Below are positions 1-49,264 of a stretch of 49,264 nucleotides of DNA, piece after piece. The stretch comes from Fibrobacterales bacterium (GTDB lineage Bacteria; Fibrobacterota; Fibrobacteria; Fibrobacterales; CADBQJ01), in assembly GCA_017650365.1 (NCBI GenBank), contig JAGCEZ010000089.1:1-49264 (forward strand), in the 5' to 3' direction. The position numbers and the translations under genes were made by a program. Numbering within the stretch: the stretch's first letter is position 1; each line of letters opens with the position of its first letter. A model generated the notes under the pieces. The model saw only the letters and a list, made by a program, of their open reading frames with translations. It was not told the origin of the DNA and ran no database searches.

Positions 1-631
1 CGGGCTGCGCGGGACGGGGGGCGGTCGCCGGGGCCGCGGAGGCCGCCGGAGCGGGAGCGGAGGCGGCGGGCCCGAGGCTCTTCTTCGTCGCGGCGCGCCG
101 GATGCCGTAGAGGGCCTCCAGGCTGCGCGGATGGTCCTTGCGGAGACGGAGCGCGCAGCTGTCCGCGGCCCGGCGGTCGCCCATCTGGCCCATCATCTCG
201 GAGCAGATCCAGAGCGCCCGGGAGAGCTCTTCGGGCGGGAGCGAGGGCTCGGCGTTGGCGTACTGCGCGCGGGCGGCGGCGGTGTCGCCGCGGATGAAGG
301 AGTTCCAGGCCTGCATCAGCATCGACTTCGCGTAGATCGACTCCTCGGGCTCGGCCTCGGCCATCAGCGCGTCGAGGATCCGCGCCCCCTTGGAGAGCGA
401 CGCGGTGTCCTGGAGGAGCGTCCAGGAGAGCGCGGCCTGGTAGAGCGCCTCGTGGCGCGGCGTCCCCTGCATCCCCGCGGCGGCGCTTTCGAACGCGGCC
501 GCGGCGGCCGCGTAGTCGGTGGCGACCAGGGCGCGCCAGGCGCGGTCCATCGCCGCGGGGGCGCCCTCCTCGGCGCGCGCGGGGAGGACCGCGCAGAGCA
601 GAAGGGCCGGAACGAGGAAAAACTTCTTCAT
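1..631 (-). CDS. Secreted hypothetical protein, C-terminus beyond window
   Basis: The reading frame starts at the ATG at 631 and runs off the left edge. It begins with a clear signal peptide (MKKFFLVPALLLCAVLPARA, then an acidic residue pair), so the product is probably periplasmic or exported. The mature part is alanine-rich and helical, with repeated A-x-x-A-Y/W patterns that resemble tetratricopeptide repeats around residues 30-130, followed by an Ala/Pro-rich low-complexity tail at the window edge. It lies downstream of miaB on the same strand with a 47-base gap, so the two may be co-transcribed. I do not recognise a specific family; a TPR-like periplasmic scaffold is only an inference from composition. 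Confidence 0.6.
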   Translation of the reverse strand, partial: MKKFFLVPALLLCAVLPARAEEGAPAAMDRAWRALVATDYAAAAAAFESAAAGMQGTPRHEALYQAALSWTLLQDTASLSKGARILDALMAEAEPEESIYAKSMLMQAWNSFIRGDTAAARAQYANAEPSLPPEELSRALWICSEMMGQMGDRRAADSCALRLRKDHPRSLEALYGIRRAATKKSLGPAASAPAPAASAAPATAPRPAQP

Positions 632-678
632 ATGCGCCAGAATATAGCTCCCCGAGAGGGCCCGGACCTCCCGCGCGG

Positions 679-2001
679 TCACGCGTCCGCCCTTTCGCCC
701 AGGAGCGTCCAGCCGGAGATCCCGGTCAGCTTCGCGCGGACGAACTCGCCGGGGTTCCCGAGCGCCTTCGGGACGAGCACCTTGCGGAAGCCGTCCGTCC
801 GCCCGAGCATCATGGCGGGGTCGCGGCGCGAGGGGCGTTCGAGGAGCAGCTCCTCCACGCGGCCGATCTGCGCGCGGGCCTTCTCCTCCGTGATCGCGTT
901 CTGCAGGTCGATCATCCTGCGCAGGCGCTTCTGTCTCTCCTCCTCGGGCACGGCGCCGGGCATCGTCGCGGCGTCGGTTCCCGGGCGTTCGGAGTAGGCG
1001 AAGAGGAAGGCCCCGTCGAACCGGATCTCCTCCATGGCCGAGAGCGTTTCGCGGAACTCCTCCTCGGTCTCGGAGGGGAACCCGGCGATGAGGTCGGTCG
1101 TGAGGGCGATCTCCGGCATCGCCGCGCGCAGCCTCCGCACGGTGTCGAGGTAGCGTTCGCGCGTGTAGGTCCGGCGCATTTCGCGGAGCACGCGCGTGCT
1201 GCCCGACTGCATCGGCAGGTGGACGTGCTTGCAGATCTTCTCCTCGCGCGCGATCGTCTCGACGAGGTCGTCGCCGAAGTGGATCGGGTGGGGCGACGTG
1301 AAGCGGATCCGCCTCAGCCCGTCGATTTCGCAGAGCGCGCGGAGCAGGCCGGAGAAGCGCTCCGTCCCCTCGCGCCAGCCGTTGACCGTCTGCCCGAGCA
1401 GGAGGATCTCGACGGCGCCGCGTTCGACGGCGCGCCGGCATTCGCGGACCACGTCCCCGGCGGCGCGGTATTTCTCGGGGCCCCGCGTGTAGGGGACGAT
1501 GCAGTAGGAGCAGCGGTGGTTGCATCCGCGCTGCACGGCGACCATCGCGGAGAAGGGCGTCGCCGGCTTGGCGTCCAGACCCTGGTAGTTCTCCATCCGG
1601 TCGAAGGCGGTCTGCACCGGCTCCAGCCCGTCGGCGCCGTCTTCCAGCAGCCGCGGCATGAGGAGATACCGGTCCGGACCGAGGACGAAGTCGACGTAGG
1701 GGGCGCGGTCGCGGATCGCCTGTCCGTGCGCCTGCGCCATGCATCCGATCACCGCGATGCGCAGGAGCGGGTTGCGCTTCTTCAGGCAGGCGTAGTTGGA
1801 GATCGTCCGGAAGACGGTCTCGTCGGCCTTGGCGCGGACGGAGCAGGTGTTGACCACGATCAGGTCGGCCTCGTCCGGGGTCTCCACGGGGCGGGCGCCG
1901 GCGCTTTCGAGCATCTCGGCCACGAGGCCCGAGTCGTACTCGTTCATCTGGCACCCGAAGGTGACGAGATGGTAGCGGGAGCGGAGCGGGCCGGAGCTCA
2001 T
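679..2001 (-). CDS. miaB: tRNA-2-methylthio-N6-dimethylallyladenosine synthase MiaB
   Basis: This is a radical-SAM methylthiotransferase that adds the methylthio group to i6A37 in tRNAs reading UNN codons, in the cytoplasm. The 440-residue product has the full family layout. The N-terminal UPF0004 domain has cluster ligands Cys17 (FGCQMN), Cys53 (NTCSVR) and Cys87 (IGCMAQ). The radical-SAM motif is GCNHRCSYC with Cys160, Cys164 and Cys167. A C-terminal TRAM-like domain covers roughly residues 375-436. The NTCSVR motif and MiaB-like length favour MiaB over MtaB or RimO. The ATG at 2001 overlaps the stop of the upstream phosphatase gene by four bases (ATGA), so the two are translationally coupled. 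Confidence 0.95.
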   Translation of the reverse strand: MSSGPLRSRYHLVTFGCQMNEYDSGLVAEMLESAGARPVETPDEADLIVVNTCSVRAKADETVFRTISNYACLKKRNPLLRIAVIGCMAQAHGQAIRDRAPYVDFVLGPDRYLLMPRLLEDGADGLEPVQTAFDRMENYQGLDAKPATPFSAMVAVQRGCNHRCSYCIVPYTRGPEKYRAAGDVVRECRRAVERGAVEILLLGQTVNGWREGTERFSGLLRALCEIDGLRRIRFTSPHPIHFGDDLVETIAREEKICKHVHLPMQSGSTRVLREMRRTYTRERYLDTVRRLRAAMPEIALTTDLIAGFPSETEEEFRETLSAMEEIRFDGAFLFAYSERPGTDAATMPGAVPEEERQKRLRRMIDLQNAITEEKARAQIGRVEELLLERPSRRDPAMMLGRTDGFRKVLVPKALGNPGEFVRAKLTGISGWTLLGERADA

Positions 2002-2696
2002 TCCGCCCCTTCGGCGAACTTCCGCGCCAGGACGGGGATGTCGGAGAAGTGCGCCACGCGCCAGCGGACGTCGAACAGGGCGAGCTCCTCGCGCTTGCCG
2101 TAGCCGTCGTCCTCGATCAGCACGCAGTCCGCGCCGGCGTTTTTCGCGCACTCCACGTCGGGAGTCGCGTCGCCGACCATCAGGACGTCCTCCATCCCGA
2201 CGCCGGCCATCTCGGCGAGCAGGCGCAGGCCGTCGGGCTCCGGCTTGCGGACCGGGAGCGTGTCGCCGCCCACCACGGCGTCGAAGAAGCGCTCCACGCC
2301 GAGGTTCCGGAGGATGACGCGCGTGGGGGCCTCGGCCTTGTTGGTCAGCAGGGCCTTCGCGCACTCCGTCGTCTCCAGGAACTCCTTCACGCCGGGGTAG
2401 AGGACCGTCCGCTCGGAGGCGTGCGCGGTGTAGTATTCGAGGAACTCGGCGTAGAAGTCGTCGACCGAGAGGGGACACTCGCCGTCGGGCAGGCAGAGCT
2501 TGAGGAGGTGCCAGGCCCCGTGCCCCATCGCCCAGACCACGTACCTGTATTCGCGTTCGGGCAGACCGTGGCGCCGCAGGATCGTGTTGATGCCGTGAGC
2601 GATGTCGGGCGCGCTGTTGATCAGCGTGCCGTCGAGGTCGAACACCAGCAGCTTTTTGCCGAAGGGGCCTCTCTTTGTGGCCTGGAACGGGAGCAA
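1998..2696 (-). CDS. gph: HAD-family phosphatase, phosphoglycolate phosphatase-like
   Basis: The 232-residue protein belongs to the haloacid dehalogenase superfamily. Motif I is FDLDGTL with nucleophile Asp20 and acid/base Asp22. An alpha-helical cap follows (about 30-95). Motif II is the Thr in ALLTNKA, motif III the Lys in RKPEPDGL, and motif IV is MVGDATPD. This set is typical of Gph, which removes phosphate from 2-phosphoglycolate made during DNA repair, but close relatives act on pyrophosphate or other small phosphoesters, so the substrate is inferred. The start is a TTG at 2696: an in-frame stop lies five codons upstream and no ATG precedes motif I. The gene is divergent from the DUF2334 gene, with only 25 bases between them. 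Confidence 0.85.
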   Translation of the reverse strand: MLPFQATKRGPFGKKLLVFDLDGTLINSAPDIAHGINTILRRHGLPEREYRYVVWAMGHGAWHLLKLCLPDGECPLSVDDFYAEFLEYYTAHASERTVLYPGVKEFLETTECAKALLTNKAEAPTRVILRNLGVERFFDAVVGGDTLPVRKPEPDGLRLLAEMAGVGMEDVLMVGDATPDVECAKNAGADCVLIEDDGYGKREELALFDVRWRVAHFSDIPVLARKFAEGAE

Positions 2697-2721
2697 AACG
2701 GGGATTTCCTAGCTTTCGAAA

Positions 2722-3495
2722 GTGCGGAACGAAAGGCCAAAAATAGGAAAAGCGGGCGTTCCCGTCGCGCTGCACGACGTCTCGGTCCTGACCTTCGGAT
2801 GGGCGGAGGGACTCGTCGCGGAGCTGCGCTCCCTCGGTGCCTCTCCCGCGCTGATGGTCGTTCCGGCGCCCGAAGGCGGCGAGGAGGGTCCCGCGGAACG
2901 CCGCGCCGCCTTCTCCGCGTGGCTGCGGGAATGCGCGGCCGCCGGACTCCCGCTCTTCTGCCACGGCTGGACGCACCGCGCGGATCCCGGCGCACCGCGC
3001 TCGTCCGCGGGCCGGGTCCAGAACCGCCTGAACGCGGGCGAGGCCGAGTTCGCCGGGCTTCCCGAAGAGGCGCTGGCCGATCGGCTGGACCGCGCGCTCG
3101 AGGCCTTCGCCGAACTCGGGTGCGGGGCCCCCGCGGGGTTCGTCCCGCCCACGTGGTTCGCGCCGCGCGCCTTGGAAAAACTTCTCTTCGCGCGCGGCAT
3201 CGGGCTCTGCGAGCGCCGGCTCCGGATCTCGCGGCCCGCGATGCGCCTCTCCAGCTTCCCGATCTCGCTCTTCGGCGGCTCGCGGGCCGCGTGGGAGCTC
3301 TCCGCCTCCTGCGCGGAACTGGCGCTCGCACCGCGCGCGCCCTTCCTGGCCGCCTTCTTCGCCCTCGCCCGGGCGGCCGCCCGGCCCCGCCTGGCGCTCC
3401 ACCCGGTCGATTTCGCGGACGAAGGGCGGCGGGCGCGCATGGAGACGCTGCTGCGGCGCGTGGCCGAAGGACCGGGGTTCGCGCCTTATTTCTAG
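2722..3495 (+). CDS. DUF2334-like polysaccharide deacetylase-fold protein
   Basis: The 257-residue product has the landmarks of DUF2334, a divergent branch of the NodB/polysaccharide deacetylase fold. It shows an N-terminal HDVS motif (metal-binding Asp/His) near residue 18, CHGWTHR near residue 84 (the family's H-G-x-x-H element), GFVPPTW in the middle and LALHPVD near the C-terminus. DUF2334 proteins are presumed carbohydrate or peptidoglycan N-deacetylases; no activity is proven for most. There is no signal peptide, so it may act in the cytoplasm. The start is a GTG at 2722, the first start after the divergent HAD gene. The next gene begins 22 bases downstream, suggesting a two-gene operon. 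Confidence 0.75.
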   Translation: MRNERPKIGKAGVPVALHDVSVLTFGWAEGLVAELRSLGASPALMVVPAPEGGEEGPAERRAAFSAWLRECAAAGLPLFCHGWTHRADPGAPRSSAGRVQNRLNAGEAEFAGLPEEALADRLDRALEAFAELGCGAPAGFVPPTWFAPRALEKLLFARGIGLCERRLRISRPAMRLSSFPISLFGGSRAAWELSASCAELALAPRAPFLAAFFALARAAARPRLALHPVDFADEGRRARMETLLRRVAEGPGFAPYF

Positions 3496-3517
3496 TTTTG
3501 GCCGCGGAGGCCGAACT

Positions 3518-3982
3518 ATGGGTTTCATCGAAGAGGCGAACAGCCGGACCAGCGTGGTCAGCGACACCATCTTCTTCATCGTCATCGTCGCGGCGATCGT
3601 CGGCGGGGTCGTCTACTACCACGTCGCCAAGGACAACGCGCTCGAGGGCTTCTCGCAGGCCGACGAACTCTTCGCCGCCGGGAAGTACGAAGAGGCCCTC
3701 GCCAAATACGTCGAACTCCAGGACGCCGGCTGGAAGAGCGATTCGCTCGACTCCATCCTCTACGAACGCCAGGCGAAGATCGAAGGGTGGAAGGAACTCA
3801 CCGCCGAGGTGATGCAGTCCGCCGACTCGCTCCTCCGCGCGGGGGACACGGCCGCGGCCGTCGCCCGCCTGGGCGAACTCCCGAACCGCGCCTTCCTGGA
3901 CGACATGCAGCGCGCCCTCGTCGCCTCGCTTCTTCTGGAGCCCGCCGCCGATTCCGCGTCCGCGGCGCCCGCGGACCAGTGA
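3518..3982 (+). CDS. Small membrane-anchored TPR-like protein
   Basis: The 154-residue product has one transmembrane helix near residues 18-36 (TIFFIVIVAAIVGGVVYYH). A helical region follows in which ADELFAAGKYEEALAKY matches the consensus of a TPR A-helix/B-helix pair, with a second degenerate pair near residues 98-125. The tail is Ala/Pro-rich. Such proteins usually sit at the inner membrane as scaffolds; no specific partner can be named. The last codons and the TGA stop (gcg gac cag tga) lie inside the left arm of the intergenic element at 3973-4077, so this gene's 3' end has apparently been set by that element. Confidence 0.7.
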   Translation: MGFIEEANSRTSVVSDTIFFIVIVAAIVGGVVYYHVAKDNALEGFSQADELFAAGKYEEALAKYVELQDAGWKSDSLDSILYERQAKIEGWKELTAEVMQSADSLLRAGDTAAAVARLGELPNRAFLDDMQRALVASLLLEPAADSASAAPADQ

Positions 3983-4077
3983 TCAGTCGCCAGGCCCCAG
4001 GAATCAGTGGAATAATCGCGCCGAAGGCGCCTAACTACGCACTGGCACCTGGCAACTGGCACCTGGCGACTGAAATA
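3973..4077 (+). repeat. Intergenic heptad-armed palindromic element, copy A
   Basis: The left arm repeats CCAG or TCAG every seven bases (3976, 3983, 3990, 3997, 4004). The centre is AATAATCGCGCC-GAA-GGCGCC (4011-4030). The right arm repeats CTGG every seven bases (4042, 4049, 4056, 4063). The arms are therefore inverted heptad arrays around a GC-rich hairpin. Three further copies lie at 45646, 47636 and 48662. It sits between convergent genes and contains the stop codons of both the small membrane protein (plus) and tsaE (minus). Confidence 0.85.
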
Positions 4078-4487
4078 ACCCGTCCGCTCTCCCCGACGGG
4101 CTTCAGCTCGACCGTGGCGGTCACCTCGAGGTCGAGCCCCGCGAGGCGTTCGGGCCATTCGATCAGCGTGATGGCGTCCGAAAAGCGGTAGTGCTCCAGG
4201 CCGATCTCCTCCCAGTCGGCCCCCTCCGGCAGACGGTAGAGGTCCACGTGGTAGATCGGCGGTTCGCAGCGGTATTCGCGGACGATGGCGTAGGTGGGCG
4301 ACCCGGTGCGGCCCGAAAAGCCGCGCCCCTGCGCGACGCCCCGGCAGACGACGGTCTTCCCCGCGCCGAGCGGTCCTGAAAGCAGGACGCAGTCGCCGCC
4401 CTTGAGCGTCTTCCCGAACTCGCGGGCCCAGGCCAGCGTCTCCTCCTCGGAGGAGGTGCGGACGACCTCGGAATCGGAACCGCTCAC
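4035..4487 (-). CDS. tsaE: tRNA threonylcarbamoyladenosine biosynthesis ATPase TsaE
   Basis: TsaE is the ATPase that drives the TsaB-TsaD complex making t6A37 in ANN-decoding tRNAs. The 150-residue product has a Walker A motif at residues 38-45 (GPLGAGKT), the family's SPTYAIVREY and HVDLYRL motifs, and the LIEWPERL segment near the C-terminus. The start is a GTG at 4487 that overlaps the pheA stop by four bases (GTGA), so translation is coupled. The last ~12 residues (VARCQLPGASA) are encoded by the right arm of the intergenic heptad element, which also supplies the TAG stop; the C-terminal tail is therefore probably not ancestral. tsaB and tsaD are not in the window. Confidence 0.9.
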   Translation of the reverse strand: MSGSDSEVVRTSSEEETLAWAREFGKTLKGGDCVLLSGPLGAGKTVVCRGVAQGRGFSGRTGSPTYAIVREYRCEPPIYHVDLYRLPEGADWEEIGLEHYRFSDAITLIEWPERLAGLDLEVTATVELKPVGESGRVISVARCQLPGASA

Positions 4488-5362
4488 GGCAGCTCCGGAA
4501 TGACGCCGCGGGAGGAGAAGAGCTTGCGGGTGCTCCCCTCGGGATAGCATCCGAGCAGGCGGACCTCGCCGCCTTCGAGCCGCAGCTCCTCGAAGGTCTG
4601 CGCCACGGCCGCGGTCGCCGCGTTCCCGCGGAAGTCGAGGTGGAAGATGTACTCCCACGGGCGGCCCGGGCGCGGACGCGACTCGATCTTCAGCAGGTCG
4701 AGGTTGCGGACCGCGAACGAGCTCAGCGCCTTGTGCAGCAGGCCCGCGCGGTTGCCGCCGGGCGTGTAGACGATGGTGCACTTCGTCCCCGCGGAGGCGT
4801 CGGCGAGCGGCTCCTTCGCGATCGCGAAGAAACGCGTGATGTTCACGCCGGGCTGGTTCTCGAGGTTCTTCTTCAGGATGCCGAGCCCGTACTTCTCCGC
4901 GGCGAGGGCCGACGCGATCGCGCCCGTCGTCCCCTTCTCGCGCGCGACGATCTGCGCCGAACCCGCGGTGTCGAACTCGGGAATCGCCGCGATCTTCGGA
5001 TGCGACGCGAAGAAGTCGCTGCACTGGGCCAGGGCCTGCGGATGCGACTTCACGCCGGTCAGGTCCCCGATCCCCACGCCCTTCGGGGCGAGCAGGCAGT
5101 GCTCGATCAGCAGCTTCACCTCGCCCACGATGTGCACCGGGTACTTCATCAGCAGGTCGTAGTTCGGATGGATGGAGCCGGTCGTCGTGTTCTCCACCGG
5201 AACCGCGCCGCCGTCGGCGCGGCCGTCCAGGACCGCCTCGTAGACGTCCTCGAACCGCTCGCACGGGAGAGTCCTGCACCCGACGCCGAAGAGGTGGAGG
5301 CAGGCGCTCTCGCTGTAGGCGCCGGGAACGCCCTGGTAGGCGATGGTCTTGGGCTGGTCCAT
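4484..5362 (-). CDS. pheA: Prephenate dehydratase
   Basis: The enzyme converts prephenate to phenylpyruvate in phenylalanine synthesis. The 292-residue protein is a monofunctional dehydratase without a chorismate-mutase domain. It starts with TIAYQGVPGAYSESA, contains PVENTTTGSI, and has the catalytic TRF motif (NITRFF) near residue 177. An ACT regulatory domain (about 195-285) carries the KIESRP motif that binds phenylalanine, so feedback inhibition is expected from the family. It overlaps tsaE by four bases and lies 9 bases downstream of the NlpC/P60 gene, forming a minus-strand run. Confidence 0.93.
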   Translation of the reverse strand: MDQPKTIAYQGVPGAYSESACLHLFGVGCRTLPCERFEDVYEAVLDGRADGGAVPVENTTTGSIHPNYDLLMKYPVHIVGEVKLLIEHCLLAPKGVGIGDLTGVKSHPQALAQCSDFFASHPKIAAIPEFDTAGSAQIVAREKGTTGAIASALAAEKYGLGILKKNLENQPGVNITRFFAIAKEPLADASAGTKCTIVYTPGGNRAGLLHKALSSFAVRNLDLLKIESRPRPGRPWEYIFHLDFRGNAATAAVAQTFEELRLEGGEVRLLGCYPEGSTRKLFSSRGVIPELP

Positions 5363-5371
5363 GCGGAAAAT

Positions 5372-5935
5372 CTAGAAACGCCGCGCGCCCTTGTAGTGGC
5401 GCGACCAGTAGGGGTCGTCGAGCGGGGTGATCGTCACGCCCTTCGACGTGGAGGCGTGCGCGAAGTTCCCGTCGCCCAGCGCGATCCCCACGTGCGACAC
5501 GCGGTTCCACTGCCCGAAGAAGACCGCGTCGCCCGCCTTCAGGCTTCCCTTCGAGACGGGCTTCCCCAGCTTCGCCTGCTCCGCGGCCGTGCGCGGGAGC
5601 GAGATCCCCGCCCACTCCTGCATGACGTTCTTCACGAAGCCCGAGCAGTCGACCCCCTTCTTCGTGGAGCCGCCGTAGAGGTAGGGCGTGCCCATCCAGG
5701 GTTTGATCGTCTTTTCGAGCGAGGAGGAGGTCTGCCCGCCCGTCCGTTCCGCCGCGGCGCTTCCCGGGCGCGAGACCCCGTTCGTCTCGGACGCGGCGCG
5801 CTCCTCCGGGGTGCGGTAGACGGGGTCGGGCCACGTGCCCGTGTTCCGGTCGTAGCCCATCCGCTGCGGGAAGTAGGCGCAGCCCGAAAGCGCCGCCGTC
5901 AGCGCGATCGCGAGAACGCAGGAGGCGCGGCGCAT
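5372..5935 (-). CDS. NlpC/P60 family lipoprotein, cell-wall peptidase
   Basis: The 187-residue product starts with a lipoprotein signal ending in the lipobox LSGC (Cys19). A linker of about 50 residues rich in Ser, Gly and Glu leads to an NlpC/P60 domain (about 73-187). The catalytic triad is visible as Cys97 in GVDCSGF, His148 in SHVGIAL and His160 in FAHAS. This is the size and layout of Spr/MepS-type endopeptidases that cut peptide cross-links in peptidoglycan, so it probably acts in the periplasm on nascent wall. The bond cut is inferred. It sits 25 bases downstream of gatA. Confidence 0.9.
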   Translation of the reverse strand: MRRASCVLAIALTAALSGCAYFPQRMGYDRNTGTWPDPVYRTPEERAASETNGVSRPGSAAAERTGGQTSSSLEKTIKPWMGTPYLYGGSTKKGVDCSGFVKNVMQEWAGISLPRTAAEQAKLGKPVSKGSLKAGDAVFFGQWNRVSHVGIALGDGNFAHASTSKGVTITPLDDPYWSRHYKGARRF

Positions 5936-5960
5936 GTGCGGAGTGTCCTTCCGCCGGGTT

Positions 5961-7382
5961 CTACCGGCGCAGCCGCTCCAGCCTCCAGGCGCTCTGGAGC
6001 AGGCGGGTTTCCTCGAACGCGGGCGCGACCAGCTGCAAACTGGCGCTCGACCCGCCGCAGCTCCCCACGGGAACCGAGATCCCGGGCAGGCCGGCGAGGT
6101 TCAGGCTCACCGTGAAGATGTCGGTCAGGTACATCGCCAGCGGGTCCTTCAGCCCCTCGCCGCGCTTGAGCGGCGGGCCGGGGAGGACGGGCGTCGCGAC
6201 GACGTCGCACGAGGCGAAGGCCTTCGCGAAGTCGTCCGCGATCAGGCGGCGGACCTTCTGCGCCTGCACGTAGAAGGCGTCGTAGTAGCCGGAGCTCAGC
6301 ACGAACGTCCCCAGGAGGATGCGGCGCTGCACCTCCTTCCCGAACCCCTCCGAGCGCGACTTGCGGTAGAGCGACTCCAGGTCCTTCGCCTCGGGGGAGC
6401 GGTGGCCGTAGCGCACGCCGTCGAAGCGCGAGAGGTTGGCGCTCGCCTCGGCGGTCGCGATGATGTAGTAGGAGGCGATCGCGTGCTTCAGCGAGGGAAG
6501 GGAGACCTTCACCAGCTCCGCCCCGTCGGCCTTCAGGTCGTCGAGCGCCTTCTGCAGGACCTCGCGCATCTCGGGGTCGAGCCCTTCGCCGAAGCACTCC
6601 TCGGGAACGCCGATGCGGATCTTCGGGTCGCCGTTCTTCAGTTCGGGAAGAGTCGCGGGCGCGGGGCGCGTGGCCGAGGTGCTGTCGTGCGGGTCGTGGC
6701 CCGCGACGACGTCGTAGAGGAGCGCGGCGTCTTCCACCGTGTTGGCCATCGGGCCGATCTGGTCCAGCGAGCTGGCGTAGGCCACCAGGCCCCAGCGCGA
6801 CACGCGGCCGTAGCTCGGCTTGAACCCCACCACGCCGCAGCAGGCGGCGGGCTGGCGGATCGACCCGCCCGTGTCGGAACCCAGGGCCGCGGGCACGGTT
6901 CCGCGCGCGACGGCGGCCGCGCTCCCGCCGGAGGAGCCGCCGGGAATCAGTTCGGGCCATTCCGGGTTCGTCACCGGGCCGCTCGCCGAGGTCTCGCTCG
7001 TGGAGCCCATCGCGAACTCGTCCATGTTGGCCTTGCCGACGATCACGGCGCCCGCGGCGCGCAGCCGTTCGGTCGCCGTGGCGTCGTAGGGGGCGACGAA
7101 GTTCCCGAGGATCTTCGATCCGCAGGTGCAGCGGAGGCCCTTCGCCAGGATGTTGTCCTTCACGGCGAGGGGGATCCCCGCCAGCGCGCCGAGCTTTTCC
7201 CCGGCCGCCCGCTTCGCGTCGATTGCGCGTGCGGCCTCCAGGGCCCCCTCCTCGTCCAGCGACACGAACGCGTTGTCCGCGGCGTTCGCCTTCGCGCTCT
7301 CCAGCGCCGCCTTCGCGAGCGCCTCGGAGGTGGTCGCTCCCGACTTCAGTTCGTCCAGCAGTCCGACGATCGTCTTCTTCAT
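5961..7382 (-). CDS. gatA: Glutamyl-tRNA(Gln) amidotransferase subunit A
   Basis: GatA releases ammonia from glutamine and, with GatB and GatC, amidates misacylated Glu-tRNA(Gln) and often Asp-tRNA(Asn). The 473-residue length is standard. The amidase-signature triad is in place: Lys75 (LAVKDNI), Ser150 in GGSSGGSAA, and nucleophile Ser174 in GSDTGGSIRQPA. gatB and gatC are not adjacent, so the operon is broken up in this organism, as is common. The DUF4321 gene ends 7 bases upstream, so transcription from there is likely. Confidence 0.95.
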   Translation of the reverse strand: MKKTIVGLLDELKSGATTSEALAKAALESAKANAADNAFVSLDEEGALEAARAIDAKRAAGEKLGALAGIPLAVKDNILAKGLRCTCGSKILGNFVAPYDATATERLRAAGAVIVGKANMDEFAMGSTSETSASGPVTNPEWPELIPGGSSGGSAAAVARGTVPAALGSDTGGSIRQPAACCGVVGFKPSYGRVSRWGLVAYASSLDQIGPMANTVEDAALLYDVVAGHDPHDSTSATRPAPATLPELKNGDPKIRIGVPEECFGEGLDPEMREVLQKALDDLKADGAELVKVSLPSLKHAIASYYIIATAEASANLSRFDGVRYGHRSPEAKDLESLYRKSRSEGFGKEVQRRILLGTFVLSSGYYDAFYVQAQKVRRLIADDFAKAFASCDVVATPVLPGPPLKRGEGLKDPLAMYLTDIFTVSLNLAGLPGISVPVGSCGGSSASLQLVAPAFEETRLLQSAWRLERLRR

Positions 7383-7389
7383 CTCCGAC

Positions 7390-7704
7390 CTACTTGCTCC
7401 GCGACCACTTTTCCACGTAGAGGGCCAGGCCCATGCCCAGCACGCTCATCAGGTTGAACTTGAAGCCGAAGCCGAAGCGGAACTTCAGCATGTTCAGGTC
7501 GAGCTTGACGCCCGCGGGATCCGAATAGCCCAGGTCGAGGTTGAACCCCGACACGGCGAGGTTGCGCAGGTTGTTGTCCCAGCCGGCGCCGGCCAGTTCG
7601 CCGAACCAGCCGAAGAGGAAGCCGAGCCCTTCGCCCAGGATTCCCCCGAGAATCAGACCGAGGATGATGGCGGCGACGAAACGTCCGGTGGGCGCGCGAT
7701 TCAT
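7390..7704 (-). CDS. DUF4321 small membrane protein
   Basis: The 104-residue product has an N-terminal hydrophobic, glycine-rich segment (VAAIILGLILGGILGEGLG, residues 10-28) and a conserved C-terminal part (GFNLDLGYSD then FGFGFKFNLMSVLGMGLAL) that matches the DUF4321 family. The function is unknown. It has a good ribosome-binding site (AAAGGAGTTTTC) before the ATG at 7704. It lies between truA (49 bases upstream) and gatA (7 bases downstream), so it is likely an operon partner of both. Confidence 0.75.
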   Translation of the reverse strand: MNRAPTGRFVAAIILGLILGGILGEGLGFLFGWFGELAGAGWDNNLRNLAVSGFNLDLGYSDPAGVKLDLNMLKFRFGFGFKFNLMSVLGMGLALYVEKWSRSK

Positions 7705-7752
7705 GAAAACTCCTTTGCGGGCGGATTCCGTCCAAATATACCTAGTGGAGGC

Positions 7753-8502
7753 CTAGTAGTCGGAATAGACCACGCGCTCCAGCGCCAGCCCCTGCGGCGG
7801 GGCCCAGCGCCGCGTGCCCGGGATCTCCCCGGCGAGGATCCGCGCCGCGCTTCCCTCGGGTAGCCGCCCGCACCCGACCTCGACCAGATGCCCGACCATC
7901 GCGCGGACCTGATGGTGCAGGAAGCGGTTCGCGGCGAGCTTCGCGAAGAGAAGGCGGCTCCTGTCGCCGTCGGGGACGATCTCGACGGAGCGCATGTCGC
8001 AGACCGTGTTCGGCTGGTCCTCGCGCGGCAGGCAGAAGGGGCGGAAGTCGCGTTCGCCCAGAAAGAGCTTTGCCTCGCGCGCCATCGCCTCCGCGTCCAG
8101 GCGCGCCTCCCGCGGGAACCACGCGCGCTTCTCCAGAAGCGGGGAGCGGCGGAGCAGGATCGCGTAGACGTAGCGCCGCTCCAGCGCGTCGAACCTCGGC
8201 TGGAAATCGGGCCGGGTCTCCTCCAAGTCGTAGACGCAAATCGAGGGCGCGACCAGCGCGTTCACGCCGCGCTCCAGCCTGCGCGCCTCCTGCGGTTCGT
8301 CCAGGTCGAAGGCGGCAACCTGGCCCAGCGCGTGCACGCCCGCGTCGGTGCGGCCCGAGCCCATCACGTGGACGCTTTCCTGGCGCGCGACCGTCGCAAT
8401 CGCCTTCTGCAGCGTCTCCTGGACGGAGAGGGCGTTCGGCTGGACCTGCCAGCCGCAGAACGGCTCGCCGTCGTATTCGACCTTGCAGCGGTACCGGGGC
8501 AT
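7753..8502 (-). CDS. truA: tRNA pseudouridine(38-40) synthase TruA
   Basis: TruA isomerises uridines 38-40 in the anticodon arm of tRNAs. The 249-residue protein has the family's N-terminal YDGEPFCGWQ, the catalytic Asp53 in GSGRTDAGVHA, the FDALERRYVY segment and the LHHQVRAMVG motif. The ATG at 8502 is chosen because it gives a TGATG junction with the upstream gene; a GTG one codon earlier is the alternative. Nothing is unusual in the active site. Confidence 0.95.
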   Translation of the reverse strand: MPRYRCKVEYDGEPFCGWQVQPNALSVQETLQKAIATVARQESVHVMGSGRTDAGVHALGQVAAFDLDEPQEARRLERGVNALVAPSICVYDLEETRPDFQPRFDALERRYVYAILLRRSPLLEKRAWFPREARLDAEAMAREAKLFLGERDFRPFCLPREDQPNTVCDMRSVEIVPDGDRSRLLFAKLAANRFLHHQVRAMVGHLVEVGCGRLPEGSAARILAGEIPGTRRWAPPQGLALERVVYSDY

Positions 8503-9284
8503 CACTCCCCGCGTTCGCGGGCCAGGCGGATCACCTGGGCCACCTGTTCGGGCGGCATCTTCAGCCGCCGCGCGATCTCCGACTCGGTGTAGCCGCGGTG
8601 CGCCAGCTTGAGGATGTCCGACTTCAGCCGGTCCTCCTGCTCCAGGCGCGTCAGCGCCGCGGGAGTCATCAGGACGATCGGTTCGCGGCGCGCGGGTTCG
8701 GAAGCGGTTTTTTCCTTCGCGGCGGAGACCGGTTCGGGCTCGGGCGCGACGGGTTCTTCGGGAACGGGTTCGACGACGGGCGCGGAAACGGGTTCTTCGG
8801 GCGCGGAGGAGACCTGCTCGGGAACGACCGGTTCTTCGACGGGTTCGGAAACCGGTTCGGGCGCGCCCAGCGCGGGCGACTCGACGGAGACCCGCTTCTC
8901 GCGCGGGCGCTTGGGCTCGGGCGTCAGCGGCTGGATGACGAGTTCTTCGGTGTTCGGGGAACGGTTCGCGTCGTCGTCCAGGCCGATCCCGGCCGGGTCG
9001 TCGTCCGCAAGTCCGCCGCGCGCCACTTCGCCGGCGTCCGACGCGCCTTCCGCGTTCCCGGCGACGTTCGCGTCCGCAATCGCATCCTCGCCGGAATTCT
9101 TTCCGGAATCGCGCCAGCCGTCGCGCGCCGCGCGGCGCGGTCCCAGGCGCGAAGGCGCGGGCGCGGAGCCCGCGGCGCGGCGCCTGGATCCGCGCAGGAT
9201 CTTCCGGGCCAGGAACGCCGCCGCGGCGATCAGCAGCAGGGCGGCGCCGGCGATTCCGGCGACCTCCACGGGCGTCGCCGCCAT
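8502..9284 (-). CDS. Membrane-anchored acidic protein with C-terminal helix-turn-helix
   Basis: The 260-residue product has an N-terminal transmembrane helix (AGIAGAALLLIAAAAFLA, residues 8-25) followed by a basic stop-transfer patch. A long low-complexity region (about 45-205) is rich in Glu, Pro, Val and Ser with repeated PVxEPVxEEPV units. The C-terminal ~45-residue domain (DILKLAHRGYTESEIARRL, then MPPEQVAQVIRLA) looks like a helix-turn-helix of the kind found in DUF6115-like membrane proteins. The ATG at 9284 has a strong ribosome-binding site (GGAGGAAGGA). The frame stays open and protein-like upstream of this ATG, and the preceding gene overlaps it by 55 bases in another frame, so this may be the second half of one frameshifted gene. 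Confidence 0.6.
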   Translation of the reverse strand: MAATPVEVAGIAGAALLLIAAAAFLARKILRGSRRRAAGSAPAPSRLGPRRAARDGWRDSGKNSGEDAIADANVAGNAEGASDAGEVARGGLADDDPAGIGLDDDANRSPNTEELVIQPLTPEPKRPREKRVSVESPALGAPEPVSEPVEEPVVPEQVSSAPEEPVSAPVVEPVPEEPVAPEPEPVSAAKEKTASEPARREPIVLMTPAALTRLEQEDRLKSDILKLAHRGYTESEIARRLKMPPEQVAQVIRLARERGE

Positions 9285-9577
9285 TCCTTCCTCCGCCGCG
9301 GCGGAAGAAGAGGCGTCGCGCGCTTCAGATCGTCGGCTTCGGCGCACAGCGCGCGCTGGTCCAGGCGCAGAATCTCGCGCCTCGCGCTGTCGCGCTCGGC
9401 GCGGATCGCGTAGTCCAGGGAGTCGATCAGGGCGGAGACTTCGTTCAGCGCGGCTCCCGAAACCTCCCGGGCGGGGGGCGCGGAGACCGCCGCGGCATCG
9501 TCTTCCGCGGCCCAGACGACCGCCGCGGCGCACAGAAACGCGCGGCAGAGTGCGGAGAATGCGGAAAAACGGGCCAT
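9230..9577 (-). CDS. Short secreted protein, possibly N-terminal half of a frameshifted gene
   Basis: From the ATG at 9577 the frame encodes a signal peptide (AFSALCRAFLCAAAVVWA) and a helical acidic segment with a Ser-Leu-Asp and Arg-Glu rich pattern (about residues 40-80). After about residue 84 the translation becomes Arg/Pro-rich and ends in PPCC, which looks like out-of-frame sequence. A minus-one shift near 9310 would join it to the next frame (ARDASSSAAAEEG) and make a single protein of signal peptide, short periplasmic helix, transmembrane segment and cytoplasmic HTH. I cannot tell a natural overlap from a frameshift mutation or base-calling error. Confidence 0.45.
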   Translation of the reverse strand: MARFSAFSALCRAFLCAAAVVWAAEDDAAAVSAPPAREVSGAALNEVSALIDSLDYAIRAERDSARREILRLDQRALCAEADDLKRATPLLPPRRRKEWRRRPWRSPESPAPPCC

Positions 9578-9639
9578 AATCCAAAGATAGCATTCGCAAA
9601 TATCCGCCCTCGCGAACAGACATCGCCGCCGGTGCGCTG

Positions 9640-9685
9640 CTTGTTCGGTCACTTGTCCGCGACTTGTTCGGTCACCTGGTCGGCG
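9640..9685. repeat. Two imperfect 23-bp direct repeats
   Basis: Positions 9640-9662 and 9663-9685 are adjacent 23-base units that share the first 13 bases (CTTGTTCGGTCAC) and about 17 of 23 positions overall. They sit at the left edge of the accessory island, just before the 13-bp repeats. No gene is evident here. Confidence 0.7.
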
Positions 9686-9688
9686 CCG

Positions 9689-9740
9689 ATGACAGGGTAA
9701 AATGACAGGGTAAATGACAGGGTAAAATGACAGGGTAAAA
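9689..9740. repeat. Four tandem copies of a 12-13 bp repeat
   Basis: The unit ATGACAGGGTAAA occurs at 9689, 9702 (one A short), 9714 and 9727 with no other mismatch. The unit length is not a multiple of three, and all frames through it contain stops on the plus strand, so it is not coding there. The following 230 bases (9741-9971) are AT-richer and hold no gene I can support. Confidence 0.85.
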
Positions 9741-9971
9741 CTTGGAGTTGCGATTTTTGCGAAACCACGGCTGAATTTTGGCAGTTAAGAAGGGTTTCTG
9801 AGAAAAAACGCCGGGAAACCGGTCTTAAACGGCGAAATTCATACAAAAGGTGTCCATATGACTACCTTTTCGCGAACATTTTTGGTTATATGGCAAAACG
9901 GACGGCCTACGGGCAGACGCATACCCTGGCATAAACATCAAAAATGGGTTAATTTCGGCAATTCGGTGTAC

Positions 9972-10059
9972 TTTCCCCTAGAAAAGTGGCAAAACGAGCG
10001 CAATTTTCCCCTAGAAAAGTGGCAAAATAGACACGACTTTCCCCTAGAAAAGTGTAAGG
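9972..10059. repeat. 33-bp-period repeat array 1 (three units)
   Basis: A conserved block TTTCCCCTAGAAAAGTG begins at 9972, 10005 and 10038, so the period is exactly 33 bases. Each block is followed by GGCAAAA in the first two units and by about ten variable bases. Plus-strand translation gives an 11-residue repeat (FPLEKWQNERN, FPLEKWQNRHD, FPLEKC). The minus strand is also open (ATFLGENCARF). The third unit ends in AAGTGTAAGGG, where a DUF4143 ATPase fragment starts at once. A second array with the same 33-bp period and GAAAAGTG core is at 10491. Confidence 0.85.
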
Positions 10060-10446
10060 GACTTCGACAGCTTCAAGCTCTTCCTGAACGACCTGGGGCT
10101 GCTCGGCGCCATGGCGGACGTCCCCCCGAAGGAAATCCTCTCCGGGTCGAAGATGCTGACCGAATACAAGGGCGCGTTCACGGAGCAGTTCGTGGAGCAG
10201 GCGCACCGGTCCGCGACCGACGCTCCGCTGTATTACTACACCAACAGGAACTCGACTGCGGAGATCGACTTCGTGATCCAGACGGACCGCGTCCATCCCG
10301 TCGAGGTCAAGGCGGAGGAGAACCTGAAGGCGAAGTCGCTCGCGCAGGCGTTGAAGGCAAACGAGAATCTGCGCGGGTTGCGCTTCTCGATGTCGGACTA
10401 CCGCGAAGAGGAGCGGATGACGAACGTCCCGCTCTATCTGGCGTAA
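10060..10446 (+). pseudogene. C-terminal fragment of DUF4143-type AAA+ ATPase
   Basis: The open frame from 10060 to the stop at 10446 starts with FDSFKLFLNDLGLLGAM, then contains a KGAFTEQFVEQ segment, YYYTNRNSTAEIDFVIQ and VHPVEVKAEENLKAKSL. This is the C-terminal half of AAA+ ATPases with a DUF4143 domain. The E-I-D-F-V and V-E-V-K elements form a restriction-endonuclease-like core (PD-(D/E)xK fold in this family). The whole P-loop domain is missing: the sequence upstream is the 33-bp array. An ATG at 10111 could start a 111-residue product, but a functional protein is unlikely. The role of the family is poorly known. Confidence 0.75.
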
Positions 10447-10490
10447 ACAGCGAAAATTAGCTGATTTTGGCGGTTTGTGATAAAAGTCGC

Positions 10491-10636
10491 TTGGGAAAGT
10501 GTGCGCCAGGCTTGAAAAGTCCCTTGGAAAAGTGTGCTCGGAGTACGGGAATTCGGTTGAAAAAGTGCGGCCAAGCGGTCATAAATCGCTTGGAAAAGTG
10601 CGAAAAAGCGTTGCGGATCCGGTTGAAAAAAGTGTA
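10491..10636. repeat. 33-bp-period repeat array 2 (five degenerate units)
   Basis: The core AAAGTG occurs at 10496, 10529, 10562, 10595 and 10629, giving spacings of 33, 33, 33 and 34 bases. It is usually preceded by TTGG or GTTG and A residues. Plus-strand translation gives 11-residue units of the form S-[LV]-[GE]-K-V plus six variable residues. The minus strand gives [AT]-L-F-Q units. The last unit ends in AAGTGTAAGCG, which closely matches the end of array 1, and is followed directly by another ATPase-like fragment. Confidence 0.75.
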
Positions 10637-10639
10637 AGC

Positions 10640-10790
10640 GCGACATCCTCGACGAATACAGGGACGACGTCTTCAAGATCTACGTGCAGGACACCGGCCC
10701 CTTCGCCACCGGTCCGCCGCTTGTCCGGCGCCGATGTCTGCCAGAATGTCGCGGGGAAGGGGATGACGTTGTCCGCGCACGCGTCGTTGG
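10640..10790 (+). pseudogene. Degenerate fragment of a DUF4143-type ATPase
   Basis: Just after array 2 the plus strand reads RDILDEYRDDVFK followed by IYVQDTG. The first resembles the linker helix between the AAA domain and DUF4143, and the second resembles the F-K-x-Y-x-x-D-x-G element of that domain. A short stretch in another frame (SGADVCQNVAGKG) looks like a continuation after a frameshift. No start, P-loop or complete domain is present. The identification rests on short motifs and is moderately uncertain, but the parallel with the fragment at 10060 supports it. Confidence 0.5.
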
Positions 10791-10829
10791 CCGCGTCGAG
10801 GACCGCCTCAATCGCGAGAGAGGATTACC

Positions 10830-11474
10830 CTACTTCGTTCGCATTGGCGCAGAGAAGTCAGGCATAATCTGCGCCAAAGGCTCGCTGCGTGTGACATCGG
10901 CGTTCTTGCTGAGCGATTTCAAGACCCCATGATTGAGCGTCAAAAGATGGACAAAAATCCCACCACGGCGTGCAACCTTGATCGCCGGAACGAAATCGCT
11001 GTCTGCCGTCACAAGAACGATCCGATCAAATGTTTTTTCATAGCTAATCCAAGCGACGTCAAGGCCGATTTTCATATCGACGCCCTTTTGCGACAAGGAA
11101 GGCATGAACGAGGCGTCCGTGTGCGGCTGTTGGTTATAGCACCTCTCTTTAAGCGTCCATCCGGAGAACATAATCTGCCCTTCCCGTACTGCGAAATAAT
11201 CCAATGACGCGATTCCATCTAACAACGCATTCCCATCGCGAAATTGAGGAGTGCCGTCAAAGCTGAACTCTTTCTTGGACACGGGGAGACACGTCTTTTT
11301 ATTGCAAGGTCGGCAATCGTAAAAATACGCCCTGTAATCAGCGGAAGTAATACCAAGGAACGCAAGAGCCGCCTTGACGAACTTTTCCGTATTTTCCGGC
11401 GTCAAATTTTGTTCAAACGCCTCCTTCCATTTCTTACGCAGAAAACCGCCATCAATAAGAAATGCAACCTTCAC
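10830..11474 (-). CDS. NYN-domain (LabA/DUF88-like) putative ribonuclease
   Basis: The 214-residue protein has the PIN-like NYN fold signature: an N-terminal acidic motif in MKVAFLIDGGFLRK, a QKGVDMKIGLDVA segment with the second acidic residue, and VTADSDFVPAIKVARRGG with the third acidic cluster. NYN proteins are metal-dependent RNases involved in RNA processing or degradation, and they recur in defence and accessory islands. A Cys-containing insert (CRPCNKKTCLP, about residues 54-64) is not part of the minimal fold and might bind a metal. Base composition is lower in GC than the housekeeping block. The next 180 bases upstream (11475-11654) contain a run of nine A residues but no gene I can support. 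Confidence 0.85.
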   Translation of the reverse strand: MKVAFLIDGGFLRKKWKEAFEQNLTPENTEKFVKAALAFLGITSADYRAYFYDCRPCNKKTCLPVSKKEFSFDGTPQFRDGNALLDGIASLDYFAVREGQIMFSGWTLKERCYNQQPHTDASFMPSLSQKGVDMKIGLDVAWISYEKTFDRIVLVTADSDFVPAIKVARRGGIFVHLLTLNHGVLKSLSKNADVTRSEPLAQIMPDFSAPMRTK

Positions 11475-11650
11475 GAAGCCCCCCTAAAAAAAAACGGCCT
11501 ACTTGAGGGACACTTTCGTGTTTACATAAACCCTCGTTCGGCCTGCATTTGTCTTAAAATTAGGTTCTGAAGAGGCAAATGTCAAGCCCTTACGAAAAAA
11601 TCGGAAAAACAAAGCGTCTCCCGGTGGCAGGCCGAGAAAACGCCGCTTCA

Positions 11651-11843
11651 CATATGCCTAAATGGCTTCAACCGCACACTCCGTCGCGAAAGCCCGGGTA
11701 TGTACGAGTTCTAGAGCATCGAGCAAGCGCAGGAACTTGCCACGAAGTGGCTGTGGAGCTATAATCATGAGCGGCCGCACTCCGCCATCGGCGGAATCCC
11801 GTCTGTGAAGCTGCTGGCCCAAATGTCTGTCGCTACTGAATGA
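11651..11843 (+). mobile_element. IS3-family transposase (OrfB) C-terminal remnant
   Basis: Read from 11661, the frame gives NGFNRTLRRESPGMYEF, an amber stop, then SIEQAQELATKWLWSYN and HERPHSAIGG, ending at a TGA at 11841-11843. This is the end of an IS3-family DDE transposase (the E-R-F-N-R-T and W-x-x-x-Y-N-x-x-R-P-H motifs). The N-terminal and catalytic parts are missing and one stop interrupts the tail, so it is dead. Similar tails occur at 13206-13292 (same strand) and 27140-27400 (opposite strand). Confidence 0.8.
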
Positions 11844-11940
11844 GCCCTCAAGCAACCTGAATTAAGTCCCGTTTCCGACATTCATCGGTCCCAGCCCCAC
11901 CTCCACCAGACTTTGCTAAAGAACTCGTGCAAGTTCACAA

Positions 11941-13095
11941 TTAAATATGGAAACAAAAACATAATGGCTGGCTAAATTCATGAATCCAAACCCACGGCAC
12001 GCCCGCATTATTGAGTGCCTTTAAAACACTTGTATGCGGATGGCGGTTGTTCTTCCCGGCGGAAATGAAATTGAACTTCTTTTCGGAATTCATAGCACGG
12101 TTGTAATTATTAAGCGATCCGTGATGCGGAACTTGTTGCATAAGCAGCAGCGGAAACTGTTCTTCGAAGTCATCCGCGCATTGCGCCCACTTCTTTTGCC
12201 CTTTAGCCTCATAGTCTCCGAAATACATACATCCTGCTTTCTCTCCCGCATGACGCAGCCAGCAACGGCATATTGCGCAATTGCTGCAGCAAGAATGCAT
12301 GTGCATGCAACGCACCGATTGCGTCGCCGGCCCCGAATATGTCACCATGGAATTGCCGTTAATCGACCCCCGCACCGATTTATAGCAACCACGTACCTTG
12401 CCGAAATAATCCGGATCTGAGCATTTGGACGCAATATCGGACAGCGAGAGCCCTATCTTCGCATTCTTCAACGCCGTGCGCAAGGTTTCGCTTTTCTCGG
12501 AAGAAGCGTTGTCGTAATTGAACGTCTTGAAAACCCAAGGGCTTTTGCTAAACGCACGTACTAATGCTCCGCTTGCAATCAATCGAGTTTTGCCTGGCTC
12601 CTCGTCAAGATTCAGCTCGTCAGTCTCATTGGGCATGGCGCCTCTTTTCTCGACCTTTATAACTGTCACGCTCTGCCCATCCCATTCAAGAGGCGATTCA
12701 CTGTTACGAACGGCCAAAGTCAAGAGACTCTTGTACAACAGATTGCGTGATGGGCCGCCAAGTCGATCCACAAAGGACGGCGAAATCGCCCAAACATCCT
12801 CATCATTCAACAACGGCACAAAAATGCGTTTGATATCGGCCTTCCCGAACAATGTTTCAAGACCGTTGACGTGATCGTCATGAAAATGGGAGATGAAAAC
12901 CGCATCGATTACAGGTTTTACTTTTCCTTGTTCGAAACCAAGGCGCTCGCAATAGTCTTCCACCACTGTTTCTATAAATCCTGCTGTCCCGCCGCAATCA
13001 AAAACAACATTCCTTTCACGCCCATCCGCTTTGAACGCTTCGGTGTAAAACGCGCCTTGTCCGATTGGATGTATGGTCCGAATGACGTCTAGCAT
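11941..13095 (-). CDS. Metallo-beta-lactamase-fold hydrolase with a cysteine-rich insert
   Basis: The 384-residue protein has the MBL zinc motif SHFHDDHVNGL (His70, His72, Asp74, His75), the later GD element (FGDYEA, about 293-294), VPHHGS (His324-His325) and SAGKNNRHPHTSVL near the C-terminus. That order resembles the MBL domain of ComEC-type and related nuclease or phosphodiesterase proteins. Between the halves is an unusual cluster at residues 263-279 with six Cys and two His, plus Cys289, which could form an extra metal site. There is no signal peptide. An 11-G tract lies three bases before the ATG at 13095, and IS3 tails flank both sides. The substrate is unknown; a role in an accessory or defence module is inference. 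Confidence 0.75.
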   Translation of the reverse strand: MLDVIRTIHPIGQGAFYTEAFKADGRERNVVFDCGGTAGFIETVVEDYCERLGFEQGKVKPVIDAVFISHFHDDHVNGLETLFGKADIKRIFVPLLNDEDVWAISPSFVDRLGGPSRNLLYKSLLTLAVRNSESPLEWDGQSVTVIKVEKRGAMPNETDELNLDEEPGKTRLIASGALVRAFSKSPWVFKTFNYDNASSEKSETLRTALKNAKIGLSLSDIASKCSDPDYFGKVRGCYKSVRGSINGNSMVTYSGPATQSVRCMHMHSCCSNCAICRCWLRHAGEKAGCMYFGDYEAKGQKKWAQCADDFEEQFPLLLMQQVPHHGSLNNYNRAMNSEKKFNFISAGKNNRHPHTSVLKALNNAGVPWVWIHEFSQPLCFCFHI

Positions 13096-13098
13096 TAT

Positions 13099-13109
13099 CC
13101 CCCCCCCCC
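13099..13109 (-). promoter_or_regulatory. Eleven-G homopolymer just upstream of the MBL start codon
   Basis: The minus strand reads eleven G, then ATA, then the ATG of the MBL gene at 13095. The tract occupies the place of the ribosome-binding site. G tracts of this length slip readily during replication in many bacteria, so expression may be phase-variable. The length could also be affected by sequencing error. Confidence 0.6.
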
Positions 13110-13205
13110 AATACCGTAAGTACCACCATCGCGCAGACAGTGCCTATTACGAGTATACTTCTTTTCCAGCCAATCCGGTACGACAAAATGGAGCGTCTTT
13201 CCACC

Positions 13206-13292
13206 GTCGAAGAGATCGCACTCGCGAAGCTGCTGGCCGAAACGCCTGTTTCTACTGAACGAGCCCGCACTGAAGCAGGGGCGGACGATTAG
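13206..13292 (+). mobile_element. Short IS3-family transposase tail
   Basis: The frame reads EEIALAKLLAETPVSTERAR and ends at a TAG at 13290-13292. It matches the end of the tail at 11843 (VKLLAQMSVATE) both in sequence and in DNA (AAGCTGCTGGCC is shared). Only the last ~28 codons remain. With the tail at 11651 it brackets the MBL gene in direct orientation. Confidence 0.55.
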
Positions 13293-13786
13293 GGCATCTG
13301 CTTTATGACTATTCGTGGAAACTTTTTATCCTTCATTAGGGAGTTCGGGTATGCCTTTTCATATTCTTCCAGTCGTTTGATAATCTCATCGCATGCTGAA
13401 GAATAATCATCATAGATGTTATAAATATTGATCACGACATCAGCCGTACTTAGCTCCTGACACGCTGTATGCGTTAACCACAAGTGCGCTTTAGGCGCTT
13501 CGTTATGAATCATCCCATTGCGCAAATTGTCACGCAAGACATCTTTATCATATTTTTGCATAGAAGGCAGTTGGACAAGGTTCTCAAAGCATGTTCTGGC
13601 ATTGGGTTCGTCATTTGCCCACGCAGTGGATACGTCCGGCTTCAGTCGATGCAGAAGCTTGCCCAAGAAATCAATGTGCAATGCCAACAGCTGAAACGCT
13701 TCATATGGGCACCCAACATCAATAATCTTCTTCAAATTATCGCGTTGGTCTCTTATCAGATCAATTGCCGTGCGGATGGTATGCAT
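13289..13786 (-). CDS. Unrecognised 165-residue protein
   Basis: The product is soluble and mostly helical. It has an N-terminal helix (IRTAIDLIRDQRDNLKKII), several Cys residues, an NLRNGMIHNEAPKAHLW segment and an aromatic, acidic stretch (INIYNIYDDYSSACDEII). The R-N-G-x-x-H-N arrangement is reminiscent of HEPN-like RNases (R-x4-6-H), but the spacing is not convincing and I make no functional call. Its stop codon falls within the IS3 tail at 13206-13292, so the C-terminus may have been trimmed by insertion. It is 46 bases downstream of the membrane protein at 13833-14351, so the two are probably one transcript. Confidence 0.6.
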   Translation of the reverse strand: MHTIRTAIDLIRDQRDNLKKIIDVGCPYEAFQLLALHIDFLGKLLHRLKPDVSTAWANDEPNARTCFENLVQLPSMQKYDKDVLRDNLRNGMIHNEAPKAHLWLTHTACQELSTADVVINIYNIYDDYSSACDEIIKRLEEYEKAYPNSLMKDKKFPRIVIKQMP

Positions 13787-13832
13787 GATTCGGCTCCTTT
13801 TGCCAAGTTACTCCAAACGATCTCTCAGCTGA

Positions 13833-14351
13833 TTATTTCAGCACCTTTCGTCCTTTCTCTTCGAATTCGCGGAATGTATGCCAAAGCTCATTTGCGGCAT
13901 CGTTGATGCGTTGTGCGCTTTCCTCCGCCTCCGGACCGTCAACTTTGCGTATGTTGTCATTAACGACAAACGTCTCCGCCAAAGCGGCCAAGAATGTGGA
14001 CGTGTTGTCTATAAGCTTGGCTTGCAATGCGTTCAAGTCATTATCATTGAACGGAGCAATCATGCCGAGTTCAGCATCCGTTCTGATTCTTTCCAACGGC
14101 TCAAACACACTTATATCGAACATTGCATGAAAGTCGTAATTTTTTATCAAATCGCGAACCTGAGCTGTAAACGCGCCATCTATTCTGTCGAACAGAATTT
14201 TCTGTTTTTTGCGAATACGCTTCTTTCGTTGTTTGTGACTATCGACAATTAACGCGGCTAGTGCACCAATCAATGCAGAAATCACATTGCCTATGACTTG
14301 TGACAGTGCGTCCCTTATCATCTCCAACGTGCCTACAACAACCTCTTCCAT
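13833..14351 (-). CDS. Unrecognised membrane-anchored protein
   Basis: The 172-residue product has one N-terminal transmembrane helix (VIGNVISALIGALAALIV, about residues 19-36), a strongly basic cytoplasmic patch (SHKQRKKRIRKKQK) and a long helical cytoplasmic region ending in EFEEKGRKVLK. No enzyme motif is visible. It is the first gene of a probable minus-strand operon with the 165-residue protein. A short membrane anchor plus soluble helical domain is common in abortive-infection or toxin modules, but that link is only inference. Confidence 0.6.
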   Translation of the reverse strand: MEEVVVGTLEMIRDALSQVIGNVISALIGALAALIVDSHKQRKKRIRKKQKILFDRIDGAFTAQVRDLIKNYDFHAMFDISVFEPLERIRTDAELGMIAPFNDNDLNALQAKLIDNTSTFLAALAETFVVNDNIRKVDGPEAEESAQRINDAANELWHTFREFEEKGRKVLK

Positions 14352-14611
14352 AAAATCTCCATTCTTCTTGGCCCCGTTCTACCATATTGAAATGCCGAAA
14401 AACGAAAGAACGGAACCATGTTTAAACTTCGTTTCCGACATGCGTCTTGCGACACACTCTATTTAGTCTTCTACTTCAAGGTCGAGCAGTATCCACAATT
14501 TGCTCTCTACTAATATTTAGCCCGCGTCCGCCTCGCAATCGGCCTTACATGACTGCATAGAGCAAAAAGCCGTCCTCAAGAGTGCCCGGCAACGCCCGCC
14601 GCCCACAAACG
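14352..14611. other. Intergenic region without a recognisable gene
   Basis: About 260 AT-rich bases between the membrane protein and the pilin terminator. The 12-base string CGTTTCCGACAT near 14427 also occurs near 11872, downstream of an IS3 tail, so part of this stretch may be a remnant of the same mobile element. I see no ORF with protein-like composition and no tRNA-like fold. Confidence 0.5.
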
Positions 14612-14640
14612 AAAAGAGGCGACCCCGAAGGATCGCCTCA
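14612..14640 (-). terminator. Rho-independent terminator of the pilin gene
   Basis: On the minus strand the sequence reads GAGGCGATCC-TTCG-GGGTCGCCTC followed by TTTTC. This is a ten-pair stem (one mismatch) with a short loop and a U-run, placed 22 bases after the pilin stop codon. Confidence 0.85.
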
Positions 14641-14661
14641 AGTTCGCTATACTAACCTAAA

Positions 14662-15147
14662 TCAGGTGCAGTCGTCCGAATTGCCGCTCGCCTTCGTACC
14701 GGTTTCCTTGTAGGTCGCCGGGCTCAGTTCCGTGCACTTGGCAGCGGTGGCGCTAGTCACGACAACGCGCTTGATTTCCTTGGTGCCGTTGGGCACGCAG
14801 GTCGTCCAAACGTTGTTGGCTTCGCAACCACCAATCTTGACGCGGGAAGTCGCCCAAGCAACACCAGCCTTGGTGCTTTCGTCGTTATAGCTCTCAGGCT
14901 CGTCATACGTGAAGTACTGCGAGGCCCCCGGCTTGACGAAGGTGATGGAGTCGAAGCTGCCAATCTTGGACTGTTCGGCGATGTAGGCCTGCTGCAGGGT
15001 TTCGTAGGTCTTCAGCACCTGGGGAGCTTCAGAGACCTTGGACTTGTCAGACAGACCGAACATCTTCGGGACGGCGATACCGGCCAGGATGCCCAGAATG
15101 ACGACGACGACCATCAGTTCGATGAGGGTAAAGCCTTTCTGCTTCAT
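14662..15147 (-). CDS. Type IV pilin-like protein
   Basis: The 161-residue prepilin starts MKQKG-FTLIELMVVVVILG, with the prepilin peptidase site between Gly5 and Phe6, the conserved Glu at mature position 5 and a long hydrophobic helix. The C-terminal head has four Cys residues (in GGCEANN, TTCVPNG, AKCTEL and DDCT) that could form two disulfides. It is the type of major pilin seen in Fibrobacter, where pili and related proteins have been linked to cellulose adhesion. That role is inferred here. The ATG at 15147 has a strong AAAGGAGAAG ribosome-binding site, a leader hairpin and its own promoter and terminator, so it is a highly expressed monocistronic gene. No assembly genes are nearby. Confidence 0.9.
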   Translation of the reverse strand: MKQKGFTLIELMVVVVILGILAGIAVPKMFGLSDKSKVSEAPQVLKTYETLQQAYIAEQSKIGSFDSITFVKPGASQYFTYDEPESYNDESTKAGVAWATSRVKIGGCEANNVWTTCVPNGTKEIKRVVVTSATAAKCTELSPATYKETGTKASGNSDDCT

Positions 15148-15169
15148 GGTTCTTCTCCTTTGTGTTGTT

Positions 15170-15188
15170 GTGCGTCGGGGTGACGCAC
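15170..15188 (-). promoter_or_regulatory. Hairpin in the pilin mRNA leader
   Basis: GTGCGTC and GACGCAC form a perfect seven-pair stem with a five-base loop, 23 bases before the pilin ATG and downstream of the predicted promoter. A hairpin close to the 5' end of an abundant mRNA often stabilises the transcript; that role is inference. Confidence 0.55.
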
Positions 15189-15208
15189 ATGGGGTTACCA
15201 CTCTCTCA

Positions 15209-15236
15209 AATGTAAACCGAATTTACGGGTGTGCAA
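15209..15236 (-). promoter_or_regulatory. Predicted promoter of the pilin gene
   Basis: On the minus strand TTGCAC (15236-15231) is followed after 16 bases by TACATT (15214-15209), similar to -35 and -10 boxes. It lies about 60 bases upstream of the pilin ATG in an AT-rich stretch. The rest of 15237-15339 is AT-rich and holds no gene. Confidence 0.45.
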
Positions 15237-15339
15237 GGATTTTTTTCTCTCAAAACGCTTTCATTACGCTTTTCTGCATAAAAATTCCCAAATTTTGAGG
15301 CGATTTGTGTTTCCGGCTGTAAACAAAACCGCGCGACCG

Positions 15340-16263
15340 TTATTCCACCCGTTCGATCTTGGGAGTCCGGCTGCGGTAGGCGAGCATGCCGAAGGGGACG
15401 CGGAGCGGTTCCGTGAGGAGACCGAGCGCCTCTTTCGGGCCGCGGCGGACGGCGAGATAGAGCAGCATCAGCGCGAAAGCCTGCCAGGCGCGCGGCCATC
15501 CGTTGAGGAAGAAGGCGAGCAGCGCGGCCCAGAGGAGGAGCGGCCAGGGATGCCTGAGGAGGAACGAGAGGAACGCGTGGTGGCGGATCTGCGAGACGAC
15601 CAACTGGCCGACGCCCAGCCACGAGCGGTTCAGCGGCAGAAGTCCGGCCCGCAGACGCGAGAGACGGCGATCGGAGCCGGGCTTGGTCACCATCGGAATC
15701 GGCAGCGCCTCGACGCCGCAGCCCGCGTGGGCCAGGCGGAAGGCGAGGTCGGCGTGGCCGTAGGGGCCCCAGAGGGCGGGGTTCCAGTTGTCGGCGGCCA
15801 TCAGCGCCTCGGTCTGCACCAGCAGGGCGCCTCCGAACCGGGCGCGGCGGCTGCCCGCCACGTTCGGAAGGAGGTTCCGGGAGGAGCGCACGCCGTTTTC
15901 GACCAGGTGGTAGGAGCCGACGAACGCCTTGACCCCCTGGACGGGGCGCATGTAGGTGCGGTTGTTCAGGAAGTCGATGAACTCGTCCTGGATCTGCATG
16001 TCGGCGTCGAGGAAGAGCAGCCAGTCGAATTCGGCCAGTTTTGCGCCCGCCCAGCGCCCGGCGCTCCGGCTCCCCGAGACGTCTTCCACGCGATAGACGC
16101 GGTCGGCCCCCTCCATCGCCGCCTGGACGCTTCCGTCGTCGGAGCCGAGGTCGAAATAGAGCGTCTCGTGCGTGACGGCGAGCCGCTTCAGCCGGGTGAG
16201 CAGGTCCCGCAGTGAATCGGCGTCGTTGCGCCCGGTGACGACGATGGAAATCAGGTCGAACAT
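15340..16263 (-). CDS. Family 2 glycosyltransferase with C-terminal membrane helices
   Basis: The 307-residue protein has a GT-A fold: an N-terminal strand (ISIVVTGRNDADSLRDLL), the D-x-D motif in LFLDADMQ (about residues 81-88), and an acceptor region containing GPYGHADLAFRLAHAG. The C-terminal third has two or three hydrophobic helices (WPLLLWAALLAFFLNGW), so the enzyme is held at the inner membrane. It transfers a sugar to a lipid-linked or polysaccharide acceptor; the sugar cannot be read from sequence. It is the downstream gene of a two-gene minus operon with the large membrane protein that ends 18 bases upstream. Confidence 0.85.
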   Translation of the reverse strand: MFDLISIVVTGRNDADSLRDLLTRLKRLAVTHETLYFDLGSDDGSVQAAMEGADRVYRVEDVSGSRSAGRWAGAKLAEFDWLLFLDADMQIQDEFIDFLNNRTYMRPVQGVKAFVGSYHLVENGVRSSRNLLPNVAGSRRARFGGALLVQTEALMAADNWNPALWGPYGHADLAFRLAHAGCGVEALPIPMVTKPGSDRRLSRLRAGLLPLNRSWLGVGQLVVSQIRHHAFLSFLLRHPWPLLLWAALLAFFLNGWPRAWQAFALMLLYLAVRRGPKEALGLLTEPLRVPFGMLAYRSRTPKIERVE

Positions 16264-16281
16264 TTCTGCCCCAAATCTACC

Positions 16282-17826
16282 TTATCGCACTACCGCGGGT
16301 AAGGGGACAATCCGTTCGATTCGCACGGGATTGTCGAGCAGCCGCCACTGCGCCACCCGCTCGTCGTCCGTGAACCGCGCTTGCGGCAGGGAAAAGCCGA
16401 GAGTATGGCGCGCGCCGCCGATTTCTTTATATGCGGTATCCGCCAGGAGGATAACGGGCAAGGATTCTGAACGCAAACTATCGGTAACTGCTTGAAGTTC
16501 GACGATACGCGAATGCGATTCCGCCTGGGTCGATATTTTGTCCTCGCAGATTTGAACCGCGGCGACGACAAACGAAGCGAGAAAAATCGTGGCGAGGATG
16601 GGGTGTATCTTCGATTTGCTTGGAAGAAAGCCCAAAAGGAAGTCGAAGAGAATCAATGGGACGCCAACGAGGAAAATGGCCTGGAAATCGTGGAATGCGG
16701 TAAAGTGCTTCATCGGCAATGTCCAGCAAAGAGCGAGCGCCAAAAGGCAAAACGGGGGGAACGCTTCTTTGCGGCGGGCCGCCAATGCGAGCGCGCAAGC
16801 CACCACCGCAAGAGCGAGAATTCCATGAACGGCGGTTGTCTTCCAAATCAGCCATTTTCCGGAAAACGGCACGAGACTTTTGTTGAGGAGAGCCAACACT
16901 TGCTGGAGGATGGCTGGAGTCGCGGAGACGCCGATTCGGTACAGTTGCTCTTTCGCGAATGCGCGTTGATCCAATGCATAGGCATAGGATGCATATGAAC
17001 TGTCAGGCGCGTTTCCGAGGCGGAAGGAGATGCTTTTTGCAGTCGACGTTTCGGAGAGCGGCGTCTGGGTGGCGATGCACTCGTTGGCGAGGTTGAAGGC
17101 CAACAGCGCGACGCCGAGGAGCAGCGGCGCGCCGGCCAGCAACAGGTTCTCCTTCGTCCGCCGGTTTTTCCACTGGAGCAGGGCAACGGCGGGGAAGAGC
17201 ATCGCGTAGGCCTGCCACCCCAGGGCGACGGCGACCAGCGCCTTGACCAGCAGCTGCCGCGGGCGGTTCTCCTGCCAATGAACCACGAGCCCGTGAAAAA
17301 GCAGCATACAGCCAAACAGCGCGGGCACGTCGTTGAAGACCATGTCGTTGTAGCGGAGAAAGAAAGGTGTCGAGAAGGCAAGCATGACGACGGTCAAGGC
17401 GACGAGGGAGCTTCTTCCCAGGCGCTTGAACGCCAGGTAAGCGCAGAACATCGCACCGAGCCAGAAGAGGAGCATCAGCTTGCGCGCGGCAGTCACCTGC
17501 GCAAAGAGGTCGTCGCCGCCGAGCTCCATCGCGCCGCGAATCAGCAGGAACGGCACGACGGAGAAGCGATTGTAGGCCTCGTAATGGTCCACACCCGCGG
17601 AGTCCACGACAATGCGGTTGTACATCAGAAGATGGCGTTCCGGCGAGAGGTGCGCTGCCAATGTCAGGCCGTGCGATGACAGAAAGCCGTTATGTCCTTT
17701 GGACGGTGCTAGCTCGGGGTAGGGCAGCAGCCAGACGATGAGGAGCAAGGCAGCGAAGAGAGCGCGCTCGAACCGCTCGATGCGTTCCAGTGACACTTTT
17801 GCCTTGAACAGCTCTAGTCTCTGCAT
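16282..17826 (-). CDS. Polytopic membrane protein, GT39/ArnT-like
   Basis: The 514-residue protein has about ten hydrophobic helices after a short charged N-terminus. A periplasmic loop (HGLTLAAHLSPERHLLMYNR, then EAYNRFSVVPF) is also present almost unchanged in the protein at 20840-22501, so the two are paralogs. The topology and early acidic and aromatic loop suggest a lipid-sugar-dependent glycosyltransferase of the GT39/GT83 type (GT-C fold), but no full signature is visible. It could modify the exported glycan in the periplasm. GC content falls toward the 3' half compared with neighbouring genes, hinting at recombination. Confidence 0.65.
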   Translation of the reverse strand: MQRLELFKAKVSLERIERFERALFAALLLIVWLLPYPELAPSKGHNGFLSSHGLTLAAHLSPERHLLMYNRIVVDSAGVDHYEAYNRFSVVPFLLIRGAMELGGDDLFAQVTAARKLMLLFWLGAMFCAYLAFKRLGRSSLVALTVVMLAFSTPFFLRYNDMVFNDVPALFGCMLLFHGLVVHWQENRPRQLLVKALVAVALGWQAYAMLFPAVALLQWKNRRTKENLLLAGAPLLLGVALLAFNLANECIATQTPLSETSTAKSISFRLGNAPDSSYASYAYALDQRAFAKEQLYRIGVSATPAILQQVLALLNKSLVPFSGKWLIWKTTAVHGILALAVVACALALAARRKEAFPPFCLLALALCWTLPMKHFTAFHDFQAIFLVGVPLILFDFLLGFLPSKSKIHPILATIFLASFVVAAVQICEDKISTQAESHSRIVELQAVTDSLRSESLPVILLADTAYKEIGGARHTLGFSLPQARFTDDERVAQWRLLDNPVRIERIVPLPAVVR

Positions 17827-17949
17827 GACGATGACTTCAAGGTCCTAATCGCGGAAATCTGGCTTTTTGACGCGAACAGGCCTAAATATTCCTCCTTTAA
17901 TCTATCCTATTTTTCTTTTTTTGGGCTGTTTTTGGCTTATATTCACGAT

Positions 17950-18783
17950 ATGGACGAAAAGAAGGAAGAGATTGTCGTCGAGGCGGGACGCCTGGGGCGG
18001 CTCTATTGGCAAGACCTTTGGCGGCACCGCGAGCTTTTCCTCTTCCTCGCCTGGCGCGACATTGCCGTTCGTTACAAGCAAACCATGCTCGGTGTGGCCT
18101 GGAGCGCGGTGCGGCCATTGGTTTCCATGGTCGTTTTCACGGTCGTTTTCGGGAAAATCGCCTCTCTTCCTCCGGACGGAGGTGCGCCTTACGCCGTGAT
18201 GGTCTTCGCGGCGTTGTTGCCTTGGCAGTTTTTCGCCAATTCGCTGCCGATCGCGGCGAACAGCATCATTGGAGGGGCTAACCTTGTCTCCAAGGTCTAC
18301 TTCCCACGGTTGATCATCCCCGTGGCCGCGCTGGGAACCGGCATCGTCGATTTGCTGGTTTCGCTCGTCGTGCTCGGTGGCATGATGGCCTGGTATGGCT
18401 TCTGCCCTCCGTTTCGCGCACTGTTCCTGCCGTTCCCGCTGTTGCTGGCGATTCTCTTTACGGCGGGATGCGGCGTTCTCTCCTCGGCGCTCTGCGTCAA
18501 GTGGCGCGACGTTCGCGTCATCGTCCCCTTCGTTGTGCAGATCGGCCTTTACGTCAGTCCGGTCGGCTTTTCGAGTTCTGTCGTTCCGGAACGGTGGCGG
18601 TGGCTTTACGACTGCAATCCGATGGTCGCGGTGATCGACTGTTGCCGATGGTGCCTGATTCCCGGAGCCGCCGCTCCGGGGGCCTCCACGATATGGACGG
18701 GCGTTGCGGTCACGCTGTTCGTTCTCGTTTTCGGCATCCGTTGTTTCCGTTCGATCGAACGTTCGTTCGCGGACACAATCTGA
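17950..18783 (+). CDS. wzm: ABC-2 type polysaccharide export permease (Wzm)
   Basis: The 277-residue protein is the membrane half of an ABC exporter for O-antigen, capsule or teichoic-acid-like chains. The N-terminal amphipathic segment is followed by [19 protein letters not shown], the conserved first motif of Wzm/KpsM/TagG permeases. Six membrane helices follow, with [12 protein letters not shown] and the C-terminal [12 protein letters not shown] motif. The ATG at 17950 is preferred over an in-frame TTG at 17932. Its ATPase partner Wzt is encoded 7 kb away on the opposite strand (25867-27099), an unusual separation. The gene starts the plus-strand operon with gmd (22 bases downstream). Confidence 0.9.
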
Positions 18784-18805
18784 CCAGAGGCGCAAGGAGA
18801 AAAAC

Positions 18806-19882
18806 ATGGCACGCAAGGCGCTGATTACGGGCATCACGGGGCAGGATGGCTCCTATCTGGCGGAACTTCTGCTCTCGAAGGGGTACGAAGTGCACGGCGT
18901 GATCCGCCGCAGCTCGTCGTTCAACACGGGGCGCATCGAGCACCTCTACATCGACGACCTGATCCGCGACATCCACCAGAAGAAGGTGAAGCTCCACTAC
19001 GGCGACATGACCGACTCGAGCAACCTGGCGCGGCTGGTGCGCGAGGTGAAGCCCGACGAAGTGTACAACTTGGCGGCGCAGTCGCACGTGAAGGTTTCGT
19101 TCGAGGTGCCGGAGTTCACCGCCGAGACCGACGCGGTCGGCACGCTGCGGCTGCTGGAGGCGCTCCGGTTCGAGGGGCTGTCGGACTGCAGGTTCTACCA
19201 GGCCTCGACTTCCGAACTGTTCGGCAAGGTGGAGGAGGTTCCCCAGCGCGAGACCACGCCGTTCCACCCGCGCTCGCCCTACGGGGTGGCCAAGCTCTAC
19301 GCCTACTGGATCGTGAAGAACTACCGCGAGGCCTACAACATGTTCTGCTGCAGTGGCATTCTCTTTAATCACGAATCCGAGCGCCGTGGCGAGACCTTCG
19401 TCACGCGCAAGATCACGCTGGGCGCCAGCCGCATCGCCGAGGGGCTGCAGGAGAAGCTCTACCTGGGCAATCTCTCCGCCGAGCGCGACTGGGGCTTCGC
19501 GAAGGACTACGCCGAGTGCATGTGGAAGATCCTCCAGCACGACAAGCCTGACGACTGGGTGGTGGCGACGGGCGAGAGCCACACGGTGCGCGAGTTCGCG
19601 ACGCTCGCCTTCGCGAAGGCCGGGTTCGACCTGGAATGGCGGGGCTCCGGTGCAAATGAGAAGGGGGTGGACCGCAAGACCGGGCGCGTGCTGGTCGAGG
19701 TCGATCCCTCCTACTTCCGCCCCGCGGAGGTGGAATCGCTGCTCGGCGACCCCTCCAAGGCGAAGAACGAGCTGGGCTGGAACCCGCGGACCACGTCGTT
19801 CGCCGAACTGGTCGAGACGATGATGGAGAGCGACCTGGCCAAGGCCAAGGGCGAACGGCTGATGCGCGAGGCCCGGAAATGA
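18806..19882 (+). CDS. gmd: GDP-mannose 4,6-dehydratase
   Basis: Gmd converts GDP-D-mannose to GDP-4-keto-6-deoxymannose, the precursor of GDP-L-fucose. The 358-residue protein has the NADP-binding [15 protein letters not shown] (residues 8-22), the [15 protein letters not shown] signature, the active-site YGVAK Tyr-x-x-x-Lys and the [20 protein letters not shown] motif. The ATG at 18806 has an AAGGAGAAAA ribosome-binding site. It overlaps fcl by four bases, so the two pathway enzymes are translated together. Confidence 0.96.
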
Positions 19883-20850
19883 GCGCCCTTCCCCGGATTC
19901 CGATCCCGCGGGAGGCGAAGATCTGGGTGGCCGGCCACAACGGCATGGTGGGCGGCGCCATCGTCCGCAAGCTGCGCGAGATCGGCTGCGACAACCTCGT
20001 GCTGCGGAGTTCGAAGGAACTCGACCTGACCGACCAGCGGGCGACGTTCGACTTCCTGCAATCCGAAAAACCGGAATACGCCTTCATCGCGGCGGCGAAG
20101 GTGGGCGGCATCTGGGCCAACAGCCAGGCCCCGGCGGAGTTCGGCTGGATCAACCTGGCCATCGCGACGAACGCGATCCACGGCGCCCACCTTGCGGGCG
20201 TGCGCAAGCTGCTCTATCTGGGCTCCTCCTGCATCTATCCGCGCCTGGCGCCGCAGCCGATCCGCGAGAGCGACCTGCTGACGGGGGCGCTGGAGCCGAC
20301 CAACGAGGCCTACGCCGTGGCCAAGATCGCCGGGCTGCGGCTCTGCGCCTGGTACCGCCGCCAGTACGGCGACGACTTCATCGCGGCCATGCCGACCAAC
20401 CTCTTCGGCCCGGGCGACAACTTCCACCCGGAGAAGAGCCACGTGCTGCCCGCGCTGATCCGCAAGTTCCACGAGGCGAAGCTCTCCGGCGCGCCGGAGG
20501 TGATCGTCTGGGGTTCGGGCAGGCCGCTGCGCGAATTCCACTACGTTGACGACCTGGCCGACGGCCTGGTCTGGCTGATGGAGCACTATTCGGGAGAGGA
20601 ACACCGCAACATCGGTACGGGCGAGGAGGTCTCCATCGCGCAGCTGGCGAAGATGGTGGCCGAGACGGTCGGCTACTCCGGCCGGATCGTCTTCGACCCC
20701 TCCAAGCCCGACGGCACGCCGCGCAAGCTGATGGACTGTTCGAAGATCCACGCCGAGGGGTGGCACCACAGGATCGGTCTGCGCGAAGGGCTCGAAAAGA
20801 CCTACGCCTGGTTCCTGGAGCAGAAGGAGAGCGGTCTCCGTGGGTGGTGA
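19879..20850 (+). CDS. fcl: GDP-L-fucose synthase
   Basis: Fcl epimerises and reduces the Gmd product to GDP-L-fucose using NADPH. The 323-residue protein has the [14 protein letters not shown] cofactor motif near residue 16, the active-site YAVAKIAG (Tyr-x-x-x-Lys) and [20 protein letters not shown]. With gmd just upstream the window encodes the whole route from GDP-mannose, so the exported glycan probably contains L-fucose. The last 11 bases overlap the next gene. Confidence 0.96.
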
Positions 20851-22501
20851 GCGCTGGTGGAACCGGAAGATTCCCGCCCGGAAGGTCGAGTGGGTGATTT
20901 TCGTCCTCGCGCTGATTGCGCTGGTGCTGCTTCCGCTACCGAGGATCGGATTTCTCGACGATCAACACCATGCGTTTCTTTCCTCCCATGGGATGACGCT
21001 CGCCGCGCACCTCTCGCCGGAGCACCACTTCCTGATGTACAACCGCGTCGTGCTGGATGCGGACGGCGTGGAGCGAATCGAACCCTACAACCGCTTTTCC
21101 ATCGTGCCCTTCGCGCTGATTCGCTGCGCGATGGCGTTCGGCGGCAATGATTTGATCGACCAGTTCATCTGCGCCCGAAAACTGATGCTTGCGTTTCTGC
21201 TGGGGGCGATGTTCTGCGCCTATCTGGCGTTCCGGCGGTTGCGGCCGGGCTCCTGGGCGGTTCCCGTCGTCATCGCGCTTGCCTTCTCCTCCAAGTTCTG
21301 TCTCTATTACGGAGACATGGTCTTCAACGACATTCCCGAACTATTCGGCTGCATGCTGACGTTCCATGGATTCGTCGTCTACTGGCAGGAAAAACGGTTC
21401 GGACAATTGCTGGCGAAAGCGCTCATGGCGGTGGCGCTGGGATGGCAGATTTACGCGATGATCCTCCCGGTCGCGGTCTGCATCTGGCTGAAGGAAAGAA
21501 ACAGCAAAGACGCGATTCGACTAGCCACCATTCCAATCGCGATGGGCGTTCTTCTGCTGTCGTTTAATTTCGCGCAGGAATATGCGGCTACGCGAAAGCC
21601 GATCCTGGAGATGCCGTCGGTGCAGAGCGCTTTGGGCAGAATGGGATTGGTGCAAGGAGAAGCCTATCTTGCGAAACGGTCGAACGAACTTTCCCTGAAT
21701 CAGGCGCAATTCGTCAAGCAACAGATCTTGCGAGCCGTTTATGCTACGACGCCGGCAATTGTTGCGCCCATGATGAATGCCGTTTACGGCGCGCTTCCCG
21801 GCGGAACGAAAATCAATACTCCGGAAGAGAATGGCCGCTTGTTCGCATTGTTCGCGCCCATTGTGGCAATCGCCATGATTCCTTTGTTCGTCATTTTGCT
21901 GCGAAGACGGAAAATCTCGGTCGTAGCGGCGATTCCGCTGATATCGTTGGCGTTGCTTTGGTCTTTCCCGATGAAAAACTTTACTATGATCCACGATTTT
22001 CAGGGACTTTTCTGGATTGGCATGCCGTTAATCTTCTATGACGCGTTGTTCGCGTTGTTCCCGGAAAAGTCGAGAGTATTCCCGTTGTTCCTGACGTTGG
22101 CCCTCTTGGCTGGGATGGGCTCTTTCCTGCGGTTGAGCGAGAACAAGATTTATGATTCTGCCGAGTCAGTCGCTAGAGTGGCAGCTTTGCAGTCTGAGAC
22201 CAGTAAATTCGGCGGCGAGGTTCACCCCAAAGTGTTCGTCGACGGCTATCCGCCCCGGATTGTGCGGGCGGCACACGGCTTGGAGTGCGCGTTGCCGCAT
22301 GCTGTCTTTGCGCGCCGCTTGGAGCAAGCGGACTATGTGCTGCATGACGACCCGGTTCGCATCGAGAGAATGACGAAGATATCAGCTTTGCGCTTAATAG
22401 ATGAAGCGAACCGAAAAGATCCAATCAGCACTAATTTCGGCGAAATTGCCTCTGAATACGGCCATAACGAATTGAAAATTCTGCGCGGAGGCGGAGTATG
22501 A
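20840..22501 (+). CDS. Polytopic membrane protein, paralog of 16282-17826
   Basis: The 553-residue protein has a short basic N-terminus and about ten membrane helices. The SSHGMTLAAHLSPEHHFLMY loop, YNRFSIVPFALIR, FGCMLTFHGFVVYWQE and a C-terminal DPVRIERM motif all match the minus-strand protein at 16282-17826. Like that protein it is best regarded as a GT-C-type membrane sugar transferase, perhaps using a polyprenyl-phosphate sugar; this is inference from topology. The GTG start at 20840 overlaps fcl by 11 bases and the stop overlaps the next gene by four. Confidence 0.65.
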   Translation: MGGERWWNRKIPARKVEWVIFVLALIALVLLPLPRIGFLDDQHHAFLSSHGMTLAAHLSPEHHFLMYNRVVLDADGVERIEPYNRFSIVPFALIRCAMAFGGNDLIDQFICARKLMLAFLLGAMFCAYLAFRRLRPGSWAVPVVIALAFSSKFCLYYGDMVFNDIPELFGCMLTFHGFVVYWQEKRFGQLLAKALMAVALGWQIYAMILPVAVCIWLKERNSKDAIRLATIPIAMGVLLLSFNFAQEYAATRKPILEMPSVQSALGRMGLVQGEAYLAKRSNELSLNQAQFVKQQILRAVYATTPAIVAPMMNAVYGALPGGTKINTPEENGRLFALFAPIVAIAMIPLFVILLRRRKISVVAAIPLISLALLWSFPMKNFTMIHDFQGLFWIGMPLIFYDALFALFPEKSRVFPLFLTLALLAGMGSFLRLSENKIYDSAESVARVAALQSETSKFGGEVHPKVFVDGYPPRIVRAAHGLECALPHAVFARRLEQADYVLHDDPVRIERMTKISALRLIDEANRKDPISTNFGEIASEYGHNELKILRGGGV

Positions 22502-23502
22502 ACGGGCACGAAGCAAAACGATTGCCGACAGTCTCCGTCATCATGGCGGCATGGAACTCGGCCGAAACAATCGCCGAGACCATCGAGTCCGTAAGAGCGC
22601 AAACTTTGGCGGATTGGGAGTTGTTGGTAATTGACGATGGATCGACGGACGATACCGTGAAAATCGTCCGGGGAATGACCGAAACGGATCGGCGCATTCG
22701 TCTCATCGGCGGAGCGCATCGCGGCGCAGCCGCGGCAAGGAATGCCGGACTGCAAAACGCCGAAGGCAGGTATATCGCCATTCTGGACAGCGATGATTTC
22801 GCAATGCCGGAAAGGCTTGCCAAGCAGGTCGCCTTCCTGGATGCGCATCCAGATGTTGTCGTCTTGGGAAGCTATTGCAAGGTGGGCGATGAAATCTGGA
22901 AACCTGCGACGACCAATGGCGGAATTCGATTTGCGTTGACTGCGTGGAATCCTTTCGTGCATTCCGCCGTGATGTTCCGGAAGCAGGCGCCGGGAATCGA
23001 ATACAATGAGACGATGTCAGCGTCGCATGACTATGATTTTCTGTCTCGTCTCTGCTCCATTGGGAATGCCGCGAATATGCCCGAAGTTCTTTGCGGATGG
23101 CGAATACGGCGAGAGTCCATTGGAACGCGCCTTGCGGAAACGCAAAGAAACAACGCAATAAGCATCGCGGCACGAGAAATGCGGCGCATTTTGCCCGAAA
23201 TGCCGGGCGAATTGGCTGACGCCCTGGCGCATGCGAATTTTTTCTGTCATGGATCTCGGCGCGTAAAAGAGAGGGAACTTCGTTGCTGGTACAAGCAGTT
23301 GCTCGCGAAATGCGCGAGCACGTATCCCGATGATGCATGGGAGATCCGTCGATTGGGGATTGAAGGGATGATTGGGAGACGAAAGTATTTCTTTGGAGAA
23401 AGCGTGGGTGAACAGTTGCGGCTGTTGTTTGCCGCGGGGAGATTTTATCGCTTTAGTCCGAAAAGGATGTTGTCGCTGATCCGCGCTGTTTTCTTCGACT
23501 AG
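22498..23502 (+). CDS. Family 2 glycosyltransferase
   Basis: The 334-residue protein starts PTVSVIMAAWNSAETIAETI and has VIDDGSTDDT and the D-x-D-type ILDSDDFAMPERL, which are the nucleotide-sugar and metal-binding parts of a GT-A fold. The C-terminal half is helical and variable. It probably adds one sugar of the repeating unit at the cytoplasmic face of the membrane. It is the last gene of the wzm-gmd-fcl operon, with an ATGA overlap at its start. The following gene is convergent, 14 bases away, and I see no clear terminator between them. Confidence 0.9.
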   Translation: MNGHEAKRLPTVSVIMAAWNSAETIAETIESVRAQTLADWELLVIDDGSTDDTVKIVRGMTETDRRIRLIGGAHRGAAAARNAGLQNAEGRYIAILDSDDFAMPERLAKQVAFLDAHPDVVVLGSYCKVGDEIWKPATTNGGIRFALTAWNPFVHSAVMFRKQAPGIEYNETMSASHDYDFLSRLCSIGNAANMPEVLCGWRIRRESIGTRLAETQRNNAISIAAREMRRILPEMPGELADALAHANFFCHGSRRVKERELRCWYKQLLAKCASTYPDDAWEIRRLGIEGMIGRRKYFFGESVGEQLRLLFAAGRFYRFSPKRMLSLIRAVFFD

Positions 23503-23516
23503 TGATTAAGCCTGGG

Positions 23517-24521
23517 TTATAAAGCGGTGAACGTTGCCACGATAGAGAATTCAGCTGACTTAAGGAAACGAGGACAAGATTTGGCTTTTATCCAAGGTAA
23601 TGCGACGAATTTCGTGACATGAATCAAGTGCCTCAATGCGAGCGTAATAGCGAAAGCAGGCTGATTCACGAACTGCGATTTCCAAAAGCCGAAAATTGCC
23701 GGACCGTATTTGGAATGAAGTGGCCGCTTATTCTTTCCTCGCCGGATTATTTCTCCCAAAAAAAGAACGGATTGCAGAGTGGAACATGTCGCTGGAAACA
23801 GAATGCAGTCCAAATCGGCTTCTGTGGCATTGATTTTATAGTCGCGCTCTAGAACTTTTCGGCAGACAAGGCGAGTTGTTTGAAGTTGCTCGCTATGATT
23901 TCGGTTTGAGATTTGCTGATCGTGACGTCGTCGTACAAGAAGCGATTTATCGAGGTTTTTCATCTTTCCAAGCGCGGAAAGCCTAAACCAAAACTCCGCA
24001 TCTTGAGCGGCTGCAAATGTTTCGTCGTAGAAGAGCTGTTCTCCTAGTGGAGTGCATCGTTTAAAGCAGGCGGTTGGGTGCATTATTGGCGTGCTGTATA
24101 ACAGGGCGGTTCGAATATTCTCGTCCTCGGTTGGGACCGCGGAATACGCTTCGCCTGAAAACTCCTGCATCTGCGTCCCGCAGCAGATAAGGTCTGGTCG
24201 TCGATCAAATTCCGCAATTTGCAATTCCAGACGCTGCGGCAAGGATATGTCATCCGCGTCCATCCTGCAAATAATTTCGCCATGACATTCCCGCAAGCCA
24301 ACATTCAGGCTCTTGGTGCACCCGAGATTCCGTTCATTTCGCAGTATGACGATTCGCGGATCGGTCAAGGTTTCCAGATAAGACTGCGTTTCATCGGTCG
24401 AACAGTCGTCGACGATGATAAATTCGAAATCCGCATAGGTCTGATTCAGAATGCTTTGGACCGCATCTGGAAGAAACGGCATGGAATTCCATGCTGGCAT
24501 CAATACGGAGACACGAGGCAT
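23517..24521 (-). CDS. Family 2 glycosyltransferase
   Basis: The 334-residue protein (ATG at 24521, with a GGGGGAT ribosome-binding site) has PRVSVLMPAWNSMPFLPDAV, FIIVDDCSTDETQSYL and the metal-binding ICRMDADDISLPQRLELQ. An alternative ATG at 24536 would add five residues and overlap the upstream gene by 16 bases. It belongs to the convergent minus-strand wzt operon, and its GC content (about half) is lower than that of the gmd-fcl genes. The donor sugar cannot be predicted. Confidence 0.88.
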   Translation of the reverse strand: MPRVSVLMPAWNSMPFLPDAVQSILNQTYADFEFIIVDDCSTDETQSYLETLTDPRIVILRNERNLGCTKSLNVGLRECHGEIICRMDADDISLPQRLELQIAEFDRRPDLICCGTQMQEFSGEAYSAVPTEDENIRTALLYSTPIMHPTACFKRCTPLGEQLFYDETFAAAQDAEFWFRLSALGKMKNLDKSLLVRRRHDQQISNRNHSEQLQTTRLVCRKVLERDYKINATEADLDCILFPATCSTLQSVLFLGEIIRRGKNKRPLHSKYGPAIFGFWKSQFVNQPAFAITLALRHLIHVTKFVALPWIKAKSCPRFLKSAEFSIVATFTAL

Positions 24522-25582
24522 TAAAGCATCCCCCATGCAGGAAGGGTATAACTACGCAGCCTCGGCGTCTTCCCGTCCATTAAATCCACCGCTTCGATAG
24601 CCAATTCGCGAAACAATGTTGCCCAGAGGTCCGATCTAAATGATGGAGTTTCCATCTTTGCCCATGAAGAATATCGATATGTCGGTTGTTGCCGCCAAAC
24701 CTTCGAGAATACGGGAATCGTGGGCGGCAAACGATAAGAGAAGCCGCCATCACTATGGCGCGACCGCAGAATTCTTTGCTTCATCTTGCGCAGCAAGACT
24801 TGAAGCGCCGGGCATACAATGCCGGCCCTATGCGCTCGCAAGGCGATTTCGCAAATATTGTAGTCTTCGCAAGCGCCGCCGAACTTGTTTAACGCCGTCC
24901 CACTACGATGCAACAAGGGCAGAAGCGCTTCCAATGTGTTCTCATGCGGCACGAGCTCCGGTACATCGTTGAAATAGAGATAGAGATGCGCGCTTCCGAA
25001 AACGGAATTTTCCAAAGAATCGTTGACATGCGACTTGAATAGTCCGTTGCTCAAACGCTCATTGCAAAGCTTCGCTTTCGTTAATTCCCGGATTTCGGAT
25101 GCTGCAACTTTCTCGAGTTCATCTGTTCCATAGCGATTGACATAAGCGCTGAAGAATAAGTGAAACATCATTCTATTGGACGTACCCCAAAAATCCGTCT
25201 CAAAAAAAGAGGCGAGGTCCTGTTTTTCCGTAGCGGCGATTTTCTTTATGAACGGAAGTTGGTTGAACCGTCTTCCGAGAATATCAAGTGCGATCAAGGC
25301 AAAGTATGTCGACTGCTCGCGTAGGTAATCAAGCGTGTGGGCAGGGCCTAAATCTCCTAAGATGGAATCGTCGTAGAGTAGCCCGTCGTCATGGGCAAAA
25401 CTCAATAGAAATTCGGAGATTTTGTTTCCGTTCCGCGAAAGGAATGCGTCTTGGCCGTGGAGATTGAGTACCATGACGCCAAAGGACGTTGAAAGAATCG
25501 TTTCCGGCGCAACCAGCGAAAAGCGGAACCCGCCAGAGCTTTGATTCCACAGCGATTCAGCGTATTCCCACGAAGTTTTCAA
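24521..25582 (-). CDS. Putative alpha/alpha-toroid protein of the polysaccharide locus
   Basis: The 353-residue product is almost entirely helical, with repeated motifs such as GLLYDDSILGDLGPAHTLDY, SNGLFKSHVNDSLENSVFGS and RHSDGGFSYRLPP. The repeats with G-G and acidic turns suggest an alpha/alpha barrel like that of glycoside-hydrolase, terpene-cyclase or epimerase folds. I cannot assign a family. There is no signal peptide. The start is a TTG at 25582 whose last bases overlap the stop of the broken methyltransferase-like gene upstream (TTGA), and its stop touches the start of the next glycosyltransferase. It could modify or trim the glycan, but this is speculative. Confidence 0.6.
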   Translation of the reverse strand: MKTSWEYAESLWNQSSGGFRFSLVAPETILSTSFGVMVLNLHGQDAFLSRNGNKISEFLLSFAHDDGLLYDDSILGDLGPAHTLDYLREQSTYFALIALDILGRRFNQLPFIKKIAATEKQDLASFFETDFWGTSNRMMFHLFFSAYVNRYGTDELEKVAASEIRELTKAKLCNERLSNGLFKSHVNDSLENSVFGSAHLYLYFNDVPELVPHENTLEALLPLLHRSGTALNKFGGACEDYNICEIALRAHRAGIVCPALQVLLRKMKQRILRSRHSDGGFSYRLPPTIPVFSKVWRQQPTYRYSSWAKMETPSFRSDLWATLFRELAIEAVDLMDGKTPRLRSYTLPAWGML

Positions 25583-25870
25583 CGCGCTTTCCTCGCGAAA
25601 AACATCCGGTTGTCGGCGATGACATGCTCTGCGGACAACTCATCTAGCAAAGCGTCCATCTCGTTTCTCGTATAAATGTGCAAATGGAAAGGATTCCCAT
25701 GCGAGTTTCTCGCGCAGTTTCCGTTCTCGCGCATAGGCAGCGTCCAAAGTGTGGCGCTGGTGGACAAACATGCCCTTGCAGCATTTCGGCGAAGAATATT
25801 CCAAATGCCATTTCGTACATGAATGCATATGACGGAAACAATTCTTGGCGATGGCAATTGGATGCTTCAT
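25579..25870 (-). pseudogene. Frameshifted, truncated methyltransferase-like gene
   Basis: An ATG at 25870 overlaps the wzt stop (ATGA) and opens a 79-codon frame (HTLDAAYARERKLREKLAWE near its end) that stops at a TGA. From about 25690 a different frame carries NPFHLHIYTRNEMDALLDEL and ends MFFARKAR at 25579, overlapping the next start. That second piece looks like the C-terminus of a class I SAM-dependent methyltransferase, where N-P-[FY]-H-x-x-x-[FY]-[ST] before an acidic helix is common. One shift joins the two into about 97 residues, still far short of a methyltransferase. The gene therefore seems both truncated and frameshifted, unless the shift is a sequencing error. Confidence 0.5.
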
Positions 25871-27099
25871 TCCAACTCCCAAGACCCATCCACGGCCGTC
25901 GTTCCAAAATATCGATTTAAAGGATAGCCAGCGGCATAGTAATCGTTATCAAGAATTTCGATGTGAGCGGCGTTCTCACGTCGTTCAAGCACTTTCTCGC
26001 GATTAACGGCGATGACAACTTCGATATAGTAGTTTCCGGGATAGAATGGAACTTTGGGAATTGAGACCTTCGCGATGCCCGAGTTTTTCTCAAATTGCTT
26101 GAAAGGACGCATAAAGGAATTAAAGGAGGATACCTTTTCGCCCGATTCAGTGAAGAAGGCGATGCCAACGCCAATTTGCGTGGAAAAAGCTACTCCTGCC
26201 GTCTGGATTTCCACTTCAAGGGGATCTCCAACTCCAATCGAATGGCATGATTTCCCACGACTCAAGACGCGAACGGCGCGAATGAGACCATCCCTGGCGC
26301 CGCTCGTTTCGACGCTAGATTCGGACGATGCTTGATATGCCTCGATAGCTGCCTCGGCGCTTCCGTCAAAAAGAAGCTTGCCTCCATCCAAAAAGATTCC
26401 TTTATCGCACAATCGGCGAATTGCGCCCATATTATGGCTGACAAACAGAACAGTACGGCCTTCCTGTCCCACCTGTTCCATTTTCCCGAGACATTTCTTT
26501 TGGAACGCCGCGTCTCCGACTGCAAGCACTTCGTCGACGATTAAAATCTCCGGTTCCAAATGCGCCGCAACGGAAAAGGCCAACCGTACATACATCCCAG
26601 AGCTGTAGCGTTTGACCGGTGTATCGAGGAATTTTTCGATTTCGGCGAAGGAGGCGATCTCATCGAATTTCTTTTTGATGTCTGCGCGCGACATCCCCAG
26701 AATCGCGCCATTCAGGAAAATGTTTTCCCTCCCGCTGAGTTCGGGATGGAACCCTGTACCCACCTCCAGGAGAGAACTTACGCGCCCGTGAGTCGCGAAT
26801 TTCCCTTCCGTTGGCTCGGTGATGCGACTGAGAATCTTTAGGAGCGTGCTTTTCCCTGCGCCATTGCGCCCGATAATGCCCAAACGTTCGCCTGGTTGCA
26901 CGGAGAACGAAAGATCGCGCAATGCCCAAAATTCTTCGACATTGTCCACCTGGGCGGACAGGAAGGGGTGACGTAAATGTTGAACAATGCGCCGCCCGGA
27001 AATGGCTAAACGATCGCGCAAAGTATCGACCCTGCGCTCGGCCTGATGTCCAAGCAGGTAACGTTTCCCCAATTCATCAACTTCAATGGCGGCTGTCAT
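25867..27099 (-). CDS. wzt: ABC polysaccharide export ATPase with Wzt C-terminal domain
   Basis: The 410-residue protein is the ATPase of the Wzm-Wzt exporter. It has Walker A (GIIGRNGAGKSTLLKI), the Q-loop region GTGFHPELSGRENIFLNG typical of Wzt/KpsT/TagH, the signature YSSGMYVRLAFS and Walker B (ILIVDEVLAVGD) with the H-loop SHNMG. Beyond about residue 255 a beta-rich C-terminal domain resembles Wzt_C, which in O9a-type systems binds the modified chain end before export. The ATG at 27099 gives the standard N-terminus; an upstream ATG at 27135 would add 12 residues derived from the flanking IS edge. It heads the minus-strand operon. Confidence 0.9.
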   Translation of the reverse strand: MTAAIEVDELGKRYLLGHQAERRVDTLRDRLAISGRRIVQHLRHPFLSAQVDNVEEFWALRDLSFSVQPGERLGIIGRNGAGKSTLLKILSRITEPTEGKFATHGRVSSLLEVGTGFHPELSGRENIFLNGAILGMSRADIKKKFDEIASFAEIEKFLDTPVKRYSSGMYVRLAFSVAAHLEPEILIVDEVLAVGDAAFQKKCLGKMEQVGQEGRTVLFVSHNMGAIRRLCDKGIFLDGGKLLFDGSAEAAIEAYQASSESSVETSGARDGLIRAVRVLSRGKSCHSIGVGDPLEVEIQTAGVAFSTQIGVGIAFFTESGEKVSSFNSFMRPFKQFEKNSGIAKVSIPKVPFYPGNYYIEVVIAVNREKVLERRENAAHIEILDNDYYAAGYPLNRYFGTTAVDGSWELE

Positions 27100-27139
27100 T
27101 GGTGATTTTAAGCCTTTCTTACAATATAACTGCATGACC

Positions 27140-27940
27140 CTGTAGCCTCCCCCATTTTTAGTGGGTTCGTTCAGCAGAGACAGACATTTGGGCTGGCAGC
27201 TGCGTGGTCGTGATTCCGCCGATGACGGAGTGCGGCTGTTCTGATTATAGCTCCACAGCCACTCCGTGGCAAGTTCCTGCGCCTCCTCGATGCTCGGAAA
27301 TTGTTCTTCCCCAGCCACTCGTGCTAGAAAGTCCGGTTGAAGTGCTTGGTTGGACCATTGTCGCAGCGAATAGCCCAAGGGACGTCTCACCACTCAAAGT
27401 GTTGAAAGTGGTGAATGTCTACCGTCACACAGAGCCCTTCTTGAAGACATTGATGATATTGAAGATTCGGAACTAGTGCCTCGACGACACAGATCGTTGC
27501 TCATGAAGTTAATCGACTAGACCTTGTTCGGCACGGCAGCGGAGCGGAACAAGCCTGTTTAATCCGCCTGCTAGGTTTGATGTGTAAAATGAGTTCCTGT
27601 TTGCGGTAAATGCACTTGGGGTTTTGAAATATTTTTTGTTGCACAGATATGGTGGCACAGGCCGAATTCCCAACGTCTGCAGCAAGCTGCGCCACTATCG
27701 TCTCGTTCTTGTCCGCTTTGCTTGCGCACGTATTGGTGACACGTTCGGTTGATTCTTCGGCCGGGCGTTTTCGTACTCGAGCACCTTGTGCTTGGCGATG
27801 AACGCCGCGCCCGCGTCGGCATACTTTGAATGCCACTGTAGTAAAGGGTTTAGCTGATGGAGCGCTCACGGTAGATCTCTGCTATGGTCTCCTTGGCCTC
27901 GCCCGGCTTCAAATCGCTATAATCTAGCGGTCGGTGAACC
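27140..27940 (-). mobile_element. Decayed IS3-family element (orfA and orfB remnants)
   Basis: On the minus strand 27930-27540 holds an OrfA-like start (DYSDLKPGEAKETIAEIYRE, then a stop, then LLQWHSKYADAGAAFIAKHK and VLEYENARPKNQ). 27540-27400 holds broken pieces of the OrfB catalytic core (VDFMSNDL, RRALCVTVD, LRQWSNQ in place of R-C-D-N-G-P). 27340-27140 holds the tail SIEEAQELATEWLWSYNQ. Internal deletions and several shifts and stops show that it is inactive. It lies immediately upstream of wzt and between the polysaccharide genes and the defence pair. Confidence 0.7.
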
Positions 27941-28417
27941 TGGGTGTTTCATAGGTGGGTCTCTTAAGGATAGGATTTTTGGTTTAAGTATCATTCCCGG
28001 CCCTGATTTAGTTTTCGCCTCCGTCCTATAAAGACTGTGGGTGATTCGTAGTCGTAAAATTTGCGGTTCCCGCCTTTCCATCGAAAGTCTTCTGTAAAAC
28101 TGAAGTCTCCGCTTCATGTCGGTGAACGGCGCTTTGATGGCTTTGTTCGTGTTTGGTATGCCTTAGCCGTCGGGTTCTTCGAATGTCCACAGATACGGCA
28201 TGTTCCTTCTGACGCTGTGTCCGGCGCATACGCCGTAATCCGAATGCGCTCAACAACTTACGGCGATTCTAGGTCTGTTTTGGGTTTTCTACTTATGAGT
28301 CCATTTGTTTTTTTTAGCAGGGATACGATGAATGCAGAAGATGAACAAAAAAAATGCTTATCTTGTGGCATACCTGATTTCTATTAGTATATTTGTGGGC
28401 ATGCGGTGGGATGAAAG
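27941..28417. other. AT-rich region upstream of the defence pair, no supported gene
   Basis: About 475 bases with only short frames. One minus-strand stretch (near 28230-28115) reads SEGTCRICGHSKNPTAKAYQ and then stops; its Cys pair is suggestive of a zinc-ribbon end, but I do not recognise it. T-rich sequence at 28300-28320 and TAGTATA near 28386 could belong to the promoter of the downstream ATPase gene, though no good box pair is visible. Confidence 0.4.
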
Positions 28418-29725
28418 ATGATTTCATACCTTCAAGTTAAGAATTATCGCTCCATTGTCGAGGCGACTATTGACCTTCGTTATGGTGAAGGCAAGGCGCC
28501 TAATGGGTATAGAAAATCTCCACGACTAGCGTTTTTGCAGGACAATGGTCGTAATGGTCGGTTTGTGCCTTGCTTGGCACTTTTTGGTGCTAATGCCAAT
28601 GGCAAAACAAATTTATTGCGAGCAGCAAAGGTTTTGCAAAGGGCAGTAGCTGATGCGCGAGTAGATGTCCGAAAGCTATATGATCCGAATCATATCGTGA
28701 CTTGCCAAGATGTAACCGAGTTCAAGCTCGGTTTTGTAAAGAATGCAACTGCCTATGAATATTTGTTGTCATATTCTGGTGCTGGGATTGTTCGCGAACG
28801 GTTATTGTGCAATGGAAATGAACTTTATTCTCTAAATACTATGGATGGAAAATGTGATAACTTAAGACATATCGCAAAAAGAACGGCATATACGGCCGAT
28901 AAGATTAAGGAAATTCACAGGGTCGAGTGCTGCAACGGTAATGGAGATTGGATACGTCCGCTTTTGAACACGCTCGGTCATCAATATGCAGGGCTTAATG
29001 TGCACATTGCTACAGCCGTGGAAGTGATTGAGAAAGGCATGCATGTGTTTGTTGATGGAGCTGAAGATAATATTTTCCCAATGGCTGTTGATCAACTCTG
29101 TGCAGTGATGGAGTGCGATCAAAAGGATGCGCTTGCACGTATTGTCGAGGTCATTCGTAAACTTGATGTTGAAATTCGGGGGATTAACATTGACGAACGT
29201 GATGTGGAGTTGAGCGAACCTCTGCAAGGTTCTGGGTTTATTCGTTTTAACAATGCGACGAGGGCAGGGAAGAGAATCATCATTAATTCGGTTCATAAGA
29301 ATGATCGCGATGAGTTCGTTGTATTCGATTTTATGGAACAAGAATCCGCTGGGACGAAACGCCTCGCATCTATTCTTGCTTATCTTCTTTGTGCACTCCA
29401 CCGAGGAGACGCGATTTTTATTGATGAACTTGATAGATCGCTACACCCAATTTTGGCGCGCGAATTGTTGATGCTTTTCCACCAGCATTCGCAAAATGAA
29501 AAAAAAGCACAACTTGTTTTTACGACGCATTGCACAGATTTGCTTGATGATGAAGTGCTACGCCTATCGGAAATCGGCATTACAACGAAAAACGAAGCGC
29601 TTGGCACAAAAGTCCGGCGATTGTCCGATATGCGCCGCGATGGCAAAGACATACGAAATGTTAGCAATTTCCGCCGTAGGTATTTGGATGGCTTTTATTC
29701 TGGGGTGCCATATCCAGCAATATGA
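28418..29725 (+). CDS. AAA ATPase of an AbiL/RloA-type defence pair
   Basis: The 435-residue protein is an AAA15/21-type ATPase. The N-terminal MISYLQVKNYRSIVEATI is the family's first strand and helix. Walker A is LFGANANGKTNLL (Lys63), Walker B is AIFIDELDRSLHP (about residues 330-342), and FTTHCTDLL carries the switch His. It overlaps a RloB-like gene by four bases. Such AAA plus RloB pairs make up RloAB and the AbiL abortive-infection system, which stop phage growth by an incompletely known route. PARIS (AriA-AriB) has a related layout but a different TOPRIM partner. GC content is far below the flanking genes, a sign of recent acquisition. Confidence 0.8.
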   Translation: MISYLQVKNYRSIVEATIDLRYGEGKAPNGYRKSPRLAFLQDNGRNGRFVPCLALFGANANGKTNLLRAAKVLQRAVADARVDVRKLYDPNHIVTCQDVTEFKLGFVKNATAYEYLLSYSGAGIVRERLLCNGNELYSLNTMDGKCDNLRHIAKRTAYTADKIKEIHRVECCNGNGDWIRPLLNTLGHQYAGLNVHIATAVEVIEKGMHVFVDGAEDNIFPMAVDQLCAVMECDQKDALARIVEVIRKLDVEIRGINIDERDVELSEPLQGSGFIRFNNATRAGKRIIINSVHKNDRDEFVVFDFMEQESAGTKRLASILAYLLCALHRGDAIFIDELDRSLHPILARELLMLFHQHSQNEKKAQLVFTTHCTDLLDDEVLRLSEIGITTKNEALGTKVRRLSDMRRDGKDIRNVSNFRRRYLDGFYSGVPYPAI

Positions 29726-30405
29726 TGGATCCTGAAAATTACATTGTTGTTTGTGAAGGTCCTTCGGAGCGGGCGTATTTACAACGATTGAATGAGTTCC
29801 TTGAGAAGAAATTGCCGGTAAATGACAACTATCTGCCTCGGCTCAAGTTGATACCTAAAATCGTGAATGATGGCGAGGGCGGAGGGCAATTTTCTCTTGT
29901 GCGCAAATCGTTCCGAAAATGCCAGCGCGAACAGAGAGAAACAAAGATACAGGTTTGGATTGATATCGATATTTATATCCGCAATCCTGCCGAGGAAAAA
30001 GCGTATGCTAAGAAGGAAGGCGTTCCTGATTTTTTGTTCTCGGTAATGAATTTTGAGGATTTCTTGGCGCTTCATTTCGATGAGGTCTATTTCAAGAACT
30101 GGTGTGAGTCGATTGCGAAAGCAGGGCATTTGTCTTCTCCGCTTACCAGTGAGAAACACGCGCTTATTTTCGAACCGATTTGGAACGATCAAACCAATAA
30201 GTGGCAAATATCAAACGCGGCATATAAAAAAGGCAATATGCCGGTTGATTTTGTTTCCAAAGAACGTTTGTGCAATATGATCCGTCACGTGCAAGATCCG
30301 CAGATAGTGAAGTTCTTTTCCGGTACTCGTAAGTTTTCACAGCGGACTTTTGCTGAATTTCTATCAGAATGTTTGCAGAGGCTATATCCAGAAGAGCTTA
30401 AATGA
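29722..30405 (+). CDS. RloB/AbiLii-like putative TOPRIM effector
   Basis: The 227-residue protein begins with YIVVCEGPSERAYLQRL, in which the invariant Glu12 of a TOPRIM-like core lies after the first strand. IQVWIDIDIYI supplies the D-x-D strand, and FSVMNFEDFLALHFDE matches the RloB N-x-x-F-E-x-x-L-x-x-H-F block. A KGNMP segment follows. RloB-type proteins are believed to be the nuclease or tRNA-targeting effector controlled by the AAA partner. The start overlaps the ATPase stop (ATGATG), so the pair is one translational unit. The next gene, a glycosyltransferase, begins 18 bases downstream and may share the transcript. Confidence 0.75.
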   Translation: MMDPENYIVVCEGPSERAYLQRLNEFLEKKLPVNDNYLPRLKLIPKIVNDGEGGGQFSLVRKSFRKCQREQRETKIQVWIDIDIYIRNPAEEKAYAKKEGVPDFLFSVMNFEDFLALHFDEVYFKNWCESIAKAGHLSSPLTSEKHALIFEPIWNDQTNKWQISNAAYKKGNMPVDFVSKERLCNMIRHVQDPQIVKFFSGTRKFSQRTFAEFLSECLQRLYPEELK

Positions 30406-30423
30406 GACCGCAAAGAGAAAAAG

Positions 30424-31413
30424 ATGAAGCAAGATATGCTTGATTATGAGGCTTTAGAGCTCACTCTGGCGATTTGTACTCTGAATCGTGCGGAGCTCCT
30501 TCGCGATTGCCTAAACTCCATTGCTTCACAGCCCAGTGGAATAGTCGCCTTTGAAGTGTTGGTTGTCGATAATGGATCCGAAGACAGCACGTTGGCCGTA
30601 TGTGCCGAGTATGCGAAAAAGCTGCCGGGGTTCCGGGCGGTTGTGGAAACGAAGACGGGGTTGTCGCATGCGCGGAACCGTGCCATAGCCGAGGCGAAAG
30701 GAAACGCGATTGCGTTTATCGATGACGATGCAATCTTGTGCGACGGTTGGTTGCAAGCCGTCGCTCAGGCGTGGAATACCGGGAAGTTTGCGGCGATTGG
30801 CGGCCCGTATGATGCCTGGCATCGTTACGGACCGGCGCCGCGGTGGTTCAAGGACGAGTGGGAATCCAATATGCCCGGTTGGCCCGATGGCGCGTTGCCG
30901 CAATCTCAATATCCGACTGGTGGAAATTGCGTGGTTTCCCTGGAATGGTGCCGTCGTTTCGACGGATTCCCGACGGAGCTTGGCATGCAAGGGAACAAAA
31001 TCCGATATGGCGAGGAAAGTCTGCTTTTCAAGCAGATACAGGATGCTGGTGCCGTTTTGGGGTGGACGAACGGTATGCTGATTCATCATTGCGTTCGTCC
31101 GGATAAATACGGGTTTGTTTGGAGAATCCGGTCGCTGATTGCACGTGGAAGAAGTTATGTGCCGGTAGTGTCGCCTTCCTTCTCGCTCAAACGGCTTGTA
31201 TTGCAGATGGCCTATACGGCATATGGTTTTTCCAAATTTGCGTCTTGTTTTATCCGCAAGCGATTCTCCTCCCCGCGCAATATGTGGCAGACTGATTTCT
31301 TAGATTGCGGACGATCGTTCTTTTTCGGAGTCGGCGCTATGCTCGGGGAGTTTGAGTTGCCTTTGAAATGTGCGGCTCGACGGCAGAAACGATGCGAGAA
31401 TATAGAACGGTGA
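30424..31413 (+). CDS. Family 2 glycosyltransferase
   Basis: The 329-residue protein has the GT-A core: LTLAICTLNRAELLRDCLNS, VLVVDNGSEDSTLAV, GLSHARNRAIAEA and the metal site AFIDDDAILCDGWL. A later segment (YPTGGNCVVSL, then YGEESLLFKQIQDAG) marks the acceptor pocket. The C-terminus has an amphipathic or weakly hydrophobic stretch. It is the only polysaccharide gene on the plus strand in this part of the locus. It lies 18 bases after the defence pair and is convergent with the long minus operon, which ends 26 bases away. Confidence 0.88.
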   Translation: MKQDMLDYEALELTLAICTLNRAELLRDCLNSIASQPSGIVAFEVLVVDNGSEDSTLAVCAEYAKKLPGFRAVVETKTGLSHARNRAIAEAKGNAIAFIDDDAILCDGWLQAVAQAWNTGKFAAIGGPYDAWHRYGPAPRWFKDEWESNMPGWPDGALPQSQYPTGGNCVVSLEWCRRFDGFPTELGMQGNKIRYGEESLLFKQIQDAGAVLGWTNGMLIHHCVRPDKYGFVWRIRSLIARGRSYVPVVSPSFSLKRLVLQMAYTAYGFSKFASCFIRKRFSSPRNMWQTDFLDCGRSFFFGVGAMLGEFELPLKCAARRQKRCENIER

Positions 31414-31439
31414 TGTTTGCGGTTTCTTGTTGAGATGCG

Positions 31440-32630
31440 TTAAAGCGCCAAGTGCAATTTGATGATGTTTTCGGTAGCGTGTTCTGCTCTGATAAGTTCG
31501 GATTGCGCATGCGGAAGCTCTTCCCGGGCCATGCGCGTCAGTGCGTTCGCGAATGTATCCGCTGCCGGCTCGGCGACGATGCCGCCCCATTTTTCGACGA
31601 TTTCCGGGATGCCGCCGACGTTTGTTCCGAGGACGGGCGTTCCGCAGGCCAGCGCCTCCACGGCGACGTTGGGGTAGTTCTCCGCGAGAGAGGGCAGGAT
31701 GAAAAAGTCGGCCGCGGAATAGAGCCGCACCAGGGTGTTTTTGTCGCGGATGGTAGGGATGGCGCGGATTCGTTCGGAATGGGCCAATTCTCGCGCGAGG
31801 GTTTCGTCCCCACAGACAACCAGACCGCAGTCGTCCGTCAGGTCGGCGCTGTTCCAGGTGTCGCGGAACAGCTTCCACCCCTTGTAGGGGTCGTTCGAGG
31901 CGAAGCAGAGCGCCCAACGACGGCCGTTGTCCAGCCCGAATTCAGCGCGCGCCCGCGCGCGGTCTTCGGCGGGACGGAAGGCGCCGTCCAGGACGTTTGG
32001 AATGCGCGCGACGGTGTGGCTGACGCAGACGGGCGCCTGCGCGGCCAAATCGGCGAGCCATTGGCTCGGCGCGACGAAGGCGAGGTCGGTGTTTTCGAAC
32101 AGCCTCCTTTTCGCCGCGAGCTGCGCCCGGGCCTTCCGCTGCGCCGCGGGCGCCAGGTGGGGACAATATTCGCACTTCTCAGCGAATCCGTTGCAGCCCC
32201 AGGCGTGATGGCAACCGCCGGTGAAGGGCCACATGTCGTGCATCGTCCAGCGGAACTTCTTCCCGGTGCGGAATAGCTTTCCCAGATTCTTCAGCGAAAG
32301 GAAGCCGCCGACGACCCAGTGCAGGTAGACGACGTCGGCCCAGTCGACCCAGGGATGGTCGGAGACGTCGAATCCGTGGCGGGCGAAGGAGAAGAGGCCG
32401 CGCGTCTGGTCGACGCGCTTGCGGTCGAGCTTCCAGGAGAGAGATTCGCGGACCGGCGCGACGAGGCGCCCTTTCCAGCGCGGAAGTTCGGCGAGATGCT
32501 CGTCCGGGAAGTCGCAGCGTAGCGCGACCATGCGCGAATCGACGCCCTGCGAGCGCATCGCCTGGTGCAGGCGAAGGGCCGCGATGCCCGCGCCGCCGGA
32601 GAGCGATGTCGCGAGGTGCAGGACCTTCAT
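31440..32630 (-). CDS. Family 4 glycosyltransferase
   Basis: The 396-residue protein has a GT-B fold. The N-terminal domain starts MKVLHLATSLSGGAGIAALR. The C-terminal GT4 domain has the retaining-transferase block FILPSLAENYPNVAVEALAC (E-x7-E) and GTPVLGTNVGGIPE. A Cys/His cluster near residues 160-185 (MHDMWPFTGGCHHAWGC, then CEYCPHL) is typical of a subgroup of polysaccharide transferases. It is the last gene of the operon that starts at 39712, and its ATG overlaps the preceding stop (ATGA). Confidence 0.88.
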   Translation of the reverse strand: MKVLHLATSLSGGAGIAALRLHQAMRSQGVDSRMVALRCDFPDEHLAELPRWKGRLVAPVRESLSWKLDRKRVDQTRGLFSFARHGFDVSDHPWVDWADVVYLHWVVGGFLSLKNLGKLFRTGKKFRWTMHDMWPFTGGCHHAWGCNGFAEKCEYCPHLAPAAQRKARAQLAAKRRLFENTDLAFVAPSQWLADLAAQAPVCVSHTVARIPNVLDGAFRPAEDRARARAEFGLDNGRRWALCFASNDPYKGWKLFRDTWNSADLTDDCGLVVCGDETLARELAHSERIRAIPTIRDKNTLVRLYSAADFFILPSLAENYPNVAVEALACGTPVLGTNVGGIPEIVEKWGGIVAEPAADTFANALTRMAREELPHAQSELIRAEHATENIIKLHLAL

Positions 32631-33532
32631 GCCGTCGCCCCATTGAAGAGCAGCCGCAGACGTCGCAGAATCCGGCGGTGGAGCGGCAGGACGTCCCAGA
32701 TGCGCTCGGCGAGAATCTTGTCCAACGTGGCGTTTCGTTCGATTTTGTTCGGGTGAACGAGAGGGAACGCCATTTCGGCGGTTTGCCGCTCGATGTTGGC
32801 CGTGACGTGCGTTGCGCCGACCGGTGCATAAAGGTGGTTGATCAGGTTTTGGCGCGGAACGCAGGAGAGGCCTTGCCGTTCGAGATTGACGAACAGCCAA
32901 TGGGTGTCCCAGGGATTGTGAACTCCGGTCCGGATTTCCTTGACGAGGCGGCCGAGGAACCGTTTCAGCTCCGGATTGCGTCCGAGAATCGCCGCTCTCC
33001 GCGCCGGGTCTTCCCAGCAGGCCAGGCTTTCGTCGTAGAGCGCCCAGGCGCGTCTCCAGGTGGCCCACCCGGTGCTGCTCGGCTTGCGCGAGAAGGCGTA
33101 GCTTTCGTCGAAGAGGTTTATGTCGTCGGCGGGATTGGCGCCGCAGACGCACAGGACGCGTTCGTCCTTCTCGTAGCGGTCGAGCAGCTCGTTGCAATAG
33201 CGGAAGAAGGAGAGGTCGGGAAGGCAGTCGTCCTCGAGAACGATGACCCGCTCCTCCGTTTGGAAGATCTCGTTCAGGGCCGACGTGATGCGGGCGTCGC
33301 ACCCCATGTTGCGGTCGGCGTAGATCCGGTGGACGTCGCACTCCCAGTCGACGGTTTCGACGATCCTGCGCGCGGCGGCGACTCGTTCGGCCTCGCCTTC
33401 GCGGTCGGGTCGCGCGGCGTCGGCGCAGAGGTAGAGCGTTTTCGGCTCCGCCTTGCGGATCTGCGTCCAGACCTTTTCGGTCGTCTCGGGACGGCAGAAG
33501 ACGAAAAAGGCGACGGGAGTCCGCATAGTCAT
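32627..33532 (-). CDS. Glycosyltransferase, GT2/GNT-I-like
   Basis: The 301-residue protein opens RTPVAFFVFCRPETTEKVW and has VIVLEDDCLPDLSFFRYCNE, where E-D-D is the metal site of sugar transferases related to GNT-I/POMGNT and to bacterial methyltransferase-linked GT2 proteins. A STGWATWRRAWALYD motif and NPWDTHWLFVNLERQGL near the middle are typical of bacterial members. The start at 33532 is chosen because it gives an ATGA overlap with the upstream gene; an ATG two codons later is possible. The sugar and acceptor are unknown. Confidence 0.82.
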   Translation of the reverse strand: MTMRTPVAFFVFCRPETTEKVWTQIRKAEPKTLYLCADAARPDREGEAERVAAARRIVETVDWECDVHRIYADRNMGCDARITSALNEIFQTEERVIVLEDDCLPDLSFFRYCNELLDRYEKDERVLCVCGANPADDINLFDESYAFSRKPSSTGWATWRRAWALYDESLACWEDPARRAAILGRNPELKRFLGRLVKEIRTGVHNPWDTHWLFVNLERQGLSCVPRQNLINHLYAPVGATHVTANIERQTAEMAFPLVHPNKIERNATLDKILAERIWDVLPLHRRILRRLRLLFNGATA

Positions 33533-34323
33533 CCGAACCGCCCTCCCTTGAGTTTCATCAGCGCGCGGACGGCGCGCTGCGGCAACAGCTGCGCGACGAG
33601 CTGTCGGGACATGAATCCTGCGATTTTGCGGGCGCAACGGAACGCGGGCTGTCCGTGCGCGCGGGCGCAGCGGTAGAGTTCGGGGAACCGCGCCCAGCCG
33701 CCGCTGACGCCGCCCGTTTCGATCCCGGCGGCGCGCCATTCGGCGAGTTCGCGGCCCGGAAGGCCGCTTTCGAAGAGCCGCACGACCCATTCGTGGTCGC
33801 CGCCGATGCGGTAGCGGACGTCGAAGCCGCCCAGCCGGTCGTAGACCGCCTTCCGCGCGAAGAGCGAGACGTGGGGGAGCGGCATCTGCCACCAGATCTC
33901 CTTCGGCCAGAGGCCGCGCGGCAGCGGGCGCGTGACGCCGTCGAGCGTTCCGCCGGTCCACCGCTCCACGGAACCGTAGAGGTAGTCGGCGCCGCCCTTT
34001 TCGAGCTCTTGCCGGATCCGCTCCATCGCCCCGGGCAGCAGCCAATCGTCGGCGTTGAGAATGGAGACGACGTCGCCGGTCGCCTTGGCCAGCCCCTTGT
34101 TCATCGCCTCGTAGATGCCGCCGTCGGGTTCGCTGGAGGCGGTCAGTTCGTCGAGCCTGCCTTCGAAGCTCTTGACGATGTCGAAGGTGCCGTCGGTCGA
34201 GGCGCCGTCCACGACGATCGCCTGCACCTGGACCTTTTCGGACTGTTGCTCGACGAGGCTCTCGAGGCAGCGGCCGATGAACCGTTCCGCGTTGCGGCAG
34301 GCGACGACGACGGAGAACTTCAT
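33529..34323 (-). CDS. Family 2 glycosyltransferase
   Basis: The 264-residue protein has FSVVVACRNAERFIGRCLES, IVVDGASTDGTFDIV, the donor loop EPDGGIYEAMNKGL and the D-D motif in ILNADDWLLPGAM. PHVSLFARKAVYDRLGGFD and IGGDHEWVVRL mark the acceptor side. This is the common WcaA-like group of repeat-unit transferases. Both ends overlap neighbours by four bases, placing it firmly in the long operon. Confidence 0.9.
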   Translation of the reverse strand: MKFSVVVACRNAERFIGRCLESLVEQQSEKVQVQAIVVDGASTDGTFDIVKSFEGRLDELTASSEPDGGIYEAMNKGLAKATGDVVSILNADDWLLPGAMERIRQELEKGGADYLYGSVERWTGGTLDGVTRPLPRGLWPKEIWWQMPLPHVSLFARKAVYDRLGGFDVRYRIGGDHEWVVRLFESGLPGRELAEWRAAGIETGGVSGGWARFPELYRCARAHGQPAFRCARKIAGFMSRQLVAQLLPQRAVRALMKLKGGRFG

Positions 34324-35231
34324 TTCGCGCTCCTTTTCCGGACGAGTTCCGAGACCGTTTCGAAGAGGCGCGCGGAGTCGAACAGGTGGTTCCACTCCAG
34401 ATCGGAGACGTCGACGGGGCGAAGAGGCGATTCAGCGAGGGATTCCCGCGTGAGCGGCCCCTCTTCGAAGAAACGGATCTTCGCGTTGCGCTGCGCGGCG
34501 AACCGCCGGATCCATGGGCCGTCGAAGGCGATCAGCTTCAATCCCGCCGCGGCGTATTCCAGACATTTGGTGGAATCCTGGTCATTGTGCGGAAGGCACC
34601 GCTGCGTCAGGACGAGCCCGTATCGCGCCTGCGTCGCCAGCCGGGGAACCACGGCGTAGGGAACGGGCGGCTGGAACGTCACGCCTGGGAGCGGTGCTTC
34701 GTCGCCGGGCGCGATTCCGATGACGAGAATCTTCCACCGTTCCGGTGAACGGGAGAGCGCCTGAATCGCCTCCTTGGCGTCGGAACGCCCGGCGAACTTC
34801 CCGATGTAGACGAAGTCGTAAGGGCGCTCTTCGAAAGGCATGGCCTCTTTCGCCGCTTCGAAAAACGAACGGTGGACGCCCATCGGACGATGGAGGACGG
34901 GGACGCCGTCGTGGAAGCCAAGGCGTTGTTCTCCGCGTTCGTCGAGGAAAACGCGCAGGTCGGGCTTGGCGTTGATCAGTCGTTTGACGGTGTCGCGCGC
35001 TTTCCCGAAACGGCTGACGCTGGGGCTTGGATAGTCGTGGACGAGCGCGGAAGTTGGGAAGAGACGTCCGCATCCCAAACCGGGGAACCGCCACTCCACG
35101 TCGGGGACGGTCGCCGGACGCGCACCGGGCGGCACGATCTCCACGGCGCATCCCTTCGCCTCGAAATACTCCTTGTAGGCGGGGATTTCCGGAAGCCAGG
35201 CCTTCCCGGTTTCGTAGAGGGCAATCTTCAT
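34320..35231 (-). CDS. Putative GT-B glycosyltransferase
   Basis: The 303-residue protein begins MKIALYETGKAWLPEIPAYK. It has RPYDFVYIGKFAGRSDAKEA, VIGIAPGDEAPLPGV and TKCLEYAAAGLKLIAFDGPW, where the E-x-x-A-A-G-x-K segment resembles the nucleotide-sugar site of GT1/GT4-type enzymes and CgeB-like proteins. It is shorter than usual for a GT-B enzyme and its N-terminal domain is reduced. It overlaps the genes on both sides (ATGA). The activity is inferred from this C-terminal motif and the locus. Confidence 0.65.
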   Translation of the reverse strand: MKIALYETGKAWLPEIPAYKEYFEAKGCAVEIVPPGARPATVPDVEWRFPGLGCGRLFPTSALVHDYPSPSVSRFGKARDTVKRLINAKPDLRVFLDERGEQRLGFHDGVPVLHRPMGVHRSFFEAAKEAMPFEERPYDFVYIGKFAGRSDAKEAIQALSRSPERWKILVIGIAPGDEAPLPGVTFQPPVPYAVVPRLATQARYGLVLTQRCLPHNDQDSTKCLEYAAAGLKLIAFDGPWIRRFAAQRNAKIRFFEEGPLTRESLAESPLRPVDVSDLEWNHLFDSARLFETVSELVRKRSAK

Positions 35232-36391
35232 TCCGCCTCCCCGTCCAGAATCCGCGCGATTTCCGCTGCGGCGATTCGCGAGTCGAATTTTTCCGCGGTC
35301 GCCCGGGCCGCGGTGCCCCGTTCGGCGCGGTCGGTCGCGCTCCACGTGTCGAGCGCGGAGAGCCAGGCACCGGGTTTGGTTGTCGCGAGCGCCCGGCAAC
35401 CTTCGCCCGCCTTGGGCAGTTCGCGCGATCCGGGCGCGTCGAGCAGCAGGACCGAGGCGCCGCATCCCATCGCCTCGATCGGCGCGACGGGCATCCCCTC
35501 GCCGATGGAGGGGTGGATCAGGAAGTCGATGCCGTTGTAGAGCGGACGCAGGTCGTTTTGCCACGGCAGAACGCGGAGCTTGCCGGCGTTGCGCAGTTCG
35601 CCAATCCGCAGGTCGATGTTGCCGTCGCCGCCGAGGTCGGAGCGGCCGACCAGGAGCCATTTGCGGTCGGCATCGCGGTCCGCCTCCGCGAGGTCGAGAA
35701 GGGTCTCCACCCCCTTTTCGCGCAGGAACCGTCCGACGAAGGCACAGACTACGTCGTTCTCGCCGTAGCCCGCTTTGTGGCGCCATTCGGCGCGGAGGGC
35801 GGCATCGACGCGGAACCGTTCGACGTCGGCTCCCTCGCCCAGCGGGAGAAGCGCCGCCTTCTCCCGCAGTTCGGGGCTCCAGCCCCGCACCAGTTCGAGG
35901 TCGTCGGGATTGAGCGTCAGCACGCCCGCGGCGAGTTTCCCGACGCGGCGGTACTTGCGGACGAGAATCCGGGAGGCGGCGTGCCGCAGGAGCGTGGCGA
36001 GAGGGTCTCGCGCGGGCTGGAAGGGCCGCCCGCGCCCCGTGACCGTCGCGAACCAGCGGCGGGGCGGAAGGCCGTCGAGCGCGCCGGCCATCGCGACGTT
36101 GGGGTAGTGGCTGAAGGAGAGGATCGCGTCCGGTTCCCAGGAACGGAGGACCGCGCGGAGCGCCCGGCGGACGGCGCGCGCGGTCAGCGGGTCGGGCGCG
36201 TTGGGCTTTCCGGGAATCGTCGCGCACTCCGCCCCCATCGCCCGGAGCTCGTCGCGCGGGTAGTCGGGCGAACCGGGCGCGACGACGAGGACTTTCGTCC
36301 CGCGCGCGAGCAGCAGTTCGAGCAACCGCCGCCGGAAGACCAGGACGTTCGGCGCCCAGTGCGTGAAGAGGAGAACGCGCCTGGCGCTCAT
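35228..36391 (-). CDS. Family 4 glycosyltransferase
   Basis: The 387-residue protein has the GT-B layout: RRVLLFTHWAPNVLVFRRRL at the start, a glycine-rich TVTGRGRPF segment, the linker motif FVGRFLREKGVETLLDLAE and the GT4 block FLIHPSIGEGMPVAPIEAMG (E-x7-E). It resembles the PglA/WbpY group of N-acetylgalactosaminyl or similar transferases that act early in repeat-unit assembly, which would fit the PglF/PglE-like genes in the same locus. That specificity is inference. Confidence 0.88.
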   Translation of the reverse strand: MSARRVLLFTHWAPNVLVFRRRLLELLLARGTKVLVVAPGSPDYPRDELRAMGAECATIPGKPNAPDPLTARAVRRALRAVLRSWEPDAILSFSHYPNVAMAGALDGLPPRRWFATVTGRGRPFQPARDPLATLLRHAASRILVRKYRRVGKLAAGVLTLNPDDLELVRGWSPELREKAALLPLGEGADVERFRVDAALRAEWRHKAGYGENDVVCAFVGRFLREKGVETLLDLAEADRDADRKWLLVGRSDLGGDGNIDLRIGELRNAGKLRVLPWQNDLRPLYNGIDFLIHPSIGEGMPVAPIEAMGCGASVLLLDAPGSRELPKAGEGCRALATTKPGAWLSALDTWSATDRAERGTAARATAEKFDSRIAAAEIARILDGEAE

Positions 36392-37728
36392 CGCCGTTCC
36401 CTCGGCGGGGCGATGTCGTCGTTGGCGGCGAGGATCAGGATGAGGAAGAGGGGAACGGAGGGGAGGAGGAATCTTGGGTTGGCAGGGGCGCCCACCACGA
36501 GGAGCTGCGCGAAGCCGACGAGCGCGAGGAACCAGAGCCAGGGAACCGGACGGCAGACCGTGACGAGCAGCGCCTGCCCGAGCGCGAGGACGAAGATCCC
36601 GCTCCAGAGGATTCCGAGGACGACGAAGGGAATCGCGCTCCGCTCGTCGCCGAAGTAGTGGCTTGCGGCGGGGAAGATTCCCTCCTGCCGCAGCACGGCG
36701 AGCGTCCCCCGGTTGCCCGTCGTGATGCCGAGCAGCTCGCAGATGCGCGCGGCCTCGGGCAGGAACGACGCGAGGTCGTCGTAGAGGTGGACCGCGGCGG
36801 AGAGGAAGGGGGACTCCATGAAGGTGCGGAGCCCTTCGCGCGTGTTCCACCGGGCGAGGTCGCGGACGGTCGCCTCGGGGTTGTCGTCGAGCCAGCGCCG
36901 TTCGACGGCGTTCCGCTCCTCCATCACCTCGCGCACGTCGCGCGCCTCGCGGACCGCCTGGATCCGCGCGGCGGTGTAGTGGTACATGTTGTGCGCCGAG
37001 ACGGTGCTGACGGCGAACGGTCCGCCGAGCGCGGCGTTGCGCGCGGACCACCCCAGCGTCGGCCCGAAGGCGAGCAGGCAGAGGAGCAGCGCGCCGCAGA
37101 CCCGGCATTTGACCGGGAAGTCGTGCCGCTTGGCGTGCTTGACGTAGCGGACGAGCAGGAAGGCGCCGTAGAGCAGGACCGCGACGACGCCGATCGGGCG
37201 CACGAGCGGCAGCGTTCCGAGCAGGAGCGCCCCCGCGAAGAGGTCGCGCCGCGAGCGCGTGGCCCTCCACCGGACCCCGAACCAGACGGAGGCGGTCAGC
37301 AGGAAGCCGAAGAGCGTCTCGCTGAGCAGCAGCGCGGGATAGACGAGGAAGTGGGGGACCAGGAGCAGCAGCCACCACTTGAAGAGGGGGATCTCGCCCA
37401 GCTTGGGGTTGAGCTTCCGCGCGGAATCGACGCAAAGCCAGAGCGTCAGCGCCATCAGCAGGTACTGCAGCAGCGAGACGACCCAGAAGGAGCCGGCGAG
37501 CGCTCCGACCGCGAGCAGCAGCGGATAGCCCGGCGTGCGGAAGAACTCCGGCCGGCCGTCGGCCGAGACTCCGTCTCCCGAGAGCATCGACTGCGCGACG
37601 GCGACGTACGACTCGGTGTCGTTCTCCCAGGCGCGCGTCGGGTAGAGCCAGACCGTCAGCAGCGCCGCGACGACGATCGCGACGGCGACGAAGACCGGAA
37701 GGGCGCGGAGGAGGGTGCGGGCGTTCAT
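36388..37728 (-). CDS. Polytopic membrane protein, GT39-like
   Basis: The 446-residue protein has 10-11 hydrophobic helices. After the first helix comes YPTRAWENDTESYVAVAQSM, where an early acidic loop resembles the catalytic Asp/Glu of GT-C transferases (GT39/ArnT), then FFRTPGYPLLLAVGAL. A large periplasmic loop lies between about residues 245 and 330. It probably uses a lipid-linked sugar in the periplasm, though flippase or polymerase roles cannot be ruled out. It lies 16 bases after the dehydratase gene and overlaps the next by four. Confidence 0.65.
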   Translation of the reverse strand: MNARTLLRALPVFVAVAIVVAALLTVWLYPTRAWENDTESYVAVAQSMLSGDGVSADGRPEFFRTPGYPLLLAVGALAGSFWVVSLLQYLLMALTLWLCVDSARKLNPKLGEIPLFKWWLLLLVPHFLVYPALLLSETLFGFLLTASVWFGVRWRATRSRRDLFAGALLLGTLPLVRPIGVVAVLLYGAFLLVRYVKHAKRHDFPVKCRVCGALLLCLLAFGPTLGWSARNAALGGPFAVSTVSAHNMYHYTAARIQAVREARDVREVMEERNAVERRWLDDNPEATVRDLARWNTREGLRTFMESPFLSAAVHLYDDLASFLPEAARICELLGITTGNRGTLAVLRQEGIFPAASHYFGDERSAIPFVVLGILWSGIFVLALGQALLVTVCRPVPWLWFLALVGFAQLLVVGAPANPRFLLPSVPLFLILILAANDDIAPPRERR

Positions 37729-37744
37729 CGTTCTTTCTCCGGGC

Positions 37745-39712
37745 TCAGCGTTCCCCGAGCGCGGCGCGGACCTCCGCGAGCCGTTCGGCCAGCGGGCGCG
37801 ACGAGACGACGCGGCGGATCTTCTCGCGCCCGGTCTCCTCCATCGTTTCGCCCTCCGCGACCAGCGTCTCGTCGAGCCGTTCGCCCGGACGGATGCCCGT
37901 GCATTCGATCTTGATGTCGATTCCGGGCCGCAGCCCGCACTGGCGGATCAGCCCCTCGGCCATCGCCTGGATGGAGACCGGTTCGCCCATCGCGAGCACG
38001 AAGACGCCGGAGGGGTCGTCGATGCAGCCCGCCTCGAGGATCAGCGAGACCGCCTCGGGGATCGACATGAAGTAGCGCTTCATCCGCGGGTCGGTGATCG
38101 TCACCGGGCCGCCGCGCCGGATCTGGTCGAGGAAGAGCGGCACCACGCTCCCGCGCGAGCCGAGCACGTTGCCGAAACGCACCACGCGGTAGTCGCACTT
38201 CGGGTTCCGCTCGCGCGCCTCGGCCACGAGGAGCTCGCCCGTCAGCTTGGTCCTCCCCATCACGTTGACGGGATCGACCGCCTTGTCGGTGCTGACGAAG
38301 AGGAACCGCTCCGCGCCGAACTTCTCCGCGCAGGCGAGGACCGACTCGACGCCGCCCACGTTGTTGCGCACCGCCTCGGCCGGGTTGAGCTCCATCAGGT
38401 CCACGTGCTTGTGCGCCGCGGCGTGGAAGACGATCTCGGGCCGGTGCTCCGCGAAGACCTTCTCCAGCGCCTCGCGGTTCTCCACCGGGCAGATGGCCGG
38501 CACGAGGAGCGCGCGCGTCTCGGCGGGGAACCTCCTGTAGATCCGCACGATGCTGTTCTCGCCGTGGCCGAGCAGGACCAGCTTCCTCGGCCCGCAGTGG
38601 AGGACCTGGCGGCAGAGCTCCGATCCGATGCTCCCGCCCGCGCCCGTCACCAGGACCGTCTTCCCGCGCAGGTAGTTCTCGTCGTCGGAGGGGACGAAGC
38701 GGTATTCGCGCCGCTCCATCAGCGCCTCCATCGCGATCTCGTCGGCGGCCGGGACGGAGCTTCCCAGGAGCATCCCCCAGGGGTCCACCTCCAGGCAGCG
38801 CAGGCCGCGCCCGCGCAGGAACTCCACGAGCGACGCGGAGAGCGGTTCGCGCCTGTGCGCGAGCACGACGGCGTCGGGCCGCCTTTCCGCGCAGGCCCTC
38901 TTGAGCGCCTCCTCGCCGCCGAGGATCCGGATGCCGTTGATCTGCACCCCCCACTGCGCGGGCGATTCCACGAAGAGCCCGAGGACCTCCAGGCTCTGCG
39001 CCGAGTCGGAGCGGAGGAACTTGGCCGCCTCGTCGAACTCGCCGAAGAGATAGACCTTGCGCAGGCGCCGGCGTTCGCTGTGCCAGAGCCCCCAGGCCAG
39101 CGAGAGGGCCCCGCGCAGGGCGAGGAAGAGGGCGGCGCTCAGCAGGAACGCGCTGACCGAGATGGTGCGCGAGACGGGAAGGCTTTCGTCGAGCGCGATG
39201 CCGAAGGGCGAGCCGGCGGCCTTCCAGACGGCGACGAAGAGGAACCCGGCGGCGACGGGGGCCGCGGAGGCGAGGGGCCCCCAGCGCAGCGCGCCGTAGG
39301 CGGAGAGGATGCCGAGGGTCGCGCGTCCGAGGAAGAGGGCGACCAGGAAGAGGAAGAAGGGGGTCCAGTAGGCGTCGGGGACGAAGTTGGCCACGGCGAA
39401 GAAGACCGTGAAGGCCGCGGCGGTGGCGAGCAGGAGCCGGCGGACGTCGCGCCAGCCCGTCGTGGGCACCTTGCGCGAGTAGAGCCGCCCGTAGGAGAAA
39501 CAGGCCAGCACCGAGGCGACCAGCAGCAGCCCGTGCACGGCCTCCTGCAGCGCGAAGGCCTGCGGAATCTGGAAGTCGAAGTAGAGGGCCGTGGCCAGGA
39601 AGAGCGAGAAGGCGACCGCGCAGACGTCGCCCAGGACGAGCGCGGTGCGCGCGGCGTCGAACTTGAGAAGCCCGGAGTGCCTGAACCGGGCGGGACGGTC
39701 TTCCGAGGGCAT
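37745..39712 (-). CDS. Membrane UDP-sugar 4,6-dehydratase (PglF/WbpM/CapD-like)
   Basis: The 655-residue protein has four to five N-terminal membrane helices (residues 20-225), a CoA-binding-like domain and a large extended-SDR domain (from about 330). The latter has VTGAGGSIGSELCRQ for NAD, the FVSTDKAVDPVNVMGRTK block (M-x-x-x-K replaces Y-x-x-x-K, typical of this group) and RFGNVLGSRGSVVPLF. These enzymes dehydrate UDP-GlcNAc to a 4-keto-6-deoxy sugar at the inner membrane. The divergent aminotransferase at 39778 is the natural next step and would give a 4-amino sugar such as a bacillosamine or QuiNAc4N type. An acetyltransferase was not found. Confidence 0.9.
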   Translation of the reverse strand: MPSEDRPARFRHSGLLKFDAARTALVLGDVCAVAFSLFLATALYFDFQIPQAFALQEAVHGLLLVASVLACFSYGRLYSRKVPTTGWRDVRRLLLATAAAFTVFFAVANFVPDAYWTPFFLFLVALFLGRATLGILSAYGALRWGPLASAAPVAAGFLFVAVWKAAGSPFGIALDESLPVSRTISVSAFLLSAALFLALRGALSLAWGLWHSERRRLRKVYLFGEFDEAAKFLRSDSAQSLEVLGLFVESPAQWGVQINGIRILGGEEALKRACAERRPDAVVLAHRREPLSASLVEFLRGRGLRCLEVDPWGMLLGSSVPAADEIAMEALMERREYRFVPSDDENYLRGKTVLVTGAGGSIGSELCRQVLHCGPRKLVLLGHGENSIVRIYRRFPAETRALLVPAICPVENREALEKVFAEHRPEIVFHAAAHKHVDLMELNPAEAVRNNVGGVESVLACAEKFGAERFLFVSTDKAVDPVNVMGRTKLTGELLVAEARERNPKCDYRVVRFGNVLGSRGSVVPLFLDQIRRGGPVTITDPRMKRYFMSIPEAVSLILEAGCIDDPSGVFVLAMGEPVSIQAMAEGLIRQCGLRPGIDIKIECTGIRPGERLDETLVAEGETMEETGREKIRRVVSSRPLAERLAEVRAALGER

Positions 39713-39777
39713 GCGGTTGCGCTTTTCCGCTTTTTTCGCGGCGTTCTCCTCTTTCGATTATATAATATATTCTCCGC
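39713..39777. promoter_or_regulatory. AT-rich divergent promoter region
   Basis: The 65 bases between the two divergent genes include ATTATATAATATATT (39757-39771), with a perfect TATAAT in both directions. On the minus strand it would drive the long glycosyltransferase operon; an AGAGGAG ribosome-binding site lies further in. For the plus gene the box is only about 12 bases from the ATG, so a leaderless or very short leader mRNA is expected if it is used. No clear -35 box is visible. Confidence 0.5.
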
Positions 39778-40890
39778 ATGGGCGTTCCGTCTCGCGAGAA
39801 AACGAGGATTTTCCTCTCGCCTCCCCGGCTGGCGGGAAACGAGCAGCGCTACGTGCGCGAAGCGATCGAGTCGAACTGGATCGCGCCGCTCGGGCCGTTC
39901 GTGGAGCGGTTCGAGGCGGAGCTCGGTCGGGTCGCGGGCGCGAAGCATTGCGTGGCGCTCGCCAGCGGCACCTCCGCCATCCATCTCGGACTGCTGGCCG
40001 CGGGAGTGCGCCCCGGCGACTTGGTCGCCGTCTCGGACCTGACGTTCGTCGCCTCGGTCAACGCCGTCTCCTACTGCGGCGCGAAGCCGGTCCTGGTCGA
40101 TTCCGATCCCGAAACCGGAACGATGTCGCCCGAGCGGCTCGCGGAGGCGCTGGAGCGTCACGGAAACAAGATCAAGGCCGTCGTCCCGGTGCACCTCTAC
40201 GGCATGCCCTGCGACATGGAGGCGATCTCCGCTCTCGCCGCCGGCGCCGGGATCCCCGTCGTGGAGGACGCGGCGGAGTCCCTCGGGAGTTCCTGGAACG
40301 GACGCGCCTGCGGCACCTGGGGCGCCTCCGGAGCCCTCTCCTTCAACGGGAACAAGATCGTCACCACCTCCGGCGGCGGCGCGCTGCTGACCGACGACGA
40401 GGCGACGGAGGCGCGCGTGCGCCATCTCTCGACGGTGGCCCGCGTGCAGGCCCCCTGGTTCGAGCACGACGAGGTGGGCTACAACTACCGCCTGAGCAAC
40501 CTGCTCGCCGCCGTGGGCTGCGCGCAGCTCGAGGACCTGGCCCCGCGCGTGGCGCGGCGCCGCGCCCTCTTCGACGCCTACGCGGAGGAGATGGCGCGCC
40601 TCGACGCCGTCGGCCAGAAGGAGCCCGAAGGCGCCTTCTCGAACCGCTGGCTGCCCGCCTTCTTCCTCCCGGAGAAGAGGCTGCGTGACCGACTCTGCGA
40701 GGCCCTGGCCGCGGAGAACGTCGAGTCGCGCTGGTGCTGGAAGCCGATGAGCCTCCAGAAGCCCTACGCGGACGGGACCGCCAGCCCGGTCGCGAACGAC
40801 CTCTTCGACCGCGGCATCTGCCTGCCGGGCGGAATCGAGGTCGGTTCCGAGGAGTGGGAGCGGGTCCGCGCGGTTCTGCGCTCGGTTTAG
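39778..40890 (+). CDS. DegT/DnrJ/EryC1 family sugar aminotransferase (PglE-like)
   Basis: This PLP enzyme of 370 residues transfers an amino group to the 4-keto sugar made by the PglF-like dehydratase. It has the family opening IFLSPPRLAGNEQRYVREAI with NWIAPLGPFVERFE, the phosphate-binding ASGTSAIHLGL, VEDAAESLGSSWNGR with the PLP-pyridine Asp164, and the Schiff-base Lys193 in SFNGNKIVTTSGGG. The N-terminal and GNK motifs match PglE/PseC-like transaminases. The gene is divergent from the dehydratase and convergent with the ligase gene 18 bases downstream. Confidence 0.92.
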   Translation: MGVPSREKTRIFLSPPRLAGNEQRYVREAIESNWIAPLGPFVERFEAELGRVAGAKHCVALASGTSAIHLGLLAAGVRPGDLVAVSDLTFVASVNAVSYCGAKPVLVDSDPETGTMSPERLAEALERHGNKIKAVVPVHLYGMPCDMEAISALAAGAGIPVVEDAAESLGSSWNGRACGTWGASGALSFNGNKIVTTSGGGALLTDDEATEARVRHLSTVARVQAPWFEHDEVGYNYRLSNLLAAVGCAQLEDLAPRVARRRALFDAYAEEMARLDAVGQKEPEGAFSNRWLPAFFLPEKRLRDRLCEALAAENVESRWCWKPMSLQKPYADGTASPVANDLFDRGICLPGGIEVGSEEWERVRAVLRSV

Positions 40891-40908
40891 AACGGATCCG
40901 GTCCGCCG

Positions 40909-42936
40909 TCAGCGCTTGCCGAGGAGCGGCGCCTTGTCGGCGTCGCCCGGCTGGAACTCCGGCAGCGGGTCGGCGGTCGTCCGCTCTTTTTCCCGCGCGG
41001 CGCGTTCGGCGAGCTCCGCCTCCGTCTGCGCGACGTCGAGCGCGACGGGGTCTTCGTAGGGGCACGAGAGCATCTCGAGCGTCTGCAGGTCGCGGACCAG
41101 CGGCGGGCGGTCGCGCAGCTCGGGCTGCTGGACCAGGATGCGCACCGGCGCGCTGCTCGGGTCGTCGGGGTTCCAGCTCCAGCGGCGGCCGTCGCGCTTG
41201 ACTCGCGCGAACTCGTCGCACCGTTCCAGGTGCGCCAGCGCGAGCGCGCGCAGCGTCCACATCCGGTTGTTCCAGAGCGCGTTGATCTTCAGCGCCTTTC
41301 CGCTCTGTCCGAGGACGGCGTCCCACTCCTTCCGCGCGGCGGCGATCTCCGCCCGTTCCCCGGCGATCGGGAAGCGGTCGCCCGAGATCTTCTCCAGGTA
41401 GTCCAGATGGGCCGCGGCGTCGTCCAGCAGACCGTTCGACCGGAGGAAGCCGACCAGCAGCCAGCGGGGGAGGGGGTTCTTCTCGTCGATCTCCAGCGCC
41501 TGCGCGACCCCCTTGACGGAGGAGCCGGGCGCCACGGCCATGGCGTAGGTCGCCTCCTTCGCCGCCTCTTCGGAACGGACGCGCCGCTGCGCGAGGAAGA
41601 GTCCGTAGAGCGCGAGGAGCGCCAGCCCCGCGCAGACGATCTGCTGCATCCGGACAGGGGGAATCTTCCGCGAGAGGAGGGCGTCCCACTTTTCCTGCCA
41701 CGAACAGGGGAGCTGCGCCGCGGCGACGCCGCAGAGGAGCCCGAAGAGGGCGCAGGTGGTCGGGAAGGCGTGCGTGGAGAGGTCGAAGCTGGCGTGGACC
41801 AGCGCCATCAGCGCCGTGACGCAGAGCAGGACGGAGAAGAGGGGTTCCTTCTTCCGCAGCGCGTTCGCGACGCCCAGCAGCGCGAGCAGCGTGAAGAGCC
41901 CCGCGACGGCCGTTCCGGGAACGCCGCGTTCGGCCCAGGCCTGCAGCCAGTGGTTGTGGGCGCCGCTCGCCACCGAGCCGGTGTGCGGAATGCCGCTCAG
42001 CGTGTCGTTCGGGCGCAGCACGCTCGAGACCCGCGCGAAGCCGCCCAGCCCCTCGCCCCACGGAACGCTCTCCATCCCCGCGTTCCGGGCGGCGGTGTAG
42101 ATCTCGGTGCGCGAGAGGAAGGAGCTCGCCTTCTCCCGGAACATCCTCCCGGCGGCGTCGCTCGCGAGGAGCAGGGCCCCGGCCAGGACGACCGCGCCGA
42201 CCAGCGCCGCCTTGACGGGCGGCTTGATCCTCCGCGCGGCGAGGACGACGGCGCAGGCGGCGCAGCCCGCGCCGACGGCCAGGGCGATCCAGGCGGTGAG
42301 CGACTGCTCCGTGAAGGGGAGCGCGGCGGCGACCAGCGCCAGGACGGCGCTCCAGATTCGCAGCGGGAGCGATTCGGCGCGGCGGGCGCACCAGACGAGC
42401 GGCCCCAGCAGGAGGGCGCCGAACATCATCAGCGTGTTGCGCTGTCCGAAGATCCCCGCGACGATCGTGTCGTTCTTCGCGCGCCAGGGCTGCGCGACGT
42501 TGAAGTAGTCGGCGAGGCCGAAGGCGAAGACGAAGGTGGCCGCGGCCAGGACGACGACGAGCGCCTGCCCCTTTTTCGGCATCGTCGCGACGGTGCCGAG
42601 CAGGAAGGTCGCGCCGAAGAGGGCGGTCGGGAGCAGGTCCACGGCGCCGCTCCAGGAGCGGATCGCCAGGATTCCGGTCAGGAGTTCGAGCCCGCAGAGC
42701 GCGAGCGCCCAGGGGCGGAAGACGGGACCGCGCGCCGCCGCGGAGCGGAGGGTTCCGGCGAAGAGGGCGGCGGCCGCGAGGACGGCCCAGAGCCAGCGCC
42801 ACTCGCGCCAGAAGAGGCCGTGGGTCTCCTGGAGGAGCCCGAACGCGGCGATCGCGACGGCGATCCAGAGGGCGGCGCCGCCCGGGGCCCGGGGGCGCGG
42901 TTCCGCGGCGGAGGCGTTGTTCCGAGGTTGTTCCAC
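40909..42936 (-). CDS. O-antigen ligase/polymerase (WaaL-like) with C-terminal repeats
   Basis: The 675-residue protein has about 12 membrane helices and the Wzy_C periplasmic loop with IPHTGSVASGAHNHWLQ, then AERGVPGTAVAGL, where the H-N-x-W/Q-x-x-x-E-x-G pattern is the hallmark of WaaL ligases and related transferases. After the last helix (about residue 450) comes a 200-residue soluble tail of helical, TPR-like segments (KNPLPRWLLVGFLRSNGLLD). It probably attaches the exported glycan to lipid A core or a protein acceptor. An ABC-dependent export system still needs such a ligase, so it fits the locus. It is divergent from the next gene. Confidence 0.85.
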   Translation of the reverse strand: MEQPRNNASAAEPRPRAPGGAALWIAVAIAAFGLLQETHGLFWREWRWLWAVLAAAALFAGTLRSAAARGPVFRPWALALCGLELLTGILAIRSWSGAVDLLPTALFGATFLLGTVATMPKKGQALVVVLAAATFVFAFGLADYFNVAQPWRAKNDTIVAGIFGQRNTLMMFGALLLGPLVWCARRAESLPLRIWSAVLALVAAALPFTEQSLTAWIALAVGAGCAACAVVLAARRIKPPVKAALVGAVVLAGALLLASDAAGRMFREKASSFLSRTEIYTAARNAGMESVPWGEGLGGFARVSSVLRPNDTLSGIPHTGSVASGAHNHWLQAWAERGVPGTAVAGLFTLLALLGVANALRKKEPLFSVLLCVTALMALVHASFDLSTHAFPTTCALFGLLCGVAAAQLPCSWQEKWDALLSRKIPPVRMQQIVCAGLALLALYGLFLAQRRVRSEEAAKEATYAMAVAPGSSVKGVAQALEIDEKNPLPRWLLVGFLRSNGLLDDAAAHLDYLEKISGDRFPIAGERAEIAAARKEWDAVLGQSGKALKINALWNNRMWTLRALALAHLERCDEFARVKRDGRRWSWNPDDPSSAPVRILVQQPELRDRPPLVRDLQTLEMLSCPYEDPVALDVAQTEAELAERAAREKERTTADPLPEFQPGDADKAPLLGKR

Positions 42937-42964
42937 GCTCCGAATTTAACTTATCTTCTAGGCG

Positions 42965-43828
42965 ATGGAAAACGGCGGAAAAAAGCGTTCCCTCCTCCCC
43001 GGCCTGGCCGCCGCGGCGCTGCTCCTGGCGCTGCTCGCGCTAATCGCGGCCCAGTCGAAGCTCTACGGGCGCGAGATTGACAATATCAATCCCGAGGTCA
43101 AGTTCGACTACCTGCCCGACGTCGGAACCATTCGTCTACTGACCCCAGGTCATCAGGATGCTGCCGGCCGCGCCTTCTGGATCCGCGCCGCCACATACTT
43201 CGGGGGCGAATCGCTCGGCGGCCGCAAGGCGACCTGGATGCTCCATCTCTGCGCGCTCGTGACGAAGCTCGCGCCGAGGTTCAATTGGCCTTATCAGGTA
43301 ATCGGCACCTCGGTCTACGACGACGAGGGGGACCTCGACATCGAGCAGTTGCGGCAGGGAATCCGCGAGATTCCCGACGATTTGCACATCCACATGTTCC
43401 TGGCGATGCGCCTCGTGGAGAAGCACGGCGACTACCAGGGCGCGGGCGAGGTGCTCGACCACGCGTTCGCCAACACGGATGCGCCCGACTTCGTCCGCGG
43501 CATGCGCGAGACCTACCGCAAGAACGAGAACGACCTCCCGCAGGCGATGGCGATCTACCTGGGCGAATGGGAACGCGTGAAGGACAACCTCCAGATGGCC
43601 AAGCCGATTCTCAACCGGCTCGCCCGCGTGATCAACGTGAAGAAGAACAAGGCGTCCGAGCTGAACCTGAAGAAGATCAAGGAACGTACGACGCTCCTCG
43701 AGGAGCAGAAGATCTCGGCGCAGGAGTTCTACGGCGAGATGATGCGCCGCGCGCTGCCGCCCGAACCCGCTCCCGAGGCGGAATCCGCCGAACCGGCGCC
43801 CGCCGCGGAACCGTCCGCGGCCTCCTAG
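42965..43828 (+). CDS. Membrane-anchored TPR-like protein
   Basis: The 287-residue product has a single N-terminal hydrophobic helix (LLPGLAAAALLLALLALIAA, residues 10-29) and a long helical periplasmic part. Segments such as HIHMFLAMRLVEKHGDYQGA followed by AGEVLDHAFANTDAP resemble degenerate TPRs. An acidic DEGDLDIEQLRQGI stretch and a C-terminal Ala/Pro/Glu tail follow. The function is unknown. It lies 28 bases from the divergent ligase gene and might help its TPR-containing tail. The gene ends 12 bases before the convergent OLD-family gene. Confidence 0.6.
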   Translation: MENGGKKRSLLPGLAAAALLLALLALIAAQSKLYGREIDNINPEVKFDYLPDVGTIRLLTPGHQDAAGRAFWIRAATYFGGESLGGRKATWMLHLCALVTKLAPRFNWPYQVIGTSVYDDEGDLDIEQLRQGIREIPDDLHIHMFLAMRLVEKHGDYQGAGEVLDHAFANTDAPDFVRGMRETYRKNENDLPQAMAIYLGEWERVKDNLQMAKPILNRLARVINVKKNKASELNLKKIKERTTLLEEQKISAQEFYGEMMRRALPPEPAPEAESAEPAPAAEPSAAS

Positions 43829-43840
43829 CCCGGCGTTCCG

Positions 43841-45601
43841 CTACACCACGAGCCACTGCAGCATTTCGAGCACCCCCTCGTAGTCGGGGATGAACTGCTT
43901 CGGGTCCTGCGAACGGTCTCCCAGCCGCTCCACGAACTGCGACCAGACGTGCTCGTTCTTGCCGTTGAGCCCCAGGTGGTTCTCGATGGTCCCGCGCGTC
44001 CAGAGCCAGATGTTCTTCGCCTTCAGCTTTTCGTGCAGATTGGCGATCGGCTCCCGGCACTCCTGCAGCGACGCGAAGTACGCGTAGGCCTCGGAGGCGC
44101 TCATGCCGCTGCGCTTCGAGACGGGGATCCCCTGCACGAGCCGGATGTTCTTCATCATCGCGCGCTCGCCGAACTCGCGCATGCAGTCGAGCAGGTCGGG
44201 GTCGTCCTCCTCCAGGAACCCGTCGCGGACGGCGTCGGTGAAGGCGTAGTCGAGGTCGACGAGCGCCTTGACGGGGAGGTCCATGGCCGTCAGCACCTTC
44301 ATCGACTTGGCCGTGTTGGAGACGCCGCCCTGGCGGATCAGCGCCAGCTTCCGCAGCACGAACGAGTCGCCGGTCAGCCGCTCGTAGAGCCGCGGCAGGA
44401 TGCGCAGCTCGGTCTTCCCCTCGGTGAGGGCGATGCGGTCGGCGAAGAGCATCTCGTTGGAGTTGCTCAGCGAGAAGAGCAGCTGCAGCTGGCTCGGCGC
44501 GTCGTGCACCACGCGCTTGACCGCGTCCTCGATCCGCTCGCGCATGAACGTGCCGCGCGCGATGTTCTTGCGGATCAGCAGGCAGGTGCGCACGTCCTCG
44601 GCGGTCACCATCTGCGCGCTGTGCGTGGCGAAGACCACCTGGAAGCCCTCCTGCGAGAGCCGCTTGAGGCTGAGCCGCACCAGCTCCACCGCCTGCGGGT
44701 GGAGGTGGAGCTCGGGCTCCTCGATCAGCAGGAGGCGCCGGCCCGGGTGCTTGCTCTGCGCGGCCTTCGTCTCGGCCAGGCGCCGGAGGAGGGCCATCTG
44801 CACGGCGCGCTGCGCGCCCTGGCCCATCAGCGAGAGGTCCTGCCCGTCGGGGTAGCCCTCTTCGTAGACCCGCAGGCTCGCCTGCCGCAGGAGCGTGGAG
44901 AGGTCGGGCCGCGGGAACTGGATCTGCAGGCGCAGGCTCGGGAAGATCGCCTCGAGCGCGCGGTTGAGCTCGCGGTCGAAGTTGCGCAGCTCCTGCGGGC
45001 GGTCGTAGTCGTCGCCGAAGAGCGGGGAGAGCGCCTCGAACGCCTTCTCGAACGCCTCGCGGTAGCGCTCGATCAGCGGCCCGACCACGGCGGAGAGCAG
45101 CTGGCTCGTCAGGTTCCCCTCGCCCTCGCCGAAGGGGCCCGTGTCGTCGGGCAGCGCGGAGATGATCAGCGGGCTGGGCATCAGCTCGCGCAGGGCGTTT
45201 TCGGCCGCGAGATCGACTTTCCAGTGGTCCTCGGAGTGCTTCGAGCCCGGGTGCAGGAAGACGAGCGGCGGCTTGATGCGCGTGTCGGTCTTCTCCTGCC
45301 GTCGCCGGATCAGGATCTTGCCGTCGTTCAGGTAGGGGACCAGCGCCCCCATCCCGAACTCCTCGAGGGTCTCGCGCTCCAGCCCCCCGACGGTCCCCTC
45401 CACCTCGACGGTCTTGTTGACGTTGCGGAAGTGGAAGCGGTTGAGCGGGGTGCCCTGGAAGAGCCAGGCCAGCCCGAGGAGGATGCTCGTCTTCCCCGTG
45501 TTGTTGCCCCCGACGAGGGCGGTGAAGTCGGAGAGCGGGAAGGTTTCGCTCCGGATGGACCGGAGGTTGGTGATGCGGACGGATTCCAGCGCGGGCTTCA
45601 T
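43841..45601 (-). CDS. OLD-family ATP-dependent nuclease
   Basis: The 586-residue protein has an SMC-like ATPase: LESVRITNLRSIRSETFPLS, Walker A VGGNNTGKTSIL (residues 30-41), a signature-like LSLMGQGAQRAVQM, Walker B LLLIEEPELHLHPQ and the FATHSAQM switch His. The C-terminal TOPRIM domain has ALTEGKTELRILPRL (the catalytic Glu) and ALVDLDYAF (D-x-D). That is the class 1 or 2 OLD layout, and such proteins degrade DNA and often protect against phage. No UvrD/PcrA-like helicase (GajB) is adjacent, so this is not a Gabija pair. GC content is high, unlike the AbiL pair, so it seems native to this genome. Confidence 0.85.
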   Translation of the reverse strand: MKPALESVRITNLRSIRSETFPLSDFTALVGGNNTGKTSILLGLAWLFQGTPLNRFHFRNVNKTVEVEGTVGGLERETLEEFGMGALVPYLNDGKILIRRRQEKTDTRIKPPLVFLHPGSKHSEDHWKVDLAAENALRELMPSPLIISALPDDTGPFGEGEGNLTSQLLSAVVGPLIERYREAFEKAFEALSPLFGDDYDRPQELRNFDRELNRALEAIFPSLRLQIQFPRPDLSTLLRQASLRVYEEGYPDGQDLSLMGQGAQRAVQMALLRRLAETKAAQSKHPGRRLLLIEEPELHLHPQAVELVRLSLKRLSQEGFQVVFATHSAQMVTAEDVRTCLLIRKNIARGTFMRERIEDAVKRVVHDAPSQLQLLFSLSNSNEMLFADRIALTEGKTELRILPRLYERLTGDSFVLRKLALIRQGGVSNTAKSMKVLTAMDLPVKALVDLDYAFTDAVRDGFLEEDDPDLLDCMREFGERAMMKNIRLVQGIPVSKRSGMSASEAYAYFASLQECREPIANLHEKLKAKNIWLWTRGTIENHLGLNGKNEHVWSQFVERLGDRSQDPKQFIPDYEGVLEMLQWLVV

Positions 45602-45645
45602 ACCATTAAGGTATACTCCCGACGGGTGGAAAGGGAGTTTTTTTT

Positions 45646-45750
45646 GGTCGTCAGTCGCCGGTCGCCAGTCGCCGGTCGCCAGTGCGGATTAAGGCGCCGA
45701 AGGCGCGATTATTTCACTGGCCCCTGGTCCCTGGGCCTGGCGACTAGTGA
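45646..45750 (-). repeat. Intergenic heptad-armed palindromic element, copy B
   Basis: Inverted relative to copies A, C and D. On the minus strand the left arm has CTAG then CCAG units every 6-7 bases. The centre reads ATAATCGCGCC-TTC-GGCGCC, and the right arm alternates ACTGGCG and ACCGGCG. It lies between the divergent starts of the OLD-family gene (45601) and the lipoprotein gene (45851), so it is not limited to gene ends. Confidence 0.8.
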
Positions 45751-45850
45751 CTCTTCTTGCCAGAATGTTCCCGCAAGATTACATTCGGGAGACGAACGAG
45801 GAAAGGCGCCCGCCTCCGCGGACGCACCCGGAAAAAGAAGGAGAACGAAG

Positions 45851-47581
45851 ATGTCCTGTCGTACCGTCAAGATCGCCGCGGCCGTTTCGGCCGCGCTCCT
45901 GCTGGGGGCCTGCGGCGACGAAATCACCAAAGTCGCCGGCGGAGCCGCCGGAACCGGCGTCGTCGCCGACCTCGAGGCGGCGGGCGAATGCGACGCCTCC
46001 GCGCTGGGCCGGATGGTCCTGAGCAAGGCCGACAGCCTGCTTTACGTCTGCGACGGCGAGGAGTGGCTCTCGCTGAAGGGCGCCGCGGGCAAGGCCGGCG
46101 CCTCCTGCTCGGCCAAGAGCGTGGACGAGGGGATCGAGATCACGTGCGGCAAGAAGGTCGACACGCTGAAGACGCCCGAACTCCCCGACGTCGACGACGG
46201 GACGAGCTGCGAAGGGCGCAAGGTCGAACCTTTCGGCGTCGAGATCTCCTGCGGCGGCAAGCCGGTCGACACGCTGGGCTCGGTGAAGCTCTGCGCCGGA
46301 TACGCGTCGTACGACACGAAGGAATCCTTCTGCGACGAACGCGACGGCAAGGTCTATCGCTGGACGCGGATCGGCGACCAGATCTGGATGGCCGAGAACC
46401 TCGACTTCGGCGACTACATCACCTCCACCGGTCCTTCGTCGACCTCCAACCCGCAGGGCGCCGCGACGGAGGAATCCGCGGACAAGTACTGCCTAAACGA
46501 CGTCGAGGACAATTGCTCGCTCGGCAGGTACGCTTTGCTTCCCGGCGGCGTGGCTCCGCCCGTGGAATACGGCGGCTTCTACCAGTGGCACACGGCGATG
46601 GCGCTGTCGGGGAACTACGCCTTCGATTCCGCCTCCGCGGCGATTCAGCCGGTCCACCGCGGCATCTGCCCCGAAGGATGGCACATTCCGACCAAGGCGG
46701 AGTGGAACAAGCTCGCCGCTTTCGTGGACAAGGCCAACGGCGGCTCCGCGGGCGACGTCGGCAAGTCGCTGAAGAGCGCACTTTGGGTCGACGCGGACGG
46801 CGACGTCTTCGGCTTCCGCGCGCTGCCCGCCGCCGTCCTGCTGCCGGGCCGCGGCTGGACGGCCGTCGGCGAGACGGCCGGATGGTGGACCGCCGACGCG
46901 ACCGATCCGGAATACGCTCCGGCCCGGGTGCTCCTCGCCGACGACTCGCTCCACGCCGGCGACGAGGTCGGCCGCGACATTGCGCTCTCCGTCCGCTGCG
47001 TGATGGACGGCGAGACCAAGGGCTCCAACTACGACTGGCAGACCCCGCCGCTCCCCGGCGCGGCGTTCGACTACGGCGTCGGAAACGCCGGCGACGGCGA
47101 GATGGAACTCTCGCTTTCCGGGGAAAACTCCGCCGCGGGCCGGCTTGACGGCGTCGTGGGCAAGGCCTACAAGGCCGGCATCGCGCTTCTGCAGTTCGCC
47201 GCAGCCGCGCAGTGGGGCTACGCCTACGGCGGCATGCTCTACCGCTTCGACGAGCCCGTCGACATCGGCGACACCGTCATGGTCCAGTTCCGGGCCGAAG
47301 CGGGACGCAAGCTGGCGCTCGTCGCCCTGGACAAGGATGCCTACGAAGACATGGAAGGCGAACCGAAGTACACCTTCACCGCCTCCGGCGAATGGCAGAC
47401 GCTCGCGGTCCGCGTCGCCGGCATCCGGCCCTGGAACGGCGCCACGAACACGCTGAACGCCGCCGCGGTCCACGCCGTGGCTCTGCGCTACGAAGAGGAG
47501 GCCACCCAGGTCGGCGGATCCTGCGCGAACTGCAGCTCCTTCCCGATTTCCCTCGAATGGAAGGCGATGGCGTTCAAGTAG
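45851..47581 (+). CDS. Fibrobacter major paralogous domain lipoprotein with C-terminal beta domain
   Basis: The 576-residue protein is a lipoprotein: the signal ends in LLLGAC with the acylated Cys21. Residues 30-150 hold a collagen-like GKAGASC and two Cys-bounded repeats (SCSAKSVDEGIEITCG and SCEGRKVEPFGVEISCG). Residues 160-385 form the major paralogous domain (TIGR02145 type), with YRWTRIGDQIWMAENLDF, YGGFYQWHTAM and GICPEGWHIPTKAEWNKLAA. The C-terminal 175 residues look like a beta-sandwich carbohydrate-binding module (YRFDEPVDIGDTVMVQFRAE). It is probably surface-exposed. The domain's function is unknown; sugar binding by the last domain is inference. A strong terminator follows. Confidence 0.85.
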   Translation: MSCRTVKIAAAVSAALLLGACGDEITKVAGGAAGTGVVADLEAAGECDASALGRMVLSKADSLLYVCDGEEWLSLKGAAGKAGASCSAKSVDEGIEITCGKKVDTLKTPELPDVDDGTSCEGRKVEPFGVEISCGGKPVDTLGSVKLCAGYASYDTKESFCDERDGKVYRWTRIGDQIWMAENLDFGDYITSTGPSSTSNPQGAATEESADKYCLNDVEDNCSLGRYALLPGGVAPPVEYGGFYQWHTAMALSGNYAFDSASAAIQPVHRGICPEGWHIPTKAEWNKLAAFVDKANGGSAGDVGKSLKSALWVDADGDVFGFRALPAAVLLPGRGWTAVGETAGWWTADATDPEYAPARVLLADDSLHAGDEVGRDIALSVRCVMDGETKGSNYDWQTPPLPGAAFDYGVGNAGDGEMELSLSGENSAAGRLDGVVGKAYKAGIALLQFAAAAQWGYAYGGMLYRFDEPVDIGDTVMVQFRAEAGRKLALVALDKDAYEDMEGEPKYTFTASGEWQTLAVRVAGIRPWNGATNTLNAAAVHAVALRYEEEATQVGGSCANCSSFPISLEWKAMAFK

Positions 47582-47602
47582 CGCGTCGCTTCCGGAACGA
47601 CG

Positions 47603-47635
47603 AAGAGCCTCCCTCCCGGGAGGCTCTTCTTTTTC
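47603..47635 (+). terminator. Rho-independent terminator after the lipoprotein gene
   Basis: AAGAGCCTCC (47603-47612) and GGAGGCTCTT (47619-47628) form a perfect ten-pair stem with a six-base loop, followed by CTTTTTC. It is 21 bases after the stop codon. Confidence 0.9.
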
Positions 47636-47756
47636 TCGCGCCTTCGGCGCCATCGTACGCAGTGACCAGTCTCCAGGCCCCAGGGACTAGTAGCATAATC
47701 GCGCCTTCGGCGCCTAACTACGCACTGGCGACTGGCCCCTGGTCCCTGGCGACTAG
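47636..47756 (+). repeat. Intergenic heptad-armed palindromic element, copy C
   Basis: The main copy covers 47664-47756. CCAG/CTAG units lie every seven bases on the left (47666, 47673, 47680, 47687). The centre is ATAATCGCGCC-TTC-GGCGCC, and CTGG/CTAG units lie every seven bases on the right (47725, 47732, 47739, 47746, 47753). An extra partial centre (CGCGCCTTCGGCGCC) precedes it at 47637-47651, right after the terminator. The right arm supplies the TAG stop of the ROK-family gene. Confidence 0.85.
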
Positions 47757-48613
47757 CCCCCCACCCTCCGCGCCTGCTCGATGGCCCCCTCGGCCACGAT
47801 GTCGTTGGCGTGCTCCGCGCGCTCGATCCGGCACGCGTCGAAGAGCTTCTCCATCGCGTGGCGCTTCGCCGCCGCGACGGTCTTCTCGAAGAAGCCCGCG
47901 TAGAGCAGCACGCCGCCGCCCAAGTAGAGCTTCTCGGGGTTCATCAGGTCGATCAGCCAGGCGAGCGACATGCCGAGGATCTCCGCGGCCTCGTCCAGGA
48001 GAGCGGTCGTTTTCGGGTCGCCGGCCCCGACGGCGCGCAGGAGCTCGGGCCCGGACATCCCGGCGCGCTCCACCAGGGAGCGGCCGCCCGCGATCTCGCC
48101 CAGCGGGAGGATCTTTCCGCGGAAGGGGAATGGCACGTTCCCGAGCTCGCCCGCCATGCCGGTGCAACCGGTGCAGATCCGGCCGTCCATCATGTAGGAC
48201 ATCCCGATGTTGGTGCCGATCATCGCCAGCACGACGTTCCGCTCGCCCGGGACGCGGGCCACCTGCGCCAGCAGCGCGGCGTCGGCGTCGTTGAGGAAGA
48301 CGGGCTTCGTCCCCTTCCACTCCAGGTCGTCGGCGGAGAGGCCGTTCAGCCCGGGGATCGAGTTGCACTGGACGACGGTCTGCCCGCGGATCAGGGCGCA
48401 GATCGCGCATCCCGCGTAGCGCGGTTTCTCGGGAAGCGCGTCGATCGTCTCGCGCCAGATGCGGACCAGGTCCTCCTTCCCGAAGTCCGGGCCGCTCGGG
48501 TACGAGCGCGTCTCGTCGCCCGCGGGGGAGCGGACCAGGGTGAACAGTTTCGTCCCGCCGAGGTCGAACCCGACGTCGATCGGGGTGGTTTCGTTCGAGT
48601 TTTGTTCCGTCAT
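47753..48613 (-). CDS. ROK-family sugar kinase-like protein
   Basis: The 286-residue protein has the ASKHA fold: the N-terminal phosphate loop DVGFDLGGTKLF, the catalytic Asp in FLNDADAALLAQV, the second phosphate loop AMIGTNIGMSYMMDG and GMAGELGNVPFPF, which is the ROK G-x-A-G-E-x-G element. The usual zinc motif (C-x-C-G-x2-G-C) after it is absent, so this is a zinc-less variant, and the loop ICTGCTG precedes it instead. It may phosphorylate glucose, fructose or an amino sugar; no DNA-binding domain is present. The stop codon lies in the intergenic element (copy C). Confidence 0.82.
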   Translation of the reverse strand: MTEQNSNETTPIDVGFDLGGTKLFTLVRSPAGDETRSYPSGPDFGKEDLVRIWRETIDALPEKPRYAGCAICALIRGQTVVQCNSIPGLNGLSADDLEWKGTKPVFLNDADAALLAQVARVPGERNVVLAMIGTNIGMSYMMDGRICTGCTGMAGELGNVPFPFRGKILPLGEIAGGRSLVERAGMSGPELLRAVGAGDPKTTALLDEAAEILGMSLAWLIDLMNPEKLYLGGGVLLYAGFFEKTVAAAKRHAMEKLFDACRIERAEHANDIVAEGAIEQARRVGG

Positions 48614-48661
48614 GTCCTTATGATACTTCCGTCGAGTCCGTTGCGCAAGGGGGGGGTTAGT

Positions 48662-48769
48662 TCCCAGTCTCCAGGCTCCAGGTCCTAGTGCGTACAATCG
48701 CGCCTCCGGCGCCTTACTACGCACTGGCGACTGGCACCTGGTCCCTAGCGACTAGGCCCTGGTCCCTAA
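48662..48769 (+). repeat. Intergenic heptad-armed palindromic element, copy D
   Basis: CCAG/CTAG units lie every seven bases on the left (from 48664). The centre is ACAATCGCGCC-TCC-GGCGCC, which keeps the stem with a changed loop. CTGG/CTAG units lie every seven bases on the right up to 48766, longer than in the other copies. It is between two minus-strand genes and encodes the last residues (LGTRA) and the TAG stop of the nnrD-like gene. Confidence 0.85.
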
Positions 48770-49264
48770 TCCAACGATCGCCTCCCCGAGCAGGTCGGGG
48801 AGTTCGCGCGGGAGGATGCCCTGCGCGCCCAGCCGCTCCGCGGCCAGATGGCCCGCGCGGTTGTGGATCCAGACCGCGAGCGCGGCGGCCCGCGGAGGCT
48901 CGAGTCCCTGCGCCAGGAACGCGAGGACCGCGCCCGCGAGCGCGTCCCCCGAACCGGCCTTGGCGAGCGCGGAGCAGGGCGCGTCCAGCCGGAGCAGGCC
49001 GCCGTCCGGCGCGGCGATGATCGTCGCGCTTCCCTTGGCCACGAGCGTCTGGCCGAGCGCGACGGCGCGTTCGCGGACCGCACGTCGCCGCGCCAGTCCG
49101 CCCGCGGGAAGTGGCGCCCCGAAGAGCAACTCCCATTCGTGCGCGTGGGGCGTGAGGACCAGGTCGGCGCCGCAGTTCCCGCGGGCGAGGAGATCCGCGC
49201 GCCCGGCGAAGGCCTTCAGGCCGTCGGCGTCGACAACGCCCGGCGCGCGCATGGCCTTGACCAG
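48752..49264 (-). CDS. nnrD: ADP-dependent NAD(P)H-hydrate dehydratase, C-terminal part
   Basis: The frame enters from the right edge and covers the last 170 residues of a YjeF C-terminal/NnrD protein, which repairs hydrated NAD(P)H using ADP. Visible motifs are VDADGLKAF, LVLTPHAHEWELLFG and the ribokinase-like anion-hole AKAGSGDALAGAVLAFLAQG. The N-terminal part, and any fused epimerase domain (NnrE), lies outside the window. The final residues GLGTRA and the stop come from the adjacent heptad element, copy D, so the natural C-terminus has probably been altered. Confidence 0.88.
   Translation of the reverse strand: MVKAMRAPGVVDADGLKAFAGRADLLARGNCGADLVLTPHAHEWELLFGAPLPAGGLARRRAVRERAVALGQTLVAKGSATIIAAPDGGLLRLDAPCSALAKAGSGDALAGAVLAFLAQGLEPPRAAALAVWIHNRAGHLAAERLGAQGILPRELPDLLGEAIVGLGTRA

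Follow-up and report, generated by a model that had tools for sequence, protein, structure and literature searches.

Outward-reading heptad arrays facing each other around a small hairpin core: a dispersed intergenic element in a genus of Fibrobacterales

The locus and its four copies

The window analysed here is a stretch of 49,264 nucleotides, contig C5 of a 2.08-Mb, 96% complete MAG of a Fibrobacterales bacterium, and it carries four copies of an intergenic element in which two arrays of seven-base units face each other around a small GC hairpin (Table 1). The left arm of copy A holds the TGA stop of a plus-strand gene, and the frame of tsaE runs through its right arm, where the array is in frame and forms a C-terminal tail; in the sister genome tsaE is ended by a TAG in the first heptad unit. 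Copy B is in reverse orientation between divergent genes, with its left arm upstream of a gene for an OLD-like ATPase with a TOPRIM domain (AAA_15, OLD-like_TOPRIM), which is a possible anti-phage candidate and has the ROK gene as its neighbour in the sister genome too. A FISUMP (Fib_succ_major) lipoprotein gene separates copies B and C. The first unit of the right arm of copy C, beginning CTAG, holds the TAG stop of the ROK gene, the left arm of copy D lies upstream of the start of the same gene, and the right arm of copy D overlaps the stop of a gene for NAD(P)H-hydrate dehydratase. Elsewhere the window contains two sets of 33-bp tandem repeats, with three to four copies each, and a pair of long inverted repeats, 80–94% complementary and about 15 kb apart, which are possibly the ends of a mobile element.

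All four copies had been reported by a first-pass annotation, and reading the sequence confirmed them, along with its account of a multi-copy, intergenic, heptad-periodic and inverted element with a layout unlike REP, BIME or ERIC and a variable number of units, the window arms having from three to seven heptads. Several details are revised here. The period of seven stands, but the unit, given as CCAG-NNN, is the broader YYAGKNN, which starts with CCAG, CTAG, TTAG or TCAG followed by G or T. The GC hairpin is likewise present, in a core of about 28 nt that reads GCGCC-NNN-GGCGC with a triloop. Copy B had been placed at 45646, and what had been placed at 47636 is a separate half-core (hairpin plus ATCGTACGCA), with the full copy C starting downstream of it.

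Table 1. Coordinates of the elements and neighbouring features in the window
Feature	Position	Strand	Basis
Copy A, whole	3976..4073		
Copy A left arm, 5 heptads (CCAGTGA TCAGTCG CCAGGCC CCAGGAA TCAGTGG)	3976..4010	+	
TGA stop of plus-strand gene, in copy A left arm	3980..3982	+	
Copy A core, GC triloop hairpin GCGCC-GAA-GGCGC, without T tract	4011..4038		
tsaE	4035..4487	-	
Part of tsaE frame running through copy A right arm	4035..4073	-	
Copy A right arm, 5 heptads	4039..4073	-	
33-bp tandem repeats (TTTCCCCTAGAAAAGTGGCAAAA...)	9972..10070		
33-bp tandem repeats (AAGTCGCTTGGGAAAGTG...)	10484..10633		
Long inverted repeat, first partner	11714..11850		
Long inverted repeat, second partner	27163..27295		
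OLD-like AAA/TOPRIM gene	43841..45601	-	
Copy B, whole	45651..45752		
Copy B left arm, 5 heptads, two units CCGG	45651..45685	+	
Copy B core hairpin	45686..45713		
Copy B right arm, 3 in-register heptads and continuation past a register slip	45714..45752	-	
FISUMP (Fib_succ_major) lipoprotein gene	45851..47581	+	
Intrinsic-terminator-like hairpin with T tract, 3′ of FISUMP gene	47602..47635	+	sequence
Half-core without array (hairpin and TGCGTACGAT on minus strand)	47627..47661	-	half-element model, E=0.003
Copy C, whole	47666..47756		
Copy C left arm, 4 heptads	47666..47693	+	
Copy C core hairpin GCGCC-TTC-GGCGC	47694..47721		
Copy C right arm, 5 heptads	47722..47756	-	
ROK gene	47753..48613	-	
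Copy D, whole	48657..48769		
Copy D left arm, 5 heptads	48657..48691	+	
Copy D core hairpin	48692..48720		
Copy D right arm, 7 heptads	48721..48769	-	
NAD(P)H-hydrate dehydratase gene stop	48752	-	

Abundance and distribution

Four consecutive YYAGKNN units occur 106 times in the 2.08-Mb genome, against a single match for the reversed pattern, and the looser YYAGNNN, again four in a row, gives 115 matches against three for its reversed control; BLAST with one copy as the query finds 55 places at E≤1. The window copies are part of dozens of elements genome-wide and not, as would have counted against the first-pass annotation, the only four.

Our survey covered the stretches around matches. The sister genome used for comparison, G001 (RUG14205), is a rumen MAG of the same genus, of which about 0.54 Mb was read and some contigs of which contain runs of N; together with our own genome it belongs to a family other than that in which most of the order's genomes are placed. 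Genes were called with a simple codon-score script and, in the Fibrobacter family, by a longest-ORF rule. Four-unit YYAGKNN matches are found in 45 of 61 genomes of the order, with several relatives matching the reversed control as well. When the half-element is sought together with its core as an exact pattern, there are 18 matches in our genome, 35 in G001 and, across 166 further genomes of the phylum, none, and the half-element model gives 43 and 49 matches in the two genomes with one marginal match among 59 other Fibrobacterales genomes. The half-element with its core is limited to one genus, and coreless heptad arrays are spread across the order.

The commonest triplets among 357 units in 78 arms of our genome are TCG, GGA, TGG, GTG and GTC; the last triplet, adjoining the core, is usually TGC. 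These sets are genome-specific: GGA and GTC prevail in G001, TGG in the genome G055, and GGG, GAT, TGG and TTA in Fibrobacter-family loci. The high-information positions are YYAG and K in all genomes examined, in units that had been picked with YYAGK itself, and positions 6–7 are variable in most. Further period-7 arrays outside YYAG, with TGAGTTA-, GGAGTTC- and ATAGGGT-like units, are present in Fibrobacter-family loci (L062–L138). In two Chromatiaceae (L168 and L172) a heptad array leads straight into a REP-like repeat, CAGTGCGTAGGATGGGC. A combination of the heptad with TGCGTAGGATGGGC in Thiorhodococcus and Thiocystis was set aside, as it consisted of two cases of an array next to a REP-like repeat that were selected by the search pattern, and it is not general in those genomes. 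One contig match, inside a chemotaxis gene, was discarded as a chance match.

Anatomy of the half-element

Each half-element proceeds from a YYAGKNN array through the sequence YYAGTGCGnAnnAT to a small GC hairpin, its triloop being C(UNY)G. Of 93 arms, 71 are followed by a hairpin of the C(NNN)G type, mostly 10–13 nt on, compared with 8.7 in shuffles, and this hairpin is strand-specific relative to the array: the loop is of the UNY type in 58 cases and of the reverse type, purine-N-A, in seven, the latter being concentrated in cores common to two facing arms. The stem has two versions, C-G/G-C and G-C/C-G at the first two pairs, both of them paired, pairing having been a condition of detection. 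A UUCG tetraloop was our first suspicion and was dropped, since the pairing register is that of a C(UNY)G triloop. When half-cores were aligned with MAFFT, RNAalifold recovered no consensus pair, a result probably due to differing stem registers, and as this alignment gave no base pairs the covariance model is sequence-only. Rfam produced no match in the window and tRNAs alone in five element loci.

Many cores also include a predicted intrinsic terminator. This is the case in 20 of 48 elements of our own genome (about 40%), 13 of the 20 being bidirectional, and in G001 for 17 of 25 arms, counted on the arm's own strand; judged from sequence, use as a terminator is plausible for both sets. The same test, for a GC hairpin with a T tract, found the T tract absent from all four window cores, and termination is therefore not a function of the window copies as they stand; by eye, their cores look like terminator-type cores from which the middle has been deleted. 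In Fibrobacter-family loci a C(NNN)G hairpin lies within 60 nt downstream of 17 of 58 arrays, as against 5 upstream and 0.6 in shuffles, and the general plan is therefore wider than the genus, though the linker differs.

Position and polarity relative to genes

The start of the array is tied to the ends of genes. Of 78 arms in our genome, 43 have their start next to the 3′ end of a same-strand gene, at a median distance of 3 nt and in many cases with the stop codon in the first unit, and elements favour convergent gene pairs (20/44 against 14/130, p=3e-6). That TAG stops act as seeds for arrays is unsupported (TAG in 19/34 against 68/158, p=0.19), and since the arms start after tRNA genes at two loci (L075 and L086), translation is not required. 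Elements lie beside a small share of genes, and these neighbours have no clear functional theme.

In 57 of 73 arms of our genome (57:16) the YYAG strand points outward from the closest ORF, and the same polarity is seen in 45 of 58 arms in Fibrobacter-family loci (45:13) and in 11 of 13 in Chromatiaceae (11:2). As the rule holds at both ends of genes, it suggests a cause at the level of DNA rather than a role confined to mRNA.

Facing arms and the long hairpin

The first-pass annotation described the arms as complementary and proposed that the element could fold into one long hairpin. Three of the four window copies do fold better than dinucleotide shuffles (z of -5.0, -4.2 and -4.6, with -1.5 for the fourth), because arrays of one tetramer face each other, and the strength of the fold derives from this shared tetramer alone. 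Complementarity holds for the tetramer but not for the NNN triplets, which do not match between arms: over 20 facing pairs their mirror identity is 0.36, compared with 0.39 when units are shuffled and 0.43 when arms are swapped, and substitutions thus fail to preserve the pairing of the arms. Elements with swapped arms are predicted to be no less stable (-54.2 vs -53.4 kcal/mol, Wilcoxon p=0.87), the YY flavours of the two arms are uncorrelated (r=0.01), as is the sharing of words, and many elements have one arm only. The model scan suggested by the first-pass annotation yielded many copies, and the comparison of facing arms showed no compensatory changes between them. With no coevolution of the arms in triplet shuffles or arm swaps, it is very improbable that the two arms make up one long selected hairpin or cruciform.

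Turnover between sister genomes

Orthologous sites in the two sister genomes either keep the element with changed triplets or are without it. At one site (L102, and L144 in G001), where the protein is 95% identical, the array, core, terminator and facing array are present in both genomes and the triplets differ. At another (L083, and L148/L150 in G001) G001 lacks one arm, and the stop of the other gene is now the first unit. Between syntenic convergent genes (L084/L287) our genome has a 12-unit array and a terminator between the stops, and no array was seen in the 300 bp checked in G001. Copies B and C flank the FISUMP gene, and the whole stretch from array to array (45651–47756) is absent from G001, where about 45 bp without an array separate the ROK stop from the AAA start; the breakpoints of this absence fall where the arrays end on their outer sides. 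A target-site duplication, which with terminal inverted repeats would mark a MITE or an IS-related element, was not seen at the two sites compared, empty sites being few. Synteny was kept at one of eight junctions with an element and at 27 of 39 without one (p=0.005); with stricter matching the values are p=0.04 when gap types are matched and p=0.09 when the comparison is confined to gaps >60 bp. The sample is small and comes from one partly read sister genome, and two of the eight junctions represent a single event.

Explanations considered

We favour, with moderate confidence, the explanation that the element is a dispersed, non-coding and non-autonomous repeat of the intergenic heptameric class, REP/BIME-like in its lifestyle, each copy of which consists of two facing, independent half-elements. 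A half-element begins at a gene boundary, usually at the stop codon or a few bases off, and is directed away from the gene. Between convergent genes two half-elements meet around one shared hairpin, which is the window type, or else around a bidirectional intrinsic terminator with a hairpin on each side. Half-elements being independent and directional, the inverted layout is on this reading the sum of two arrays and not a selected palindrome. Terminator-bearing cores would form the 3′ ends of flanking transcripts in vivo, and slippage and gene conversion may be what adds, removes and swaps units in the arms, giving each genome a triplet set of its own. Against this explanation, pure slippage does not account for a YYAGK that stays constant from phylum to phylum beside a variable NNN, and neither a donor nor a transposase was found for the elements.

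It is possible, if unlikely, that the arms are instead phased protein-binding platforms, at mRNA 3′ ends or in the DNA itself, with YYAGK recurring every seven bases and NNN as a spacer; the hairpin and terminator would then set a 3′ end which the protein protects or processes, or the protein would condense DNA. The information held by YYAG and K in every genome examined, in units picked by that motif, agrees with such a platform, as do the survival of the frame through triplet replacement at the orthologous site L102/L144 and the strand-specific hairpin. Arms at 5′ ends are, however, antisense to the downstream gene, which makes a single RNA role unfit for both positions; sister species differ by gains and losses of arms, the neighbouring genes show no functional theme, and no candidate binder emerged. 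More improbable, in our view, is that the elements are the ends or landing pads of mobile gene cassettes (FISUMP lipoproteins, Rpn/PDDEXK nucleases) that move with the arrays. The absence of the array-to-array FISUMP stretch at the orthologous ROK/AAA junction of G001 and the lower synteny of element junctions fit this proposal, and PDDEXK_2 (Rpn-type nuclease) genes adjoin arrays at four of seven matches (C30, C104, C105 and C122; the loci on these contigs are L075, L094, L095 and L102). The neighbours are nevertheless mostly housekeeping genes, no recombinase is tied to the arrays, target-site duplications were not seen at the sites compared, the sample is small, and convergent or less conserved junctions may tolerate repeats and insertions alike. 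Mobilisation as a REP/BIME family by a RAYT transposase would account for small GC hairpins, inverted pairs, location at 3′ ends and the GTAG-like motif (TGCGTAG) in a subset of cores. We give it hardly any credence: the two near-complete genomes with the core contain no Y1_Tnp gene (0 matches, with controls positive), GTAG is not conserved (the consensus being TGCGnAnnAT), and heptad arrays are foreign to REPs.

Relation to known repeats

The independent half-element that we favour belongs to a known kind of repeat, as its period-7 tandem units are multi-copy and lie outside genes. The nearest published cases are the intergenic heptameric repeats GGGAATC of Xanthomonas and GGGGA(C/T)T of Nostoc, for which the outward-from-ORF rule was described (PMC4692102) and with whose polarity our three ratios agree. 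They too are extragenic tandem heptads that vary in length and sequence between close species at the same sites (PMC4692102), and their units can be rotated to YYRGKNN. Unlike ours, they form G4 structures, have mainly four units and are described without any facing arrangement about a hairpin or terminator (PMC4692102); the main words of our arrays (TCG, GTG, GGA and TGG) give no runs of four G3 tracts. They are also reported from regions of increased stability (PMC4692102), whereas synteny tends to break at our elements. The TAACTGA direct repeats of Beggiatoaceae, Cyanobacteria and Bacteroidetes (MacGregor 2015, PMC4679880) are intergenic heptads whose reverse complement, TCAGTTA, fits YYAGKNN. 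They consist of one fixed heptamer found mostly just 5′ of start codons, with one inverted case only and no hairpin core (PMC4679880), and the TTA triplet is absent from the table of our genome, related units being found in Fibrobacter loci only. The STRR heptanucleotides of Calothrix, as cited in PMC4692102, are likewise tandem and multi-copy, and were compared here by that paper's description, which mentions no inverted layout. REP and BIME sequences (Nunvar 2010, PMC2817692) share with our element its dispersed and extragenic nature, paired inverted small palindromes and frequent location at gene 3′ ends; ours has no conserved GT(A/G)G head and no RAYT, and long heptad arrays are its main part. 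Bidirectional intrinsic terminators between convergent genes are present in the core of many elements outside the window, but ordinary terminators come without flanking heptad arrays and without species-specific triplet sets. In the literature consulted we found neither the facing layout around a hairpin and terminator nor genome-specific triplet sets, nor the outward rule in the Fibrobacter lineage.

The frame itself may reach further. Rotation brings GTGATTA of Helicobacter pylori, TAACTGA, GGGAATC and GGGGA(C/T)T alike to YYRGKNN, an agreement that is suggestive but post hoc, since 19% of all heptad classes can be brought to YYRGKNN in this way and 10% to YYAGKNN. We raise with considerable doubt the idea of a single class that takes in the separately reported arrays of Fibrobacterota, Chromatiaceae, Beggiatoaceae, Cyanobacteria, Xanthomonas and Helicobacter, defined by the YYRGKNN frame and outward polarity at both gene ends. 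If so, one unrecognised, directional process at the DNA level would build or keep arrays at gene boundaries, and inverted pairs would be the product of both flanks being occupied.

Heptameric intergenic repeats are over-represented in many bacteria, with no established role in the literature consulted. To this subject the present lineage contributes a clear anatomy, of array, linker, hairpin and terminator, and a directional rule that fits an unrelated published case, together with the caution that inverted arrays are not to be read as hairpins. Conserved sites whose arrays differ between sister genomes make the origin and maintenance of period-7 arrays testable by comparison.
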